From the NCBI RefSeq assembly GCF_014193425.1, contig NZ_JACHZG010000001.1, positions 682,001 through 746,000 on the forward strand: a stretch of DNA of 64,000 nucleotides, in the 5' to 3' direction. The position numbers and the translations under genes were made by a program. Under the pieces are notes generated by a model. It was given only the letters and a program-made list of their open reading frames with translations. It searched no databases and was not told the origin of the DNA. The DNA is from Microlunatus antarcticus (GTDB taxonomy: Bacteria; Actinomycetota; Actinomycetes; Propionibacteriales; Propionibacteriaceae). The stretch's first letter is position 1, and every line of letters begins with the position of its first letter. Positions 1 to 64,000 of this stretch are shown one piece after another.

Positions 1-444
1 GTTGGCCCCGGTGAGGTTGATGTGGTCGCGCATCAGCACGACGGTGCCGGCGGGACGGTCGAGCTTGAGCCCGCCGCAGCCGTTGGTCAGCACGACGGTC
101 GTCGCACCTGCGGCGATCGCGGTGCGGACGCCGTGCACGACCGGCGCGACGCCCCGGCCCTCGTAGTAGTGCGTGCGTCCGGTGAGCACCGCGGCCGTCT
201 TGCCGGACGCCGTCCGGACGATCCGCAGCAGCCCGCCGTGGCCGATCACCACCGGTGCGCTGAAGCCGGGCAGGTCGCCCAGCGGGCAGCTCCCGATCTC
301 CTCGCCGAGGTCGTCTGACGCCGCCGCCCAGCCCGAGCCGAGCGTGAACGACACGTCGATCCCGTCGATCCCGAAGCGCTCCCGGATCGCCTGCGCGGCC
401 TGGTTCGCGAGCTCGTACGGGTCGGGTCCGGTCGGCGAAGGCAT
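1..444 (-). CDS. Purine nucleoside phosphorylase, N-terminal part (cut by window edge)
   Basis: This enzyme reversibly phosphorolyses purine nucleosides to free base and (deoxy)ribose-1-phosphate in cytosolic purine salvage. The visible 148 residues start at an ATG (442-444) and show PNP/MTAP features: a glycine-rich 'TLGSGWA' phosphate-loop region near residue 35, 'GRTHYYEG' near residue 90, and 'TNGCGGL' near residue 120, which corresponds to the conserved NAAGG region. The rest of the gene lies beyond position 1. The trimeric class (PunA/DeoD-like) is likely from these motifs. The next gene on the same strand starts 45 bp upstream of this one. Confidence 0.85.
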   Translation of the reverse strand, partial: MPSPTGPDPYELANQAAQAIRERFGIDGIDVSFTLGSGWAAASDDLGEEIGSCPLGDLPGFSAPVVIGHGGLLRIVRTASGKTAAVLTGRTHYYEGRGVAPVVHGVRTAIAAGATTVVLTNGCGGLKLDRPAGTVVLMRDHINLTGAN

Positions 445-488
445 GGGTCGACCCTAGCGACGTACGTTCCCGGAGCCCGCCCAAGGGT

Positions 489-1448
489 TCAGAAGGCGTT
501 GACGCCCGCCAGCTCGACCGAGAGGTCCCACAGCCAGGCCGCCTGCTCGGGGTCGATCGCGTACGGCCGGACGCCCGGCTGGTCGTCGGTCGACACGCGG
601 GCGACCTCGACGTCCTCGAGGTAGACGCCGCCGAGCCCGTCCAGCCGCGGGCTCGTCGCCGCCCACACCGTCGTCGCCGCGCCCTGCTCGGTGCTCTTGA
701 AGTCGACGAGCGGGTGGCCGTTCGAGTCGATCCAGCCCAGCCCCTGCTGCTCCTCGCGCGAGAGGTGGCGCTGCAGCGGGGTCAGGATGCCGCCGGGGTG
801 GAGGGCGAACGCCTGGACGCCCGACTCGGCGGCGAGCTCGTCCAGCCGGACGGCGAACAGCACGTTCGCGGTCTTGGCCTGCCCGTACGCCTCCCACTTG
901 TCGTAGTCGCCGCGTGTGAACATCGGGTCGTCCCAGCGGATCGGGCTGCGCCGGTGGCCGGCCGACGAGACGGAGACCACGCGGCCAGCACCCGCGGCGA
1001 TCAGCGGCCAGAGCCGGTTGACGAGGGCGAAGTGGCCGAGGTGGTTGGTGGCGAGCTGGGCCTCCCAGCCGGGGCCGACGCGGGTCTCGGGCGTGGCCAT
1101 GATGCCGGCGTTGTCGATCATGAGGTCGATCGCGCGGCCCTGCGCGAGCACGCCATCGGCGAAGGCCTGGACGCTGCCCAGGTCTCCCAGGTCGAGGGTG
1201 CCGACGCTGGTGCGCTCGAGGCCCGCGAGTGCCTCCGCAGCGGCCTCGGGCCGCCGGGCGGGGACGAGCACGTCGGCGCCCGCGCTCACGAGGGCGCGGG
1301 TCGTCTCCAGCCCGATGCCGGAGTAGCCGCCGGTGACGACGGCGAGGCGGCCGGTGAGGTCGACGCCCTCGACGACCTCGGCGGCGGTGCTCTTGGCGCC
1401 GAAGCCGGAGCCGACGGGTTCCTGCGGGGTGCGGGTCCAGGTGTTCAT
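489..1448 (-). CDS. Short-chain dehydrogenase/reductase
   Basis: An NAD(P)-dependent oxidoreductase of the SDR superfamily, 319 aa. The Rossmann motif 'TGGYSGIG' lies near residue 40, 'DNAGIM' near 112, and the catalytic Ser and YxxxK ('YGQAKTAN') near 160-192. The long, C-terminally extended form resembles retinol-dehydrogenase/WWOX-like actinobacterial SDRs often annotated as generic oxidoreductases. The substrate cannot be read from the sequence. It starts at ATG 1448 and is followed downstream by the PNP gene. Confidence 0.85.
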   Translation of the reverse strand: MNTWTRTPQEPVGSGFGAKSTAAEVVEGVDLTGRLAVVTGGYSGIGLETTRALVSAGADVLVPARRPEAAAEALAGLERTSVGTLDLGDLGSVQAFADGVLAQGRAIDLMIDNAGIMATPETRVGPGWEAQLATNHLGHFALVNRLWPLIAAGAGRVVSVSSAGHRRSPIRWDDPMFTRGDYDKWEAYGQAKTANVLFAVRLDELAAESGVQAFALHPGGILTPLQRHLSREEQQGLGWIDSNGHPLVDFKSTEQGAATTVWAATSPRLDGLGGVYLEDVEVARVSTDDQPGVRPYAIDPEQAAWLWDLSVELAGVNAF

Positions 1449-1467
1449 GCCTCGACCGTAGGCGCGC

Positions 1468-1914
1468 TCACCAGCCGCTGCGGCAGGGCCTTCCGCGGAG
1501 CTCGGTCAGGTAGTCCTCGGGGGCGCCGGCGGACTGGGCCGCGTCGGCGAGGATGCCGAGGGTGCGGGCGCTGGGCATGCCGCCCTCGAAGTCGTCGAGG
1601 ACGTAGACCCAGGCGGTCTTGATCCCGTCGAGCGTCTCGACCCGGACGCGGACCTTCTTGTAGAGGCCGGAGGCGTCGGCGCTCTCCCACTGGTCGAGCG
1701 TCGACTCGTCGGCGGAGGTCACGTCGTACACGGCCACGAACACGTGCTCGGCCTCGTGCGCCTCCACGAGCGTCGGCAGGGCGCCGTCGAAGCCGTCTCC
1801 GCCGAAGGTCAGCCGCCAGCCGGGGATCCAGCCGGTCCAGCGCAGCGGGCTGTGGGGACAGCGCCCGGACATCTGCGCGGGGTCCAGGTTGCTCCCGTAG
1901 GCGGCGTACAGCAC
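1468..1914 (-). CDS. Gamma-glutamylcyclotransferase-fold protein
   Basis: A 148-aa protein opening with 'YAAYGSNLD', the YGSN substrate loop typical of the gamma-glutamylcyclotransferase (GGCT/AIG2) fold. The aligned acidic residue in 'VAVYDVTSADE' and the 'GLYKKVRVRVE' strand also fit. Family members release 5-oxoproline from gamma-glutamyl amines or peptides; in an actinobacterium the substrate might be a gamma-glutamyl amino acid rather than glutathione. The start is a GTG at 1914. The gene is divergent from lpdA (2004) with an 89-bp shared promoter gap. Confidence 0.8.
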   Translation of the reverse strand: MLYAAYGSNLDPAQMSGRCPHSPLRWTGWIPGWRLTFGGDGFDGALPTLVEAHEAEHVFVAVYDVTSADESTLDQWESADASGLYKKVRVRVETLDGIKTAWVYVLDDFEGGMPSARTLGILADAAQSAGAPEDYLTELRGRPCRSGW

Positions 1915-2003
1915 GCACGGAGATTATCCCGACGGCGAGCGCGGAGGGCGCTTGCTCACGCCCACCGGCGCGAAGGTCCCCGCGACCCTGAGACGATGGG
2001 GGC

Positions 2004-3425
2004 ATGGACCGCGTGGTGATCATCGGCGGTGGGCCGGGTGGGTACGAGGCGGCGCTCGTCGCCAGCCAGCTGGGCGGAGCGGTCACGCTCGTCGAGGACC
2101 AGGGGCTGGGCGGGTCGGCGGTGCTCACCGGAACCGTCCCGTCGAAGACGTTGATCGCCACCGCCGAGGTCATGTCCGAGGTACGGGAGTCGGCCGAGCT
2201 CGGGGTGCGTCTGCACGCCGACGGCGACGGCTGCGCGGGCACCGCCGACCCCGACCGCGGCGTCACGGTCGACCTCGCGGCGGTCAACGCGCGGGTGCTC
2301 GACCTCGCGACCAAGCAGTCGGCCGACATCACCGAGCGGCTGCTCGGCGAGCACGTCACCCTGGTCGACGGGCGCGCCCGGCTCGACGGGCCGGAGCACG
2401 TCGTCGCCACGCGCGCCGACGGCACCGAGGAGGTGCTCGACGCCGACATCGTCCTGGTCGCGACCGGCTCGCGGCCGCGCGAGCTGGACACCGCCCGGCT
2501 CGACGGCGAGCGCATCCTCAGCTGGCGCCACCTCTACGCGCTGACCGAGCTGCCCGAGCGCCTGATCGTGGTCGGCTCCGGCGTGACCGGGGCCGAGTTC
2601 GCCAGCGCGTACGACGCCCTGGGCTGCGAGGTCGTGCTCGTCTCGTCGCGCGACCGGGTGCTGCCCGGCGAGGACGCCGACGCGGCCCAGGTGCTGGAGG
2701 ACGTCTTCGCCCGCCGGGGGCTGACGGTCATGTCCCGCTCCCGCGCCGCGAGCGTCCTGCGCGACGGCGACGGCGTCGTGGTCACGCTGACCGACGGCCG
2801 CAAGGTGACCGGGTCCCACTGCCTCCTCGCCGTCGGCTCGATCCCCAACACCGAGGACCTCGGGCTGGAGACGACCCGCGTCGAGACCGACCGCTACGGC
2901 TCGATCGTGGTCGACCGGGTCTCGCGCACCAAGGCCCGCGGCATCTACGCGGCGGGGGACTGCACCGGGGTGCTGCCGCTCGCCTCGGTCGCGGCGATGC
3001 AGGGCCGGATCGCGATGTACCACGCGCTCGGCGACGCGGTCGCCCCGCTCGACCTGCTCACCGTCTCCTCGAACGTCTTCACCAGCCCCGAGATCGCCAC
3101 GGTCGGGGTGAGCCAGCAGCAGGTCGACGACGGGCTGGTCCCCGTCCGCGAGGTCGTGCTGCGGCTCCGGGGCAACCCGCGGGCCAAGATGCAGGGCAAC
3201 CGGGACGGGTTCGTCAAGGTGTTCTGCCGCAGCGTGACCGGCATCGTCATCGGCGGCGTCGTCGTCGCCCCGCGGGCGAGCGAGCTGATCTACCCGATCG
3301 CGCTCGCCATCTCGCAGCGCCTGACGGTGGACCAGCTGTCCGCGTCGTTCACGGTCTACCCGTCGCTCTCCGGCTCGATCGCCGAGGCGGCGCGGCGCCT
3401 GCACGGGACCCGCTCGATCACCTGA
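2004..3425 (+). CDS. lpdA: NAD(P)H-quinone dehydrogenase of the LpdA (Rv3303c) type
   Basis: A 473-aa flavoprotein of the pyridine nucleotide-disulfide oxidoreductase family: FAD motif 'GGGPGGYEAA' at the N-terminus, NAD motif 'GSGVTGAEFA' mid-protein, 'AAGDCTG' FAD contact, and a dimerisation domain ending 'YPSLSGSIAEAARRL'. It matches remembered Mycobacterium tuberculosis LpdA along its whole length, a protein that reduces quinones and not lipoamide. The site that carries the CxxxxC redox disulfide in true lipoamide dehydrogenases reads 'GGSAVLTGTVPSKT' here, with no cysteine at either position. That excludes dithiol chemistry and supports the quinone-reductase role. Its TGA overlaps the next ATG (TGATG). 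Confidence 0.9.
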   Translation: MDRVVIIGGGPGGYEAALVASQLGGAVTLVEDQGLGGSAVLTGTVPSKTLIATAEVMSEVRESAELGVRLHADGDGCAGTADPDRGVTVDLAAVNARVLDLATKQSADITERLLGEHVTLVDGRARLDGPEHVVATRADGTEEVLDADIVLVATGSRPRELDTARLDGERILSWRHLYALTELPERLIVVGSGVTGAEFASAYDALGCEVVLVSSRDRVLPGEDADAAQVLEDVFARRGLTVMSRSRAASVLRDGDGVVVTLTDGRKVTGSHCLLAVGSIPNTEDLGLETTRVETDRYGSIVVDRVSRTKARGIYAAGDCTGVLPLASVAAMQGRIAMYHALGDAVAPLDLLTVSSNVFTSPEIATVGVSQQQVDDGLVPVREVVLRLRGNPRAKMQGNRDGFVKVFCRSVTGIVIGGVVVAPRASELIYPIALAISQRLTVDQLSASFTVYPSLSGSIAEAARRLHGTRSIT

Positions 3426-3733
3426 TGGCGCGGTCCGAGCGGGACGTGGAGCGGACCGAGGACGGACGGTTCCTGGTCATCGACGGCCGGAGGTGGCGTG
3501 CGACCGACCCGCTCATCCCCGACGAACGCCGCCACGAGCTGCAGACGGTGCTGATGGCCTGGCGCCGCGAGGTGAAGCGCACCAGGGGGACCGACGAGGA
3601 ACGGACGTCGCGCGACGGGGTCCAGGCCACCAAGGTCGCGCTCGGCGAACGCGGCACCCCCTGGTGGGAGCAGACCGAGGACGAGCGCCGCACGCGGTGG
3701 GAGACCCACGTCGAAGGTCCGGGCCCGCGGTGA
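3425..3733 (+). CDS. Small hypothetical protein, coupled to lpdA
   Basis: A 102-aa soluble, highly charged protein. It has an N-terminal 'GRFLVIDGRRWRATDP' segment, a helical Arg/Glu-rich middle and a 'WWEQTEDERRTRWE' tail. The start codon overlaps the lpdA stop (TGATG), so translation is coupled. Similar short proteins occur in actinobacteria without assigned function; no catalytic motif or membrane segment is visible. Confidence 0.7.
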   Translation: MARSERDVERTEDGRFLVIDGRRWRATDPLIPDERRHELQTVLMAWRREVKRTRGTDEERTSRDGVQATKVALGERGTPWWEQTEDERRTRWETHVEGPGPR

Positions 3734-3782
3734 AGGCGTCCGTGCGACCCTGACGTCATGGTCCTGATCACCACCGGAGGTC

Positions 3783-4178
3783 GTGCCGCGTAACCGACCC
3801 CAGCGGCTGCGCGCCCTGCCGCCCAGCGTCCCGCCGAGCACGACGCGCGGGCTCCCGACCCGCACCGCCGAATCTCTGGACTGGCTCGACGACCCCGCCC
3901 TGACGTCGAAGGACGTGGCCCTCGAGCTCGACGAGTGGCGGCACGTCGTCAGCCTGCCGGAGGCGGTGCTGAGCGCGCCGCACAACGACTGGGCCGAGTT
4001 CGTCGGACCCAGCGCCCGCGCCGCGCTCGACGATGCGGTGCGGGCCCTCGGCCGTCGCGAGGGCGCTCCGCTGCGCGCTGAGCTCGCGCGCCTCGACGAA
4101 CGGTTCCGCCGCAAGACCTCGAACAACCCCTTCGCCGACCCCGCTCTTCCGTGGTGGGCGCGGCGCTGGTGGCACTAG
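3783..4178 (+). CDS. Hypothetical protein
   Basis: A 131-aa Arg/Pro-rich protein with no transmembrane segment and no recognised domain. The C-terminus ends 'LPWWARRWWH', a basic aromatic tail. The start at GTG/ATG 3783 follows the preceding gene by 50 bp in the same direction. It converges with the small membrane-protein gene and the two 3' ends overlap by 4 bp (4175-4178). Function unknown. Confidence 0.6.
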   Translation: MPRNRPQRLRALPPSVPPSTTRGLPTRTAESLDWLDDPALTSKDVALELDEWRHVVSLPEAVLSAPHNDWAEFVGPSARAALDDAVRALGRREGAPLRAELARLDERFRRKTSNNPFADPALPWWARRWWH

Positions 4179-4399
4179 CCGCCCGGGCCCGCCGCACCGG
4201 GGCGACGCCGCAGCCCGACGACGAAGAGGACCACGCCGACCACGGCCACGACGACGCCGATCCCGACCGCGTACGGGCCGCCCTGCAGGAAGAGGCCGGC
4301 CAGGACCACGAGGACGCCGAGCACCAGCAGCGTCTGGCCCAGCTGGACGGCCAGGCCGGTCCGGGGGCGGGGTCGGGGGACACGTCCCGGGGTGCTCAT
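4175..4399 (-). CDS. Small two-helix membrane protein
   Basis: A 74-aa protein with two hydrophobic segments ('LLVLGVLVVLAGLFLQ' and 'GIGVVVAVVGVVLFVVG') between basic ends, resembling small actinobacterial integral membrane proteins of unknown role. Its ATG overlaps the TGA of the upstream HAD gene by four bases (ATGA), so the two are translationally coupled. Confidence 0.7.
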   Translation of the reverse strand: MSTPGRVPRPRPRTGLAVQLGQTLLVLGVLVVLAGLFLQGGPYAVGIGVVVAVVGVVLFVVGLRRRPGAAGPGG

Positions 4400-5100
4400 C
4401 GTGCGGGCGCGCCCAGCGCGTCGGCCAGCTCGAGCAGGTCGCTGACGACCAAGTCGAACTCGTCCTCCGGCGGCGGACCCTCGTCCGGCCGCTGGACGTA
4501 GCAGGTCTGCAGCCCGAGGCGGGCGGCCCCGCGCAGGTCCCAGACGTGGGCGGCGACCATCATGACCTGCCCCGGCCGGAGGTCGAGCGTGTCGATCGCG
4601 ACCTCGTACGCACGCGGGTCGGGCTTGAACGCCTGGGACGGTCGGGTGGACAGCGCGAGGTGCCAGGCCAGGCCGCCGGTCAGGGACAGGAAGGCGAGCT
4701 CGTCCGGGTCGGCGTTGCTGAGGGCGACGACGAGCCGGTGGGTGCGGAGCCGGTCGAGCCCGGCCGCCGAGTCGGGCCAGGGCTTGAAGGTCTCGACGAC
4801 GTCGACCAGCTGGGCCACCAGGCCGCCGTCGAGCGGTGCGAGCCCGACCTCGGAGACGGCCGCGCGGACGGCCTCGGCCCGCAGGTCGCGGTGGCTGGCC
4901 CAGGGTCGGTCCCCGGAGCTCACCCGCCGCATCAGCTCCGTCAGGTGGGTCGCGGTGGCCGCCGCCACCCGGATCGCGGCCTGCTCGTCGTCGCCGCGTC
5001 GGGCCAGTGCGGCGACCGTCGCCTCCCGGACGCCGCCGACGTCGTCGACCACGGTCCCCATGACGTCGAAGACGAGAGCGCGGGGGCGGGGAACAGGCAT
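4396..5100 (-). CDS. HAD-superfamily hydrolase, haloacid dehalogenase type II-like
   Basis: A 234-aa HAD-fold hydrolase. Motif I is 'FDVMGTVVD' with the nucleophilic Asp, motif II is 'ALSNADPDE', the lysine motif is 'FKPDPRAYEVA', and the last motif is 'AAHVWDLRGAARLGL', the pattern of type II 2-haloacid dehalogenases (compare 'SSNAWDATGA'). Dehalogenase activity is a family label; many members act on other substrates. Start chosen at ATG 5100 ('MPVPRPRALVFD') because the motif follows immediately. Divergent from the sirtuin gene. Confidence 0.85.
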   Translation of the reverse strand: MPVPRPRALVFDVMGTVVDDVGGVREATVAALARRGDDEQAAIRVAAATATHLTELMRRVSSGDRPWASHRDLRAEAVRAAVSEVGLAPLDGGLVAQLVDVVETFKPWPDSAAGLDRLRTHRLVVALSNADPDELAFLSLTGGLAWHLALSTRPSQAFKPDPRAYEVAIDTLDLRPGQVMMVAAHVWDLRGAARLGLQTCYVQRPDEGPPPEDEFDLVVSDLLELADALGAPAR

Positions 5101-5174
5101 CCGGCCATGCTGCCAGTCGCGGACGGCCAGTCGTCGGCGGCTCCCGGGCACCACCGCGCAGGTACTCTCGCGGC

Positions 5175-6032
5175 GTGACCGTGGCTGACGTGGTTGACGG
5201 GGACGCTGTGACCGGCGCGGGGATCGAGGCGGTCGCCGACCTGCTCGCCGGCCGCACCTGGACCGTCCTCTCGGGCGCCGGGGCGAGCACCGACAGCGGG
5301 ATCCCGGACTACCGCGGGCCGACCTCCGTACGCGCGACGCCGATGCTCTACGCCGAGTTCGTCCGCTCGGTCGACAACCAGCGCCGCTACTGGGCCCGGT
5401 CCTACCAGGGCTGGTCGCGGATGGGCCACGCCGAGCCGAACGAGGGTCACCACCTGCTGGCCGCCCTCGAGCCGCACGGGCAGATGGGCGTCGTCACGCA
5501 GAACGTCGACGGGCTCCACCAGCGCGCCGGCAGCTCGCCGGTCATCCCGCTGCACGGCTCCATCGCCGACGTCGTGTGCCTCGGCTGCGGGCGTGTGACG
5601 GGCCGCCGCGAGCTGCAGGACCGCCTCGCCGTGCTCAACCCCGACGTCGGTACGCCCCGCGTCCTCGAGCACGCCGAGCTGCGACCCGACGGCGACGCGG
5701 TCGTGGACGAGTGGGGCGACTTCGTGCTCGCCGACTGCCGGGCCTGCGGCGGCGTGCTCAAGCCGGACGTCGTGTTCTTCGGCGAGACCGTGCCGCGCGA
5801 CCGGGTCGACCAGGCGTACGCCCTCGTGGACGCCGCCGACGTGCTCGTCGTCCTCGGTTCGTCGCTCACCGTGATGTCGGGCTTCCGCTTCGTCCGCCAC
5901 AACGCCAGGGCCGGCCGGGACGTGGTCATCGTCAACCGCGGCGTCACCCGCGGTGACGACCTCGCCACGCTCAAGCTCGAGGCCGGCGTGACCGAGACCC
6001 TCGCTGGCCTGCGGGACCTGCTCAGCGCTTAG
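5175..6032 (+). CDS. Sir2-family NAD-dependent protein deacylase
   Basis: A 285-aa sirtuin that removes acyl groups from protein lysines, consuming NAD+ and producing nicotinamide and O-acyl-ADP-ribose. Visible are the NAD motif 'GAGASTDSGIPDYRG', the 'TQNVDGLH' catalytic region followed by 'LHGS' with the catalytic His, two zinc Cys pairs ('CLGCG' and 'CRACGG') and 'GSSLTV' near the C-terminus. Start is GTG 5175. It ends about 200 bp before a convergent gene; the gap is filled by dispersed repeats. Confidence 0.92.
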   Translation: MTVADVVDGDAVTGAGIEAVADLLAGRTWTVLSGAGASTDSGIPDYRGPTSVRATPMLYAEFVRSVDNQRRYWARSYQGWSRMGHAEPNEGHHLLAALEPHGQMGVVTQNVDGLHQRAGSSPVIPLHGSIADVVCLGCGRVTGRRELQDRLAVLNPDVGTPRVLEHAELRPDGDAVVDEWGDFVLADCRACGGVLKPDVVFFGETVPRDRVDQAYALVDAADVLVVLGSSLTVMSGFRFVRHNARAGRDVVIVNRGVTRGDDLATLKLEAGVTETLAGLRDLLSA

Positions 6033-6047
6033 AGCGTCGAACGAAAA

Positions 6048-6222
6048 ACGCCCCCTGAGCTTGTCGAAGCGGTGTCCTGAGCCTGTCGAAGGGGGCCTCG
6101 AAGAGGTTGGCGCCTCCCGGTGATCGAGGTGGAGCCAACCCGTTCCGGGCTGTTCGACAGGCTCAGGAGCGTAGGTAGCAACCGGCTTCGGGAGCGTAGG
6201 TGGCAACCGGCTCCGGGAGCGC
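6048..6222. repeat. Dispersed intergenic repeat cluster with short tandem duplication
   Basis: This convergent gap holds three copies or relatives of a repeat built on CCTGAGCCTGTCGAAGGG: one at about 6054, one at about 6074 that runs into CCTCGAAGAGGT, and an inverted one at about 6152. A 27-bp unit containing 'gagcgtaggt' is then repeated twice in tandem with small changes (about 6168-6222). Related copies recur at 21471-21578, 37620-37645, 40081-40117 and 42657-42697, always at gene ends. Confidence 0.75.
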
Positions 6223-6229
6223 TGAGCTC

Positions 6230-7039
6230 CTAATCCCCGCCGAAGAAGTCGCCGAGGCCGTCGAACAGACCGCCGATGCCGTCGCCGACGGACTCGAAGC
6301 CGTCGCCGATGCCCTCGCCGATCCCGCCGAGGCCGGCTCCGATCCCGCCGAACATGCCGCCCCCGCCGCCGAAGAGCATGCTGCCGATCAGCATCCCGGA
6401 GAGCATGTCGCTGCCGTTCCAGCGGCCGTAGTAGCCCTGCGCCCAGGGCGCGTACGCCTGTCCGCCCTCCCAGTAGGGCACGCGCTGCGCGCCGACCTGG
6501 ACGGTGCGGATGTACGGGTCGGCGCCGGCCAGGACGCGCTCGGCGTCGGCCGGGCAGGCGGGCACGGAGCGCTCGGCGCCACCGGCCGGGGCCCAGTCGA
6601 CGTTCTGCGACGAGGGGCCGTGGGCCGGGTTGAAGAAGCAGGGCGGCCGCTTCTGCGGGAGCGGCCGGCCGTTGACGCGGGCCTTGACGCAGGCGACGGC
6701 GTAGCGGCCGTCCTCGAGGATCTCGGTCACGTGCCGGATCTCGTCGGGCTTGGTGACGGCGTCGAGCGAGGACTTCGAGTCCTCGTACGCGTCCAGCGCC
6801 CGCTGGTAGTCCTGCTGCATGGCCTCGTCGAGGGGGTGGCCCGCGACGTCGACGTCGAGGCGCTGGAGCTCCTCGCCGAACTTGGTGACGTCCTCGTCGG
6901 CGGCACGCCTGGAGGTGGACAGCTGGCTCTCGAGTGCAGCACGCTCGGCGCCTTCACGCTGACGTACCGCGTGCCGCCGGTAAAGACCCACGCCCCCGAG
7001 GACCACTGCAACGACGAACAGCAGCAGCAGAAGATCCAT
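6230..7039 (-). CDS. Membrane-anchored protein with coiled coil and glycine-rich tail
   Basis: A 269-aa protein starting at ATG 7039 (an in-frame GTG at 7054 is the alternative) with one N-terminal hydrophobic anchor ('DLLLLLFVVAVVLGGVGLY'). A charged helical segment of roughly 70 residues follows, then a central region with a few cysteines, and a C-terminus in which Gly alternates with Ile/Leu/Phe (GIGAGLGGIGEGIGDG-like). The Gly-rich tail recalls actinobacterial surface or membrane proteins of unknown function. No enzymatic motif was seen. Confidence 0.7.
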   Translation of the reverse strand: MDLLLLLFVVAVVLGGVGLYRRHAVRQREGAERAALESQLSTSRRAADEDVTKFGEELQRLDVDVAGHPLDEAMQQDYQRALDAYEDSKSSLDAVTKPDEIRHVTEILEDGRYAVACVKARVNGRPLPQKRPPCFFNPAHGPSSQNVDWAPAGGAERSVPACPADAERVLAGADPYIRTVQVGAQRVPYWEGGQAYAPWAQGYYGRWNGSDMLSGMLIGSMLFGGGGGMFGGIGAGLGGIGEGIGDGFESVGDGIGGLFDGLGDFFGGD

Positions 7040-7138
7040 GGGGCCAGTGTGCATTCGCGCGCACGTTCGACCGAAGGCCTGCTCCCGCCTTCTTACCGAC
7101 TTCTTGTCGCGTGGCCCTGCGGGACCGTCAGGCGCCGG

Positions 7139-8944
7139 TCAGGCGTCGACGATCTCGCAGAGGACCAGGCCCGAGGTGACCGTCGCGCCGAGCTCCGCCG
7201 CAAGGCCCTTGACCGTGCCGGAGCGGTGCGCGGTCAGCGGCTGCTCCATCTTCATGGCCTCGAGCACGACCACGAGGTCGCCCTGCTCGACGTGGTCGCC
7301 GTCGGCCACCGCGACCTTGACGATCGTGCCCTGCATCGGCGAGGTGAGCGCGTCCCCGCTGGGGGCGCCGGCGGCGGCCGCCGTACGACGGACGGGCTTG
7401 CGGGCCTTCGACCCGCCGTTCGAGCCCGTGGCGCGCCCGGCTCCGAGACCGGCCGGCAGGACGACCTCGAGCCGGCGGCCACCGACCTCGACGACGACCC
7501 GCTCGCGGGCGTCCTCCTCGGGCGCGTCGGCGGCGGCGCCCGACCAGGGCTCGATCGTGTTGTCGAACTCGGTCTCGATCCAGCGGGTGTGCACGCCGAA
7601 CGTGCCGGAGGCGGCCGTGAAGGCCGGGTCGTCGAGCACCACGCGGTCGAAGGGCACGACCGTGGGCATGCCCTCGACGACCAGCTCGCGCAGCGCGCGC
7701 CGGGAACGTTCCAGGGCCTGCTCGCGGTCCACGCCGGTCACGATGATCTTGGCGACGAGGGAGTCGAAGCTGCCGGGCACGGTCATCCCGGCGCGGTAGC
7801 CCTCGTCGACCCGGACGCCCGGTCCGAGCGGCGGGACCCAGCGCGTCAGGGTGCCCGGCGCGGGGAGGAAGCCGCGGCCCGCGTCCTCGGCGTTGATGCG
7901 GAACTCGATCGAGTGCCCGCGCGTGACGGGGTCGCCGTAGCCGAGCTCCTCGCCGTCGGCGATGCGGAACATCTCGCGCACGAGGTCGAGACCGGTGACC
8001 TCTTCGGAGACCGGGTGCTCGACCTGCAGGCGGGTGTTGACCTCGAGGAAGGAGATCGTGCCGTCCTGCCCGACGAGGAACTCGCACGTCCCCGCGCCGA
8101 CGTAGCCGGCCTCGGTGAGGATCGCCTTGGACGACGTGTAGAGCTTGTCGAGCTGGTCGGCGGTGAGGAACGGCGCGGGCGCCTCCTCGACCAGCTTCTG
8201 GTGGCGGCGCTGCAGCGAGCAGTCCCGCGTGGAGACGACGACGACGTTGCCGTGGCTGTCGGCCAGGCACTGGGTCTCGACGTGGCGCGGCCGGTCGAGG
8301 TAGCGCTCGACGAAGCACTCGCCCCGCCCGAACGCGCCGACGGCCTCGCGGACGGCCGACTCGTACAGCTCGGGGATCTCCTCGAGGGTGCGGGCGACCT
8401 TGAGGCCGCGGCCGCCGCCGCCGAACGCGGCCTTGATGGCCACCGGGAGGCCGAACTCGGTCGCGAAGGCCACGACCTCGGCGGCGTCCGACACGGGGTC
8501 GGCGGTGCCCGGCACGAGGGGGGCGCCGACCTTCTGCGCGATGTGGCGGGCCTGGACCTTGTCGCCCAGCGCGGTGATGGCGGCCGGCGGCGGGCCGATC
8601 CACACCAGGCCGGCGTCGAGGACGGCCTGCGCGAAGTCCGCGTTCTCGGCCAGGAACCCGTAGCCCGGGTGCACGGCGTCGGCGCCGGAACGTGCGGCGA
8701 CGTCGAGGATCTTGGTCACGTCGAGGTAGGTCTGGGCCGGCGTCGAGCCACCGAGCGCGTACGCCTCGTCGGCGAGCGTCACGAAGAGCCCGTCCGCGTC
8801 GGGGTCGGCGTAGACCGCCACGCTGCCGAGGCCTGCGTCGGCCGCGGCCCTGATCACCCGGACCGCGATCTCGCCGCGGTTGGCCACGAGGACCTTGCTG
8901 ATGCGACCGGTGCTGGTGCGTCCCGGACGGCTCGCCTCTGGCAC
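7139..8944 (-). CDS. accA3: Acetyl/propionyl-CoA carboxylase alpha chain (biotin carboxylase plus BCCP)
   Basis: A 601-aa protein joining an N-terminal biotin carboxylase (starts '[17 protein letters not shown]'; ATP-grasp loop '[10 protein letters not shown]'; '[14 protein letters not shown]' catalytic region) to a C-terminal biotinyl domain with the biotin-accepting lysine in 'EAMKMEQP'. It carboxylates its own biotin, and a separate beta subunit passes CO2 to acetyl- or propionyl-CoA for malonyl/methylmalonyl-CoA supply. No beta subunit is adjacent. The fused BC-BCCP layout and length are those of actinobacterial AccA proteins; the exact paralogue (A1/A2/A3) is less certain. Start GTG 8944. 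Confidence 0.92.
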
Positions 8945-9047
8945 GTGCCCTACCTTCCGCGGTGGCGCCTTCGGCTCCCGCGTCAGCGGAGTCTAGTGGT
9001 CGGGGTCGCCCTGGCCCGCGACCGACCGCGTGTGCCACGCTTCGGAC

Positions 9048-9623
9048 GTGGCAGCCGAGGACCTGGCCGGAGAGATCGTCCCGGACGACAAGGACTGGAC
9101 GTGGGTGCTCGAGCGCCGCTGCGACGCGTGCGGCTTTGAGGCCGCCGGGGTTGCGCGGGAGGAGCTGGCCGAGCGCTACTTCGTCGCCGCCGAGGAGTGG
9201 GTGCAGATCCTGCGCGTCAGCCCCGCCGTCGAGTCGCGCCCGGCCCCGACGACCTGGTCGCCGCTCGAGTACGGCGCCCACGTGCGTGACGTCCTCCGGC
9301 TCACCCTCGAGCGGGTGGAGCTGATGCTCACCGCGGACGACCCGGTCTTCGCGAACTGGGACCAGGACCAGACGGCCCAGACTGACCGCTACACCGACCA
9401 GGACCCCGAGCAGGTCGCCGAGGACCTCGAGGCGGCGGCGCAGCGGCTCGTCGGGCTGGTCACCGAGATCGAGCCCCGGGCCTGGGACCGCCGGGGGACC
9501 CGGTCGAACGGCTCGGCCTTCACGGTGACGACCCTGCTGCAGTACGGGCTCCACGACGTCGTCCACCACCTGTGGGACGTCACCGGCCAGCCGGACGGGG
9601 CGAGCTCGCTCGAGCTGGCCTGA
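9048..9623 (+). CDS. DinB/MST-like superfamily protein
   Basis: A protein of about 191 aa beginning with 'DDKDWTWVLERRCDACGF' and continuing with the helical DinB core 'TTWSPLEYGAHVRDVLRL' and a late 'LHDVVHHLWD' helix. The spaced histidines (AHVRD; LHDVVHH) are the usual metal ligands of this fold. Actinobacterial DinB/MST proteins include thiol-dependent (mycothiol) S-transferases; the specific role is unknown. GTG 9048 was preferred over GTG 9030 because it matches the usual family N-terminus, but neither has a clear ribosome-binding site. Confidence 0.75.
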   Translation: MAAEDLAGEIVPDDKDWTWVLERRCDACGFEAAGVAREELAERYFVAAEEWVQILRVSPAVESRPAPTTWSPLEYGAHVRDVLRLTLERVELMLTADDPVFANWDQDQTAQTDRYTDQDPEQVAEDLEAAAQRLVGLVTEIEPRAWDRRGTRSNGSAFTVTTLLQYGLHDVVHHLWDVTGQPDGASSLELA

Positions 9624-9642
9624 GGCTGCGCCGGTCGGGACC

Positions 9643-10116
9643 TCAGCCCGCCCGCACCGCCTCGAAGGTGGCGACGTCGAGCCGCTTCATCGTCATCATG
9701 GCCTGCATCGCGCGGCTCACCCGCTGCGGGTCGGGATCGGCGAGGAGCTCCGGGAGGATGCGCGGGACGACCTGCCAGGAGAAGCCGAACTTGTCCTTGC
9801 ACCAGCCGCAGTCGCTCTCCTGGCCCCCGTCGCCCACGAACGCGTCCCAGTAGTGGTCGACCTCAGCCTGGTCGGCGCAGTCGATCTGCAGCGAGAAGGC
9901 CTCGGTGAAGGTGAACTCGGGCCCGCCGTTCAGCGCGGTGAACGGGTGGCCGTCCAGCACGAACTCCACGAGCAGCGGCTGGCCCTGACGCTCCGGGTTC
10001 TCCGGGCCCCAGCTCTGAACGCTCGTGATCGACGAGCGCGGGAACAGCGACACCCAGTAGCGGGCGGCCTCCTCGCCCCGGGTGTCGAACCACAGGCACG
10101 GCGTGATGGCACTCAT
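9643..10116 (-). CDS. PhnB-like VOC-fold protein
   Basis: A 157-aa protein of the glyoxalase/VOC fold, PhnB (3-demethylubiquinone methyltransferase-like) branch: 'PCLWFDTRGEEAARYWVSLFP' at the N-terminus (quoted in part), 'FTALNGGPEFTFTEAFSLQI' mid-protein and 'CGWCKDKFGFSWQVVPR' near the end. Most members have no demonstrated activity despite the methyltransferase label. The start ATG 10116 has a purine-rich Shine-Dalgarno (gaggaccgag). Convergent with the DinB-like gene. Confidence 0.85.
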   Translation of the reverse strand: MSAITPCLWFDTRGEEAARYWVSLFPRSSITSVQSWGPENPERQGQPLLVEFVLDGHPFTALNGGPEFTFTEAFSLQIDCADQAEVDHYWDAFVGDGGQESDCGWCKDKFGFSWQVVPRILPELLADPDPQRVSRAMQAMMTMKRLDVATFEAVRAG

Positions 10117-10252
10117 CTCGGTCCTCCTCGGTAGGTCTGATCACCGGTACCGACCATGCCGGACGGCAGAACTCATCGCCCGTCCGGGACCGGGCGTGAC
10201 GCCGCGCCGACCTGCCTGCCCGTCAGGGACGGCCGGGTGGTGAGGTGGAGAC

Positions 10253-11614
10253 GTGGACGACGCCCTGCCGCTGCTGGACAGCACCCGCCGCGCTCTCGAC
10301 CACCGCCTGGCCCGTGCCCAGGCCGAGGGTCGCGCGCCGAGCCTGGTCGCCGGCCTCGTCCGCGACGGGACCCTCGCCTGGACCGGGATGCGCGGCTCGG
10401 TCGACGGCGCCCCGCCGACGCCGGACACGCAGTACCGGATCGGCTCGATCACCAAGACGTTCGTCGCGGTCCTGGTCCTGCGGCTGCGCGACGAGGGCCT
10501 GCTCGACCTCGCCGACCCCGTGGAGGCGCACCTGCCGGGCACGTCCGTCGGGGACCGCACCGTCCTGCAGCTGCTGAGCCACACCGCGGGCATCGCCTCG
10601 GAGACCCCGCCGCCCTGGTGGGAGCGCACCGACGGCGACGTCCGGCCGGAGCTGGCCGGGGTGCTCGGCCCCCAGCCCCGCATCCTGGTGCCCGGTCGGC
10701 ACTTCCACTACTCCAACCCCGGCTTCGCGGTCCTCGGGGCGCTCGTCGCGCACCTGCGCGGCCGGTCCTTCGCCGAGGTGCTCGCCGCCGAGGTCCTCGA
10801 GCCGCTCGGGCTGCGCCGGACCAGCCTGATGCCGGCCGCGCCGCACGCCCGCGGCTGGGCGGTCCATCCCTGGGCGGACCTGCTGCTGCCCGAACCCGCC
10901 CACGACGCCGGCTGGATGGCCCCGGCGGGGCAGCTCTGGTCGACCGTCGAGGACCTCTCCCGCTTCGCTGCCTTCCTGCTCGACGGGGACGACCGCGTGC
11001 TGTCGCTCGACTCGCTCCGCGAGATGCGCGAACCCGTCGCCGCCACCGACGCGGAGGCCGGCGGCTACGGCCTCGGTCTCCAGTGCTCGGGCGGGCCGCA
11101 CGCGCTGGTGGGTCACGGCGGTTCGATGCCCGGCTTCCTGGCGGGCCTCGACCTCGCCGTCGACCAGGGGCTCGCGCTGGTCGCCTTCGCCAACGCCACG
11201 TCGGGTCCCGACCTGGGCGCGCTCATCGAGGACCTGGTCGAGGTGGTGACGACGGCGGAGCCACGCCTGCCCGAGGCCTGGGCACCGCTGCCCGAGGCCG
11301 ACGCCGAGCTCCTCGCGCTGACCGGGCCCTGGTACTGGGGGGCCGCGCCCTTCGCGGTCAGGCTGCTCGCCGAGCGCCACCTCGAGCTCGTGACGCTCGG
11401 CCGCCGGGGACGGGAGTCACGGTTCCGCCCGGAGGCGGACGGCGCCTGGACCGGGATCGACGGCTACTACCGCGGCGAGACGCTGAGGATGGTCCGCGAC
11501 CCGTCCGGCGTCGTGACCCACCTGGACCTCGGCTCCTTCGTGCTCACCCGCGAGCCGTACGCGCCGACGTCGGTGATCCCGGGCGGGGTCGAGCCGGGCG
11601 GCTGGACCGGCTGA
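10253..11614 (+). CDS. Beta-lactamase-fold serine hydrolase
   Basis: A 453-aa protein of the class C beta-lactamase/esterase/DD-peptidase family. The nucleophile motif SxxK is 'SITK' near residue 65, the YxN motif is 'YSN' near residue 148, and 'GHGGSMPG' supplies the third-motif region (HxG replacing KTG). A C-terminal domain of about 110 residues follows. No signal peptide is evident, so a cytoplasmic esterase-type role is more likely than a secreted lactamase. Start GTG 10253; divergent from the PhnB-like gene. Confidence 0.85.
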   Translation: MDDALPLLDSTRRALDHRLARAQAEGRAPSLVAGLVRDGTLAWTGMRGSVDGAPPTPDTQYRIGSITKTFVAVLVLRLRDEGLLDLADPVEAHLPGTSVGDRTVLQLLSHTAGIASETPPPWWERTDGDVRPELAGVLGPQPRILVPGRHFHYSNPGFAVLGALVAHLRGRSFAEVLAAEVLEPLGLRRTSLMPAAPHARGWAVHPWADLLLPEPAHDAGWMAPAGQLWSTVEDLSRFAAFLLDGDDRVLSLDSLREMREPVAATDAEAGGYGLGLQCSGGPHALVGHGGSMPGFLAGLDLAVDQGLALVAFANATSGPDLGALIEDLVEVVTTAEPRLPEAWAPLPEADAELLALTGPWYWGAAPFAVRLLAERHLELVTLGRRGRESRFRPEADGAWTGIDGYYRGETLRMVRDPSGVVTHLDLGSFVLTREPYAPTSVIPGGVEPGGWTG

Positions 11615-11647
11615 CCCGGCGCGGCTGCTCGGTCGTCGGGCGGCAGC

Positions 11648-11998
11648 TCAGTCCTCGGGCGGCAGCTGGGGCTGGGTGGTCGAGGCCAGGACGCGGCGGG
11701 CGCGGCGGCCGAGGTCGCTCAGGTCCACCCGGCCGGCGTCCGCGGCGGCGGCCAGGCGGGACGCGAGGTCGAGCGCCTCGTCCAGCACCGAGACCTCGGC
11801 GGCGGCCTCCTCGCCCATGTCGCGCAGGATCGTGTTCTCGGTCCGCGACGCCACGACCGGGTCCGGGACGCCCTCGATCCACACCCGCGTACGCCGTCCG
11901 TCCCCGCGCTGCTCGCCGGTCAGCGGTTCCAGGGCGAAGATCTTGTCCGAGCGCGCGTACTTGCCGAAGCCGAGGGACACCATCCGCACGTCGGGCAC
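11648..11998 (-). CDS. RemA/DUF370-like small regulatory protein
   Basis: A 116-aa protein whose first half matches the pattern of RemA (DUF370), the Bacillus biofilm-matrix DNA-binding regulator: 'VSLGFGKYARSDKIFALEP' corresponds to the RemA start around 'NIGFGN', then 'GRRTRVWIEG' to 'GRRTRAVI', then 'VVASRTENTILRD' to 'VILSAIQPETV'. A helical C-terminal extension of about 45 residues is not part of RemA. Start GTG 11998 places this motif at the N-terminus; an open frame continues upstream but its sequence looks non-coding. The role in actinobacteria is unknown; similarity is by eye. Confidence 0.6.
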   Translation of the reverse strand: MPDVRMVSLGFGKYARSDKIFALEPLTGEQRGDGRRTRVWIEGVPDPVVASRTENTILRDMGEEAAAEVSVLDEALDLASRLAAAADAGRVDLSDLGRRARRVLASTTQPQLPPED

Positions 11999-12169
11999 GC
12001 GGTCATCCTCGCAGCCCAGCTCCCGCACCACCGGTCGAGCCCGTCCCGACCCGACGAGGGTGCGGGACGTCGCGCACACGTGCTGAGGCGCGCGCCGTAT
12101 CAGCAGACGGTCCGGGCACTCCTTCAGACGGGACGCCCGTCCCACGCCGCTCGATCACAGGAGTCCTCG

Positions 12170-13012
12170 ATGTCCCTCCACCTCGGCCGCCGCGCGGCCA
12201 CCGCACTGCTCGGCGCCGTGCTGACCGTCGGTCTCGTCGCCGGCCCCGCCCACGCCGGTCCGCGCAGCCCGGACCCCGAGCTGACGCAGCACACCGCCGC
12301 TGCCGGCCGGGCCACCGCACCGTCGTCCCAGCGGGCTGCGGCCTCGATCGACTCCGACGTCTACGCGTACGCCAGCAGCCCCACCTTCCGCATCTACTTC
12401 GTGCTCGCCGGTCGGCTGAAGCTCCAGCTCAGGTCCGGGAGCACGACGAAGTACAGGGGCTCGTTCATCGACTACACGGGCAACAAGTCGTACGAGGCCA
12501 GCGCCGACGCCACCGACCCGGCTGCGCCGAAGATCAAGCTCAAGAGCAAGAACGGGACGTTCGAGCTCGTGTCCACCAGCGCGTTCGGCACGTCCTTCTA
12601 CAGCGCGACCGGGACGAAGGTCCCGTCCAAGCTCAAGGTCGAGGCCGGCTCGGTGAGCTTCGGTGCCACCGCGCACAAGACGAGCTCGCGCAGCTACGGC
12701 ATCACGCTGACCGAGCGGTCCGGCGCGATCAACGACCCGTTCGAGTACGTCGGCACCCTCACCCTCGTCGACGACGCCAACGGCCGGATCTCGGGCGGGT
12801 CGGTCACGGTGAGCAACAGCAAGGGCAAGAACGTGACCCACTCGCTGACGAGCAGCGGCTACTCCAGCTCGGCCTACTTCTACACGGTCGCCAAGATCGA
12901 CAAGACGTACTTCGGGCTCAACGCGACGATCAGCGGTTCGTTCGTGACCGGCTACGCGTTCGGCGCCAGCGGGTCCAAGACGACCCAGTGGCTGCTCAGC
13001 GGCACGGCCTGA
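12170..13012 (+). CDS. Secreted protein of unknown function
   Basis: A 280-aa protein with a clear Sec signal peptide ('RRAATALLGAVLTVGLVAG' then cleavage after 'AHA'). The mature part is Ser/Thr/Gly-rich with many short alternating-hydrophobicity stretches and no cysteine, suggesting an all-beta fold. It has no catalytic motif I recognise. An 'acaggag' Shine-Dalgarno precedes the ATG at 12170. It converges with the rhomboid-like gene, overlapping by 17 bp at the 3' ends. Confidence 0.75.
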   Translation: MSLHLGRRAATALLGAVLTVGLVAGPAHAGPRSPDPELTQHTAAAGRATAPSSQRAAASIDSDVYAYASSPTFRIYFVLAGRLKLQLRSGSTTKYRGSFIDYTGNKSYEASADATDPAAPKIKLKSKNGTFELVSTSAFGTSFYSATGTKVPSKLKVEAGSVSFGATAHKTSSRSYGITLTERSGAINDPFEYVGTLTLVDDANGRISGGSVTVSNSKGKNVTHSLTSSGYSSSAYFYTVAKIDKTYFGLNATISGSFVTGYAFGASGSKTTQWLLSGTA

Positions 13013-13688
13013 GACGAGGACCATCGGGGCACGAGGGAACGCGACCCGACAGCGCGGCAGCCCGCCGCGCACGACGGTCTGCGGCCAGAGTCGGACCGGC
13101 AAGCAGGGCGAGGCCGATCGCCACGACGTGGCCCACCGACGACACCTCGAGCCGGGTCAGGCCGCCGAACAGGTGCGGGGCCAGCAGGGCCAGGCCGAGC
13201 CCGGAGGCCGCCCGGCCGACGAGGGTCGGCGCGAGGAGCAGGCCCAGCGCGAGGGCCGGAGCGACCACGTACGAGGGGCCGACGTCGACCAGGAACCGTG
13301 CGGTCGTGGGCATCGACCCGGCGCGGACCTGGGCCGCGAGCACGTTCTCGCTGACCAGCGTGGCGAGCACGTGGCCACCGGCCAGCAGAGCGGCGAGGCG
13401 GACGTTCCCGAGCGCGTCACCGGCGGCCGTGAGCCCGACCACCGCCAGCACGACCCAGCTCACCACCGTGCCGTCGTCGGTGACGAAGGCCGAGCCGACC
13501 AGGGCCCGGACCGGGTGGTCGGCGAGGTTGGCCAGGTTCGTGCTCAGGTACGCGACCCAGGCGTCCCGGACGGGCGCCGGGCGGGTCGTGACGTACGAGG
13601 CCACGAGCCCGAAGGCCGACGCGTACGCGAGCCCGAGCAGCGAGCCCGTCGACGGCTCGCGGAGCCGGGTGGGGTCCGCGAGGCTCAG
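12996..13688 (-). CDS. Rhomboid-like membrane protein (CTG start proposed)
   Basis: About 230 aa with six or so hydrophobic segments. It resembles actinobacterial 'rhomboid-like' proteins: 'AYLSTNLANLADHPVRALVGSA' (quoted in part), 'GHVLATLVSENVL', 'VDVGPSYVV'. The Ser/His dyad of active rhomboid proteases is not obvious, so proteolysis is unproven. No ATG, GTG or TTG lies before the first membrane segment. A CTG at 13688 overlaps the DprE2 stop as CTGA, the same four-base arrangement as the ATGA/GTGA couplings of this operon, so CTG is the likely start. GTG 13604 would delete the first membrane helix. Confidence 0.65.
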   Translation of the reverse strand: MSLADPTRLREPSTGSLLGLAYASAFGLVASYVTTRPAPVRDAWVAYLSTNLANLADHPVRALVGSAFVTDDGTVVSWVVLAVVGLTAAGDALGNVRLAALLAGGHVLATLVSENVLAAQVRAGSMPTTARFLVDVGPSYVVAPALALGLLLAPTLVGRAASGLGLALLAPHLFGGLTRLEVSSVGHVVAIGLALLAGPTLAADRRARRAAALSGRVPSCPDGPRLRPCR

Positions 13689-14470
13689 AGGGGCAGCTTG
13701 CGGAACAGCGGGCGGGGCACGTGGCGCAGGCCCGACATGACGAAGCGCATCGGCGCCGGCACCCAGATGAGGTCGCGCTGGGCCGTCACCGCCGCGACGG
13801 TCGCATCGGCGACCTCCTGCGGCGTCGCGGCGAGGGGGGCCTCGTCCATCCCGTCGGTCATCTTCGACCTCACGAAGCCGGGGCGCACGACGAGCACGCG
13901 CGCACCGGTGCCGCGCAGGGCCTCGCCGAGGCCGAGGTAGAAGCCGTCGAAGCCGGCCTTGGTGGAGCCGTAGACGAAGTTCGAGCGGCGGACGCGCTCG
14001 CCGGCCACGCTGGAGAGCGCCACGATCACGCCGTGCGCCTGGTCCTTGAGCCGGTTGGCCAGCAGGACACCGAGGTGCACCGGGGCGGCGTAGTTGACCT
14101 CGGCCAGCTCGAGCGCGAGCTCCGGGTCCTGCCACGCCTGCTCCGCGTCGCCGAGCAGCCCGAAGGCCACGACCGCGACGTCGACGTCACCCTCGGCGAA
14201 CGCCGCGTCGATCGTCGCCGCGTGCGAGGCGTGGTCGCGGGCGTCGAGGTCGACCTCGGTCACCCGGCAGCCCAGGGCCGAGAGCTCGGCCGCGGCCCCC
14301 GTACGGCGCTCGCCCGGCCGGGCGGCGAGCACGACCCGGAGGCCGCCCCCGCGCCGGGCGTACGTGCGGGCGATCGCCAGGGCGATGTCGGACGTGCCGC
14401 CCAGCAGGAGCAGGGACTGGGGGTTGCCGGTGGCGTTGATCAAGGAGTCGCTTTCTCGGGGAGCGGCCAT
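13685..14470 (-). CDS. dprE2: Decaprenylphospho-2-keto-ribose reductase, DprE2
   Basis: A 261-aa SDR enzyme that reduces the 2-keto intermediate to decaprenylphospho-arabinose, the second half of the ribose-to-arabinose epimerisation started by DprE1. It shows 'LLLGGTSDIALAIA' as the nucleotide motif, 'SSVAGERVRRSNFVYGSTKAG' (Ser/Tyr/Lys catalytic set, quoted in part) and the basic C-terminus 'RPLFRKLPL' as in mycobacterial DprE2. The ATG overlaps the DprE1 stop (TGATG). Its place directly after DprE1 confirms the assignment. The product donates arabinose to cell-envelope polymers. Confidence 0.88.
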   Translation of the reverse strand: MAAPRESDSLINATGNPQSLLLLGGTSDIALAIARTYARRGGGLRVVLAARPGERRTGAAAELSALGCRVTEVDLDARDHASHAATIDAAFAEGDVDVAVVAFGLLGDAEQAWQDPELALELAEVNYAAPVHLGVLLANRLKDQAHGVIVALSSVAGERVRRSNFVYGSTKAGFDGFYLGLGEALRGTGARVLVVRPGFVRSKMTDGMDEAPLAATPQEVADATVAAVTAQRDLIWVPAPMRFVMSGLRHVPRPLFRKLPL

Positions 14471-15957
14471 CACAGCGCCAGGCGGCGTGCGAGGTCGGAG
14501 ATGAAGAGGTGCTCCGGGTCCGCCCGGTCGCGGACGGCGAGGAAGGCGTCCAGGCGCGGGTACATCTGACGGAACCGTTCCGCGGTGAGGCGGGAGTCCT
14601 TGGCCAGGTAGACCCGACCTCCGACGCTCACGACCTCCTCGTCGAGGGCGTCGCAGAGCTTGTCGAGGCCCGCCTCGATCGGCAGGTCGACGGTCAGCGT
14701 CCAGCCCGGCATCGGGAAGGACAGCGGCGAGAGGTTGCCCGGGCCGAAGCGCTTGAGCACGTTCAGGCAGGACAGGTGGCCTGACGTCACGATCATCTCG
14801 AAGCACCGCTTGAACGTCTCGTGCGCCGAGAACGGCACGACGAACTGGTACTGGAGGAAGCCGTTCGGGCCGTAGAGGCGGTTCCACTCGGCGACGATGT
14901 CGAGCGGGTGGAAGAAGGCGGTGATGTTCTGCAGGGCGCCGACCTGGTGCTTGGGCGCCTTGCGGAACCAGAACTCGCTGAACGCCTTGGCCGTCGCGAC
15001 GTTGACCATCCGGTTGGGGAAGACCTCGGGGATCGTCCCGAAGGACGGCGCCGCGAACCTCAGGGGCTCGCGGCGGCGCTTGGGGTCGAGCTGGGACAGC
15101 TTGGCCTTGTCGCCACGGGTCAGCACCGCGCGACCCATGTGCTTGCCCCGGGTCACGGCGTCGAACCAGGCGACCGAGTAGTTGTAGCTGTCGTCGCCGG
15201 TGCTCATCCGGGCCATCAGGTCGTCGATGTCGCTGCAGCGGTCGGTGTCGACGGTGAAGTACGCCGTCTCCACCCGCTGCAGCTCGACGACGGCACCGAC
15301 GATCGCGCCCGTCAGCCCCATCCCGCCGATCGTGCCCCAGAACAGGCGGCCGTCGTCGTCGAGCGCGTCCCAGGTGTCGCCGGCCGGTCGGTCGAGCGTC
15401 TTGACGCTGCCGTCGGGCATGAGGAGGTCGAACGAGCGGACGTGGTTGCCGAAGCTGCCCTGGGTGTGGTGGTTCTTGCCGTGCACGTCGGCCGCGATCG
15501 CGCCGCCGATGGTCACCTGGCGCGTGCCCGGGAGCACCGGCACCCAGAGCCCGAAGGGCAGCAGCGCCTTCATCAGCGTGTCGATGCTGACGCCGGCCTG
15601 CAGCGTCACCGTCGGCGGCTCGGAGGCGGCGTCGACGGAGAGGATCTTGTCGAGACGCGTCAGGTCGAGCGTGATGCCGCCCGAGTTCTGCGCGGCGTCG
15701 CCGTAGCTGCGCCCGAGCCCGCGGGGCGTGACGCCGCGACCGCCGCCCTGCCGCAGGGCGGACACGACGTCGGCGACGGACTCGATGCCGTGCAGGTGGG
15801 ACATCGCGCCGGCCGCCCGGCCCCAGCCGTGGATCTCCACGAGCTGCTGCGGGAGAGGCGGCTGCTCCTCGATCCCGGAGGGCCGGATGTGCGGCAGGTC
15901 GAGGTCGCTGCCGCCGCCGGGCATGGCGGGGAAAGCGTTCCGGACGAAAGCGTTCAT
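14470..15957 (-). CDS. dprE1: Decaprenylphosphoryl-beta-D-ribose 2-oxidase, DprE1
   Basis: A 495-aa FAD enzyme of the VAO family that oxidises C2 of decaprenylphosphoryl-ribose. The FAD motif 'GRSYGDAAQNSGG' and the covalent-family landmark 'LPGTRQVTIGGAIAADVHG' are present, as are 'HPLDIVAEWNRLYGP' and 'DSRLTAERFRQMYPRLD', all aligning with remembered M. tuberculosis DprE1. The residue matching the benzothiazinone-reactive Cys387 is Thr here (in 'PGWTLTVD', codon 14692-14694), so covalent inhibition should fail. The start ATG overlaps the UbiA stop (ATGA). Confidence 0.93.
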   Translation of the reverse strand: MNAFVRNAFPAMPGGGSDLDLPHIRPSGIEEQPPLPQQLVEIHGWGRAAGAMSHLHGIESVADVVSALRQGGGRGVTPRGLGRSYGDAAQNSGGITLDLTRLDKILSVDAASEPPTVTLQAGVSIDTLMKALLPFGLWVPVLPGTRQVTIGGAIAADVHGKNHHTQGSFGNHVRSFDLLMPDGSVKTLDRPAGDTWDALDDDGRLFWGTIGGMGLTGAIVGAVVELQRVETAYFTVDTDRCSDIDDLMARMSTGDDSYNYSVAWFDAVTRGKHMGRAVLTRGDKAKLSQLDPKRRREPLRFAAPSFGTIPEVFPNRMVNVATAKAFSEFWFRKAPKHQVGALQNITAFFHPLDIVAEWNRLYGPNGFLQYQFVVPFSAHETFKRCFEMIVTSGHLSCLNVLKRFGPGNLSPLSFPMPGWTLTVDLPIEAGLDKLCDALDEEVVSVGGRVYLAKDSRLTAERFRQMYPRLDAFLAVRDRADPEHLFISDLARRLAL

Positions 15958-16964
15958 CGCGTGAACACCGCGATGGAGATGACCACGAGCCAGACCAGTC
16001 CGATCACTTGGAGAACCCTGTCGTGCAGGACAACTTCTTCGGGCTCGCCCGCGTTCCCGGCGTCGACCTCGAGGGCGTACTGGAGCAGGCCGAGGGTGAA
16101 CGGTGCGATCGAGATCGCCGTCCACGGCACCGCGTACGCGCCCACGCCGCGGTTGTCGAAGGCCCACAGGCTGTAGGAGATCAGGACCATCACGGCCGCG
16201 AGCATCCAGGCGAAGCGCAGGTACGACTCCGAGTAGCGCTCCAGCGACTTGCGTGTCCCGGCCCCGCTGCCCAGCGACTTGATCTCGGAGTAGCGCTTGC
16301 CCGCCACCATGAAGAACGAGCCGAACGCCGCCACCAGCAGGAACCACTGGCTCAGCGCGAGGTCGCTCGCCACACCGCCGGCGATCGCCCGCAGCAGGAA
16401 GCCGGAGGCGACCATCGCCAGGTCGACGACCGGCAGGTGCTTGAGGAACGCGGAGTAGCCGAGCTGCAGCAGCAGGTAGATCAGCAGGGTGACGCCGAGC
16501 TGGGGCGCGGTGAAGAAGCCGAGCGTGAGGCCGGCCGCGCCCGTGACGACGGCCAGGACGACCGCGGCCTGCGGCCGGAGCTCGCCCGCCGCGATGGGCC
16601 GGAACCGCTTGCGCGGGTGCAGCCGGTCCTCCTCGACGTCGCGGACGTCGTTGATGAGGTAGACCGTGGCGCTCATCAGGCAGAACGCCACGAAGGCGAG
16701 CGCGGAGGCCAGCAGGACGTCGCGCTCGAAGAGCCGCCCGGCGGCGAGAGGAGCGGTGAAGACGAGGACGTTCTTGACCCACTGGCGCGGTCGCATCGCC
16801 CGGATCGCCGCCGGCAGCCGCGAGCGGCGCGGCTCCTCGAGGAGGTCGTCCTGCGGGATGGCGGGCACGGCCGGGGTGGCCGGCGACGGCTCGACGTCCG
16901 GCGCGGCGGCCGCTTCGGGGGGAGCCGGCCGCGAGGTCGCGGACCGGGGCGAGGTGTCGGTCAT
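15954..16964 (-). CDS. ubiA: Decaprenyl-phosphate phosphoribosyltransferase (UbiA family)
   Basis: A 336-aa polytopic membrane prenyltransferase that moves 5-phosphoribose from PRPP onto decaprenyl phosphate, the first committed step to decaprenylphospho-arabinose. The first Asp-rich motif is 'NDVRDVEEDRLHP' near residue 105. The conserved N-terminal core 'RPRQWVKNVLVF' and a 'GKRYSE' loop are those of Rv3806c-type enzymes. A Pro/Ala-rich cytosolic leader of about 45 residues precedes the core. It is first in a four-gene, end-overlapping operon UbiA-DprE1-DprE2-rhomboid-like. Confidence 0.92.
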   Translation of the reverse strand: MTDTSPRSATSRPAPPEAAAAPDVEPSPATPAVPAIPQDDLLEEPRRSRLPAAIRAMRPRQWVKNVLVFTAPLAAGRLFERDVLLASALAFVAFCLMSATVYLINDVRDVEEDRLHPRKRFRPIAAGELRPQAAVVLAVVTGAAGLTLGFFTAPQLGVTLLIYLLLQLGYSAFLKHLPVVDLAMVASGFLLRAIAGGVASDLALSQWFLLVAAFGSFFMVAGKRYSEIKSLGSGAGTRKSLERYSESYLRFAWMLAAVMVLISYSLWAFDNRGVGAYAVPWTAISIAPFTLGLLQYALEVDAGNAGEPEEVVLHDRVLQVIGLVWLVVISIAVFTR

Positions 16965-17033
16965 GAGAACTCAGATGGTATCGGCGCCCACCGACATCGC
17001 CCCGCACCTCGTACGCGCGGCTACCCTCGCCCC

Positions 17034-17474
17034 GTGCGGACGACCCTGGCTCGACGCGGGGCCGTCGTCTCGGTCCTGGCGCTCCTCGTGCTTGCGGGGT
17101 GCGGGGCAGCAGGGTCGGAGCCGGGACCGCCGTCCACCTCGCCGACGCCTACCGCGACCGTGTCCCGGCCCGCCGACGGGGTCAGCCTGTCCGCGCTCGG
17201 CTTCGAGAACGGTCCCGTCGACCGCGTGTTCGTCCCCGTCGGCGCCCAGCTCGCCACCCGCGTCGACCAGACGAACAACGTGACGCTCGTCCTCACCGCT
17301 CCGTCCGCCGCCGCCCTGACCGACTTCTACCGCCGTACGGCGACGGGTAACGGCTTCGTCGTCACGGCCGACGACCCGGCGACCACGACCCTGACGTTCA
17401 GCGGGTTCGGCTGGACGGGGACGTTCACCGGTGACGCCCGTGCCTCCGCGCTGCTCCTGCGCCCGGCCTCCTGA
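17034..17474 (+). CDS. Small lipoprotein
   Basis: A 146-aa secreted lipoprotein: basic N-terminus, hydrophobic segment and lipobox 'LVLAGC', then a Thr/Ser/Pro linker and a compact domain of about 100 residues ('ALTDFYRRTATGNGFVVT'). The domain resembles small actinobacterial surface lipoproteins of unknown function. Start GTG 17034. Divergent from the UbiA operon. Confidence 0.75.
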   Translation: MRTTLARRGAVVSVLALLVLAGCGAAGSEPGPPSTSPTPTATVSRPADGVSLSALGFENGPVDRVFVPVGAQLATRVDQTNNVTLVLTAPSAAALTDFYRRTATGNGFVVTADDPATTTLTFSGFGWTGTFTGDARASALLLRPAS

Positions 17475-17493
17475 CGTTCGAGCCGCCTGACCG

Positions 17494-18060
17494 TCAGCCC
17501 AGGTCGTCGACGAGCCAGCGCCCGTCCTGCTTGACCAGCGGGATCTCGACCGCATCCTCTCCACTTGACCGGATGGTGCGCCACTCGCCGTCCTTCCGCT
17601 GCTGGGTGCGGTACTTGTAGGTCACCGAGACCGTCGCCTTGTCCTCCGTCAGCTTCTCGACCTTGGAGGTCTTGCGGATCTCCGTCACGTTCCGGGCCTG
17701 CTGGCCGTAGCGGGCACGGAACTTCTTGAGGCCCTCCTCGAAGTCCGCGGTCTCGAAGGAGGCGTAGCCCGCCTTGGTCATCAACGGCCTGACGCGGTCC
17801 TGGTACTCGTCGTAGGTCAGCTGCCCGTCGATGCCGAAGGCGGTCTTCATGAACGTCTCCGCCGCGGCCTTGACGTTCTTGGTCTCGTCGACCGGAGTGG
17901 CGCTCGGCGACGGGGTCGCGGCGGCCGAGGTCGCGCTCGCCGCCGGGGCGACGGGAGCGGCCGAGCTCTCGGCCGGGGTCGTGCTCGCCCCGCAGGCGCT
18001 CAGCAGGGGCAGAGCCATGACCGTGCCGGCCGCCAGGGCCTTTGCGATCCGCGTGTTCAT
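17494..18060 (-). CDS. Lipoprotein, paralogue A of a tandem pair
   Basis: A 188-aa lipoprotein with signal peptide and lipobox 'LLSAC', an Ala/Ser/Thr/Pro-rich linker and a C-terminal alpha/beta domain ending 'VKQDGRWLVDDLG'. The domain has the shape of small Mce-associated or NTF2-like extracytoplasmic domains ('AAETFMKTAFGIDG...YQDRVRPLMTKAGY'). It is homologous along its length to the next gene, with which it forms a tandem duplication on the same strand. Function unknown. Confidence 0.75.
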   Translation of the reverse strand: MNTRIAKALAAGTVMALPLLSACGASTTPAESSAAPVAPAASATSAAATPSPSATPVDETKNVKAAAETFMKTAFGIDGQLTYDEYQDRVRPLMTKAGYASFETADFEEGLKKFRARYGQQARNVTEIRKTSKVEKLTEDKATVSVTYKYRTQQRKDGEWRTIRSSGEDAVEIPLVKQDGRWLVDDLG

Positions 18061-18245
18061 CGTCGTGCTCCTCCGTCGTGTCCTGGGTGCTGACGCGTGA
18101 GACCACGGTCGGCGACCAGGAACGTTGCCACGCGCGGACCGCGGACGGGGCGGATCCGGCGGTTGTCCACAGCCCCACCGGAACTTCTCAGCCGCGGCAA
18201 TCCCCGGCCCAGACGCACGACGCCTCGCGGCAACGGTGACGCGCC

Positions 18246-18839
18246 TCAGGAGGCGTTGTCGACGAGCCACCGGCCGTCGTCGAGCACGAGCTTCACCGTG
18301 ACGCTGCCCGTGCCGAGCGACTTGAGCGTCTTCCAGTCGTCCCCGGCCTTCTGCTGGGCGAGGTTCTCGTACGCGAGCGTGACCGTCGCGGTCGTGGCGT
18401 CGATCGAGACGACCTCGGGGTCGTCGGCGAACTTCGGCGCCGACCGGGCCCGCTGGGGGTAGAGGGACTTGAGCGCGGTCGAGCCCTTCTTGATCGAGTC
18501 GGCGCTCTCGAGGGAGTCGAAGCCGTCCTTGGTCATCAGCGGCTCGATGCGGTCGGTGTAGTCGTCGAAGGACTTGTCCGGGTAGCCGATCGTCAGCACC
18601 GTCCTGACGAACTTCTCGGTCGCGGCCTGGACCCGCGTGGTCTGCTTCGCCGGGTCGGCGCTCGGGGTCGGCGAGGGCGTGGCGTTCACGACCTCGGTGC
18701 CGGGAGCCGTCACCTGGCTGCTGGGGGCGGTGGCGGTGGCCGTGCCCCCGGACTCGGCGCGCCCCGTCCCGCACCCCGCGAGCACGGGCAGCGTCACGAC
18801 GGCGGCCGCGGCCACCGCCCGCGCGATGCGCTTGTCCAT
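18246..18839 (-). CDS. Lipoprotein, paralogue B of a tandem pair
   Basis: A 197-aa lipoprotein with lipobox 'VLAGC' and the same plan as its neighbour: linker, then 'ATEKFVRTVLTIG...YTDRIEPLMTKDGF' and a terminal 'LVLDDGRWLVDNAS'. The shared 'LMTK' and 'GRWLVD' segments show common origin. The 185-bp spacer to paralogue A suggests each may have its own promoter. Confidence 0.75.
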   Translation of the reverse strand: MDKRIARAVAAAAVVTLPVLAGCGTGRAESGGTATATAPSSQVTAPGTEVVNATPSPTPSADPAKQTTRVQAATEKFVRTVLTIGYPDKSFDDYTDRIEPLMTKDGFDSLESADSIKKGSTALKSLYPQRARSAPKFADDPEVVSIDATTATVTLAYENLAQQKAGDDWKTLKSLGTGSVTVKLVLDDGRWLVDNAS

Positions 18840-19338
18840 GCGGCCTCCGTCGCGTCCGGCCCGCGACCGGCGGGTCACGTCGAGTGCGTGAACGTTCTCA
18901 CGGGACGTGAGGTCGGATGCCTGATCCGGCGTTTGTCCACAGACGCTCGGTGAACTCTTCGGTGGTGCCCAGGGAAGGCCCCCTCAGACGGTCGGACCAG
19001 AGTCGTTCGTGAGGTTGACTGGTTGAGGGGTCAATGCTGCCGAGGTCCTGAGGCAACGTTGTCGTGCACCTGAGGGTGTCCGGAGGTGACCCCGGCAGAG
19101 TTCTTCTCACCAGCCCGGAAGGGCAGGGGGCCCGTCAGCACCGGGCCGGAGAACCAGCACGACCAGCACGAACCCAGAAGGCCCTGGCGCCTCTGCCGTA
19201 CCAGCCGCTCCCGTCGGGGGAGCGCGGCCGCTACGGCGGGGCGCGGGGCCTTTCTGACGTCCTGGCCCGAGCCTGCACGAGTGGCGGCCGCGCGGGGTAA
19301 CACCACCTGTCCACGGGCTGAGCACGCCGGCCGGAGCA
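18840..19338. other. Gene-free stretch upstream of dps
   Basis: About 500 bp with no convincing coding sequence on either strand. Short open frames here lack ribosome-binding sites and homology. The region is likely the divergent control region of the paralogue B lipoprotein and dps; the only recognisable element is the stress-sigma-like promoter at its right end. Confidence 0.5.
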
Positions 19339-19365
19339 GGAATTCCTGACCCGCGCCCACCCGTT
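19339..19365 (+). promoter_or_regulatory. Possible SigR/SigH-type promoter of dps
   Basis: GGAAT at 19339-19343 and GTT at 19363-19365 are separated by 19 bp, close to the actinobacterial thiol-oxidative-stress sigma consensus GGAAT-N18-GTT. A start site about 7 bp downstream would leave a leader of roughly 28 nt with 'gaaggag' before the dps ATG. This is inference from motif and position only. Confidence 0.35.
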
Positions 19366-19399
19366 GACGTGAGCGAACCACGACGAAGGAGACATAGCC

Positions 19400-19924
19400 A
19401 TGACGGCATCCAGCACCGAGAAGAAGCACTCCTACAAGCCGGCCTTCAAGGCCGACGAGGCGCTCGGCGCCAACCTGCAGCGGGTCGCGGTCGACATGAT
19501 CAACCTGCACATCGTCGGCAAGCAGGCCCACTGGAACGTGGTCGGCAAGAACTTCCGCGACCTCCACCTCCAGCTCGACGAGCTGGTCGAGTCCGCCCGC
19601 GAGTTCTCCGACGAGATCAGCGAGCGCATGCGCGCCATCTACGTCACCCCGGACGGGCGCGCGTCGACCATCGCGAAGACGTCGAGCATCGCGGAGTTCC
19701 CGGGCGGCGAGGTCGACACCGCGGAGACGGTCGACCTGATCGTCACGGCGATCTACGCGGTCGCCGGCACGATCCGCGAGGTCCACGACGACGTCGACGA
19801 CGCCGACCCCACGACGGCGGACCTCCTGCACGGGTTCCTCGTGCGCCTGGAGCAGCTCGCCTGGATGATCGAGGCCGAGAACCGGGTCGCCAACCGCACG
19901 ACCCCGGCGCCGATCACCGAGTGA
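19400..19924 (+). CDS. dps: Dps-family DNA-protecting ferritin-like protein
   Basis: A 174-aa protein of the Dps family, which forms dodecamers that oxidise and store iron with hydrogen peroxide and protect DNA. The inter-subunit ferroxidase ligands are seen in 'HIVGKQAHWNVVGKNFRDLH' and 'LDELVESAREFSDEISERM' (His, Asp, Glu). A short basic N-terminal tail ('TASSTEKKHSYKPAFK') could bind DNA. A strong 'gaaggagac' precedes the ATG. Monocistronic. Confidence 0.92.
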   Translation: MTASSTEKKHSYKPAFKADEALGANLQRVAVDMINLHIVGKQAHWNVVGKNFRDLHLQLDELVESAREFSDEISERMRAIYVTPDGRASTIAKTSSIAEFPGGEVDTAETVDLIVTAIYAVAGTIREVHDDVDDADPTTADLLHGFLVRLEQLAWMIEAENRVANRTTPAPITE

Positions 19925-20050
19925 TCTGACCGGTACCACCCGCACCACCCGCGGCAAGTGGTCATCCCGCCCCGGCACGCACGGCGTGTCGCGGGCTCGG
20001 GGTGACCACTTTCCCGTTCTGGGGGAGGGGCGGTGGCAGCATGCCGACCC

Positions 20051-21460
20051 ATGGGCGCGTTCGAGGACCTCGTACGGGGTGAGGCGCCGCTGCTGGACGC
20101 CTACCTGACCGCGCTGGACGGCGACGCCACCCCCTTCACCATCCCCGGGCACAAGCGGAGCGCCGCCTTCGGCCGAGTGGTGGCCGGTGACGTCCCGCTG
20201 CACGGCGGCCTGGACTCGATCGGGCTGACCGGCGGCCTCCTGGTCGAGGCCGAGCGACGCGCCGCCGCCCTCTGGGGCGCCGACGTCGCCCGCTTCTCGG
20301 TGGCCGGCTCGACCCACGGCAACCAGGCGCTCGCCCTCGCGGTCGGACGGCCCGGCGACCGGGTCGTCGTGCCGCGCACGCTCCACCGGTCGCTGCTGCT
20401 GGGGCTGGTCCTCGCCGGGCTCGAGCCCGTCTGGCTCCCCACCCGCGTCGACCCCGGCTCGGGCCTGCCGCTCGGCTGCCGCCGGGACGACGTCGAGCAG
20501 TGCCTGCGCGACCATCCCGACGTCGTCGCGGTCTTCGTCGGCGACCCCACCTACGTCGGCACGGTCGGCGAGCTGGCGGCGGTGGCGGAGCTGGTGCACG
20601 CGGCCGGGCTCCCGCTGCTGGTCGACGCGGCCTGGGGCGCCCACTTCGGCTTCCACCCGGCGCTGCCCGCGCACGCGCTGCAGGCCGGGGCCGACGCGCT
20701 CGTCATGAGCGCGCACAAGATGCTGCCGGCGTACTCGCAGGCCGCCCTCGTCCTCGCCCGGACCGAGCGGCTCGACCCCGCCCGGCTGCAAGCCGCCTTC
20801 GACGCCACCCACACCACCAGCCCCGCGGGCGCGCTGCTGGCCAGCCTCGACGCCGCCCGGGCCCTGCTGCAGCTGGACGGCGAGGCGCAGCTGGACCGGC
20901 CCGTACGCCTCGTCGCCGCGGCCCGCGCGCGGCTACGGGAGGTTCCGGGGCTGACCGTGCTCGAGGCGGCGGAGGCCACGCGCCTGGTGGTCGGCCTGGC
21001 CGGGACCGGCGCGGACGGCGTGGTCGTGGGCCGCGAGCTGCGGGCGGCCGGGGTCGAGGTCGAGCTGGCGGACCGCGACTGGCTCATCCCCGTCGTCACT
21101 TTGGCGGACACCGAGGACACGGTCGACCGGCTGGTCGTCGCGTTGGTCGCGGCGGTCCGACGACATCTCGGCCCGCCGCGCGAGAGGGCGGTGGCGGCCA
21201 GCTGGAGCGTCCGGCCCGAGATCGTGATGCCCCCGCGCGACGCGTTCTTCGCCCGGGCGACCACCCTGGGGGTCGACGAGGCCGTGGGGCGGGTCTCGGC
21301 CGAGCTCGTCGCGCCCTACCCGCCGGGCGTCCCCGTCCTGGCGCCGGGGGAGCGGATCACCGCCGAGGCCGTCGCGAGCCTCCAGGCCGCGGCGCGGGCC
21401 GGCACCCGCATCGCCTACGCGGCGGACCCGACGATGGCGACGCTGCGCGTGGTCGCCTGA
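20051..21460 (+). CDS. Orn/Lys/Arg decarboxylase-family PLP enzyme
   Basis: A 469-aa fold-type I PLP enzyme of the Orn/Lys/Arg decarboxylase family (short, LDC/SpeA-type form without receiver domain). 'FTIPGHKRSAAFG' opens the substrate region, 'STHGNQALA' binds PLP phosphate, 'DAAWGAH' holds the ring-pairing Asp, and the Schiff-base lysine is in 'SAHKMLPAYSQ'. The C-terminal domain 'PPRDAFFARATTLGVDEAVG' (19-20 residues) is typical. The product is probably a polyamine or amine from a basic amino acid; the exact substrate is unclear. Start ATG 20051. Confidence 0.85.
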   Translation: MGAFEDLVRGEAPLLDAYLTALDGDATPFTIPGHKRSAAFGRVVAGDVPLHGGLDSIGLTGGLLVEAERRAAALWGADVARFSVAGSTHGNQALALAVGRPGDRVVVPRTLHRSLLLGLVLAGLEPVWLPTRVDPGSGLPLGCRRDDVEQCLRDHPDVVAVFVGDPTYVGTVGELAAVAELVHAAGLPLLVDAAWGAHFGFHPALPAHALQAGADALVMSAHKMLPAYSQAALVLARTERLDPARLQAAFDATHTTSPAGALLASLDAARALLQLDGEAQLDRPVRLVAAARARLREVPGLTVLEAAEATRLVVGLAGTGADGVVVGRELRAAGVEVELADRDWLIPVVTLADTEDTVDRLVVALVAAVRRHLGPPRERAVAASWSVRPEIVMPPRDAFFARATTLGVDEAVGRVSAELVAPYPPGVPVLAPGERITAEAVASLQAAARAGTRIAYAADPTMATLRVVA

Positions 21461-21470
21461 GCCAGACGCC

Positions 21471-21578
21471 GACCTCTTCGAGGCCCTTCGACAGGCTCAG
21501 GGAGCGTTGCGCAGCACTGGTGTCGGCGGGGCCTCGGGAGAACGCTCCCTGAGCTCGTCGAAGGGCCTCGAAGAGGTC
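21471..21578. repeat. Large inverted repeat built from the dispersed intergenic element
   Basis: Two 38-bp arms (21471-21508 and 21541-21578) are inverted copies differing at only two positions, around a 32-nt loop. Each arm carries CTTCGAGGCCCTTCGAC followed by AGGCTCAGGGAGCGTT or its variant. The element sits between two convergent genes and may work as a bidirectional terminator or mRNA-stabilising hairpin. Confidence 0.8.
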
Positions 21579-21997
21579 AGCACCTCCAGCAGCTCGTCGC
21601 ACCAGCGCACGAGGCCGACGGCGTCGATCCCGTACGGCGGGGCGCCGGCGTAGAGGGCGATGCGGCGGCGGGCGCGCTGGAGGAGGGTGGTCGCGCCCGT
21701 CGGGTTGCCGCGCAGCACGTGGGTGAGCCCGACGGCGAGCTGGGCGAGACCCTGCCAGAGCTCGCGCTCGGGGTCGGGCGCGGCCTTCCAGCTCGCCTCG
21801 AGCACCTCGTGGGCGTGGAAGGGGAGGCCGGCGTCGAGCAGGCGCTGCGCCTCGACGAGCGCGGGCAGCGGTTCCAGGACCAGGTCCTCGGGGACGCGCT
21901 CCACGCCGACCGCGCCCCGCGGCAGGGGACGGCCCAGCTGGTCGCGCGGCCGCGCGTTCTGCGCCCGACCCCGGGCGTCCCGCTCGCGCTCGACCAC
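21497..21997 (-). CDS. DUF309-domain protein
   Basis: A 166-aa helical protein with the DUF309 signature: 'FHAHEVLEASWKAAPDPERE' then 'LWQGLAQLAVGLTHVLRGN' and 'GATTLLQRA'. The conserved His/Glu pair suggests metal or nucleotide binding, but the family has no established function. Start GTG 21997. The last roughly 25 residues are encoded entirely by the dispersed inverted repeat, so the natural C-terminus has probably been replaced. The gene follows the TIGR03085-like gene by 11 bp. Confidence 0.75.
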   Translation of the reverse strand: MVERERDARGRAQNARPRDQLGRPLPRGAVGVERVPEDLVLEPLPALVEAQRLLDAGLPFHAHEVLEASWKAAPDPERELWQGLAQLAVGLTHVLRGNPTGATTLLQRARRRIALYAGAPPYGIDAVGLVRWCDELLEVLTSSRPFDELRERSPEAPPTPVLRNAP

Positions 21998-22008
21998 CGC
22001 CGTACGCC

Positions 22009-22641
22009 CTACGCCCGCGCCCAGGCCTGGAACGCGTCGAGCGACTCCGGCGACCCGGTGACCGCCACCTGCGCGTGCTCGCGCCGACCGCTGATCCACA
22101 GGGCCAGCTCGACGGGCTCACCGGTCAGCGTCACGCCGTCGCCGGCCTTCGCGACCCGCGTCTGGCCCCGCGGGGTCGCCAGACGGACCCCGACCGGTGC
22201 CTTCCGCAGGCTGAGCGCGAACAGCGCGAGCTGCTTCCACACCTCGTCCTGCTCCTCGACCGGCAGGTCGCGCGGCTCGGCCGGCACGTTCCCGCCGCGG
22301 CGGACGTCCTCGTGGTGGATGACGTACTCCACAAAGTTGATCTTCTCGGCCGCCCAGCTCATGGGCGACCAGGCGGGGGCGCCGGCGACGAAGCGGTCGA
22401 CCAGCCGGTCGTAGCCCTGCTTCGACCGGGCCCGGTCGGTCAGCTTGCCGAGGCCCGGCTCCTGGCCCGGCGGCTTCCGCGCGACCGCGTCCTTGAGACC
22501 GGCGACCGGGCCCTGCTCGCGCTGGACGAGGTGGGCGACGAGCCGGCGCACGTCCCAGCCGTCGCACAGCGTCGGGGCGTCGGGGTCGGTGCTGCGCAGG
22601 GTCTGCACCAGCGACTCCTGCTCGGTGGCAACCCAGCTCAT
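22009..22641 (-). CDS. TIGR03085-like metal-binding protein (mycothiol/DinB-type fold)
   Basis: A 210-aa protein of the maleylpyruvate isomerase-like/TIGR03085 family. The N-terminal helix 'TLCDGWDVRRLVAHLVQRE' carries one His ligand and 'VEYVIHHEDVRRG' the other two, the metal site of mycothiol-dependent DinB-fold enzymes. The C-terminal region ends 'LALWISGRREHAQVAVTG'. The enzymatic role is not assigned in the family. Start ATG 22641 chosen because the conserved core begins there. Confidence 0.8.
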   Translation of the reverse strand: MSWVATEQESLVQTLRSTDPDAPTLCDGWDVRRLVAHLVQREQGPVAGLKDAVARKPPGQEPGLGKLTDRARSKQGYDRLVDRFVAGAPAWSPMSWAAEKINFVEYVIHHEDVRRGGNVPAEPRDLPVEEQDEVWKQLALFALSLRKAPVGVRLATPRGQTRVAKAGDGVTLTGEPVELALWISGRREHAQVAVTGSPESLDAFQAWARA

Positions 22642-22763
22642 CGGCTTCTCCTCGGTTCCTGCGTCGTACGGCGGTGATCGTGCTGCGGTGATCTTGACCA
22701 GCATAGGAACGGGGTCCGCCGCCACATCGTCACGCACCTGTCACCGCAACGGCTCGCGCGTCG

Positions 22764-22777
22764 TGCATCCGGATGCA
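22764..22777. promoter_or_regulatory. LacI-type operator A (nitrilase 1 promoter)
   Basis: A perfect 14-bp palindrome, TGCATCCGGATGCA, centred on CG and lying 12-25 bp before the nitrilase 1 start codon. It fits the consensus TGCATnCGnATGCA shared with the sites at 23711, 41503 and 42779. Confidence 0.6.
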
Positions 22778-22788
22778 ACGATCTGCGC

Positions 22789-23592
22789 GTGACCAGAGTG
22801 GCGGCGTGCCAGGTGCCCATCGACATCGACGACGCGGAGAAGACGAGGCGGCTCGTCTTCGAGTCCGTGGCGGAGGCCGCGCGCCTCGGCGCCCGCCTCG
22901 TGGTCCTGCCCGAGCTGGCCCTGTGCGGGTCGATCTTCGCCGACGCCACCGAGTCGACCTCGCGGGCCGAGCCGGCCGACGGGACCTCCGTCCGCTTCTT
23001 CGCCGAGCTGTCCGACGCGTTCGACCTGGTCCTGGTGGCCGGCTTCTGCGAGGTCTCGGGCCTGGACCTGCCCTACAACAGCGCGGTCGTCGTCGACCAC
23101 GGCCGCGTGCTCGCGGTCTACCGCAAGACCCACCTGTGGGACTTCGAGAACGAGCTCTTCACCCCCGGCGACGTCCTGCCGCCGGTCGTCGAGACCTCGG
23201 TGGGGGCCGTCGCCCCGCTCATCTGCTACGACCTCGCCTTCCCGGAAGTGCTGCGCAGCGTGGCCCTGCGGGGCGCCCAGCTCATCGCCTCGCCGGCGAA
23301 CTGGCCCGACTCCGACAGCCCCGACGTCCGCCCGCCGGAGGTGTCGAAGGCGATGGCCGGCGCGGCGATCAACCGCGTCGTGGTGGTCGTCGCGGACCGG
23401 GTGGGCGAGGAACGGGGCCGCCGCTGGGTCGGGGGCAGCGTGATCTGCGACCACGAGGGCTACCGCGTCGCCGGGCCGGAGTTCGGCGTCGAGACGGTCC
23501 TGGTGACCGACGTCGACCTCGACGCCACGCTCGACAAGGCGATCAGCGGCCGCAACCACGTCTTCGCCGACCGGCGCACCGACCTCTACTGA
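22789..23592 (+). CDS. Carbon-nitrogen hydrolase (nitrilase superfamily), copy 1
   Basis: A 267-aa amidase-type enzyme with the complete Glu-Lys-Cys triad: Glu in 'VLPELALCG', Lys in 'YRKTHLWD', Cys in 'PLICYDLAFPE'. The family hydrolyses amides, ureides or omega-amides; the short length fits an amidase or carbamoylase rather than a nitrile hydrolase. It is the first gene before HisD1 and the importer, with operator A upstream. A homologue at 45107 shares the same ends ('ADRRTDLY' versus 'EDRRPELY'). Start GTG 22789. Confidence 0.88.
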   Translation: MTRVAACQVPIDIDDAEKTRRLVFESVAEAARLGARLVVLPELALCGSIFADATESTSRAEPADGTSVRFFAELSDAFDLVLVAGFCEVSGLDLPYNSAVVVDHGRVLAVYRKTHLWDFENELFTPGDVLPPVVETSVGAVAPLICYDLAFPEVLRSVALRGAQLIASPANWPDSDSPDVRPPEVSKAMAGAAINRVVVVVADRVGEERGRRWVGGSVICDHEGYRVAGPEFGVETVLVTDVDLDATLDKAISGRNHVFADRRTDLY

Positions 23593-23683
23593 CCGCGCGG
23601 CATCGCTGCGGGAGCAGAGGTACCGAGCAGGGGACGTCCGCGTCACCGTTGCGTGACGATCGGCGACGACGCGTCCGCAGAGG

Positions 23684-23719
23684 TTGCCAAACGCGATCGG
23701 CGATCCCTAAGTTATACGT

Positions 23720-23724
<5 letters not shown>
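23684..23724 (+). promoter_or_regulatory. HisD1 promoter with LacI-type operator B (probably leaderless)
   Basis: TTGCCA (23684-23689) and TAAGTT (23708-23713) are spaced 18 bp, putting transcription start near 23720, the first base of the ATG. GTTATACGTATGCA (23711-23724) overlaps the -10 element, the start site and the start codon; its core ATACGTAT is palindromic and its right half matches the operator consensus. Repressor binding would block initiation directly. Promoter elements were assigned by eye. Confidence 0.5.
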
Positions 23725-25045
<1,321 letters not shown>

Positions 25046-25056
25046 CTACCGGCTGA

Positions 25057-25097
25057 CCGCTCGACCCGTGCGAGCGGGACAACTGAATACGTAGGGT
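25057..25097 (+). promoter_or_regulatory. Hairpin and weak LacI-type site before the importer genes
   Basis: CCGCTCG (25057-25063) and CGAGCGG (25071-25077) form a seven-pair hairpin just after the HisD1 stop and may end or attenuate its transcript. TGAATACGTAGGGT (25084-25097) keeps the ATACGTA core of the operator consensus, matching 10 of 14 positions, so the same regulator may act on the importer. Confidence 0.35.
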
Positions 25098-25165
25098 TCC
25101 ACCCTGCTCGACCCTGTGCCCGACCCGTTGCGTCCGTCGTTCCCGCCTGCCGAGAAGAAGGTCCC

Positions 25166-26497
25166 ATGCGTCACATGCGTCTCCCCAGATCTCAACGTCC
25201 CGTCCGGCTGATGGCGGTCGGCCTGCTGGCCGCCTCCCTCGCCCTCACCGCCTGCGGCGCCGGCTCCCGCACCGGTGCGGCGACCGCCACCAAGGTCGCC
25301 TGCGACTTCACCAACCCGTCGACGCCCACGACCATCAACGTGCTGGCGTACAACTCCTCGGCGGTCGACCCGTTCAGCAACACGATGGTCGCGAGCTGCA
25401 CCCACGACAACGTCACGGTCAAGCACGACCCGATCGACTTCGCGGGCCAGCTGGAGAAGACCACGGCCACCCTCGCGGGCGACACCGGCACGTACGACGT
25501 CGTCGAGACCTACACCTACGCGATCCCGGACCTGGCCTCGCGGGGCAAGCTCCAGCCGCTCGACGACCTGTACGCGAAGAACAAGGACAAGTACGCCCTG
25601 GGCGACCTGGACCCGAACACGCTCAAGTCGATGACGTACGACGGCAAGCTGTACGGGCTGCCGATGCAGTCCCAGCTCCTGGTCATGGCCTACCGCAAGG
25701 ACCTGTTCGACAAGAACGGTCTGACGCCGCCGACCACCTTCGAGGAGCTGCGCACCGACGCCAAGAGGCTCCAGGACGCGGAGGGGATGAAGTACCCGAT
25801 CGCGCTGCCGCTGCTGAGCACCGCCGACCTGGACACCGCCTTCGCCGCCGCGCTCGGCTCGCAGGACAGCGCCTTCTTCGTCAACCCCGACACCAAGAAG
25901 CCGAACTTCACCGAGGAGCCGACGGCCAAGGCTCTCGAGCAGCTGAAGTCGCTGCTGCCGTACATGGACCCGCAGGTCACGACCTTCGACCAGCCGAAGG
26001 TCCAGCAGCAGCTCTACAACGGCAAGGCCGCCGTCGCCGTGATGTTCTCGGGTCGGATGAACGACCTCGTGCAGCAGAAGAACACCAAGCTCTACGACAA
26101 GTTCGGCTTCGCGGCCCCGCCGGCGGTGTTCGCGGGGGGCAAGGCCTACAGCACGGTGTCCACCGACGGCTGGTCCATCCCCTTCAACACGAAGGTCGAC
26201 AAGGACCTGCTCTTCGAGGTCATCGGTGCTTCGGTGAGCCAGGAGGCCTCGCAGGCCTCGGTGCCCGCGGCGTTCCCCGCCCGCACGACCGTCGACCAGA
26301 GCGCCTCGCCGTACGCGGCGGCGACGAAGGACTCGCTGGCCAAGGGCCCGACCAAGGAGATCCAGCCCTACGTGCCGGCGGTGAGCGAGGCCATCCGTCC
26401 GGTGCTGGCCAACTACATGGCGGGCAAGATCGACGTCCCGGCGGCGCAGCAGCAGATGCAGGCCGCGGCCGAGAAGGTCATGGCCGCCCAGAAGTAG
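25166..26497 (+). CDS. ABC importer solute-binding lipoprotein, cassette 1
   Basis: A 443-aa extracellular solute-binding protein of the sugar type (family 1). It has a signal peptide with lipobox 'LALTAC', then the usual two-lobed body with 'GKLYGLPMQSQLLVMAYRKD' and 'PPTTFEELRTDAKRL'. It delivers a ligand to the two permeases that follow. The ligand is unknown; the operon links it to a nitrilase and HisD1, so an amide- or hydroxyl-bearing sugar derivative is possible. An 'agaagaag' ribosome-binding site precedes the ATG at 25166. Confidence 0.88.
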   Translation: MRHMRLPRSQRPVRLMAVGLLAASLALTACGAGSRTGAATATKVACDFTNPSTPTTINVLAYNSSAVDPFSNTMVASCTHDNVTVKHDPIDFAGQLEKTTATLAGDTGTYDVVETYTYAIPDLASRGKLQPLDDLYAKNKDKYALGDLDPNTLKSMTYDGKLYGLPMQSQLLVMAYRKDLFDKNGLTPPTTFEELRTDAKRLQDAEGMKYPIALPLLSTADLDTAFAAALGSQDSAFFVNPDTKKPNFTEEPTAKALEQLKSLLPYMDPQVTTFDQPKVQQQLYNGKAAVAVMFSGRMNDLVQQKNTKLYDKFGFAAPPAVFAGGKAYSTVSTDGWSIPFNTKVDKDLLFEVIGASVSQEASQASVPAAFPARTTVDQSASPYAAATKDSLAKGPTKEIQPYVPAVSEAIRPVLANYMAGKIDVPAAQQQMQAAAEKVMAAQK

Positions 26498-26505
26498 CCG
26501 GTTGC

Positions 26506-26535
26506 GGGTGGGTCCGAGCTCTCTCGGACCCACCC
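26506..26535 (+). terminator. 13-bp perfect hairpin between binding-protein and permease genes
   Basis: GGGTGGGTCCGAG (26506-26518), a CTCT loop and its exact complement (26523-26535) form a perfect 13-pair stem with no T-tract after it. Hairpins at this place in importer operons usually protect the upstream message or attenuate readthrough, giving more binding protein than permease. Confidence 0.75.
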
Positions 26536-26593
26536 CAGCCCCGGGGCGGCCCCAGCGGCCCACCTGCCACCGCAGCGGACGAGGAGTAGGGCC

Positions 26594-27469
26594 ATGAAGA
26601 GACGGCAGTTCTGGGCGCTGGTCGCACCCAGCGTCGTGGTGATGTTCGGGTTCATGCTGGTGCCGCTCTACCAGACCCTGCGGTGGAGCTTCGAGAGCGT
26701 CAACTACGGCGAGGCCGGCACCTTCATCGGGCTGACGAACTACCGGGCGGCGCTCGGCGACGCGAGGCTCGGCCGTGCGGTGCTGTTCACCGTCGGCCTG
26801 ACGGTGGTCGCGTCGGCGTTCTGCATCGTGTTCGGCTACGTCCTGGCCGCCCTGGTGAACAAGCTCGGCCGGGCTCGGCCCCTGGTGCTGGGCATCCTGC
26901 TCATCTCCTACGTCTCGCCGCAGGTGGTGGGCGCCGTGGCCTTCTCCTGGCTGTTCGACTCCAACTTCGGCGGGATCGTCGACTACCTCCTGAACGCGGT
27001 CAGCGGCGGCGCCTTCGGCAACCCGCTGTGGTTCACCTCCACCTGGCCCAACCGTCTGATCATCGTGGCCAACGTCGTGTGGTTCATGCTGCCGTTCGCC
27101 ATGCTGATGATCCTGGCCGGGCTCCAGGGCGTCTCCGAGGAGACGCTCGAGGCGGCGGAGATCGACGGGGCCTCGCCCCTCCAGCGGCACCTCTACGTGA
27201 TCATCCCCAGCATCCGCGGCGTGCTCGGCTTCGTGGTCCTGATCCTGACCATGGACGTCATCCGCGTGTTCGACTCGCTCATCCCCCTCGCGCCGCAGTC
27301 GCTGACCAACGGCAACGAGTCGCTGATGGTCTACATCTACCGAGTGGCGTTCAGCGAGGCCTCGCGGAACCTGGGTCTGGGCAGCGCGATCAGCGTGCTC
27401 ACCATCATCCTGATCCTGATCCTGCTCTTCCCCTCCATCCGCAACATCGTGAAGGAGGCCCGGGCGTGA
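26594..27469 (+). CDS. ABC sugar permease (MalF-like), cassette 1
   Basis: A 291-aa inner-membrane permease with about six hydrophobic segments and the cytoplasmic EAA loop ('LEAAEIDGASPLQRHLYVII' region) that docks the ATPase. It pairs with the next permease. Its stop overlaps the next GTG start (GTGA). No ATP-binding gene is present in the cassette, so a shared MsiK-type ATPase encoded elsewhere is likely. Confidence 0.9.
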   Translation: MKRRQFWALVAPSVVVMFGFMLVPLYQTLRWSFESVNYGEAGTFIGLTNYRAALGDARLGRAVLFTVGLTVVASAFCIVFGYVLAALVNKLGRARPLVLGILLISYVSPQVVGAVAFSWLFDSNFGGIVDYLLNAVSGGAFGNPLWFTSTWPNRLIIVANVVWFMLPFAMLMILAGLQGVSEETLEAAEIDGASPLQRHLYVIIPSIRGVLGFVVLILTMDVIRVFDSLIPLAPQSLTNGNESLMVYIYRVAFSEASRNLGLGSAISVLTIILILILLFPSIRNIVKEARA

Positions 27470-28377
27470 CCCTCGACATCCCCGCCGCCAGCACCCGCTC
27501 GTCCCAGGCACCCGTCGACCTCGCTCCCGAGGCCGGCCGTGGCCGTCCCGCGTCGCGGCGGTCCCGGCGGGCGGGCGTGGTCACCGCCGTCGTGCTGACC
27601 ATCGTCTGCCTGCTGATGGTGTTCCCGTTCCTGTGGGCGGCCCTGTCCAGCATCAAGCCGACGGACGTGGCCTTCGCCAACCCGCCCGTGTTCCGCTTCG
27701 CGCCGACCTTCCAGCCCTACGTCGACCTCTGGCAGACCACCGACTTCTACCTCTACCTGGTCAACACCCTGGTCGTCGCGGTGATCAGCACGATCGTCGC
27801 CCTGATCGTCGGTCTGCCCTGCGCGTACGCGCTGTCGCGCTACACCGGGATCTCCTCGGTCGTGCTGCTCGTGCTGGCACTGGTCTTCCGCGCTCTGCCC
27901 CGGTTCGCGGTCGTGCTGCCGATGTACGACATCTCCCAGAGCCTGGGGATCTACGACACCACGTACGCCCTGGCCGGCGCCCTCATCGTCATCAACCAGC
28001 CGTTCACCATCTGGCTGCTGCGGAACTTCTTCGCCGAGATCCCCCCGGAGCTGGACGAGGCGGCGATGGTCGACGGGTGCACCCGGTTCGGGGTGCTGCG
28101 TCGCATCATGATCCCGCTCATGGGACCGGGGATCCTCACCGCCGGCATCTTCGTCTTCCTGTTCGCCTTCCAGGAGTACCTGACAGCGGCTGTGCTCACC
28201 GACACGTCGTCGAAGACCGTGCCGGTGTTCATCGCCACCCAGCTCGGGCAGAACCTGCCGCTGCTCCAGCAGGCCTCGGCCGCCACGGTGCTTCTGACCC
28301 TGCCCGTGATCGGCATCGCCCTCATCGCGCAGAAGTACCTCGTCGCCGGTCTCGCCTCAGGGGCCGTCAAGGGGTGA
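27466..28377 (+). CDS. ABC sugar permease (MalG-like), cassette 1
   Basis: A 303-aa permease with an extended Arg/Ala-rich cytosolic N-terminus of about 40 residues, six hydrophobic segments and the EAA loop 'LDEAAMVDGCTRFGVLRRIM'. It starts at GTG 27466 overlapping the previous stop. The last bases overlap the next start (GTGA at 28374). Confidence 0.9.
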   Translation: MTLDIPAASTRSSQAPVDLAPEAGRGRPASRRSRRAGVVTAVVLTIVCLLMVFPFLWAALSSIKPTDVAFANPPVFRFAPTFQPYVDLWQTTDFYLYLVNTLVVAVISTIVALIVGLPCAYALSRYTGISSVVLLVLALVFRALPRFAVVLPMYDISQSLGIYDTTYALAGALIVINQPFTIWLLRNFFAEIPPELDEAAMVDGCTRFGVLRRIMIPLMGPGILTAGIFVFLFAFQEYLTAAVLTDTSSKTVPVFIATQLGQNLPLLQQASAATVLLTLPVIGIALIAQKYLVAGLASGAVKG

Positions 28378-29045
28378 CCCTCGTCCTCCTGCCGGGCTCT
28401 GGCTGCACGGCCTCGCTGTGGGCGGCCCTCACGCTGGACGTGGAGACGGTGACGCCGGTGCTGCAGGAGCCGACGCTGGACGGCGAGGTCGACCGGCTGC
28501 TCGCGGTGCTGCCCGACCGGTTCGCGCTCGCGGGGCTCTCGCTCGGCGCGATCGTGGCGATGGCGCTGGTGCGGCGCGCTCCGGAACGGGTCACACGGCT
28601 CTGCCTGATGTCGACCAACCCGTACGCCCCGACGCCCGGGCAGCACGAAGCCTGGGCCGCCCAGCGGGAGGTGCTGCGCACCGACGGTGCCCGGACACTG
28701 CAGGCGTCTCTGCTCCCGGTGCTCCGCTCGCCGGGGCGCACCGACCTGGACGAGGCGGTGCTGGCCATGGCCGACGAGCTCGGCGCCGAGACGTACGCCG
28801 CGCAGTGCCGCCTGCAGGACACCCGCGTCGACGAACGCCCCGGTCTCGCGCAGGTCCGCGTCCCGACCCTGGTCGTCGCCGCCCGCGACGACCGGCTCTG
28901 CGGCGTCGAGCGGCACGAGGAGATCGCGTCCCTGGTCCCCGGCGCGGAGCTCGTGGTCCTCGAGGACTGCGCCCACCTGTCCCCGCTCGAGCGCCCCGAC
29001 GAGCTCTCCGCCCACCTGAACCGCTGGCTCGCGCCTGGCCGGTAG
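28374..29045 (+). CDS. Alpha/beta hydrolase
   Basis: A 223-aa alpha/beta-hydrolase-fold protein, translationally coupled to cassette 1. The oxyanion region is 'LLPGSGCTASLW', the nucleophile elbow 'GLSLGA', the acid in 'VAARDDRLCG' and the catalytic His in 'EDCAHLSPLE'. It probably hydrolyses an ester or lactone intermediate of the substrate imported by this operon. Start GTG 28374. Confidence 0.87.
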   Translation: MTLVLLPGSGCTASLWAALTLDVETVTPVLQEPTLDGEVDRLLAVLPDRFALAGLSLGAIVAMALVRRAPERVTRLCLMSTNPYAPTPGQHEAWAAQREVLRTDGARTLQASLLPVLRSPGRTDLDEAVLAMADELGAETYAAQCRLQDTRVDERPGLAQVRVPTLVVAARDDRLCGVERHEEIASLVPGAELVVLEDCAHLSPLERPDELSAHLNRWLAPGR

Positions 29046-29054
29046 GAGCCGGCG

Positions 29055-29774
29055 TCAGACCGGGCGGAAGAGGTCGGCCTGGAAGCGGTACGCGTCGCCG
29101 CGGTAGCGGGTGGCCCCGACGAGGACGGGGCGGCCGGCGTCGGTGTAGCCCACCTCCTCGCCCACGAGCACCGGCCAGCCGGCGGTGACGCCGAGCTGGG
29201 CGGCGAGGTAGGTGTCGGCGACCTCGGCCCGGACGGAGTAGACGGAACGGTGCACGCGGACGTCGCAGCGGGTCTCGAGCTCCTCGTAGAGCGAGCGGTC
29301 CTCCAGGTCGGCGTCCTGCAACGGCGCGGCCAGGTCGAGCGGCATCACGGTCTCGTCCAGGCAGATCGTGGTGCGTTCCATGCCGCGCAGCCGGACGAGG
29401 TCCAGGACGTCGGCGCCCGGCGGGATCCGCAGCTGGTCGGCCTCGGGGAGCGTGGCCGTCCGGACCCGGCGCCGCAGCACGTGCGCCGTCGGCCGGAGCC
29501 CGCGCGCGCGGGCCATCTCGGTGAACGTCTGCAGCACGCTCGGCGGCTCGCCCACCACCTCGGGCGCGACGAACCAGCCGCTGCCCACGACGCTCTCGAC
29601 GAGGTGCTCGTCGGCGAGCCGGTTGAGCGCGTTGCGCAGGGTCTCGCGCGACACCCCGTACTGGGCGGCGAGCGTGCGCTCGGCGGGCAGCCGCGCGCCC
29701 GGTCCGTACACGCCGCGCTGCAGCGCGTCGGTCAGCTGCCGGTACGTCTGCTCGGAGGCGAAGGAGGCCCGCAT
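29055..29774 (-). CDS. GntR-family regulator with UTRA domain (DasR/NagR-like)
   Basis: A 239-aa HutC-subfamily GntR repressor. The winged helix includes 'LPAERTLAAQYGVSRETLRN' and the C-terminal UTRA ligand domain includes 'RTTICLDETVMPLDLAAP' and 'ADTYLAAQLGV'. It is divergent from the amino-sugar operon, and DasR-type sites lie in the 130-bp gap, so it probably represses that operon until an amino-sugar phosphate binds. ATG 29774 is preceded by weak purines only. Confidence 0.88.
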   Translation of the reverse strand: MRASFASEQTYRQLTDALQRGVYGPGARLPAERTLAAQYGVSRETLRNALNRLADEHLVESVVGSGWFVAPEVVGEPPSVLQTFTEMARARGLRPTAHVLRRRVRTATLPEADQLRIPPGADVLDLVRLRGMERTTICLDETVMPLDLAAPLQDADLEDRSLYEELETRCDVRVHRSVYSVRAEVADTYLAAQLGVTAGWPVLVGEEVGYTDAGRPVLVGATRYRGDAYRFQADLFRPV

Positions 29775-29813
29775 CGGGTCAATGTAGCGATCGAGACAGA
29801 CCGGAACTACCCC

Positions 29814-29868
29814 TTGCCCTCGATTGGTCTAATCGGTATGTTCTGTCCTGCGACTGGTCTTGATGCCG
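29814..29868 (+). promoter_or_regulatory. Amino-sugar operon promoter with two DasR-type (dre-like) sites
   Basis: TTGCCC (29814-29819) and TATGTT (29837-29842) are spaced 17 bp. ATTGGTCTAATCGGTA (29823-29838) lies between them and ACTGGTCTTGATGCCG (29853-29868) just after the expected start site. Both resemble the GlcNAc-regulator DasR site ACTGGTCTAGACCACT, the first imperfectly. Blocking both sides of the promoter would give tight repression by the divergent GntR protein. Confidence 0.55.
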
Positions 29869-29904
29869 GGCGTGCGTGTGCTGGTTCCAACGAGGGAGTC
29901 ATCC

Positions 29905-31263
29905 GTGTCATCTCCAAGAGTCGCCCGCCTGGTCGCGGCACTCGCCCTGCCCCTGACCCTGGTCGCCGCCGCGTGCGCCCCCCAGGCCGCGAACTCGGGC
30001 GGCGGCAACGTGCAGCCGTCGGCGGTCTCGTCCGACGTCGCCTCCGCGGGTCCGGTCACGCTCAGGTTCCTCGACTTCGAGGAGGGGCCCGACGCCGCGT
30101 ACATCAAGAAGGCGATCGCGGGCTTCGAGCAGCAGTACCCGAACGTCAAGATCGAGCGGACCGAGCAGAGCTTCGACCAGGTGATGTCGACGCTCAACCT
30201 GCGGCTCGCCGACCCGAACGGCCCCGACGTCGCCACGATCAACAACGGCTGGCAGTCGATGGGCACGCTCTCCAAGGCCGGCCTGATCCTCAACCTCGAC
30301 AAGTACGCCGAGCTCTACGGCTGGCGCGACCAGCTGTCGCCGACGATGCTGCGCCAGCTCGAGTTCACCCCGGACGGCAAGAAGATGGGGGAGGGCTCGC
30401 TCTACGGCACCCCCGGCGCGCGCCTGACCACGGTCGGCCTCTACTACAACAAGAAGCTGCTCACCGACGCCGGCGTGGCCGTCCCCACCACGTACGCGGA
30501 GTTCGAGACGGCGCTGGCGGCGGTCAAGGCCAAGGGCGAGACGCCGATCGCGCTCGGCACGCAGGAGAAGACGTACGCGACCAACCCGCTCTTCGCGCTG
30601 CAGTCGCTGCTGGGTTCGCCGAAGGCGATCAACGACTTCGTCTACGGCTCCGGTGGCACGACGCTCGAGCAGACCGGGCTGGGCACGGCCGCCGCCAAGC
30701 TCGCCGAGTGGCAGAAGGACGGCTACCTCAACCCCGGCTACAACGGCCTGGACTTCGACGGCGGCAAGAAGGTCTTCACCGACGGCAAGGCCGCCTTCCA
30801 CTTCGACTACTCCGGCGCCCTGGTGGGCACCGGGGCCGACTCGACGAAGTTCGGTCGCGTGCAGCTGCCGCAGCCGGACGGCGGGGCGCAGACCAGCGTC
30901 GGCGCCGCGTCCGCGGTGTTCGGGATCTCGGCCAAGACCAAGAACCCCGACGCCGCCGCAGCCTTCCTGAACTACCTCGGCAGCCAGGAGATGAACGACC
31001 TCTCGGTGCAGAACGGCTACCTGCCGATCCGTCCCTCCACGGCCCAGGTCGAACCCGGCACGACGTTCGCCGACGAGGTCGCCGGCGCGGCCACGGTGAC
31101 CAAGGACGACGGCTTCCTGCCCTTCTTCGACTGGTCCAGCCCGGAGATGCTCGACGTCATCGGCGGCCAGGTGCAGCTGATCCTCGCCGGCCGCTCGACG
31201 CCGGAGACCCTGGTCACCGACGGGCAGAAGAGCTACGACGACGCCGCCGCGAAGCGCGGGTGA
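29905..31263 (+). CDS. ABC importer solute-binding lipoprotein, cassette 2
   Basis: A 452-aa family 1 solute-binding protein with lipobox 'LVAAAC', 'GEGSLYGTPGARLTTVGLYY' and 'PTTYAEFETALAAVKAKG' in the lobes, similar in plan to amino-sugar or chito-oligosaccharide binders such as NgcE/DasA. The start is GTG 29905, giving the signal peptide 'RLVAALALPLTLVAAAC', behind a 'gaggga' ribosome-binding site. It is first in a six-gene operon for amino-sugar use. Confidence 0.88.
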   Translation: MSSPRVARLVAALALPLTLVAAACAPQAANSGGGNVQPSAVSSDVASAGPVTLRFLDFEEGPDAAYIKKAIAGFEQQYPNVKIERTEQSFDQVMSTLNLRLADPNGPDVATINNGWQSMGTLSKAGLILNLDKYAELYGWRDQLSPTMLRQLEFTPDGKKMGEGSLYGTPGARLTTVGLYYNKKLLTDAGVAVPTTYAEFETALAAVKAKGETPIALGTQEKTYATNPLFALQSLLGSPKAINDFVYGSGGTTLEQTGLGTAAAKLAEWQKDGYLNPGYNGLDFDGGKKVFTDGKAAFHFDYSGALVGTGADSTKFGRVQLPQPDGGAQTSVGAASAVFGISAKTKNPDAAAAFLNYLGSQEMNDLSVQNGYLPIRPSTAQVEPGTTFADEVAGAATVTKDDGFLPFFDWSSPEMLDVIGGQVQLILAGRSTPETLVTDGQKSYDDAAAKRG

Positions 31264-32234
31264 GCACGGGCACCACGGGTCTCACGACGCCGCCCCGGCT
31301 CGGTCGGGGCGGCGCGGGGACCCTCGTCGAGGGTGACGCCCCTACCGGCAGCGCGCGCCGGCGCAACCCTAACCGGCGGATGCGCTGGGCCGGGCTGCTC
31401 TACCTCGCGCCCGCGCTGGCCATGTACACGTGGGTCGTCCTCGTCCCGCTGGTCCAGTCGGCGAACTACTCGCTCTACTCCTGGGACGGCGTCTCGACCC
31501 CGACCTGGGTCGGGCTGGGCAACTACGGCGACTTCTTCACCGACCCGGACCTGCGGGCCGCGCTCGGCCACGTCGGGGTGCTGATCTGCTTCTTCTCGTT
31601 CCTGCCGATCGCGCTCGGCATGCTGACCGCGGCGATCATCTCCCGGCGGAACCTCCGCGGCGCGGCCCTGTTCCGCTCGCTGCTGTTCCTGCCGCAGGTC
31701 GTCACCACCGTCGTGACCGCCGTGGTCTGGAAGTTCCTCTACACCCCCGACGGCCCGATCAACACGCTGCTGCGGGCGCTCGGGCTCGGCGCCCTGGCGC
31801 AGAACTGGCTCGGCGACGTCACCTGGGCGCTCCCCGCGCTCGGCGTCATCGGGACCTGGGTGACCTTCGGCTTCTGCATGATCCTCTTCGTCTCCGGCGC
31901 CCAGTCGATCCCGCAGGAGCTGTACGAGGCGGCGCGCATGGACGGGGCCGGCCCGGTCGCGGAGTTCTTCGCCGTCACCCTGCCCGGCCTGCGCCCGCAG
32001 CTCGCGGTCGCGCTGACCCTGACCATCACGGCCGCCCTGCGCACGTTCGACCTCGTCTACGTCGCCACCCAGGGCGGACCGGGGTCGTCGACCACCACGC
32101 CGGCGCTGCTGCTCTACCGCAAGGCGTTCCAGAACCCCGACGTCGGCGCCGCCGCGGCCATCGCCGTCGTGCTGGCCATCGCCTGCCTCCTGGTCGCGAT
32201 CCTCATCCAGCGCGTCACGGAGCGTGAGTCGTGA
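31260..32234 (+). CDS. ABC sugar permease (MalF-like), cassette 2
   Basis: A 324-aa permease with a basic N-terminal extension of about 40 residues, six hydrophobic segments and the EAA loop 'YEAARMDGAGPVAEFFAVTL'. GTG 31260 overlaps the previous stop (GTGA) and its own end overlaps the next start at 32231. Confidence 0.9.
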   Translation: MSTGTTGLTTPPRLGRGGAGTLVEGDAPTGSARRRNPNRRMRWAGLLYLAPALAMYTWVVLVPLVQSANYSLYSWDGVSTPTWVGLGNYGDFFTDPDLRAALGHVGVLICFFSFLPIALGMLTAAIISRRNLRGAALFRSLLFLPQVVTTVVTAVVWKFLYTPDGPINTLLRALGLGALAQNWLGDVTWALPALGVIGTWVTFGFCMILFVSGAQSIPQELYEAARMDGAGPVAEFFAVTLPGLRPQLAVALTLTITAALRTFDLVYVATQGGPGSSTTTPALLLYRKAFQNPDVGAAAAIAVVLAIACLLVAILIQRVTERES

Positions 32235-33040
32235 CGCGCAAGTCGGAGACGGTGCTCAACTACTTCGTCCTGCTGCTGTTCACGGCCGTGGTGATGCTGC
32301 CGATCCTCTGGACGCTGCTCGCGGCGCTCAGCCCGAACATGGACGGCAGCGCGTCGACCGACCTGCAGTGGTCCAACTTCGCCTCGGCCTGGACGCGCGG
32401 CTCGCTCGGCCAGGCGCTGCTGGCCAGCACGGTGATCACCGTCGGCGCCGTCATCCTGCAGGTGCTGCTGGCGCTTGGCTCCGGCTACGCGTTCGGCGTG
32501 CTCGACGTCGTCGGCGGGCGGGTGCTCTTCCCGGTGATCCTGCTCGGGCTGATGCTCTCCACCGAGGCGCTGATCATCCCGCTGTACTTCCAGTTCCGCG
32601 AGATCGGCCTGATCAACTCCTGGCTCGGGCTGATCGTCATCCACGTCGGGATGGGGGTGCCCTTCGGGGCCTTCTGGATGCGGGCGACGTTCCGGGCGAT
32701 CCCCGGCTCGCTCGTCGAGTCGGCCCGGATCGACGGCGCCGGCACCTGGCGCGTGCTCTGGGGGATCCTCGTCCCGGTCTCGCGCCCGGCGATCCTCACC
32801 CTGGTCCTGCTCAACGCCATGTGGACCTGGAACGACTACTTCGTCGCCCTGATCATGATCTCCGACCCGACGAAGCAGCCGGTCACGCTCGCCCTGGGTG
32901 CGTTCCAGGGGCGCTTCACCACCGAGTTCAACACCATGGCCGCTGCCGCGGTGATCATCTGCCTGCCGATCCTGGTGCTCTACGCCTTCTTCCAGCGCCA
33001 GTTCATCCACGGCGTCCTGAGCGGGGCGATCAAGGAATGA
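32231..33040 (+). CDS. ABC sugar permease (MalG-like), cassette 2
   Basis: A 269-aa permease with EAA loop 'VESARIDGAGTWRVLWGILV' and six hydrophobic segments. As in cassette 1 no ATPase gene is linked, in keeping with the shared MsiK arrangement known for actinobacterial sugar importers. It is followed after 40 bp by the NagB-like gene. Confidence 0.9.
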   Translation: MTRKSETVLNYFVLLLFTAVVMLPILWTLLAALSPNMDGSASTDLQWSNFASAWTRGSLGQALLASTVITVGAVILQVLLALGSGYAFGVLDVVGGRVLFPVILLGLMLSTEALIIPLYFQFREIGLINSWLGLIVIHVGMGVPFGAFWMRATFRAIPGSLVESARIDGAGTWRVLWGILVPVSRPAILTLVLLNAMWTWNDYFVALIMISDPTKQPVTLALGAFQGRFTTEFNTMAAAAVIICLPILVLYAFFQRQFIHGVLSGAIKE

Positions 33041-33080
33041 CCCGCCACGCGCTCACCACCCCGACCCCCGAGGAGCAGCC

Positions 33081-33896
33081 ATGACCGTGGAGCCCGAAGT
33101 CTTCGACACCCCCGACGAGCTCGGCGGCCGCGTCGCGCGGATGATCGCCGACGGGCTGGTCGCCGCCCGCGAGGCAGGACGGCCGTACGTGCTCGGCTGC
33201 CCGGGCGGGCGCAGCGCCGCCCCCGCGTACGCCGCGCTGGCCGACCTGGTCCACATGGAGCGGCTCGACCTCGACCACCTCGTCGTCGTGATGATGGACG
33301 ACTACCTGGTCAGCGGGCCCGACGGCACCCTCGTCCACGAGCTCCCGCAGGCGCCGCACTCCTGCATCCGCTTCGGCCGCGAGGAGATCGTGCGCCCGCT
33401 CGACGACGCGGCCGGAGCGGGGCGCGGCGTCAGGCCCGAGAACCTCTGGTTCCCGGACCCGGCCGACCCGGCGGCGTACGACGACCGGATCCGCGACGTC
33501 GGCGGCATCGACCTGTTCCTGCTGGCCTCCGGCTCGAGCGACGGTCACATCGCCTTCAACCCGGCCGGGGCCGCGCGCGACAGCCGTACGCGGGTGGTCG
33601 AGCTGCCCGACAGCACGCGCCGGGACAACCTGGCCACGTTCCCGTCCTTCGGCGGCGACCTGTCCCGCGTCCCGCGCCACGGGGTGACCGTGGGCATCGA
33701 CACGATCGCCGCCAGCTCGCGGTCCGTCGCGATGCTCGTGCACGGCCGGGAGAAGGGCCGGGCCGCGGCCCACCTGCTCGCCGCCGACACGTACGACCCG
33801 TCCTGGCCGGCGACCGTCTTCGCCGACTGCGTCGACCCGCACCTGTTCCTGGACTCCGAGGCGTTCGCCGCCGCGGAGCCTGTCCCCGCCCGCTAG
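33081..33896 (+). CDS. Glucosamine-6-phosphate deaminase-like protein
   Basis: A 271-aa member of the NagB/6-phosphogluconolactonase family. The phosphate loop is 'GCPGGRSAAPAY', 'MMDDYLVSG' matches the catalytic 'MDEY' region, and 'SSDGHIAFNPAG' matches the active-site 'GxDGHIAFNEPG' with the catalytic His. NagB converts glucosamine-6-phosphate to fructose-6-phosphate plus ammonia. 'GGR' replaces the usual 'TGS/TP' loop, so a related amino-sugar phosphate may be the substrate. Same operon as cassette 2, GH4 and kinase. Confidence 0.82.
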   Translation: MTVEPEVFDTPDELGGRVARMIADGLVAAREAGRPYVLGCPGGRSAAPAYAALADLVHMERLDLDHLVVVMMDDYLVSGPDGTLVHELPQAPHSCIRFGREEIVRPLDDAAGAGRGVRPENLWFPDPADPAAYDDRIRDVGGIDLFLLASGSSDGHIAFNPAGAARDSRTRVVELPDSTRRDNLATFPSFGGDLSRVPRHGVTVGIDTIAASSRSVAMLVHGREKGRAAAHLLAADTYDPSWPATVFADCVDPHLFLDSEAFAAAEPVPAR

Positions 33897-33941
33897 CCCT
33901 CCCGCTCTCGACGCCCGCACCAGCAAAGGAACCTCGCACCC

Positions 33942-35243
33942 ATGGCCCAGATCAAGCTCGCCTACCTCGGCGGCGGCTCCTCCCGCGCCGCCGGCACCAT
34001 GGCCTCGTTCATCGCCCACGCCGACGAGTTCCAGGGCTCGGAGGTCGTGCTCATCGACCAGCGCGCCGACGAGCTCGAGATCGTCCGCACGCTGGCCGAG
34101 AAGACGGCCCGTGACGCCGGCATGGACCTCACCGTCACCGCGACGACGAACCGCCGTGACGGGCTCGAGGGCGTCGACGCCGTGCTCACCAGCTTTCGCC
34201 CCGGCGACTTCGCCATGCGGCAGCAGGACGAGCTCATCCCCATGCGGCACGGCGTCATCGGCCAGGAGACGCAGGGCCCGGGCGGCTTCATGATGTCGTT
34301 GCGCTCGGTGCAGGTCTTCCAGGGCCTGATCGCCGACCTCGAGGACGTCTCGCCGGGGGCGCGGATCTTCAACTACACCAACCCGGTGAACATCGTCTCC
34401 CAGGCGGTCGAGGACCACACGGACACGCCCATCTACTCGATGTGCGAGGGGCCGATGATCTTCTGGCCGTCGATCCTGAAGACCGCGGGCCTCGACCCCG
34501 AGCGGGCCGAGGTGATCATGGCCGGGGTCAACCACAACTGCTGGTCGACCACGCACCTGTACGACGGCGAGGACATCATGCCGCTGCTCGAGCAGGGCTG
34601 GGAGAAGGTCCGCGACGACCACACGGTCGACATCTGGGACCGCCGGATGCTGCACCTGGCCGTGGCCATGCAGTCCATCCCGGCCGACTACTTCAAGTAC
34701 TACTACTTCGGCCAGGAGCACTTCCGCGAGGCGCAGGCCTCGCGCCTCACCCGCGCGGGCGTCATCCTGTCCCACGTGGACGACTACTGGGCGCACTACC
34801 GCGAGCAGGCGGCGAGCGAGCACCCCAAGCTCGACCCGGCCCGTTCGCGGGGCGGCATCCACGAGCTCGAGCTCGCCATCGACGTGATGAGCGCCTACTA
34901 CAACGACAAGTCCGCGCGGCTCCCCGTCAACCTGCTCAACACCGGCGGCGCGCTGCCCGGCTTCGACGAGGACACCGTGGTGGAGATGTGGTGCGACGTC
35001 GACGGGACCGGCGCCCACCCGATCCCCCAGAAGCCGCTGCCGCACGCCGTCCGGGGCATCACGCAGGAGCTGGCCGAGTACCAGCGCCTCGCCGCCGTCG
35101 CCGCGTGGGACGGCAGCCGGGCCGACGCCGTCCGCGCCCTCGTCGCCCACCCGTTCGTCCCGACGCTCGCCGTCGCGGAGGAGCTCTACGACGACCTCGC
35201 TCACGCGAACGCCGCCTACCTGCCCGAGCGCCTCCTGCGGTGA
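33942..35243 (+). CDS. GH4 family glycosidase (6-phospho-beta-glucosidase-like)
   Basis: A 433-aa NAD+- and Mn2+-dependent glycoside hydrolase of family 4, which cleaves glycosides by an oxidation-elimination mechanism. The N-terminal dinucleotide motif is 'LAYLGGGSSRAAG', the conserved loop 'GVIGQETQGPGG', the NAD/sugar motif 'NYTNPVNIV', and the metal ligands Cys in 'MCEGP' and His in 'GVNHNCW'. Within this operon it may hydrolyse a phosphorylated amino-sugar disaccharide. ATG 33942 follows 'aaaggaacc'. Confidence 0.9.
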   Translation: MAQIKLAYLGGGSSRAAGTMASFIAHADEFQGSEVVLIDQRADELEIVRTLAEKTARDAGMDLTVTATTNRRDGLEGVDAVLTSFRPGDFAMRQQDELIPMRHGVIGQETQGPGGFMMSLRSVQVFQGLIADLEDVSPGARIFNYTNPVNIVSQAVEDHTDTPIYSMCEGPMIFWPSILKTAGLDPERAEVIMAGVNHNCWSTTHLYDGEDIMPLLEQGWEKVRDDHTVDIWDRRMLHLAVAMQSIPADYFKYYYFGQEHFREAQASRLTRAGVILSHVDDYWAHYREQAASEHPKLDPARSRGGIHELELAIDVMSAYYNDKSARLPVNLLNTGGALPGFDEDTVVEMWCDVDGTGAHPIPQKPLPHAVRGITQELAEYQRLAAVAAWDGSRADAVRALVAHPFVPTLAVAEELYDDLAHANAAYLPERLLR

Positions 35244-36232
35244 GCTCGTACTACCTGGGCCTCGACGCCGGCAACTCCAAGACCGTCGCCCTCGTGGCCG
35301 ACGAGACCGGCGTCGTGCTCGGTCGCGGGCGCGGGGCGTCGGGGGACATCTATTCCGCCCCCGACGCGGAGGGCGAGGTCGAACGGGCCGTCCGTACGGC
35401 GCTCGCCGACGCCGGCCTCGAGCCGGGCGAGGTCCACCACGCCGCGTTCCGGCTGGCCGGCGTGGACTGGCCCGAGGACGAGGAGCACTGGTCCACGGTC
35501 CTGGCCCACCGGCTGCCGGAGCTGGGGAGCGTCAGCATCAAGAACGACGGGTTCTCGCTGCTGCGCTGCGGCAGCCCGGACGGGGTCGGCGTCGCGATCA
35601 ACGCCGGCACCGGCCCGGCCGTCGCCGCCCGCGGCACGGACGGGAGCGAGTTCTGCCTCTGCTGGTGGATCTCGCACCCGCTCGGCGGGCGGTCGCTGGG
35701 GGAGTCGGCGTTCCGCGCCGTCGTGGACGCCGAGCTCGGTTCCGGCCGGCCGACCCTGCTGACCGACGAGCTGCTGACCCTCTACGGCTACGACGACGTC
35801 GCGTCGATGCTGCACAACTTCACCCGGCGCCACCCGGTCCGCCCGGTGCCGGACGAGCGGGTCGCCGCCCGGTCGGTGCTGCGCGCCGCCGGTGCGGGTG
35901 ACGCGGTCGCGTGGGGGATCGTCGCCGGTCAGGCGGCGGCGTTCGCCCAGCTCGCGGCCGTGGCGGCCCGGCGTACGGGTCTGGGTGGCGGAGCGCCGGT
36001 GCCGTGCGTCCTCGGGGGTTCCATCCTGACCTCCGAGCACCCGGCCTACCGCGAGGCGCTGGTCGAGGCGTTCGCCGCCGAGCTGGGCCCGGTCGACGTC
36101 GTGGCCAGCGCTGCGACCCCGGTGGCCGGGGCCCTGCTCGACGCCCTCGCCGAGGGCGGCGCGGCCCTGGACCAGCAGATCCACGACGAGGTCCTGCGGG
36201 CCGACCACCCGGCCGAGTTCCTGCTGACGTGA
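35240..36232 (+). CDS. N-acetylglucosamine kinase-type sugar kinase (BadF/BcrA family)
   Basis: A 330-aa ASKHA-fold kinase with the phosphate-1 motif 'GLDAGNSKT', the phosphate-2 motif 'INAGTGPAVAARG' and 'GGSILTSEHPAY' for adenosine binding, the layout of eukaryotic-type and actinobacterial GlcNAc kinases. It would trap imported amino sugar as the 6-phosphate for NagB. GTG 35240 overlaps the GH4 stop (GTGA). Last gene of the operon. Confidence 0.87.
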   Translation: MSSYYLGLDAGNSKTVALVADETGVVLGRGRGASGDIYSAPDAEGEVERAVRTALADAGLEPGEVHHAAFRLAGVDWPEDEEHWSTVLAHRLPELGSVSIKNDGFSLLRCGSPDGVGVAINAGTGPAVAARGTDGSEFCLCWWISHPLGGRSLGESAFRAVVDAELGSGRPTLLTDELLTLYGYDDVASMLHNFTRRHPVRPVPDERVAARSVLRAAGAGDAVAWGIVAGQAAAFAQLAAVAARRTGLGGGAPVPCVLGGSILTSEHPAYREALVEAFAAELGPVDVVASAATPVAGALLDALAEGGAALDQQIHDEVLRADHPAEFLLT

Positions 36233-36335
36233 GCGGACGTTCGCCTGCTGTCGACCTGGACAGACTGTTCGCTCAGCCATCATTCACGTAGGCTGACGGT
36301 CTCCGGGCGGGCAGAGATGCTGGCTAGGGGTGAGT

Positions 36336-36388
36336 CGGTCGGCGCCGACCGGGGCAGGGGGGCTGCACGTTTCCCGGCCGGCGCCGAC
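36336..36388. promoter_or_regulatory. Perfect 16-bp palindrome and related repeat before the MEDS gene
   Basis: CGGTCGGCGCCGACCG (36336-36351) is a perfect palindrome. A relative, GGCCGGCGCCGACTG, lies about 35 bp further on, near 36375-36389. They fill the only non-coding gap before the MEDS gene and may be an operator or transcript hairpin; no known regulator site is recognised. Confidence 0.4.
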
Positions 36389-36414
36389 TGATCGTCTTCA
36401 CCGCGGGAGGACCT

Positions 36415-37380
36415 GTGACGACACCGGCTCCGAGCCGACCCCGGCAGAGCTACCGGCACGAGGCGTTCCTCTGGCGCGGTCGAGCGGAGTACGTCTCCCA
36501 CCTCGTGCCGTTCGTCCTCGAGGGCCTCGACGCCGGCGAGACGGTCCTGATCGGCGTCACGCCGGAGCACGCGCGATGGATCGGCGACGAGCTCGGGTCG
36601 AGAGCCACCGAGGTCCAGCTCGTCGACCTGAGCCAGCTCGCCCGCAACCCCGCCCGCGTCATCCCAGCCCTGCTGGAGCTCCTCGACGCGTACTGCGCAC
36701 CGGGCCTTCCCGCCCGAGGCATCGGCGAACCGGACTGGCCCGGCCGCGGTCCGGAGGAGGTCCGGGAGGCTCAGCTCACCGAGGCCCTGCTCAACCTGGC
36801 CGTCGACCCGGACCTGCCGTTCTGGCTCGTGTGCCCGTACGACGTCGAGCACGTCGACCCGGCGTTGCTGGACGACGCGGGTCGGAGCCACCCGGTCCTG
36901 GCGACCACCACCTCGTACGTGGGCAGCGGGACCTACCGCGGCCGGGACCACGCCCGCGCCCTCTTCGGTGCCGAGCTGGCCGATCTGGGTGAGCCCGGGT
37001 TCGACCTCCGGGTGACCAGCCGGGCCCTGGACCTCGCGGCGGAGCAGGTCACGCTCCGCGCCACCGCCGGCGACCTGTACTCCGACCAGGTCCTCCTCCT
37101 GAACGACGTCGTCCGCGGCCTGGTCGCCGAGAGCGTCCGCCGGGCCGAAGGCGAGGCGCGACTGCGCTGGTGGGACGCGCCGGACGAGGTGGTCTGCGAG
37201 GTCTCCGACCGCAGCGTCGTGGACGACCTCCTCATCGGTCGGCGGCCCCCGGTCGGCCCTCGCCACGACCCGGTCTGGCTCGCCCACCAGGTCTGCGACC
37301 TCGTCGAGGTCCGGTCCAACGACCTCGGTACGACCGTGCGCCTCCACCTGTCGGCCCAGCCACGGGGGACCGCGGGCTGA
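36415..37380 (+). CDS. MEDS-domain sensor with HATPase (RsbA/anti-sigma type)
   Basis: A 321-aa protein with an N-terminal MEDS (methanogen/methylotroph DcmR) sensory domain ('RHEAFLWRGRAEYVSHLVPF' then 'AGETVLIGVTPEHARWI') and a C-terminal GHKL ATPase domain ('LLNDVVRGLVAESVRRAEGE', 'DPVWLAHQVCDLVEVRSNDL', 'TTVRLHL'). Actinobacterial members act as anti-sigma or partner-switch kinases in stress control. It has no linked sigma factor here. Start GTG 36415. Confidence 0.82.
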   Translation: MTTPAPSRPRQSYRHEAFLWRGRAEYVSHLVPFVLEGLDAGETVLIGVTPEHARWIGDELGSRATEVQLVDLSQLARNPARVIPALLELLDAYCAPGLPARGIGEPDWPGRGPEEVREAQLTEALLNLAVDPDLPFWLVCPYDVEHVDPALLDDAGRSHPVLATTTSYVGSGTYRGRDHARALFGAELADLGEPGFDLRVTSRALDLAAEQVTLRATAGDLYSDQVLLLNDVVRGLVAESVRRAEGEARLRWWDAPDEVVCEVSDRSVVDDLLIGRRPPVGPRHDPVWLAHQVCDLVEVRSNDLGTTVRLHLSAQPRGTAG

Positions 37381-37436
37381 TCCCGTCGGGGTGGGGCTCG
37401 GCCTAGCGTGGTGGCCACCGACGAAGGAGCACCACG

Positions 37437-37616
37437 ATGGCCGTGAACGTCCAGCAGATCACCCCCGCGCACGACGGCACCACCGACGTGTACGTCGAGA
37501 TCGGCTCGCACTTCGAGGTCGAGGAGGGTGCGCTCGTCGTCCTCGACGCGGTCGACGGCTCCCGTGTGGCCCTCTTCGCCCCCGGCACCTGGCTCTCGGC
37601 GCAGGTCGAGGACTGA
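37437..37616 (+). CDS. Small 59-residue protein
   Basis: A 59-aa acidic protein ('VYVEIGSHFEVEEGALVVLD' is its middle) with an excellent 'cgaaggagc' ribosome-binding site 6 bp before ATG 37437 and codon use like its neighbours. No domain is recognised. It could be an uncharacterised small cytosolic beta-rich protein. Confidence 0.6.
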   Translation: MAVNVQQITPAHDGTTDVYVEIGSHFEVEEGALVVLDAVDGSRVALFAPGTWLSAQVED

Positions 37617-37619
37617 CCG

Positions 37620-37645
37620 GCTGCGCTCCCTGAGCCTGTCGAAGC
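37620..37645. repeat. Dispersed repeat copy
   Basis: A partial copy of the dispersed element, CTCCCTGAGCCTGTCGAAG, between the convergent ends of the 59-residue gene and an SDR gene. Confidence 0.7.
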
Positions 37646-37652
37646 CCCGCTG

Positions 37653-38435
37653 TCAGCGGATCGTGTAGCCCCCGTCGACCACGAGGTCGGCTCCGTTGAT
37701 CATGTCCGAAGCCCCGCTGGCCAGGAACAACGCCGCCCCGGCGACCTCGCGCGGCAGCGCGAACCGGCCGACTGGGATCTCCCGCTTCGCCGCCTCGCCC
37801 TTCTCCCCGGCCCAGGCCTTGCGGCCGAGGTCGGTGAGCACGACGGTGGGGGAGATGCAGTTCGCGGTGACGCCGCGGCCGGCCCACTCCGTCGCGAGCA
37901 CCTTGGTCAGCCCGACCACGCCAGCCTTCGAGGCGCAGTACGCCGCGTGCTCGACCAGGCCGACGCTCGCGGCCTGCGACGCCAAGTTGATGATCTTGCC
38001 GCGGCCGGCGGCCAGCATGTGCCGCCCGACGGCCTGGCTCATGAAGAACGTGCCGCTCAGGTTGACCGCCATGGTGCGGTTCCAGGCGTCGAGGCTCAGC
38101 TCCTCGGCCGGGGCCAGCGCGGCGATGCCGGCGCTGTTGATCAGGACGTCCACGTGCCCGACGGCCGTGACGGCCCGTTGGACGGCGGCGTCGACCGATG
38201 TCGGGTCGGAGACGTCGCACCCGATGCCGAGGGCACCGCGGCCGATCTCCGTCGCGCGCAGCTCGGTGGCGTTCTCGTCGAGGTCGACGACGACGATCTG
38301 CGCCCCCGCGTCGGCGAAGACGTCGGCGATCGCCGCCCCGATGCCGGAGACGGCACCGGTGATGAGCGCGACCCGTCCGTCGAGGCGGAAGGTCAGGTCG
38401 ACCTCGGGCTCAGCGTCGGTGCTGGAGGTGGTGAT
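37653..38435 (-). CDS. Short-chain dehydrogenase (start codon unclear, possibly ATC)
   Basis: A classical SDR of about 260 aa. The nucleotide motif is 'VALITGAVSGIG', then 'INSAGIAAL', the catalytic Ser/Tyr/Lys in 'LASQAASVGLVEHAAYCASK' and 'DGGYTIR' at the end. No ATG, GTG or TTG lies upstream in frame before the Rossmann motif. An ATC at 38433-38435 follows 'GAGGAG' at ideal spacing and gives a normal length; CTG at 'DLTFRL' is an alternative. A paired direct repeat lies upstream. Likely part of the catabolic block. Confidence 0.7.
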   Translation of the reverse strand: MTTSSTDAEPEVDLTFRLDGRVALITGAVSGIGAAIADVFADAGAQIVVVDLDENATELRATEIGRGALGIGCDVSDPTSVDAAVQRAVTAVGHVDVLINSAGIAALAPAEELSLDAWNRTMAVNLSGTFFMSQAVGRHMLAAGRGKIINLASQAASVGLVEHAAYCASKAGVVGLTKVLATEWAGRGVTANCISPTVVLTDLGRKAWAGEKGEAAKREIPVGRFALPREVAGAALFLASGASDMINGADLVVDGGYTIR

Positions 38436-38521
38436 GGGGACTCCTCGTCGGGCTGGGATGGGGTCGGTCGGAACGTAGCACCGCCCGGACCTACCGGTCG
38501 CGCTGGTGTCGCTCCGTCTTC

Positions 38522-38587
38522 GACCACTGGTCAGTCCGCGGTGCTCGTGACCCTTCCAACCCCACCGGAGTGACCACTGGTCAGTCC
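38522..38587. promoter_or_regulatory. Paired 16-bp direct repeat upstream of the SDR gene
   Basis: GACCACTGGTCAGTCC occurs exactly twice, at 38522-38537 and 38572-38587, 50 bp apart. Each holds the inverted core TGACCACTGGTCA or nearly so, a GntR-type half-site spacing. The second copy overlaps the aldolase stop codon. The pair probably controls the minus-strand SDR gene starting near 38435. Confidence 0.55.
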
Positions 38588-39321
38588 AGCCGCGCGGTCC
38601 TGAGCTCCGCCAGGTGCGCCATCACGGTCGCCGTGAGGTTGTAGACGACCAGCTGGGCACCGTCGGCGAACGACTTCTCCGCCGCGGCGAGGCTGTTCAC
38701 GATGTCCATGCGCAGCTTGTCCTGGTCGGCCAGCACCTGGTGCACGTGCCGGACCTGGTCCGGGTGCGGCGGGTCGTCGGCAGTGGTCGAGGCGGCCAGG
38801 TCGGCGACGCCCACCATGATCCCGTCGAGCCCCTCGGTCGCGGCGATGGCCTCGGCCTCGCGCACCCCGGCGGGCGACTCGATCATGCCGAACACCAGCG
38901 TCTCCACGCGCATCCGCTCCTGGTGCGCGCGCGGGTCGACGAGCCCGAAGCGGCCAGCCCGCCCGTACGTCGCGAAGCCGCGGTGCCCGAGCGGCGGGTA
39001 GTGCGCGGAGTCGACGAGCGCGACGGCCTGCTCGGGGGTGTCGACGTGCGGGGCGACGACGCCGACCGCGCCTGCGTCAATGGCGCGCAGGACGAGCGCC
39101 GGCTCGGCCGAACCCACCCGGACCAGCACCGGCACGCCGTAGAGCTCGGCGGCGGCGATGTGGCGGCGCAGCTCGACGACGTCGGCCGGTCCGTGCTCGC
39201 CGTCGACCAGCACGAAGTCGAAGCCCGCCACCGCGACCATCTCGACGAGCTCCTCGCCGGGCATGCGCAGCAGGACGCCGAGCGCCCGCTCACCCGCGGC
39301 CAGCCGCGCCTTGAGGCTCAC
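38581..39321 (-). CDS. HpcH/HpaI-family aldolase
   Basis: A 246-aa class II metal-dependent aldolase: 'VLVDGEHGPADVVELRRHI' (acid/base), 'VLVRVGSAEP', 'APHVDTPEQ' and 'GHRGFATYGRAG', with the metal Glu in 'GMIESPAG'. The family cleaves 2-keto-4-hydroxy acids to pyruvate and an aldehyde. Start GTG 39321 overlaps the upstream SDR stop (GTGA). Its place between two SDRs and HisD2 suggests it cleaves the end product of successive oxidations. Confidence 0.87.
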   Translation of the reverse strand: MSLKARLAAGERALGVLLRMPGEELVEMVAVAGFDFVLVDGEHGPADVVELRRHIAAAELYGVPVLVRVGSAEPALVLRAIDAGAVGVVAPHVDTPEQAVALVDSAHYPPLGHRGFATYGRAGRFGLVDPRAHQERMRVETLVFGMIESPAGVREAEAIAATEGLDGIMVGVADLAASTTADDPPHPDQVRHVHQVLADQDKLRMDIVNSLAAAEKSFADGAQLVVYNLTATVMAHLAELRTARLD

Positions 39322-40076
39322 GCGATCATCCCCGCGGACAGGTCGACGTCGGCCCCGGTCATCCCGGTCATGCCCAGCATCGCGACGACGGCCGCGCCCA
39401 CCTCGTCCTCGGTGATCATCCGGTTGAGCGCGCTCCGCGACACGTACGCGTCCTGCGCCTGCTCGTACGACGTCCCCGTGCGCTCGGCCTCGAGCCGGAA
39501 GTTGCGGTCCATGCGCTCACCCTGCACCGGTCCGGGGGAGAGGCTGTTGACCCGGACGCCCGACGCGCCGACCTCGAAGGCCAGCGTCGACGTCAGCCCG
39601 ATGACCGCCATCTTCGACGCCGCGTACGGGGTCCGTCGCGTCAGCGGCCGCTTGCCCGTCACCGAGGCCAGGTTGATCACGTCGCCGCTGCCGCGCTCGA
39701 CCATGCCCGGCAGGAACGCCCGGCACAGCAGGAACACCCCGCGCACGTTCACGTCGAACACCTCGTCCCACGCGTCGACGGCGATCTCGATCAAGGGGGC
39801 GACCGGTCCGCCGATGCCCGCGTTGTTGATCAGGATCGACACCTCGACGTCGGACAGCGCGTCCGCGAGCGCGTCAACCGAGGCCGGGTCGGCCACGTCG
39901 CACACGCGCCAGGACGCCCGTTCGCCCAGCTCCTCGCACAGCGCCGCGAGCGGCTCAGCTCGACGTCCGGCGAGGACGACCGTCGCCCCGCCGGCGTGCA
40001 GCGCCCGAGCGATCGCCGCCCCGAGTCCCGTCCCACCGCCGGTGACGAGCGCCGTCCGCCCACTGAGGTCAGCCAC
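39318..40076 (-). CDS. Short-chain dehydrogenase/reductase
   Basis: A 252-aa classical SDR with 'ALVTGGGTGLGAAIARAL', 'NNAGIGGP', 'NLASVTG...YAASKMA' (Ser/Tyr/Lys) and 'LSPGPVQGERMDRNF'. It is the second gene of a minus-strand operon beginning with HisD2 and is translationally coupled to the aldolase. The substrate is probably a hydroxy acid or sugar acid intermediate. Confidence 0.87.
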   Translation of the reverse strand: MADLSGRTALVTGGGTGLGAAIARALHAGGATVVLAGRRAEPLAALCEELGERASWRVCDVADPASVDALADALSDVEVSILINNAGIGGPVAPLIEIAVDAWDEVFDVNVRGVFLLCRAFLPGMVERGSGDVINLASVTGKRPLTRRTPYAASKMAVIGLTSTLAFEVGASGVRVNSLSPGPVQGERMDRNFRLEAERTGTSYEQAQDAYVSRSALNRMITEDEVGAAVVAMLGMTGMTGADVDLSAGMIA

Positions 40077-40080
40077 TACG

Positions 40081-40117
40081 CCCCCTGAGCTTGTCGAAGG
40101 GCCTCGAAGAGGTTGGC
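40081..40117. repeat. Dispersed repeat copy
   Basis: One nearly full copy of the dispersed element (CCCCTGAGCTTGTCGAAGGG then CCTCGAAGAGGT) fills the 52-bp gap between HisD2 and the SDR, codirectional genes. It could form a stem inside the operon transcript. Confidence 0.75.
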
Positions 40118-40128
40118 GTGAAGGCGAG

Positions 40129-41475
40129 TCACGCCTGCCCAGCAGCCTCGAGCGGGCTCTGGTAGCGCGCCTTGGCCTCGTCGATCCAGGGGTAGGAGTC
40201 GCCGAGGTACTGCGCGGCCCGGACGTCCCCGGAACGGGCGTGCCCCTCGAACAGCTCGACCCGCGCCGCGCGGCCGCAGACCCGGCCGAGCTCGCCGCTC
40301 GTCTCGGTGTTGCGCACCTCCTGGTAAGTGACGGTGCGCAGGTACTTCCCGACCCAGAGGCCGCCGGTGTAGCGGGCGGCGCCGAGCGTCGGCAGCACGT
40401 GGTTGGTGCCGATGACCTTGTCGCCGTAGGAGACGCAGGTGTTCTCGCCCAGGAACAGCGCCCCGTAGTTCCGCATCTTGTCGAGCGCCTCGCGCGGGTC
40501 GGCCGTGAGGATCTGCACGTGCTCGAAGGCGTAGCTGTCGGCCAGCGCGTACGCCTCGTCGAGGTCGTCGACGACGGTCACCTGGCCGAAGTCGCGCCAC
40601 GCCGGTCCGGCGTAGTCGGCGGTCGGCATGCCCGGCAGGATCGCCTCGATGTGGGCCATCGTCTCGCGGCCCACGCGCTCGCTCGTCGTGATGAGCACCG
40701 CGGGCGACTCGGGGCCGTGCTCGGCCTGGGACAGCAGGTCGACGGCGACGAGGAACGGGTCCGCGTGCTCGTCGGCCACGACCAGGATCTCGGTCGGTCC
40801 AGCGAAAAGGTCGATGCCGACCTCGCCGTAGAGCTGGCGCTTGGCCTCGGCGACGTACGCGTTGCCCGGGCCGGCGATGAGGTCGACCTTGCTCATGGTC
40901 TCGGTGCCGACGGCCATCGCCGCGACGGCCTGCACGCCGCCGAGGATCCAGATCTCGTCCGCGCCGGCCAGGTGCATCGCCGCGACCGTGGCCGCGGGGA
41001 TCTCGCCGCGGATGGGCGGGGTGCACGCGACGACGCGGGGGACCCCGGCGGTCTTCGCGGTCACGATGGTCATGTGGGCCGAGGCGGTCAGCGGGTACTT
41101 GCCGCCCGGCACGTACGCGCCGACCGACTGCACCGGCACGTGCTTGTGCCCCAGGAACACGCCCGGCAGCGTCTCGACCTCGACGTCGGCCATGGACGCG
41201 AGCTGCACCTCGGCGAAGCCGCGCACCTGCGCCTGCACGAAGACGATGTCGGTGATCACCTGCGGGTCGAGCCCGGCGATGATCTCCTGCACGCGCTCGT
41301 CGCTCAGCCGAAAGCTCTCGGGGCTCCATCTGTCGAAGGTCTCCGAGTACGTGCGGACGGCCGCATCCCCGGTCGAGCGGATGTCGCCGATGATCGCCAG
41401 GACGCGCTCACGCACCTCGTCCTGGGCTACGTCGGCGAACGACTTCGTCCGGGCGGACTTCAACGAGGTGGGCAA
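40129..41475 (-). CDS. Histidinol-dehydrogenase-family enzyme 2
   Basis: A 448-aa HisD-family NAD/zinc dehydrogenase, paralogous to HisD1 (23720). It keeps '[20 protein letters not shown]', 'QAEHGPESP' (zinc), 'AFEHVQIL' (catalytic Glu-His) and 'GTNHVLPT', so it is probably active. The paralogues differ widely in sequence outside these motifs. The start is TTG 41475 with 'aggag' six bases upstream; the ATG at 41480 is out of frame. Operator C lies in the divergent promoter shared with the LacI gene. Confidence 0.85.
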
Positions 41476-41502
41476 CGCATCTCCTAGAGCGAGCGGGGGT
41501 GC

Positions 41503-41516
41503 TACATACGTATGCT
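41503..41516. promoter_or_regulatory. LacI-type operator C (HisD2/LacI divergent promoter)
   Basis: TACATACGTATGCT with the perfect 10-bp core CATACGTATG (41505-41514). It sits 28 bp from the HisD2 start and 59 bp from the LacI start, as expected for an autoregulated divergent pair. Confidence 0.65.
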
Positions 41517-41574
41517 GCGAGTTAACCCGATCGCTCCCGCAGGGTCAAGGCGCGGCCGTTAGGCTTCGGTTCCT

Positions 41575-42618
41575 GTGCGGCGGAATCGTCAGCGGCACCC
41601 GGGGCGAAAGAGGGCAGAGGTGGTCACGAGCCACGACGTCGCGCGCCTCGCCGGGGTCAGCCAGCCGACGGTGTCCCGCGCGCTGCGCGACAGCCCCAAG
41701 GTCTCCGAGCTCACCCGTCTCCGGGTACGCGAGGCGGCGACCGCGCTGGGCTACGTCCCCAGCGACACCGGCCGCGCGCTCTCGGTCGGGCGGACCCACC
41801 GCGTGGGCCTCCTGGTCACCGACCTGGCCAACCAGTTCTACACGCACACGATCGCCCCGATGCACCACGCGCTGGAGTCGCTCGGCTACCAGCTCGTGCT
41901 GCACACCGAGGCCTCCGACACCGGCCGCGTCGCCGACCGGCTGCTGTCCAACTCCCTCGACGGCGTCCTGCTCGCCACCACCGCGACCGACTCGTTGCTC
42001 CCCGTCCGCTTGCGCGATCGCGGCATGCCGTTCGTCTACTTCAACCGCCGCGCCAGCGCCGTCGAGGCCGACTCGGTCGAGGTCGAGGCCCGCAGCGGCA
42101 TGCGCGAGCTGACCGAGCGCATCCTCGCGCTCGGCCACCGCCGCGTCGGCGCTGTGCTCGGGCCCGCCAACGCGAGCACGGCGTCCAACCGCGAGCTGAT
42201 CCTGCGCTCGACGCTGGCGACGGCGGGCGTCACCGTCCCCGACGAGCTCGCCTTCCGCGGCGGCTTCGACTTCGCGACCGGGTACGCCGGTGCCCACCGC
42301 CTGCTGGAGCAGGACGACCCGCCGACCGTGATCGTCTGCGCGAACGACGTCGTCGCGTACGGGGCCCTCAACGCCGCACGTGAGCTGGGCCGTGAGGTCC
42401 CGGGGGACGTGTCGATCACGGGTTTCGACAACCTCCCCGAGGCCAGCTGGCCGCTGCTGCAGCTGACGACCGTCGCCTTCGACCTCGAGGCCATGGCCCG
42501 CCGCGCCGCGAGTCTCATGGTCGACCGCCTCACCTTCGGCCCCGGCGAGCCCTACCGCCACGAGTGGTTTCCGAGCCACCTCGTCGAACGTTCCACCCTC
42601 GGCCCGCCCTCGCGCTGA
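41575..42618 (+). CDS. LacI-family transcriptional regulator
   Basis: A 347-aa LacI/GalR regulator. The N-terminal helix-turn-helix is 'TSHDVARLAGVSQPTVSRAL' with hinge 'ALGYVPSDTGRAL'. The periplasmic-binding-like domain follows ('RVGLLVTDLANQFYTH', 'DGVLLATT', 'ITGFDNLPEASWPLL'). It is divergent from HisD2 over operator C and is the best candidate for the protein reading all TGCATACGTATGCA-like sites here. GTG 41575 is used; GTG 41620 just before the HTH is an alternative. Confidence 0.9.
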   Translation: MRRNRQRHPGRKRAEVVTSHDVARLAGVSQPTVSRALRDSPKVSELTRLRVREAATALGYVPSDTGRALSVGRTHRVGLLVTDLANQFYTHTIAPMHHALESLGYQLVLHTEASDTGRVADRLLSNSLDGVLLATTATDSLLPVRLRDRGMPFVYFNRRASAVEADSVEVEARSGMRELTERILALGHRRVGAVLGPANASTASNRELILRSTLATAGVTVPDELAFRGGFDFATGYAGAHRLLEQDDPPTVIVCANDVVAYGALNAARELGREVPGDVSITGFDNLPEASWPLLQLTTVAFDLEAMARRAASLMVDRLTFGPGEPYRHEWFPSHLVERSTLGPPSR

Positions 42619-42656
42619 CGCCTCGCGCGTCGAGCGAGCACGCCGAACGCTCCCCG

Positions 42657-42697
42657 AGCGCAAGAACGCTCCCTGAGCCTGTCGAAGGGCCTCGAAG
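42657..42697. repeat. Dispersed repeat copy
   Basis: A copy of the element, AACGCTCCCTGAGCCTGTCG then AAGGGCCTCGAAGAAG, just after the LacI gene and before the NTF2-like promoter. Confidence 0.75.
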
Positions 42698-42763
42698 AAG
42701 TAGGCGTCCTTCCGCACCTCGCGCCTACCCGGATGCACGTAACCCAGAACACGCGCCGCAAGC

Positions 42764-42794
42764 CTCGACTCTCGTCGATGCATACGCATACACT
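42764..42794 (+). promoter_or_regulatory. NTF2-like operon promoter with LacI-type operator D
   Basis: TGCATACGCATACA (42779-42792) matches the operator consensus at 12 of 14 positions and overlaps a candidate -10, TACACT (42789-42794), with CTCGAC about 19 bp upstream as a weak -35. A second partial match, CCGGATGCA (42729-42737), equals the right half of operator A. Confidence 0.5.
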
Positions 42795-42828
42795 GCTGCG
42801 AAAGCCGCAAGCCACGAGAGGACTTCTC

Positions 42829-43809
42829 ATGCCGTTGGACGCGATCGCGTACAAGCCGTACGCAGATCCGGACGACTTCATCCGCGAGGTGACCGACCTG
42901 ATCTGGGTCAACCGCGCGATCGGCCACATCTACGAGAACTACGAGCCCGACGCCATCGTGCACGGCTCGTACGGCACCTCGGTCGGCGTGGAGGAGGTGG
43001 TGCAGGGGAGCCTGATGCGCATCTCGGCCACCCCGGACCGTGTAGGCCAGGCCGAGGACGTGGTGTGGGAGGAGCGCGGCGACGACGCGTTCCTGAGCTC
43101 GCACCTCGTGCTCTCCGTCGACCCGAGCAGCGACTTCATCAGCCGCACGGTCGCCAACTGCCTCTACCGCCGCGGTCGCATGGTCGAGGAGTGGGTCGTC
43201 CGCGACTTCCTCGCGATCTGCCTGCAGCTCGGGCAGGACCCCGACGAGGTCGCCCGGATGAAGCCGTTCATCGGCTACTCCGGCAGCATGCTGACCCCGC
43301 CGCCGGAGAACGTCCTCGCCGTCGGTGACTCGGGCGAACGTCCCGACGACTACCGCTCCGAGGCCCAGATGGTGCTCGAGTTCATCGAGCGGGTCTGGAA
43401 CGGGCGCGACCTCAACGCGGTCGAGCAGTACTGGGTGCGCGACCTGACGCTGCACACCATCGGCTACCGCACGATCACGCGCCCCGAGGGCTACCGGCGC
43501 TCGCTGCTCAAGATGCTCCGGCCGTTCCCGGGCGGGCGCTTCGAGGTGCGCGACGTGCAGACGAACTACGCGGTCAAGTACGCCGGCCTCCGCGTCGCGG
43601 TCACCTGGGTCTACAAGGGCACCTACGACGGCACGGCCGACTTCGGCCCGCTCACCGGCTCACCGGTCGAGATCCTCGGCGTCTCGCAGTTCCTCGTGCA
43701 GGACGGCCGCCTGGTCCGCGAGGTGCGGGTCTACGACGAGATCGCCGTCCGCAGCCAGATCCACGGCCGTCGCGGCGACGTCGAGTTCGCCGGCACCAAC
43801 ATCTACTGA
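42829..43809 (+). CDS. Double SnoaL/NTF2-like protein
   Basis: A 326-aa protein with two NTF2-like (SnoaL/ester-cyclase-type) domains: the first around 'VNRAIGHIYENYEPDAIVHG' and the second around 'EFIERVWNGRDLNAVEQYW' followed by 'LHTIGYRTITRPEGYRR'. The cone folds often bind small ligands or catalyse cyclisation or isomerisation. Start ATG 42829 behind 'gagagga', since the open frame upstream to 42733 crosses the operator. First gene of the NTF2-bicupin-nitrilase 2 group. Confidence 0.8.
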   Translation: MPLDAIAYKPYADPDDFIREVTDLIWVNRAIGHIYENYEPDAIVHGSYGTSVGVEEVVQGSLMRISATPDRVGQAEDVVWEERGDDAFLSSHLVLSVDPSSDFISRTVANCLYRRGRMVEEWVVRDFLAICLQLGQDPDEVARMKPFIGYSGSMLTPPPENVLAVGDSGERPDDYRSEAQMVLEFIERVWNGRDLNAVEQYWVRDLTLHTIGYRTITRPEGYRRSLLKMLRPFPGGRFEVRDVQTNYAVKYAGLRVAVTWVYKGTYDGTADFGPLTGSPVEILGVSQFLVQDGRLVREVRVYDEIAVRSQIHGRRGDVEFAGTNIY

Positions 43810-43848
43810 CCGCTCGTTCTGCCGCACCACCTCCGAAAGGAACCACCC

Positions 43849-45012
43849 ATGACCGACGTGGTCGTCCCCTCCACCGAGCTGACCCGACGGACCATCCGGC
43901 GCACCGACTGGGTCGCCGAGAACGCCGCCTTCATCGACTGCCGCACCCCCGGCTCGGACCGTAAGTCCAACTACGCCTTCATCGGCCCGGGCGTCTCGCA
44001 GAACGCCAAGCAGTTCATCAACCTCTCCGAGCCGCACGGGTACAACGTCGGCGCCGCGGGGATGCCGAACGGCGTCAACAACAACCTGCACCTGCACTTC
44101 ACCGCCGAGGTGTTCATCAACTTCGGCGGCACGTTCCGCGTGCGGTGGGGTGTCGACGGCAAGGCGGGGGAGTACGTCAGCCACGACGGCGACATCATCT
44201 CGGTGCCTGCGTGGATCTTCCGCGGCTTCACCAACGAGGGTCCCGACGAGGGCCTGCTGCTGACCGTGCTCGGCCAGGACGTCACCGGCGGCATCATCTG
44301 GGGTCCGTCGGTGCTCAAGGAGGCCGAGTCGTACGGCCTGCACCTCACGGCCGACAACCGGCTGATCGACACCGTCGCCGGTGACGAGCTGCCGTCCGAC
44401 GTGCCGCTGATCAAGCCGATCAAGCAGGAGTACATCGACGAGCTGACGCCGTTCAGCGTCGAGGAGATGCGCGGCCGTGTAACGGCTGCGTCGGACCGCC
44501 GGTACAGCTCGCGTGGTCTGCTGTCGCAGGCGGTGCCGGGCGGTCGCGGCCAGCTCGCGCTGGTCATCGGCTACGGGATGAGCGAGGACCGCCGTCAGGT
44601 CCCGCGCCTGCACGAGCCGCACAGCTTCAACATGGCGTGGCTCAAGGCGACCCCCGGCGAGGGGATGCTGCGGCATCGCCACGGGGCCACCTCGACGCTG
44701 ATCGTGAAGTCGGGCACCTGGCGCGTGACTCTGAACGAGGGCGACGCGCAGGAGTCGGTCGACCTCGGCCCGCAGGACATGCTGTCGGTGCTGCCGGGGT
44801 CGTGGCGGAGCATCGAGCTGCTGGAGGCCGGGGAGGACGCGGCCGAGGAGGGCACGGGCGAGCTGCTCGTCGTCACCGCCGGCGACGGCCGCGTACGCCT
44901 CGAGTGGGCCCCCGAGGTCGTCGAGGCCGCCTTCGACGCCGGCTGGATGCTCGACCCGAACGGCTACGTCGCCCCCGTCGCCGTCCTGGTGACAGCAACC
45001 GAGGACGACTGA
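43849..45012 (+). CDS. Bicupin protein
   Basis: A 387-aa protein with two cupin barrels. The first has 'NNLHLHFTAEVFINFGGTFR' as motif 1 and 'GDIISVPAWIFRGFTNEG' as motif 2; the second has 'GEGMLRHRHGATSTLIVKSG' and 'QDMLSVLPGSWRSIELLE'. Paired His residues in both (HLHF...E; RHRH) indicate metal sites. Possible roles are dioxygenase, isomerase or lyase on a ring or sugar intermediate. It is 39 bp after the NTF2-like gene and has a good 'gaaaggaac' ribosome-binding site. Confidence 0.82.
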   Translation: MTDVVVPSTELTRRTIRRTDWVAENAAFIDCRTPGSDRKSNYAFIGPGVSQNAKQFINLSEPHGYNVGAAGMPNGVNNNLHLHFTAEVFINFGGTFRVRWGVDGKAGEYVSHDGDIISVPAWIFRGFTNEGPDEGLLLTVLGQDVTGGIIWGPSVLKEAESYGLHLTADNRLIDTVAGDELPSDVPLIKPIKQEYIDELTPFSVEEMRGRVTAASDRRYSSRGLLSQAVPGGRGQLALVIGYGMSEDRRQVPRLHEPHSFNMAWLKATPGEGMLRHRHGATSTLIVKSGTWRVTLNEGDAQESVDLGPQDMLSVLPGSWRSIELLEAGEDAAEEGTGELLVVTAGDGRVRLEWAPEVVEAAFDAGWMLDPNGYVAPVAVLVTATEDD

Positions 45013-45106
45013 GCTCGAGAAGCAGGAACGCGCGGGGAACACGACCTGAACAAGGTCGCAGGGCGGTGGGCACGGGCGATGCAGCGTGAACTGAGAGGCT
45101 GACTTC

Positions 45107-45925
45107 GTGCCCACCACTCGCGTCGCCGTCTGCCAGTACGCGATCGACATCGACGACCCCGCCGGGACGCTCAAGCGGCTGCGCGCCTCGGTCGCGGAGG
45201 CGGCCGAGGCGGAGCCGCAGGTGATCGTCCTGCCCGAGCTCTGCACGAGCGGCTACGTCTTCCACGACATCGCGGAGGCTCAATCACGCGCGGAGCCCGT
45301 CGACGGACCTACGGTGCAGCTCTTCCGCGAGCTGTCGTTCAAGCACCACGCGATCGTCGTCGGTGGCTTCTGCGAACGTTCCGACGGCGACCGCCCGTTC
45401 AACTCCGCTGCCGTCGTCGAGAACGGCGAGGTCCTCGTCGTCTACCGCAAGACCCACCTCTGGGGGACCGAGAAGCTGATCTTCACCGCCGGTGACGAGC
45501 CCGCTCCCGTGGTGAACACGAGCGTCGGGAAGATCGCGGTGATGATCTGCTACGACGCCGAGTTCCCCGAGATGGTGGGCAGCGTCGCCCGCCGCGGCGC
45601 CCAGCTCGTCCTCGCCCCGTCGAACTGGCCGGCGCTGAAGCTACCTCCTCCGCCCGGCGAGCGGGCCCCTGAAGTTGTGAAGGCCCAGGCCTTCGCCGCG
45701 GTAAACCGCGTCTTCACCGTCGTCGCCGACCGCATTGGCTCCGAGCGCGGCGTCGATTGGATTGGCGGTAGCGTTATCTGCAACGTCTGGGGTTATCCGA
45801 TGGCGGGTCCAGCGAATGGCGATGCCCTGGTGCTGTGGGCCGATCTTGATTTAAATCAAGCCTTTACGAAGGCAGTCGGTGTCCAGAACAACTCCTTCGA
45901 AGACCGTCGTCCTGAACTGTACTAA
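45107..45925 (+). CDS. Carbon-nitrogen hydrolase (nitrilase superfamily), copy 2
   Basis: A 272-aa nitrilase-superfamily amidase with triad Glu in 'VLPELCTSG', Lys in 'YRKTHLWGT' and Cys in 'VMICYDAEFPE'. It resembles copy 1 (22789) in length, motif spacing and C-terminus. The 5' two thirds have the host's GC-rich codons, while the last ~270 bp become AT-richer with codons such as gat, att and gaa ('gatcttgatttaaatcaagc'). The reading frame is intact, so a foreign segment seems to begin inside the gene and to restore its end. Start GTG 45107. Confidence 0.88.
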   Translation: MPTTRVAVCQYAIDIDDPAGTLKRLRASVAEAAEAEPQVIVLPELCTSGYVFHDIAEAQSRAEPVDGPTVQLFRELSFKHHAIVVGGFCERSDGDRPFNSAAVVENGEVLVVYRKTHLWGTEKLIFTAGDEPAPVVNTSVGKIAVMICYDAEFPEMVGSVARRGAQLVLAPSNWPALKLPPPPGERAPEVVKAQAFAAVNRVFTVVADRIGSERGVDWIGGSVICNVWGYPMAGPANGDALVLWADLDLNQAFTKAVGVQNNSFEDRRPELY

Positions 45926-46148
45926 GACTTGCTTGCTCTACGAGTTTTGCGATCCTGGTCGCAGTGCTTACCTGACTGTGCGGTATCTGGAAGCGTTGTT
46001 CGACATAGTAATGATCCTAGAGAAGCATACGAGCACCAAAGGTGTCGATATAGGGACGGATGGACACGGTTAGCGTGGCGGATCGGCAAATGATCTGGTC
46101 GTACTTGTGCAGATGGTGGGAAGCTCGGCTTTGAGACGTGGGCTCCAC

Positions 46149-47267
46149 CTAGATCGGAAAGTTATTCAGGCGCAGAGCCTCCCACCAAGCCGACTGACTA
46201 GAACTGGCCCAGCCGGAATCCACTCCTTTAGCGAATGCCAAACACCCGTCAACGTGGTTGATAAAAGAAAGTAAAGATCGGAAACCCCGATGTTCCGAAT
46301 GGCGCACTAGACCGAACTTTCGCACTCCGCGGATATGCACCTCGACGCGACGGCGAAACTCCGGTAGCAGGCGCACGCTATCTTCGCCGTCTACTAACAA
46401 CCCGAGCACAACATGCCGAGCACCGGGTGGAACTATACGCGTTTTCCGCTCGTGTAGACGGAACCGATGGGCTGCCACAACCCGGCCCACCTCATGGACG
46501 ACGTGGACAAGTTGCGCTCGGTCTAGATCACTACGAATCGAAGACAGCACCATGTCGTCGGAGTATCGCGTGTAGGTAAATCCTTCATTCGTCGCGAGCG
46601 TCGACAAGGCGTCGTCGATCGGTGTGGCGACCGCGTTCGACAATGCACCACTGGTGGGCGCGCCCTGCGGTAGATGCCCTATGACATCCACGTCATAGGT
46701 TGGGATACTGCCACGAGTGGAGGCCCAAGACGAAGATACGCCCGCTCGTGTACAGATGCGGGCCAACTCTAGTGAGACGAGCGCTGAGTACCCTCTCGCC
46801 TCGAAGACGCGGAAGACATCACGTTCTTCAACACTGTCGAAGAAATCATGTATATCAAATTTGAGCAACCATCGGGCGCCAAGGTGTTGCTTGGCGCAAT
46901 CAACAATGCTGCGCTCTTTCTGATATGCATAGTTCGACGGATGCAAGCTCAAGTTCTCGAGAGCTGCATTAAGAATGTAGCGCTGTACGTCCATCAGCAC
47001 GGGTTCAGGAGCCGACAGAGATCGGGTGCCTCCCGAGCGTTTTACGCGCGTAATCGTCGTGTAGGGGTCCCGACGCCGTTGAACAATCTCTCGAAGGTAG
47101 AGGTATGGAGCCCCACTGGAGTGAGCCAGGTGACCAAGACTCAAGATTGGTTTCGCTTGACGCGCCCTACTGAGGGCCATCTGGCGGGAGCTTGCAGTGA
47201 GAACACTCTCAGGTACGCCTGCTTTTCGACCTTCAGTTGTGTATTGGTGAGGAGTCGACGGGTTCAT
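46149..47267 (-). CDS. Retron reverse transcriptase
   Basis: A 372-aa RNA-directed DNA polymerase with the retron/group-II-like core: 'LLKFDIHDFFDSV' (first catalytic Asp), 'LPQGAPTSGALSN', catalytic 'YTRYSDDMVLSS', and 'VVLGLLVDG' in the thumb-proximal motif. There is no intron maturase or endonuclease domain. The length fits retron RTs (300-400 aa). Directly upstream is a structured RNA with a1/a2 repeats, and upstream of that a PRTase-like effector, so it is a retron RT. ATG 47267 overlaps the a2 arm; ATG 47180 ('MALSRARQ') is a plausible later start. Confidence 0.88.
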   Translation of the reverse strand: MNPSTPHQYTTEGRKAGVPESVLTASSRQMALSRARQAKPILSLGHLAHSSGAPYLYLREIVQRRRDPYTTITRVKRSGGTRSLSAPEPVLMDVQRYILNAALENLSLHPSNYAYQKERSIVDCAKQHLGARWLLKFDIHDFFDSVEERDVFRVFEARGYSALVSLELARICTRAGVSSSWASTRGSIPTYDVDVIGHLPQGAPTSGALSNAVATPIDDALSTLATNEGFTYTRYSDDMVLSSIRSDLDRAQLVHVVHEVGRVVAAHRFRLHERKTRIVPPGARHVVLGLLVDGEDSVRLLPEFRRRVEVHIRGVRKFGLVRHSEHRGFRSLLSFINHVDGCLAFAKGVDSGWASSSQSAWWEALRLNNFPI

Positions 47268-47458
47268 CTACTTTTGGTGTTATCCCGACAGGCCAAGCGA
47301 ACGGAAGCCGCAGCCAGCGTCGCCGAGCGATGTTCGCTTGACCACGCGTAGCGTGAGCTTGTCCGCCGGTACACGGTCAGCCGTGACCTCGAGCCAGTTG
47401 GCTCGACGTGCCAGTGCAACGCACCGACTTCTCTAGGTTCGCCACGCGACTCCTCACC
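47246..47458 (-). ncRNA. Predicted retron msr-msd RNA
   Basis: A 213-nt region read from the minus strand, flanked by a perfect 12-bp inverted repeat (GGTGAGGAGTCG, plus-strand 47246-47257, and its complement at 47447-47458), the a1/a2 pairing of retron RNAs. Between the arms lie four short perfect hairpins (stems at 47414-47424, 47389-47406, 47372-47385, 47343-47355), matching an msr. A 12-pair stem follows (47291-47302 with 47332-47343, one G-T pair) with a 29-nt loop, matching an msd. The a1 arm overlaps the effector stop codon and a2 overlaps the RT gene start. No coding potential competes with it. Confidence 0.8.
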
Positions 47459-48725
47459 TCAGTACGAGAGGATAGTACGCCTCCGTCTGTCCGCGAAGTC
47501 GAGCCGTCGCGACGCGGTCGAGCCGACGGGCGTGGCGCAACTCGACTCTGCCACGCGCCGTGATCGAGAGCCCCGCATCCACGAAGTCTGCGTCTTGGAG
47601 GAATTGTATGATCGCCGCGACTTGTGCGTCAGGCAGGGCTAATTGATGGGCAAGGGCCGCGCGAGTGTGGCGACTATAAGCAATGAGTGCAAGAGTTATG
47701 ACGATGGCGTCTGCGGACGTTGTTAGGCGACCGGAGTCTATTGCACGGGCAAGTCTGGCCTGATTCGCCGAACGAGCTGCGGAAGCGAGATCTCTGGGAG
47801 GTCTCGCATAGTAACTTAATTCTTTCGCCAGATCTGCTGGAACTTTGCGACCTGGGAGTAAGGCATGCCAGCCCTTGGTGCTGCGTCGGAGAATAAAAGG
47901 TAGGTTGTTGGGGACGGCGGTATGGGTGAAGAACAGTCCGGCGCTGGCACCGTAACCCAACGCTTCCTTCTGTTGCTTCCTGGGGGTGTACGAAAGGCAC
48001 AGCGCTTCAATCGCTTCACGCTCCTCCTGGGTCCAGGCCGCATCGGAGAATGAGGAAGCGGGTAGGTTGACGAACAAGGCATCGACGTGTTTGCACGCTT
48101 GGACTGCCTTTCGCCCGGCGCTCGAGGCAGCATATGCGACGACGATAATCTCGAGGCGCGCAAAGGACCGCCAGCTGCGGATCCGGGCGTTTCGTGTGAA
48201 GGTGGCCGCGAACTCAATCACCTGTTGACCCGACCCGATGTAGTCGGTGATTAGGACCAATACTTCGCAGCGCCGCGTGGCCAGGGTTTCGAGTTGGTTC
48301 CCAGGGTGTAACCACTGCCCGCGTTCGCGCCCAGGCTGGCTGCCCGTAAAGTCTCGAACTAGGGTGCCGACTGCCGCTTCACTACCCGGTGTCGCCAGCA
48401 AGGGGGCACCCGGGTTAAAAGTGACGTAGGCCACGTGGCTGACTGGTTCGCGGGAGCTCGTGCGAGCACCCAAGTCTTTTATAGCGACTGTCGAATCGAT
48501 ATCATCGAGAGATAGAACTGGTATCAGCGCGCACGCACTGCCCCCGAAGGTGGGCGTAATTGCTTCTATGCTCTCCTTCAGTCCGTGAAACACCTCGGAC
48601 GGGCTCTTGACTTGTAGCGTGTCGAGCAGGAGCTGTGCATGATATCGATCGGTAGTCGCAAAGTTCTTCAGCCACGCTCGGCCCCGCTCCGTATCGCTTG
48701 GTCTCACCGATTGCACAGATGTCAT
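47454..48725 (-). CDS. Retron accessory effector: PRTase-like domain fused to winged helix
   Basis: A 423-aa protein. The N-terminal region ('AWLKNFATTDRYHAQLLLDT') and the motif 'VLVLITDYIGSGQQ' near residue 160 correspond to the phosphoribosyltransferase-like (PRTase-CE) domain, where the DD-x-x-TG loop would hold PRPP. The C-terminal 80 residues look like a winged helix ('RAALAHQLALPDAQVAAIIQ', 'FLQDADFVDAGL'). Such fusions are recorded as accessory genes of one retron class (type III as I recall it). In retrons the RT-DNA keeps the effector inactive until phage interference. Function here is inferred from architecture and position. Confidence 0.72.
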   Translation of the reverse strand: MTSVQSVRPSDTERGRAWLKNFATTDRYHAQLLLDTLQVKSPSEVFHGLKESIEAITPTFGGSACALIPVLSLDDIDSTVAIKDLGARTSSREPVSHVAYVTFNPGAPLLATPGSEAAVGTLVRDFTGSQPGRERGQWLHPGNQLETLATRRCEVLVLITDYIGSGQQVIEFAATFTRNARIRSWRSFARLEIIVVAYAASSAGRKAVQACKHVDALFVNLPASSFSDAAWTQEEREAIEALCLSYTPRKQQKEALGYGASAGLFFTHTAVPNNLPFILRRSTKGWHALLPGRKVPADLAKELSYYARPPRDLASAARSANQARLARAIDSGRLTTSADAIVITLALIAYSRHTRAALAHQLALPDAQVAAIIQFLQDADFVDAGLSITARGRVELRHARRLDRVATARLRGQTEAYYPLVLR

Positions 48726-49051
48726 GATGCCACCGCATCCCGGAACGAGCCGGAGGAGAACCGCTCAGCTGACGGTGTGCGCCTGAGGAAAGCCACTCAC
48801 CCGACGATGCGGCGGACAAGCGGGGTCGGCAAGGCATGGGTGACGGTTCTGTGCGGCACCCCCCCCCCCCCCCCCCCCCCCCGAGTGCTGCATGCGGCGG
48901 GCTCATCGGACGAGGGTTCGAGCGATAGTCATCGTCAGACCCGTGCTCGGCCTTTCGCGGTGGGCCTGAAGGACGAACAACAGCACTGAGGCCCCCCACT
49001 TGGCGGAAACATCGACCGTGGACCCGTTGGTCCGCGGAGAGGATGTTCTGC
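48726..49051. other. Gene-free stretch upstream of the retron
   Basis: Between the effector start and the IS remnant no coding sequence is supported. The region carries the 24-base C tract and probably the retron promoter on the minus strand, although no clear -35/-10 pair stands out. Confidence 0.5.
48859..48882. repeat. 24-base homopolymeric C tract
   Basis: An uninterrupted run of 24 C residues about 135 bp upstream of the retron effector start codon. Runs this long are rare and slip during replication, so the tract might vary in length between cells and affect promoter spacing. An assembly or sequencing artefact is also possible. Confidence 0.9.
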
Positions 49052-49345
49052 ATGTCGAGGAAGCGGAAGACCTACACCTCGGCTTATCGGCATGAGGCGG
49101 CCGGTTGGTGATCGACACCGGGCGCCCGATCCTGCAGGTGGCCCGTGAAACCGGGTTGGCGCGCCGCTGCGGGGACGCTGGGTGGCCGTGGAGCGGGCTC
49201 AGACTGATCATCCGTCGGGGGTCCGGTCGACGCTGACGAGCGGGCCGAGCTGGAACGGCTTCGGACCGAGAATGCCGCGAGGCGGATGGACCAGGAGTTC
49301 TGGAAAGCAGCGGCCTTCTTCGCCACCGAGAATCAGAACCGGTAG
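49052..49345 (+). pseudogene. Broken IS3-family orfA transposase remnant
   Basis: Reading across three frames gives the start 'MSRKRKTYTSAYRHEAA', then 'LVIDTGRPILQVARETG', 'LGRWVAVERAQTDHPSG', and 'ERAELERLRTENAARRMDQE' with the end 'FWKAAAFFATENQNR'. This is the helix-turn-helix plus leucine-zipper plan of IS3-type orfA. At least three frameshifts separate the pieces, so it is dead. The catalytic orfB is not recognisable next to it. Confidence 0.75.
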
Positions 49346-49431
49346 AGGCCTACCGGCCCGAGGCGATCGCTGCGGGATCCGAGACGGTCTGCGAGTACCT
49401 CGTGTCCTGGCTACGGCGCATCTGAGGTCAC

Positions 49432-50535
49432 TTAGATGAGCGTGCCGGTGAGCCTAGGCACGGCTACCACGGTATCGGCGCAGGCATCGAGCATCGACGG
49501 GTTGCGTGGATGCGCGGACAGGTTCCCGCGTGGGGTTGCCTGCGCAAGGAGTACTTCGCCGGTCTCGTCGAGAACGGCGTGGACCTTCTGTTCCAGGTAC
49601 TTGATGTCGTCGCTGCTGAAGGGCTGTGCCGCACTTCGGACCAGCAGTGCGCGCCGCCATTCGGGTTTGGACTGCCGGTGACTCCCGATGCGGCTGAGGA
49701 AGTCTTCACTCAGCCCAACGTAGGCCCAGGGCCTCACGATGAGAGTTGTGGTGAGTGTTCGCTCATTGCCGGTGCGTGATGATGACTGCTGCAGGTCTGT
49801 ACCGGTGAGGACGTAGATGCCGGGCACGCCTGCCCAGTCCTGGCGCGGGTCTACGTGGCGTGGCGTCTGCTCCCTAACGAGCGCTGGGTGGGCGCCTGTG
49901 ATGCGCGCCCGTCCCTGCGCATCAAAGTCGATGTCTAGTTGTGCTTGCGAGAGCGGTCGAGATGAGGGAGTCACTGTGACTGGAAGCACTCCTCCCCTCG
50001 ACTGCTGTTGTGCCGGCTGCGTCTGGGCCGGAGTGCTAGGCGAGCGAACGGTTACAGGGGCTTCGAGGGGCGAGAGAGCAGTGAGCAATCCCCGCAGTTC
50101 GGCCTCTACCGCAGTCGGTCTGAACACCGTTGAGATTGCGCCCATCGTATTGGTGGCCGCCTGGGTCAGAGCCTCTCTCGGGAACGAACCCAACCAGTCC
50201 ACGGCGCGGTGGTGCGGACCGGAAGCGCCGGCTGTGCTCGCGTGCTCGTAGGCGCCCGTGATGCGGGCGACCAGGTAGTCACGGTTGCGGGACGTGAGTC
50301 GAGGCACGATCACGAGGTCGCCGACCTGCATCCGGTAGGCGAAGGCCACCAGCTGGTTGGCGTAGCTACGGTCCGTTGGGCCCGTGATCTTGCTCTTGAG
50401 GATGGTCTCGTCCGAGCTGCTTAGGTCGTCAGCGGCGAACTCTACAAAGCTGATGGCCACATAGGAGCCGGCGACGAACTCGTCGACGTACCTGGCCTTC
50501 TCTCCGGCTCGTACGACCCACAGCTCGTCGCTCAC
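49432..50535 (-). CDS. Mrr-N-like domain fused to GIY-YIG nuclease, in the type I RM operon
   Basis: A 367-aa protein with two parts. Residues 1-150 ('LWVVRAGEKARYVDEFVAGS', 'MQVGDLVIVPRL', 'RAVDWLGSFPREALTQAATN') match the N-terminal module seen before Mrr-type nucleases in COG4127-like restriction proteins. After a Pro/Gln/Ser-rich linker the C-terminal half has a GIY-YIG pattern: 'GIYVLTG', 'AYVGLSEDFLSRIGSH', 'WRRALLVRS', with a final Glu in 'YLEQKVHAVL'. The GTG start overlaps the hsdM stop (GTGA). It is probably an accessory nuclease or target sensor of the RM system; the fusion with GIY-YIG is unusual. Confidence 0.7.
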   Translation of the reverse strand: MSDELWVVRAGEKARYVDEFVAGSYVAISFVEFAADDLSSSDETILKSKITGPTDRSYANQLVAFAYRMQVGDLVIVPRLTSRNRDYLVARITGAYEHASTAGASGPHHRAVDWLGSFPREALTQAATNTMGAISTVFRPTAVEAELRGLLTALSPLEAPVTVRSPSTPAQTQPAQQQSRGGVLPVTVTPSSRPLSQAQLDIDFDAQGRARITGAHPALVREQTPRHVDPRQDWAGVPGIYVLTGTDLQQSSSRTGNERTLTTTLIVRPWAYVGLSEDFLSRIGSHRQSKPEWRRALLVRSAAQPFSSDDIKYLEQKVHAVLDETGEVLLAQATPRGNLSAHPRNPSMLDACADTVVAVPRLTGTLI

Positions 50536-52031
50536 TGCTCGAACTCCGATACTCCACCCGCAGTCTCAAGTTCCAAAGCAGCAGCGACAGCTTCGAACTC
50601 GGCCAGCGCGGCAGTGAGGTCCTCGACGATCTCCCGAGCGATGATTTCCGGCGCGGGCAGCTTGTCGAAGTCCTCCAGTGACTCATCGCGTAGCCATGTC
50701 AGGTCCAGGTTGGCCTTGTCTCGGGCCATGAGCTCGTCGTAGGTGAAGGCCTTGAACCGCTCGGACTCCGAACGCTCTGACCTCGGCGCTCCCGGTTGAT
50801 AGGAGTCGACGAAGTCGTCCAGGTGGTGGCGGCGCAGGGGGTTTTGCTTGAGCGTGAAGTGCTGGTTGGTGCGCAGGTCGTACACCCACAGGCGTTCCGT
50901 CCACGGCTGTTCTGAGGCGGGCCGCTTGTCGAAGAAGAGGACGTTGGCCTTCACGCCCTGGGCATAGAAGATTCCGGTCGGCAGCCGCAGCATCGTGTGC
51001 AGGTCGAAGTCCTTAAGCAGCCGCCGGCGCAGCGTCTCTCCTGCCCCCCCTTCGAACAGGACGTTGTCCGGCAAGACGACGGCTGCGCGGCCGTTGATGG
51101 TCAGGATCGTGCGAATGTGCTGCAGGAAGTTGAGCTGTTTGTTGGCAGTCGTGACAACGAAGTCCTGGCGCTCGATCTCTCGGTCCTCGCGGACCTCGCG
51201 CCCGTCGGCGCCGACCATCGTCAGGGACGACTTGCGGCCGAAGGGCGGATTGGACAGGACCACCGACCAGCGCTTGGCCGGCGGCGCGATCAGGGAGTCG
51301 CGCACCTCGATAAGGCTCTCCCCAGTGGGCTTGCCGATGCCGTGCAAGATGAGATTCATCGCTGCAAGGCGTGCGGTGCCGTCGACAAGCTCCACGCCGT
51401 GGACAAAGTCATCGCGTAGGTGGTCGCGCTGGTTCGGGGTCATGGTTTCGGCGTTGCGTGCGGCGTACTCGTGGGCTGCTAGGAGGAACCCCCCAGTGCC
51501 GGCTGCGGGGTCGGTGACGGTGTCAGCAACCGTCGGCTGCACGCAGTCGACCATTGCTTGGATCAGTGGTCGTGGCGTGAAGTATTGGCCAGCACCGGAC
51601 TTGATGTCCTCTGCGCCCTTGGAAAGCAACTCCTCGTACGCGTCCCCCTTGATGTCGGTGCCGGTGGCCGACCAGTTCTCCTTGTCGATCAAATCGACGA
51701 TCAGGCGCTTGAGTTTTGCCGGGTCCTGGATGCGGTTTTGTGCCTTGCGGAACACAGTGCCGAGCACACCGGGACGGCGGCTGAGGTCCTCGAGGATGTG
51801 CCGATAGGTGACTTCAAGGTCGTCGCCGTCCGCATCGAGCAGGCGCTGCCAGGAGCAGTGTGCAGGCACGATGTGCTCCGGCTTGAGCGGTCGGGTCTCC
51901 CGCTCATGCGCCATCTTGAGAAAAAGTAGATACGTCAACTGCTCGGTGTACTCGATCGTGCCCACGCCATCGTCGCGAAGGACGTTGCAATAGGACCATA
52001 GTTTGTCGACTAAGCGACGCGCGTCAGACAT
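50532..52031 (-). CDS. hsdM: Type I restriction-modification methyltransferase subunit HsdM
   Basis: A 499-aa N6-adenine DNA methyltransferase. An N-terminal helical HsdM domain ('WSYCNVLRDDGVGTIEYTEQ') precedes the SAM-binding 'DPAAGTGGFLLAAHEYA' (motif I) and the catalytic 'SNPPFGRK' (motif IV). It methylates the sequence set by HsdS and is essential for both modification and the cutting complex. ATG 52031 overlaps the hsdS stop by 8 bases. Operon order is R-S-M-nuclease. Confidence 0.93.
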   Translation of the reverse strand: MSDARRLVDKLWSYCNVLRDDGVGTIEYTEQLTYLLFLKMAHERETRPLKPEHIVPAHCSWQRLLDADGDDLEVTYRHILEDLSRRPGVLGTVFRKAQNRIQDPAKLKRLIVDLIDKENWSATGTDIKGDAYEELLSKGAEDIKSGAGQYFTPRPLIQAMVDCVQPTVADTVTDPAAGTGGFLLAAHEYAARNAETMTPNQRDHLRDDFVHGVELVDGTARLAAMNLILHGIGKPTGESLIEVRDSLIAPPAKRWSVVLSNPPFGRKSSLTMVGADGREVREDREIERQDFVVTTANKQLNFLQHIRTILTINGRAAVVLPDNVLFEGGAGETLRRRLLKDFDLHTMLRLPTGIFYAQGVKANVLFFDKRPASEQPWTERLWVYDLRTNQHFTLKQNPLRRHHLDDFVDSYQPGAPRSERSESERFKAFTYDELMARDKANLDLTWLRDESLEDFDKLPAPEIIAREIVEDLTAALAEFEAVAAALELETAGGVSEFEQ

Positions 52032-53280
52032 CAGCAATCTCCTCCGCTATTTGCAAGTCAGCAGCATGCCCGGTCAAGCGGCCAGCGAAAGCGGCTTGGA
52101 GCACGGCTTGCCGCAGACTTCGACACTTATTGCCAACCGCATTGGCTTCGCCGACCATGCGTTCCCGTGCGACCGATAGCTGCTGCAGGTGCGAGGCTGC
52201 TGATCTTTGTTGCTCAATGTTCGGTTGTGGAATCTCGATCAGCCGCAGTTTCTCCTGCGGCAGGTGCTTGATGGTCGTGCCAGTCAGGAGTCGGTCGGCG
52301 CGGCCTGACTTGATGGTCTCCTCTATCATCCAGGCGACGTAGCTCGGCACCATGGCGCTCGCGTCGTTAACGCGGACTCGATGAATTGCCTTCTAAAATG
52401 CTATCTGCTTAGAACCGCCATCCCAAACTGCGCATCGACCCGGCTCGCCCCCTTCGCACACCAAGATGTCCCCGTCAACAATTCGCAGGCGGTCCGTCTC
52501 TGCAGGCGTGAGTTGTACCGACTTGACGTCACTTAGGTCGAAGCTCCGCCACCGAACATTGATGTTTCGGAGATAAGGGGTAGCGATACCGTTAGCCCGT
52601 TTAGCATCTAGCATCTTTCCGAGGGTCGTTTGGCACACATCCCCGAGGCGGACTTCCGGGACGGCTGTCTCCAGGAAAGCTCGCCTGACGCGGCGCATTG
52701 CGCTGAGGTCCAAGTTTCGCGCTTTTGCCGCGGCGGTGGCGATTTCTTGCATCGCGCCGTCAAGGCGGGAGAGGTGGTTTCCGAGGATATCGACGATTCG
52801 CCGCTGCTCATCAAGTGCAGGAACAGGCACCATCAGGCTGCCAACCCGCCTCTTGGATATCTGGGGAAGAATCGAGCCGTCGGCCAGAGATGACAACTCG
52901 ATAGACTCGAACCAGAGTCGGAGGTACTCCGGCTCTACCTCCGACGACGCAACCACGCCCATGCAGTTGAGGTCGATGACCCCATCCACTGCGAGTGTCC
53001 TCTTCTTGTTCGTTGCGATCGCTCCGCCTGCCTTGGGGAATATAAGAGTTCCCGCCGGCAGGGGCGTGGCACCTAGAAGGCTTAGCTCATCTGGTGCCAG
53101 ATGAGTCCTCGCCCGTGTGATTCGAACAGTGGCGCCGTTCATGTCGCCGACCTTGAAGAACGGAATCGTTCGATCGTGACGTGGGTGTTCCTTGAGGTGA
53201 TGATCCAAGTGACGGGGGGTTCGTCCTGGTACCACTCTGGCTATCTCGCCGAGCGGGCGAAGGTTGGCATCGTGGGTCAC
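52024..53280 (-). pseudogene. hsdS: Type I specificity subunit HsdS with one internal TAG
   Basis: A 418-codon hsdS reading frame broken only by TAG at 52393-52395. The first 295 residues hold target-recognition domain 1 ('GEIARVVPGRTPRHLDHHLK') and the central coiled spacer ('PALDEQRRIVDILGNHLSRL'). After the stop the frame continues with 'HRVRVND' and 'IEIPQPNIEQQRSAASHLQQ' as in intact HsdS. The sequence around the stop suggests CAG (Gln) changed to TAG. The 295-aa product might act as a half-subunit, or the gene may be dead. GTG start overlaps the hsdR stop (GTGA). Confidence 0.85.
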
Positions 53281-56033
53281 GCAGTAAGATCCCGATTCAG
53301 TTCATTGATCAACGACACGGCTTGTTGGCCGAGGTCGCGAAGCGCCCCGTCTACGCCGCCGCGTTCGCTAAAGGGTGCTCCATCGAGGTCGTCAGTCGTT
53401 ATGCCTGCTGAAGCGGCAACCACCTCGACCATACGGTCAAGCCACCACCGCTGCTGATGATCGAAGGTCGTGCCGGCCTGCTTCTGTTGTGCCAACCACG
53501 AGGCGTAGCGCTGCCGGATCCGGTCGGCGTAGGGCACTAGCTCGCCGTCAGTGCCGAGCGTGAAGCGAAGCAGCGACACTAGATCAGTGAGGGTGTGTCG
53601 GTCGCTGTGTCGTACGCGTCCGACCTCGACTGCGGCGTAAGCAGCCCAGATGAGGTCGGGAGTCCAGCTCCGCGGTGGCCGACTGATGCGGTCGGCGAGC
53701 TCTTGGATGTCAGCGAAGGAGATGCGTCGTTCATTGGCCTCGCCGAGGAGCTGAATGGCCGTGATCTCGTCGCGGTGTTCAAGCAAGTACTGCGTCCAGG
53801 ACTCCACGATCGACCTGGCGCGCTGGGTATCGACGACACCGTGGGCATCGAGAAGCACGTCAACGCTTACTTCATCGATGACCTTGTCGTGCGCGGTGCG
53901 CAGTTCAAGGATGCGCAGACGCAGGTCGGGGTTGGCGGCCAGCGGCTCGATTGCGCGATCAAGCAAGTTCTGAACAGCGGCTTGGGGGTCGGCCGCGCCT
54001 TCGGCGGCCTTGGCCTGGGTGTCAGGGTCGACGGCGTCAACCAAGCCGCGGACTACGTCGCGCACCGGCTGACCGGCCACGACGTCGAGCTCGGCCCGCT
54101 CGGCCGGCGTGAGTTGCAGCTCCAGCGCCGCTAGACGGGACGCGAGGGTGGCGGTCTCGGCTTCGGTGATCGTTAGTGCTGCGGCTCTGGTGAGCAGCTG
54201 CTTGAGGGAAGCGCCCTTGTCTCGGTTAAGGGGTGGGTCGACAAAGTCGTGATCGGTGACCCCTACGGCGTCGACGATGACGAAGCGGGTCTTCGCGGTG
54301 GCGTCGGGGGTGACGGCCTGGAAGTCGGAAGGGTCGATGGTGCGGGCACCGCGGCCTTTCATCTGCTCGAAGTACTGCGCTGAGCGCACGTCGCGCATAA
54401 AAAACACGCACTCCAGCGGCTTGACGTCGGTGCCGGTGGCGATCATGTCCACTGTGACGGCAACGCGCAGGGAGGCGGAGGTGCGGAAGCGTTGCAGGTG
54501 GCCCTTGGGATCCTTGGCGACGTAAGTGATCTTCGCTGCGAAGTCGTTGCCCTTGCCGAAGACCTCTCTGATGGTGGTGACGACCTCCTCGGCGTGGGCG
54601 TCGTCCTTGCAGAAGATCAGTGTCTTGGGCACGGTTGAGCGGCCCGGGAAGATCTCGGTGTAGAGCCGGTCGCGGAAGGTCTCTAGCACCAAGCGGATCT
54701 GGGATGTAGAGGTCACGGCCCGGTCCAGCTGCTTGCTCGTGTACTCCAGGTCCTCGTCGAGTTCGACGAGCTTCTGCACTCGGGTGCGCCTGTCCACGGT
54801 GGGCACCACGGTCCCAGCTTCGATGCGGGAGCCGCCTTGGCTGATCTCAGTGGCGATCTTGTACAGGTCGAAGTCGACGTTGACCCCGTCCGCCACGGAC
54901 TGGGGGTAGGTGTACTCGCTGACGAGGTTTTGGCGGAAGAAGCCGAACGTCTGCTTGCCTGGCGTGGCGGTGAGGCCGGCCACGTGGGCGTCGAAGTACT
55001 CCAGCACCGAGCGCCACACCCCGTAGATGGAGCGGTGGGCTTCGTCCACAATGACAAGGTCGAAAGCCTCCGGCGGTAGAGAGGCGCTGTATGCGACGGT
55101 GACCGGGGCTTTGGGAACGTAGGAGTCCAGATCTGGATCGTCGGAGTCACTGACGCCCTCACCGCGCAGGGCCATGAAGACCCGCTGGATGGTGGAGATG
55201 ACAACGTGAGTGCTGCCGAGGGCGCCAGCGCTGGTCAACTTGTCGACGTTATAGATCTCGGTAAAGCGCCGGCCGTCATCCGAGGTGCGGTAGTTCTGGA
55301 ACTCCGCCAAAGTTTGGTCAGCGAGGTTGTTGCGGTCGACCAGGAACAGGACGCGGTGGAATCCGCCGTGCTTGAGCAGGCGGTAGGCCGCCGTGACTGC
55401 AGTGAAGGTTTTGCCGGCGCCGGTCGCCATCTGCACGAGTGACCGGTCGAAGCGTTGCTCAGCAAGCGAGTTCTCAATCCCGTTGATGGCGGTGATCTGC
55501 GCCGGACGCAGTGGGGCGACGTCGAGCTCCGGCATGTGCTGCACCTTGGCCCGCCACGTGGGGCGCTCCAGGTCGGCTTCAGCCTCACGTAGCGCTCGCG
55601 CCAGGGTGGCAGGCGCGGGGAAGGCGAAGATGCGGCGCGCTCTTGGCGTCGGGTCGTACCCGTTCGTGAAGTGTGTCTCCGAGCCGCTGGCCTCAAACAC
55701 GAAGGGCAGTCGTCCCTCGACGGTGAGGGACTTGAGGCGTACCTCGGCAGGCAGGCCCTGGGCGTACATGGCCGACTGCCACTCGACGCCTGACAGCGTC
55801 GTGCCCTCGGGCTTCGCCTCGATCACACCCACAGCTCGCTTATCGACGTAGAGCAGGTAGTCGGCTCGGCCGTGACCCTTCGTCATGATCGTCTCGCGAA
55901 CCGCGACCCCAGGTCCGGCGAAGAGGTTCATTGCCGCTCGGTCCTGCACAGACCATCCTGCCGCCGAGAGCTGGCCGTCGATCAGAACGCGGGCACGCTG
56001 TTCGGCGGCGAGTGGCAAGGATGTCTCAGGCAT
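53277..56033 (-). CDS. hsdR: Type I restriction enzyme R subunit HsdR
   Basis: A 918-aa ATP-dependent translocase/nuclease. The PD-(D/E)xK nuclease core is at the N-terminus ('GRADYLLYVDKRAVGVIEAK'), Walker A is 'MATGAGKTFT', motif II is 'DEAH' with 'GLTATPGKQTFGFF', and helicase motif VI is present ('MKGRGART'). It moves DNA past the bound complex and cuts at a distance. ATG 56033 is chosen because the nuclease domain begins about 50 residues later. It is the first gene of the operon R-S-M-nuclease, with 420 bp of non-coding DNA upstream. Confidence 0.93.
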   Translation of the reverse strand: MPETSLPLAAEQRARVLIDGQLSAAGWSVQDRAAMNLFAGPGVAVRETIMTKGHGRADYLLYVDKRAVGVIEAKPEGTTLSGVEWQSAMYAQGLPAEVRLKSLTVEGRLPFVFEASGSETHFTNGYDPTPRARRIFAFPAPATLARALREAEADLERPTWRAKVQHMPELDVAPLRPAQITAINGIENSLAEQRFDRSLVQMATGAGKTFTAVTAAYRLLKHGGFHRVLFLVDRNNLADQTLAEFQNYRTSDDGRRFTEIYNVDKLTSAGALGSTHVVISTIQRVFMALRGEGVSDSDDPDLDSYVPKAPVTVAYSASLPPEAFDLVIVDEAHRSIYGVWRSVLEYFDAHVAGLTATPGKQTFGFFRQNLVSEYTYPQSVADGVNVDFDLYKIATEISQGGSRIEAGTVVPTVDRRTRVQKLVELDEDLEYTSKQLDRAVTSTSQIRLVLETFRDRLYTEIFPGRSTVPKTLIFCKDDAHAEEVVTTIREVFGKGNDFAAKITYVAKDPKGHLQRFRTSASLRVAVTVDMIATGTDVKPLECVFFMRDVRSAQYFEQMKGRGARTIDPSDFQAVTPDATAKTRFVIVDAVGVTDHDFVDPPLNRDKGASLKQLLTRAAALTITEAETATLASRLAALELQLTPAERAELDVVAGQPVRDVVRGLVDAVDPDTQAKAAEGAADPQAAVQNLLDRAIEPLAANPDLRLRILELRTAHDKVIDEVSVDVLLDAHGVVDTQRARSIVESWTQYLLEHRDEITAIQLLGEANERRISFADIQELADRISRPPRSWTPDLIWAAYAAVEVGRVRHSDRHTLTDLVSLLRFTLGTDGELVPYADRIRQRYASWLAQQKQAGTTFDHQQRWWLDRMVEVVAASAGITTDDLDGAPFSERGGVDGALRDLGQQAVSLINELNRDLTA

Positions 56034-56453
56034 GGCCAGCCACACGCTACTTGAGGTGTCACTCGCCCACTTGGAAGTCCTTGACCTGGTGTGTGCACGG
56101 GGCGCGCCAGGGCAGCGTGCACCTCCGGCGGCCCAGTTCGACGGGCGAGTCTCGCGTCGCTGAGGATTCGCCAAGGGGCGTGCGTAAACGCGCCGCAAGC
56201 GGCTTGCGCCGGCAGCCGTGACCACTTGGACCGCCAGCGATGAACAGCCGCTTGTTGTCGCCCTGGACAGTAGGACCACGCCGCGTCCGCGCGTATCCCC
56301 TACCACCGTGTGGCGGGTTGATTGATGATGACTTTGTGCGTGATCGGCTCGGGGCCGAGCCAGGAGCGGGTGTGCGGGTAACAAGTGTGCCTACAGCGCG
56401 GAGGCGCTCGGCGTCCTTCGGCAACTCGCGCCGAGGCGAAGGCGACCGACCCG
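56034..56453. other. Gene-free stretch before the RM operon
   Basis: About 420 bp with no supported gene. Short open frames overlap each other in all registers and show no homology I recognise. It presumably holds the divergent promoter for hsdR and whatever once drove the decayed gene to its right. Confidence 0.5.
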
Positions 56454-57063
56454 ATGCGCCGGATCACCATTCTGGTGCCGTCGAACCTGGCCGGTGTCGT
56501 GGCCAGGAGATCGCTCGCCAAGGGTCGTGAGGCTGGACGCTCGGGCGTCGCAGCGCTCGAGATCAGCACCCTCGACCGGCTTGCCGAACGCTGGGCCGCT
56601 CCTCGGATGGACCAACGGCGCCCCCTTGCCCCGTCCCTGCTGGCAGGCGCCTGGCGTACCGCGCTGCGTGACGAACCGGGTCTGTTCGTCGACGTTGCCG
56701 ACCACCCCGCCACGGTCCAGGCGCTGGTTCAGGCTTACCGCTCGTGCGGCACCTCCCGACAGCCACGCTCGGGGAACTGGCGTCCACGGGTGGGCTGACC
56801 CAAGAGGTCGTCCGCCCGCAGACGGTGGTTGCAGGCCGCTTAGATGGCGCCTGGTACGACGAGGTCGACCTGCTCACGGGCGCCACCGGTATCGTCCCGA
56901 GCCTGGATCGTGGCGCCGTGGTGCTCTATCTCCCGCAAGACCTCACCCCGGCGCGGCGGGCATTCGTCGATGCTCTCGCTGCCCACCTGGTTGGTCGACC
57001 GCGAGGCCTGAGCGGCGGCTCTACTCAGCCACCCCGAAGGAGACAGCAGGAGAGGGTGCGTGA
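56454..57063 (+). pseudogene. Decayed RecB/AddB-like PD-(D/E)XK nuclease family fragment
   Basis: The frame starting at ATG 56454 gives 'RRITILVPSNLAGVVARRSL' and 'DVADHPATVQALVQAYRS', the opening of actinobacterial RecB/AddB-type PD-(D/E)XK exonuclease proteins. The homology then jumps frame to 'LPTATLGELASTGGLTQEVV' and 'DGAWYDEVDLLTGAT'. The remainder of this normally ~1000-residue protein, including the nuclease site, is missing. It is a truncated, frameshifted relic. Confidence 0.6.
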
Positions 57064-57093
57064 TGACGTCGACGGCAGAGAATTATCTTCACG

Positions 57094-57781
57094 GTGGCCC
57101 CCTCGCACCTGCCCACCGAGGATCTCGCCGAGCAGGTCGCCCGTCGTGTCAGGCAGAAGCTACCCGATCCCGTGGAGTGGGTGAACCCGACCGGCTACCA
57201 ACAGTACTAGCGCTGTGCGTCATCGACTCGATCCAGTCTCTCGGCACTACGGATCCGTCGAGGCAGTGGTGGGACGGTACCGCGCCGCGCGACCGACGCA
57301 GGCTGACACGGACGGTGCGCCCGAACTACTCAGAACCTTCGACGCTCGAGGCGACACTTCCGCATGGGTGCGCGGCATCGGCAACCGGAACCGGACGTCC
57401 AGCCAGTCTGGCGCGCCGTTGAAGGCGGCCGCCATTCGTCCGGCCGCAGAGCTGCTGGTGGAGCAGGGCGCGCCGACGACCCTCACGCTTCGCGCGTTCG
57501 GCACCGAGCAGCTCGCCTCGTTGAAGGCAGGGTGGCGAGCACTTCCCGGTCAGCGGTCAGGCATCTCCTGGCGTTACTTCCTGATGCTTGCCGGGGTGCC
57601 AGGGGTGAAGGCTGATCGCATGATCTGCCGCCTCGTCCAAGAGGCTAGTGGACGACCCAAGCCCGTGCTGACGCCTTCCTCAGCCGGCCAGGCGGTCAAG
57701 GTGGCTGCCTGTCGCATGAGCGTCCCGGTGATTACGCTCGACCACGCGATCTGGCGCTGGCAGTCCGGGCGAAGTCGGTAG
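57094..57781 (+). pseudogene. Decayed actinobacterial hypothetical protein (HhH-like)
   Basis: Three frames join into one protein of about 229 aa: 'LPTEDLAEQVARRVRQKLPD' and 'PVEWVNPTGYQ', then 'LALCVIDSIQSLG', then 'YGSVEAVVGRYRAAR' to the end. The end holds 'RYFLMLAGVPGVKADRMICR' and 'ITLDHAIWRWQS'. Two one-base shifts near 57205 and 57243 break it. Intact relatives are common actinobacterial hypotheticals; the 'GVPGVKADR' turn resembles a helix-hairpin-helix. From 57215 a 188-aa C-terminal part is still open and might be made. Confidence 0.6.
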
Positions 57782-57911
57782 CTTCCAGATCGCTCGGTCC
57801 TGCGTGGCCTGAGCTCCCTGAGTTGCCGCAGAGGCCCGGGCTTACCTGCGCTGGCGTGAAAGCCGAAGCCTGTGCGCCCACGTGGTGCTGTGGGTGGCGG
57901 CCCGACGGCAT

Positions 57912-58335
57912 TCAGTTCGTCTCGAGCGCCTCAAGGCTCGCGCGGTTCAGGTGCGCCCCGCGCAGCACCCGCTGAATGTTCGCCGGGGACTCCTCGGCGG
58001 GGAGGCCGGTACGCGGGCGCCGTACAGGGCTGCGACGGTCGGCGCACGGCGTTGGGCCTGGACGCAGTGAAGGAGACCGTGCGGCTATTGGCGCGGAGGC
58101 CGGCGACCGCGTCGACGGAGGACGAGGTCAAGGTTCGAGTTCTCGGCCGGGTCGCGGCGGTCGATCAGCCAGACCTCGACGTGGTTCTTGGGCGCGACGC
58201 TAACGGGGGGACCTAGGACGCGCCGAGGCGGCAGAGGGAGACGGCCACGTCGATCTCGGGCAGGAGGTCGTCGAGGGCGCTACCGCCGGTGAGCCACACG
58301 TCGTCATCCCGGCCTTGCCAGAGGCCGGTCCCAAG
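57912..58335 (-). pseudogene. Decayed dual-specificity protein phosphatase
   Basis: Minus-strand pieces read 'GLWQGRDDDVWLTGG', 'LDDLLPEIDVAVSLCRLGA', 'NHVEVWLIDRRDPAENSNLD', and the phosphatase signature 'HCVQAQRRAPTVAALYGAR', in which the CX5R loop is still visible near 58045-58072. Stops and frameshifts fall between them, including a TAG straight after 'CRLGAS'. Intact homologues are tyrosine/dual-specificity phosphatases of actinobacteria. Not functional. Confidence 0.65.
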
Positions 58336-58422
58336 GGGTCATAGCGCCCGAGGCGAGCACTTCTGCGGCGTGCGCGGCCACACCTCCGCGTGACGGGCAA
58401 TGGAGGCGGCGGGCGCGGGTCG

Positions 58423-58785
58423 CTATCCGCGTCCGCTCGGCTCTGGCGCGAAAGGGGCGAGGGCTTCGAGGAACCCGTTCAGGTATTCGACGTCCCCCTG
58501 GTCGAGGGTGTCGGCGGGGATCTCGAAGAGGGGCGCCACGTCGGCCTTCGTCATGAAAGGCGGCAAGAACAAGTTGCTTATGGCGTTCAGCTGCGCTTCT
58601 CGGACACGCCCAGGCTCCTCCGCGGTCGCCACAACTGACAGCAGTCGGATAACGACGCGCTTCTGGAAGTCTGTCATCGACGTCTCCCAGTCGACTGCTG
58701 TCTCCGCTGCCTCTTCGCGGATCTCCGGTGAGTCCGCGACGGCCTGCGCGAGCAACTGGCCCAGGCTCTCACCACTTAAAGACAT
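58423..58785 (-). CDS. Probable immunity protein for the RHS toxin
   Basis: A 120-aa, acidic, mainly helical protein ('LGQLLAQAVADSPEIREEAA', 'FMTKADVAPLFEIPADTLD', 'EYLNGFLEALAPFAPEP'). The ATG at 58785 overlaps the toxin stop (TGATG), so it is made with the toxin. Position, size and acidity fit the cognate immunity protein that blocks the RHS C-terminal toxin in the cell that makes it. No named immunity family was recognised. Confidence 0.7.
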   Translation of the reverse strand: MSLSGESLGQLLAQAVADSPEIREEAAETAVDWETSMTDFQKRVVIRLLSVVATAEEPGRVREAQLNAISNLFLPPFMTKADVAPLFEIPADTLDQGDVEYLNGFLEALAPFAPEPSGRG

Positions 58786-61700
58786 CAGAGTCCCGGATAT
58801 TGCGACGGCCACGGGATGTGCGTGGCGTTTGCGGCGGACGGGTCGTAGTAAGGGCTGTTCGGATTGTGCGACTGGGCATGGTGAAGGTTGCCTGCCTCAT
58901 CTTGATATTGCTTGCCGATCTGGACCCTGTAGGTCTCACCCGACGCGGAGTTTGACCCTGGAGGAGCGGTTCCATCGGGGCCATGAATTCTCATGCGCGC
59001 GGTGACGCCAGACTCGTGCTGCCACTTGAATTCCAGCCCGTACTGTGATCCTGCCCCTGGATGTGGCGTCAGCTCACGAACCTCGGCGTGACCGGGGACG
59101 ACGCTCATCGGGTCAACTCCTCGAAGATCGTATCCTCGAGGGCAGACGTTGTGAACACGGATCCAGGCTTCGTTCGATTGCACATGATAGACGTGCAGCT
59201 CGTCGACGTGGAAGTTGTAGACCGTCGCCCCTTCGCCCGTTGGGCTGACGGCAACCACTGACACCTCGCTGCCCTTGGCGTCGACGAGCGCGTCGCCAGG
59301 CATGAGCTCGCGGACCGGCACCCAACCTTTGCCCTGCACGAAGAACGGGTGCTCTGAAGTCGACACCACGGCCCCGTCGGTGGTCTCGACCCGCCAGGTC
59401 GGGATGTCCTCGTGCACGAAGGTCTCGACGACCTCGCGAGCGTGGGTCTCGCCTGTAGAGGGATCGGCCGCCACGACCTCGTCACCCTTGCGCACGTCCT
59501 CGATGGCCTTCGAGGAGCCGTCCCCCATCAGGACCTGCGTTCCGGCCACGAAGCAGCCGGTGACGGCCTCCTCGGTCCGGTTCAACATGCGGGTCGCACC
59601 CGACTCGAGGTCGCCGACTGCCGCGCCACCACGAACCGGACCGACGCTGGTCACCGCGCCGATCGTGCTGCTCTTCAGCAGGCCAGCGGGCGTGTGCGGA
59701 CCGGGACCCACCATGTAACCGGCACCGTTGCTGACCACGCCTTCGGCGACGTTCGCCACCACCTCCTTGGCCCCGGTGCTCAGCGCTGTCTTCGCCAGCA
59801 GCCCACCGGCGCCGAAGCCGATCGCCCCGGAGGCTCCGGAAACTGCGACCTGACCCCAGTTGACTTCGCCGGTGGTGGCCTTCTGAATGATCGTGTCGGC
59901 CCCCGCCGAGACCAGCATCATGCCCGCAGGGCCCCCGACCCCGGTTGCTATGAGCACTCCGCCGGCGACGACCATCGCGCCGCCGGCCACGTACTCCCAG
60001 TTGTTCTTGAACCACTGCCCGGTCGCGCTTGCCGCTGACTTGAGCATGCCGCCGACACCGTTGCTGTCCCGGTACGTCTGGAGCTCTGCATCGGTGACCG
60101 GACGCAGTCCGGTGGGATCGACACTGTGCAAGGGGTCGTTGCCCGCGAAGGCGTACGGGTTTCCCGTCGTGCCGGACGCCGCGACCGACTCCAACGGATC
60201 GACGGACAGGAAGCCACGAGCGGCCGGGTCGTAGACCCGCGCGCCCATCCACTCCAACCCATCGATCGATACACCGCCAGACGAGCTGATGGCGGCTGCG
60301 CCGAGACCACCCAGCTGCACGCCCGCCGAGCCGCTGGCCCATGGATCGGACCCGACAGAACGAGCAGTACGCCATCCCGGCGCCGTCCAGCCAGCGCCGA
60401 TCCCGGTCACTGGCCCCGCGCTCAGGATGGGGGTGTCACCAGCCAGGACTGGAGCTCCGGCGTAGGCCGCGCTGTCCCAGAAGAATTCTGTCCCGTCCAC
60501 GCTTGCCAGCTCGCCGAGCGCGTCGGCGTGGATCGTGATCCTGCGGACCCTGTCGCCGTCGTGTCGAACGATGCCGGCTAGATAACCCGTCGGGTTCCAC
60601 AGGAAGTCCCGTGCTAACCCGTTGTTCGACTCCGCCCGGACCCGTCGGCCGGCGCCGTCGTAGCTGTAATGGGTACGCGTCCCCTGAGCGTCGAGCGTCG
60701 TCAGCAGCTGACCGGCAGCGTCGTACACGTGCCGAGTCACCTCGGGACCTGCGCCCCGGCCATTGCGTGTTGCGCCGACCTCGTCTTCGATCGTCTCGGT
60801 CAGCAGCCGTCCCGCCGCGTCGTAGGCCCACCGGCCGCTCACCGACCCGATGCCCGCCCGAGTCCGTGACTCCACGGGCTGGCCGGCTCCGTCGTAGGCA
60901 TACTCCGTCACCGAGCGGTTGACGCCGTCACCCTTGGAGACGCGGGAGATGCGGCCATCGCCGTCGCGGTCGATGGTCGTGCGGGTCGAGCCTTCGCCGT
61001 CGGTGATGGTGTGGCCGACGACGAAGCCGTCGCGGTGCTCCCAGGACTGGATTAGCCCACCGGCCAGCGCGGAGATGAGGCGCCCGGCGGCGTCGCGGTC
61101 GAAGGCAGCTCTCCCGAGGGCGCTCGAGTCGATCGAGGTGAGGTTGCCGGCGACGTCGTACGCGTAGGCGGTCGTGGTCCCGTCGGGCGTGACCATCGAG
61201 GTGCGGCGGCCGTCGGCGTCGTACGCCCATTCGACCGATCGGCCGTCGCGGGTGCGGCGGACGAGCTGCCCGCGACGGTTCCACTCGAGCGCGTGCTCGA
61301 CGACGGTGCCGTCCTCGCGGGTGGTGTCGACCGTGCGGACGGTCCGGCGGCGCAGGTCGCGGGTGAGGGCGCTGACGGTGCGGCCGTCGACAGCCATGGT
61401 CGCGGGGCGGCCGGAGGCGTCGTACGTCCAGGTCGTGCGGCGACCGTCTGGTGACTCCTGCCAGACCTGGCGGCCGCTGGCGTCGTAGCCGGCGCGGGTG
61501 GTGCGACCGATGGGGTCGGTCTCGGCGATGCACCGGTTCATGGCGTCGAACTCGCGCAGCGTCACGCCGCCGAGCGGGTTGACGATCTTGGTCGTGCGGC
61601 CGTTGGCGTCGTAGACGTAGGTCGTCTCGCCGCCGTTGCCGTCGATCGCGGCGACGAGCTGCCCGGCCGCGTCGTAGCGGAACCGGCGGGTGCCGCTCTG

Positions 61701-64000
61701 GGCATCGCGCCACTCGACGACCTGACCGGCGAGGTCGTAGGTCCAGCGCGCGGTGCCGACGCCGGGCGCGACGTGCTCGACGATGCGGCCGCAGACGTCG
61801 TACGTGGAGCGGGCGACCTCGCCGGTGGGCAGGGTCTGGGTGACTGGGCGGCTGTCGACGTCGTAGCCGATGGTGGTGACCGCGCCGAGCGGGTCGGTCA
61901 CGGTGACGAGCCGGCCGCAGACGTCGTAGGCGTAGCGGGTCGTCGCGCCCAAGGGGGAGACGACCTCGACCGGACGCCCGGCGGGGTCGCGCCGGATGAT
62001 CGTGAGCCCACCGTCGGCGTCGAGCGCCTCGACGGGCCGCCCGCAGCGGTCGTAGGTGTAGATCGCGGCGGAGCCGTCGGCCTGGCCGACCTTCGTCAGC
62101 CGGCCGAGCGGATCGAAGCCGGTGCGCGTCGAGGCCTCGCCGTCGCCGACCTCGACCTCGTTGGACCCGGCGTCGAGGTTGACGCCGACGCGGACGCCGG
62201 TGGCGTCGATCGAGGCGACCGGGTTGCCCGCGCGGTCGTACTCCTGGCGCCAGGTGCCGCCGGTCGGGTCGGTCGTCGCGGTCAGCCGGGAGAGCGCGTC
62301 GTGCGCGAACTCCCAACGCGAGCCGTCGGGCAGCTCGACCGAGGCGAGGTTGCCCAGGTCGTCGAGCTGGCGGGTGACGGCTCGGCCGAGGGGGTCGATC
62401 GTCGCGGCCTCTTCGCCGTGCGGGCCGTACTCGACGCTGGTGCGCGAGCCGAGCGGGTCGGTCGTCGCGGCGAGGCGGCCGCCGGCGGTGTACTCGTAGC
62501 GCCAGACGCCGCCATCGGGGTTGCGACGTTCGGCGAGCAGGCCCGAGGCGGGGTCGTAGGTGTAGGTCGTCGTGTGCCCCGACGGCGTGATCGCCGCCGT
62601 GACGCGACCGAGGTCATCGCGCTCGAGGTGGGCGGTGCTGCCGAGGGCGTTGGTGGTGCCGACGAGGTCGCCGTGCGCGTCGTAGGAGAAGCGGACGACG
62701 ACGTCGGTCGGGTCGACGATCTCGGTGAGCAGACCGTCGGCCCAGGAGAGGCGGGACAGGCCACCCTCGGGGTCGAGGATCGTCGACGGGTTCCGCTCGT
62801 CGCCGACGTAGGTGTACTCGGTGACGGCCCCCTGCTCGGTCACCACGGTGGTGACACGGTCGAGGTCGTCGTAGCCGTAGGTGACGTCGGCGCCCGAGGG
62901 CGTGACGGAGCGGGTCCGGCGGCCGCGGGCGTCGTACTCGTGGACGGTCGTCTGGCCGTCGCGCTCGGTGAGCAGGACGCGGTTGCCCCAGCGGTCGTAC
63001 GAGGTGGACTGACGCTGCTCGTCCGCGTCGACGACGCCGACGAGGCGGCCCTTGTCGTCGTGCAGCCAGGTGTTCGACCGGGTGCCGTCCTCGTCGGAGA
63101 CGACGGTGGTGCGACCGGGGAGGTAGACGTAGCGCGTGGTGCGCCCGAAGGGGGAGCGCTGGCTGGTGACGCGGCCGTCGGCGTCGTAGACGTTGTCGAC
63201 CTCAATGACACCGTCCGCGTCGACGACGGCGGCGATGAGGCCATTCTCGTTCCAGCGGTAGGTGCGGGCGCCGGTGGGCCCGGCGGCCGAGAGGAGGTGG
63301 CCGTCCGCGTCGTACGCGTAGCTGACGGTCCGGCCGTCGGCGGTGTGGGCCGCAGCAATGCGGGCGTCGGTCCAGTCGAGGCTGATCCACTGACCGCGAG
63401 CGTGCTCGAGCCGGTTGACGCGTCCGGTCTCGTCGCCACGCAGCGTGATGAAGGCGCGGGACGACTCGGGCCCGGTGCCGTACGAGAGCAGCGTTCCGCC
63501 GCTGGTGAGGCGCCACCACGAGCCGTCGTTGCCGGTCACAAGCAGGTCGCCCGACTCGTCGCGGTCGAGCCACAGGCTCTCGCCAACGGCGCGGTCCCAG
63601 CCCTCGCCGAGGCGCGGGAAGTGGATCTGCCGACCGTCGGGCAGCGTGAAGCGAGCGAGCCCGCTGGTCTCGTCGAAGGTCAGGCCGGCGTCGCAGATCG
63701 ACGACCAGCCGGGTCCGAAGGCGTGCTCGGCGCGGTCGAACGAGTTGTAGGTGCGCCCCAACGTCAGGGCGCTGGCCGCGCCGGGGAAGGTGACGTCGGC
63801 CTCGACCTCGAGGAAGTTACCCGTGGCCGTGTTGACCGGGTCGTCGGCGTAGCCGCTGGTCGGGGGAGCGCCGTAGGCCTGCGCCGGCTGGATGGTGAGG
63901 TCGTTGCGCGTGATGTTGACGTGGTGGGCCTGGAGCGCGGAGGCGACCGCGCTGTTGGACAGGGTGGACACGGCGCCGTTGCTCCCGGCGGCCTTGAAGG
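58785..64000 (-). CDS. RHS/YD-repeat polymorphic toxin with Hint and toxin-30-like tip (5' end beyond window)
   Basis: At least 1737 residues, with the N-terminus beyond position 64000. Reading inward: a DUF6531-like segment ('DPVNTATGNFLEVEADVTFP'), then about 1000 residues of YD repeats (units such as 'YDADGR' and 'YDAAGR'), the RHS core end ('GNPYAFAGNDPLHSVDPTG'), a glycine-rich helix region, a Hint pretoxin domain ('CFVAGTQVLMGDGSSKAIED' to 'YHVQSNEAWIRVHN') and a 120-residue tip. The tip ('SGVTARMRIHGPDGTAPPGS', 'SPYYDPSAANATHIPW') resembles bacterial toxin family 30 (Ntox30), predicted RNases. The Hint domain would release the toxin. Coupled to its immunity gene. Confidence 0.87.
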   Translation of the reverse strand, partial: FKAAGSNGAVSTLSNSAVASALQAHHVNITRNDLTIQPAQAYGAPPTSGYADDPVNTATGNFLEVEADVTFPGAASALTLGRTYNSFDRAEHAFGPGWSSICDAGLTFDETSGLARFTLPDGRQIHFPRLGEGWDRAVGESLWLDRDESGDLLVTGNDGSWWRLTSGGTLLSYGTGPESSRAFITLRGDETGRVNRLEHARGQWISLDWTDARIAAAHTADGRTVSYAYDADGHLLSAAGPTGARTYRWNENGLIAAVVDADGVIEVDNVYDADGRVTSQRSPFGRTTRYVYLPGRTTVVSDEDGTRSNTWLHDDKGRLVGVVDADEQRQSTSYDRWGNRVLLTERDGQTTVHEYDARGRRTRSVTPSGADVTYGYDDLDRVTTVVTEQGAVTEYTYVGDERNPSTILDPEGGLSRLSWADGLLTEIVDPTDVVVRFSYDAHGDLVGTTNALGSTAHLERDDLGRVTAAITPSGHTTTYTYDPASGLLAERRNPDGGVWRYEYTAGGRLAATTDPLGSRTSVEYGPHGEEAATIDPLGRAVTRQLDDLGNLASVELPDGSRWEFAHDALSRLTATTDPTGGTWRQEYDRAGNPVASIDATGVRVGVNLDAGSNEVEVGDGEASTRTGFDPLGRLTKVGQADGSAAIYTYDRCGRPVEALDADGGLTIIRRDPAGRPVEVVSPLGATTRYAYDVCGRLVTVTDPLGAVTTIGYDVDSRPVTQTLPTGEVARSTYDVCGRIVEHVAPGVGTARWTYDLAGQVVEWRDAQSGTRRFRYDAAGQLVAAIDGNGGETTYVYDANGRTTKIVNPLGGVTLREFDAMNRCIAETDPIGRTTRAGYDASGRQVWQESPDGRRTTWTYDASGRPATMAVDGRTVSALTRDLRRRTVRTVDTTREDGTVVEHALEWNRRGQLVRRTRDGRSVEWAYDADGRRTSMVTPDGTTTAYAYDVAGNLTSIDSSALGRAAFDRDAAGRLISALAGGLIQSWEHRDGFVVGHTITDGEGSTRTTIDRDGDGRISRVSKGDGVNRSVTEYAYDGAGQPVESRTRAGIGSVSGRWAYDAAGRLLTETIEDEVGATRNGRGAGPEVTRHVYDAAGQLLTTLDAQGTRTHYSYDGAGRRVRAESNNGLARDFLWNPTGYLAGIVRHDGDRVRRITIHADALGELASVDGTEFFWDSAAYAGAPVLAGDTPILSAGPVTGIGAGWTAPGWRTARSVGSDPWASGSAGVQLGGLGAAAISSSGGVSIDGLEWMGARVYDPAARGFLSVDPLESVAASGTTGNPYAFAGNDPLHSVDPTGLRPVTDAELQTYRDSNGVGGMLKSAASATGQWFKNNWEYVAGGAMVVAGGVLIATGVGGPAGMMLVSAGADTIIQKATTGEVNWGQVAVSGASGAIGFGAGGLLAKTALSTGAKEVVANVAEGVVSNGAGYMVGPGPHTPAGLLKSSTIGAVTSVGPVRGGAAVGDLESGATRMLNRTEEAVTGCFVAGTQVLMGDGSSKAIEDVRKGDEVVAADPSTGETHAREVVETFVHEDIPTWRVETTDGAVVSTSEHPFFVQGKGWVPVRELMPGDALVDAKGSEVSVVAVSPTGEGATVYNFHVDELHVYHVQSNEAWIRVHNVCPRGYDLRGVDPMSVVPGHAEVRELTPHPGAGSQYGLEFKWQHESGVTARMRIHGPDGTAPPGSNSASGETYRVQIGKQYQDEAGNLHHAQSHNPNSPYYDPSAANATHIPWPSQYPGL

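Follow-up and report, generated by a model that had tools for sequence, protein, structure and literature searches.

Does the space between a PRTase-like effector gene and a reverse transcriptase (RT) gene of Microlunatus antarcticus hold the RNA of a retron, and what follows if the stem that closes this RNA reaches into both genes? Retrons are bacterial anti-phage systems whose reverse transcriptase uses part of the retron's own RNA as the template for DNA, and their type system reportedly goes back to Mestre 2020. Here we analyse the interval within a stretch of 64,000 nucleotides (the window) and compare it with related loci. We read it, with a probability of about 0.94, as the msr-msd RNA of a type III-A retron flanked by its effector and RT. 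The locus is a further member of that type and does not represent a new one. The comparisons below establish the genes, the RNA fold and the covariation, and they place the effector stop and the RT start inside the closing stem.

Results

Type III-A effector and RT genes flank the interval

Both genes lie on the minus strand. The effector gene (47454..48725) encodes 423 amino acids, comprising a PRTase-like domain with a DYIGSG loop and a C-terminal winged helix, while the RT gene (46149..47267) encodes 372 amino acids with a YSDD motif and was identified by PADLOC and RVT_1. The preliminary description had placed a PRTase-like effector and a reverse transcriptase on either side of the RNA, and both proteins indeed match type III-A models among the PADLOC profiles: the RT matches PDLC02944 (RT_III-A) at E 1.9e-141 over residues 1-361, the next III-A model following at 2.6e-62, and the effector matches PDLC02933 (PRTase_III-A) at E 3.3e-71. 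Pfam cut-offs were exceeded by RVT_1 (1.6e-18), PRTase-CE and wHTH-PRTase_assc. Each element by which type III-A is recognised is thus present, namely a III-A RT, an adjoining effector with PRTase and winged helix, and a non-coding RNA with complementary a1/a2 arms beside the RT gene.

By eye, in an alignment made without a validated RT, the window's RT has CAKQH, VLG and YSDD at what are presumably the places of NAXXH (region X), VTG (region Y) and YADD, and its departures CAKQH and VLG are a point against the retron reading. A review of validated retron RTs gives NAXXH and VTG in 14 of 16 each, with variants of YADD (PMC6868368); these three motifs are usual for retron RTs and not strictly defining.

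Several further features of the genome were recorded. A run of 24 C at 48859-48882, immediately upstream of the effector gene, is perhaps a sequencing or assembly feature. In the adjoining segment 49432-52037, one gene resembles a type I methyltransferase (MTase_I, 2.5e-189) and one protein matches the defence candidates PDC-S02 and PDC-S14, so the region may be a defence island. A second retron-like RT of 499 amino acids is found in the same genome (L092, G000:C1:1869769-1870551), with RT_other and RT_outgroup as its best PADLOC models.

Covariation of the outer arms across related loci

The interval used for comparisons, 47242..47464 on the minus strand, represents the msr-msd precursor RNA. 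Its 5' outer arm a1 (47447..47458, GGUGAGGAGUCG on the minus strand) holds the effector stop codon at 47456-47454, with the final codons CTG AGG TGA extending into the arm, and its 3' outer arm a2 (47246..47257, CGACUCCUCACC on the minus strand) lies within RT codons 4-8. An inverted-repeat search recovered the perfect a1/a2 repeat described before, 12 nt long, 100% complementary and with a spacing of 189 nt. It forms just the outer half of the closing stem, the inner part being a 3-bp mini-helix past an internal loop. Perfect 12-mer inverted repeats at 100-260 nt spacing amount to 12 k-mer pairs at nine places in the whole window, a1/a2 included, so that the repeat alone is no more than chance would give, and we dropped the attempt to judge it by itself. 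What does stand above chance is where the repeat lies and how its arms covary in homologues.

Among 80 loci with RT matches, nine were used (L001-L008 and L039); L009-L013 and L017 are laid out differently, L015 is incomplete, and the remaining loci, whose RTs are more distant, lie outside the junction comparison. These nine come from Modestobacter (L001), Sphingomonadaceae (L002, L003, L007), Streptomyces atratus (L005), and Arthrobacter, Glaciihabitans and Cryobacterium (L004, L006, L008, L039). Together with the window, three loci from genomes of its class (L093-L095) and four from alphaproteobacterial plasmids (L112, L113, L115, L116), they make up a set of 17. A set of 19 adds L122 and L123, likewise from plasmids, which were found through the effector and not the RT, and spans Actinomycetota and Alphaproteobacteria. 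L114 and L117, near-copies of L112 and L116, are excluded from both counts. Junctions were retained for L005 (a short frame with a weak PRTase end), L003 (cut by a contig end) and L115 (a short effector frame). The other RTs scanned, those of L112, L113 and L116, likewise had PDLC02944 as their best PADLOC model (4/4 with the window's), and PDLC02933 was the best model for the effectors of L002, L007, L112, L113 and L116, that of L005 giving just a weak end match.

All 17 loci place the 5' arm at the end of the effector gene and the 3' arm immediately past the start of the RT gene. The a1/a2 duplexes average -31.4 kcal/mol for cognate arms vs -18.1 kcal/mol for swapped ones, and 0/100,000 permutations were as good. 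The cognate arm was the best of its row in 13 of 17 loci; the window is among the remaining four, its a1 pairing at -30.3 kcal/mol with the a2 of L093 vs -30.2 with its own. Because the arm ends of this first comparison had been chosen by eye, it was repeated with a rule-based scan, which paired 36 nt around the effector stop with each 24-nt segment lying 60-500 nt downstream. This placed the strongest pairing at the RT start in 18/19 loci, the miss being L002, and in the window the margin was small (-26.6 vs -26.2 for the best other site). Covariation of the arms in related loci had been proposed as a test in the preliminary description; it was run, and by both the permutations and the rule the arms covary.

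Interior hairpins and a covariance model

Three msr hairpins and one long hairpin occupy the interior of the RNA, all on the minus strand: hairpin 1 (47410..47428), with 8 bp including two G-U, shows double changes in 7/8 pairs; hairpin 2 (47389..47406), with 7 perfect bp, in 7/7; hairpin 3 (47368..47388), with 5+3 bp and a bulge, in 7/8; and the long hairpin (47291..47343), the predicted msd stem of 12 bp with a structured 29-nt top, in 17/20. The long stem had been claimed before and is borne out as 12 pairs between 47332-47343 and 47291-47302, with 29 nt between the arms and one G-U (92% complementary). The small hairpins are likewise there, while the earlier statement that four of them are perfect is not sustained: the minimum free energy (MFE) structure has one of 8 bp with two wobbles, one perfect of 7 bp, one of 5+3 with a bulge, and a doubtful one of 3 bp. 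With the III-A protein matches, the arm covariation and this order of hairpins, the msr-msd design proposed at the outset is supported.

Folding and a comparison with covariance models had also been suggested earlier. More stable folding than in shuffled sequences was seen for the minus strand (z -4.57; 1/200 shuffles as good) and likewise for the plus strand (z -4.22; 0/200), and no Rfam family matched up to E 5 between 46000 and 48500. Since both strands beat their shuffles, energy cannot pick the strand, and its use for this choice was dropped; gene orientation and homologues decide.

At the apex of the msd hairpin, GTCT is found by rule in 8 of 17 RNAs (L002, L003, L004, L008, L039, L095, L113 and L115), where it may mark a contact site or shared ancestry. 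This frequency is weaker than the impression gained by eye, and we did not retain GTCT as a conserved motif of the msd loop.

Because a MAFFT alignment of 12 complete RNAs failed to line up the hairpins, we turned to an interior-only covariance model, R1, which omits the outer arms and was trained on three close sequences (window, L093 and L001). Run over 39 sources, R1 gave 12 matches at E<=0.001, comprising all three sequences used in training plus nine of the 16 untrained III-A junctions offered to it, near-copies L114 and L117 included. The nine (L004, L005, L006, L008, L039, L094, L095, L116 and the near-copy L117) are all effector-RT junctions. L002, L003, L007, L113 and L115 were missed at E<=1, L112 and its near-copy L114 reached only E 0.16, and chance matches appeared above 0.1, including one on the window's plus strand. 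In a two-locus search of the later-fetched L122 and L123, the junction was found in both (7.8e-6 and 2.9e-5).

Within the window's own genome the sole R1 match is at the retron junction. Under stricter filters, 394 genomes of the class yielded four matches at E<=0.001 (G000, G355, G354 and G119). Of the 18 genomes that have RT matches at 1e-20, these same four carry the closest RTs; G354 and G119 were absent from R1 training. When nine sequences were aligned to the model, an alignment fitted to the structure, double changes occurred in 38/53 pairs and 91.7% of cells pair (0/500 shuffles as high), vs 33-41% pairing in a control with the structure slid along. A three-sequence MAFFT alignment, independent of the structure, has a double change in 13 of 70 predicted pairs. 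A larger alignment, A4, served as a side check only and has weak chance matches inside it (the plus-strand window, L090 and two fragments of L093).

A mini-helix beside the predicted branch guanosine

On the minus strand, CUA of CCUAG (47434..47436) forms the 5' strand of the mini-helix, supported by the model and by compensatory changes in homologues, and the next base, 47433, is the predicted branch (priming) guanosine. The 3' strand, UAG (47268..47270), lies between G47271 and the RT start codon at 47267-47265. The two strands pair in the covariance model and are invariant in its nine sequences. Read by eye across the wider set, the pairing is possible in 18/19 loci, as CUAG/GUAG in 12 loci, CCAG/GUGG in L003, UUAG/GUAA in L007 and L113, and CGAG/GUCG in L116, L122 and L123; it is broken in L115. 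The mini-helix is part of the MFE structure in 12 of 16 sequences tested, the window's own MFE structure being without it, and the energy penalty for imposing it is 1.8 kcal/mol in the window, 1.0 in L093, 0.3 in L002 and 4.4 in L116.

In validated retrons, according to the review, the msr strand of the stem contains the priming guanosine or ends just 5' of it, and the context of this base is mostly TAGC, with CAGA, CAGC, GAGC and ACGC also found (PMC6868368). The window carries a context of this kind, CUAG at 47436-47433 followed by A, so that its priming context reads UAGA, unlike the commonest UAGC. Following the review on where the priming G and its NAG context lie, we predict G47433 as the branch point and 47271/47272 as the template start, the latter placed by analogy with Retron-Eco1; reverse transcription is accordingly predicted to start opposite 47272.

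Both gene ends inside the closing stem

The overlap of the stem with the effector stop and the RT start, already remarked upon in the preliminary description, is present in 19/19 loci compared. Every effector stop falls on the a1 side, with frames short or cut in L003, L005 and L115, and three loci (L007, L095 and L112) use as stop codon the very UAG that contains the predicted branch G. An ATG or GTG of the RT stands directly after GUNN in 16/19 loci, overlaps the mini-helix in L113 and L115, and lies two bases further on in L007. Because the RT gene begins immediately after the mini-helix, a2 codes for residues near the RT's N-terminus, frequently SPH or the like. These positions of mini-helix, RT start and effector stop put both gene ends inside the msr-msd closing stem. 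In a literature search that had the original type-classification paper outside its range, no report of a stem overlapping both genes was found. For L122, on a Rhizobium leguminosarum plasmid, the retron junction predicts an RT start at 3413, far upstream of the annotated one (3695), so the gene is probably longer than annotated.

Distribution of close RTs

A search of 396 genomes of the phylum returned no RT at E<=1e-40 except the window's own. Within the genus, 20 genomes were searched, counting that of the window, and ten have an RT match at E<=1e-10; the best one in the 19 other genomes shows 31% identity (E 1.5e-29), so that the genus provides no near relative for comparison. Three distant RTs apiece came from the phage and the viral collections.

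Discussion

Weighing alternative explanations

Least probable of all, at a chance we consider close to negligible, is that the interval holds an ordinary intergenic terminator or a chance palindrome and no retron RNA. Such a reading could draw on the nine places in the window with perfect 12-bp inverted repeats and on a plus strand that folds nearly as well, but it leaves unexplained why arm covariation and position hold across 19 loci, why the interior model at E<=0.001 matches nothing but retron junctions in 394 genomes, and why so many pairs show double changes; nor would a terminator be expected to extend into the codons of the next gene in every locus. A retron RNA that still folds while DNA is no longer made, that is, a degenerate or inactive remnant, is also very unlikely. 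The window's MFE structure without the mini-helix, in which the base beside a1 pairs elsewhere, is what a remnant might show; against this, both genes are open over their full length, the PRTase loop and the RT aspartates are retained, the outer arms pair perfectly, and the pairs of the mini-helix can still form.

Slightly less weight again is given to a stem that acts mainly as a translational attenuator for the RT gene, with priming elsewhere. The RT start codon and effector end in the stem of every locus would suit an attenuator, and in L004, L006, L008 and L039 a small hairpin ahead of the RT start carries a GGGGAGG-like possible ribosome-binding sequence in its 3' arm. The order of msr and msd hairpins, the NAG context beside the stem and an RT of retron type speak instead for the msr-msd RNA, and the ribosome-binding-like sequence of the window's RT is weak (-3.1 vs -8.7 kcal/mol for the effector), so no common attenuator design is visible. 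A common rule that no ribosome-binding site precedes the RT was discarded: the site is weak in the window, but GGGGAGG-like in the same four loci and strong in L002.

A proposed mechanism and a possible switch

On the retron reading of the interval, gene order and overlap suggest that a single transcript would carry effector, retron RNA and RT. The RNA would fold into three msr hairpins and the long msd hairpin, closed by the outer a1/a2 helix and the CUA:UAG mini-helix, which would place G47433 beside the template start at 47271/47272. The RT would bind this folded RNA, prime from the 2'-OH of what we infer to be the branch base, G47433, and copy the 3' part, mainly the long hairpin. Copying would stop near GGACAAGC (47364-47357), giving a DNA of very roughly 85-95 nt by our estimate; GGACAAGC is partly conserved in relatives. 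RT, RNA and DNA together may keep the PRTase-wHTH effector inactive, and a phage product that disturbs the DNA or the RT might release it. Once freed, the effector would attack a nucleotide-related target, a guess made from its fold, and halt the infected cell.

The way stem and genes are laid out would entail a tight coupling of RNA processing and translation, as had been suggested earlier. Tentatively, and with the odds somewhat against it, we propose that the msr-msd closing stem doubles as a switch that governs its own RT. In such a switch the internal loop, with the branch-point mini-helix on one side and the outer a1/a2 helix on the other, would hold the start codon of the RT; in the open state ribosomes would read the transcript, with the effector terminating and the RT starting, and in the folded state the retron RNA, bound by the RT, would cover the RT's own start codon. 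If this is true, the RT would be under autogenous control and effector, RNA and RT would be made in fixed proportion.

What the locus offers is a well-supported retron RNA with a defined and testable predicted priming site, in a lineage represented here in Actinomycetota and Alphaproteobacteria. Because one closing stem serves the RNA, the effector end and the RT start at once, it is a clean place to study the balance of toxin, RNA and RT, and the covariance model gives a route to close relatives of the RNA without protein searches.

Comparison with known retrons

Type III-A retrons share with the window locus the RT model, the PRTase and winged helix, the order effector, RNA, RT, and an RNA with a1/a2 arms, and we see no difference in kind. 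Retron-Eco1 has an NDT-like effector, an uninterrupted stem, and an RT start outside the stem. Like our prediction for the window, Retron-Eco1 (Ec86) has its priming G at the inner end of a1/a2 and the template start across from it, according to the review (PMC6868368). Retron-Bpu1 of Bacillus pumilus and Retron-Ppe1 of Pseudomonas peli are likewise type III-A systems with a PRTase/WH effector, with RT-DNA bands reported from the host (PMC12548924). In the same report, Bpu1 produced RT-DNA in E. coli, yet gave no defence vs 12 coliphages, and transformation with Ppe1 failed, which its authors presume to reflect toxicity (PMC12548924). Retrons are there described as a toxic effector restrained by RT, ncRNA and RT-DNA (PMC12548924).

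The single-gene retrons of Streptomyces and Actinacidiphila (L009-L013, L017 and L097) resemble the window locus in their RT, at least as judged from L009, the sole one scanned, which also has PDLC02944 as its best model. Their RT frames run to about 705-742 amino acids (L009:4968-7082, L010:4857-7082, and L097), with a C-terminal HELGH in L009 and L010, and L009 shows a weak Peptidase_M78 match at E 0.0012, below cut-off. Possibly these single-gene retrons carry a metallopeptidase effector; a literature search on M78 found nothing apparently relevant. A tblastn search with the window effector found no PRTase beside them. Their RNA of 190-200 nt has a1/a2 arms and a UCAG context (fitted in 6/7, L009 being unmatched by the pattern), and the a1/a2 stem is an uninterrupted 17-20 bp, unlike the two-part stem of the window. 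The open reading frame of L009 has its first RT start codon (4968) beyond the stem; in L010 the frame is open upstream and the start uncertain. The uninterrupted stem of these single-gene relatives, taken with the RT start of L009 beyond it, suggests that embedding of the gene ends in the closing stem accompanies the three-part layout of effector, RNA and RT.
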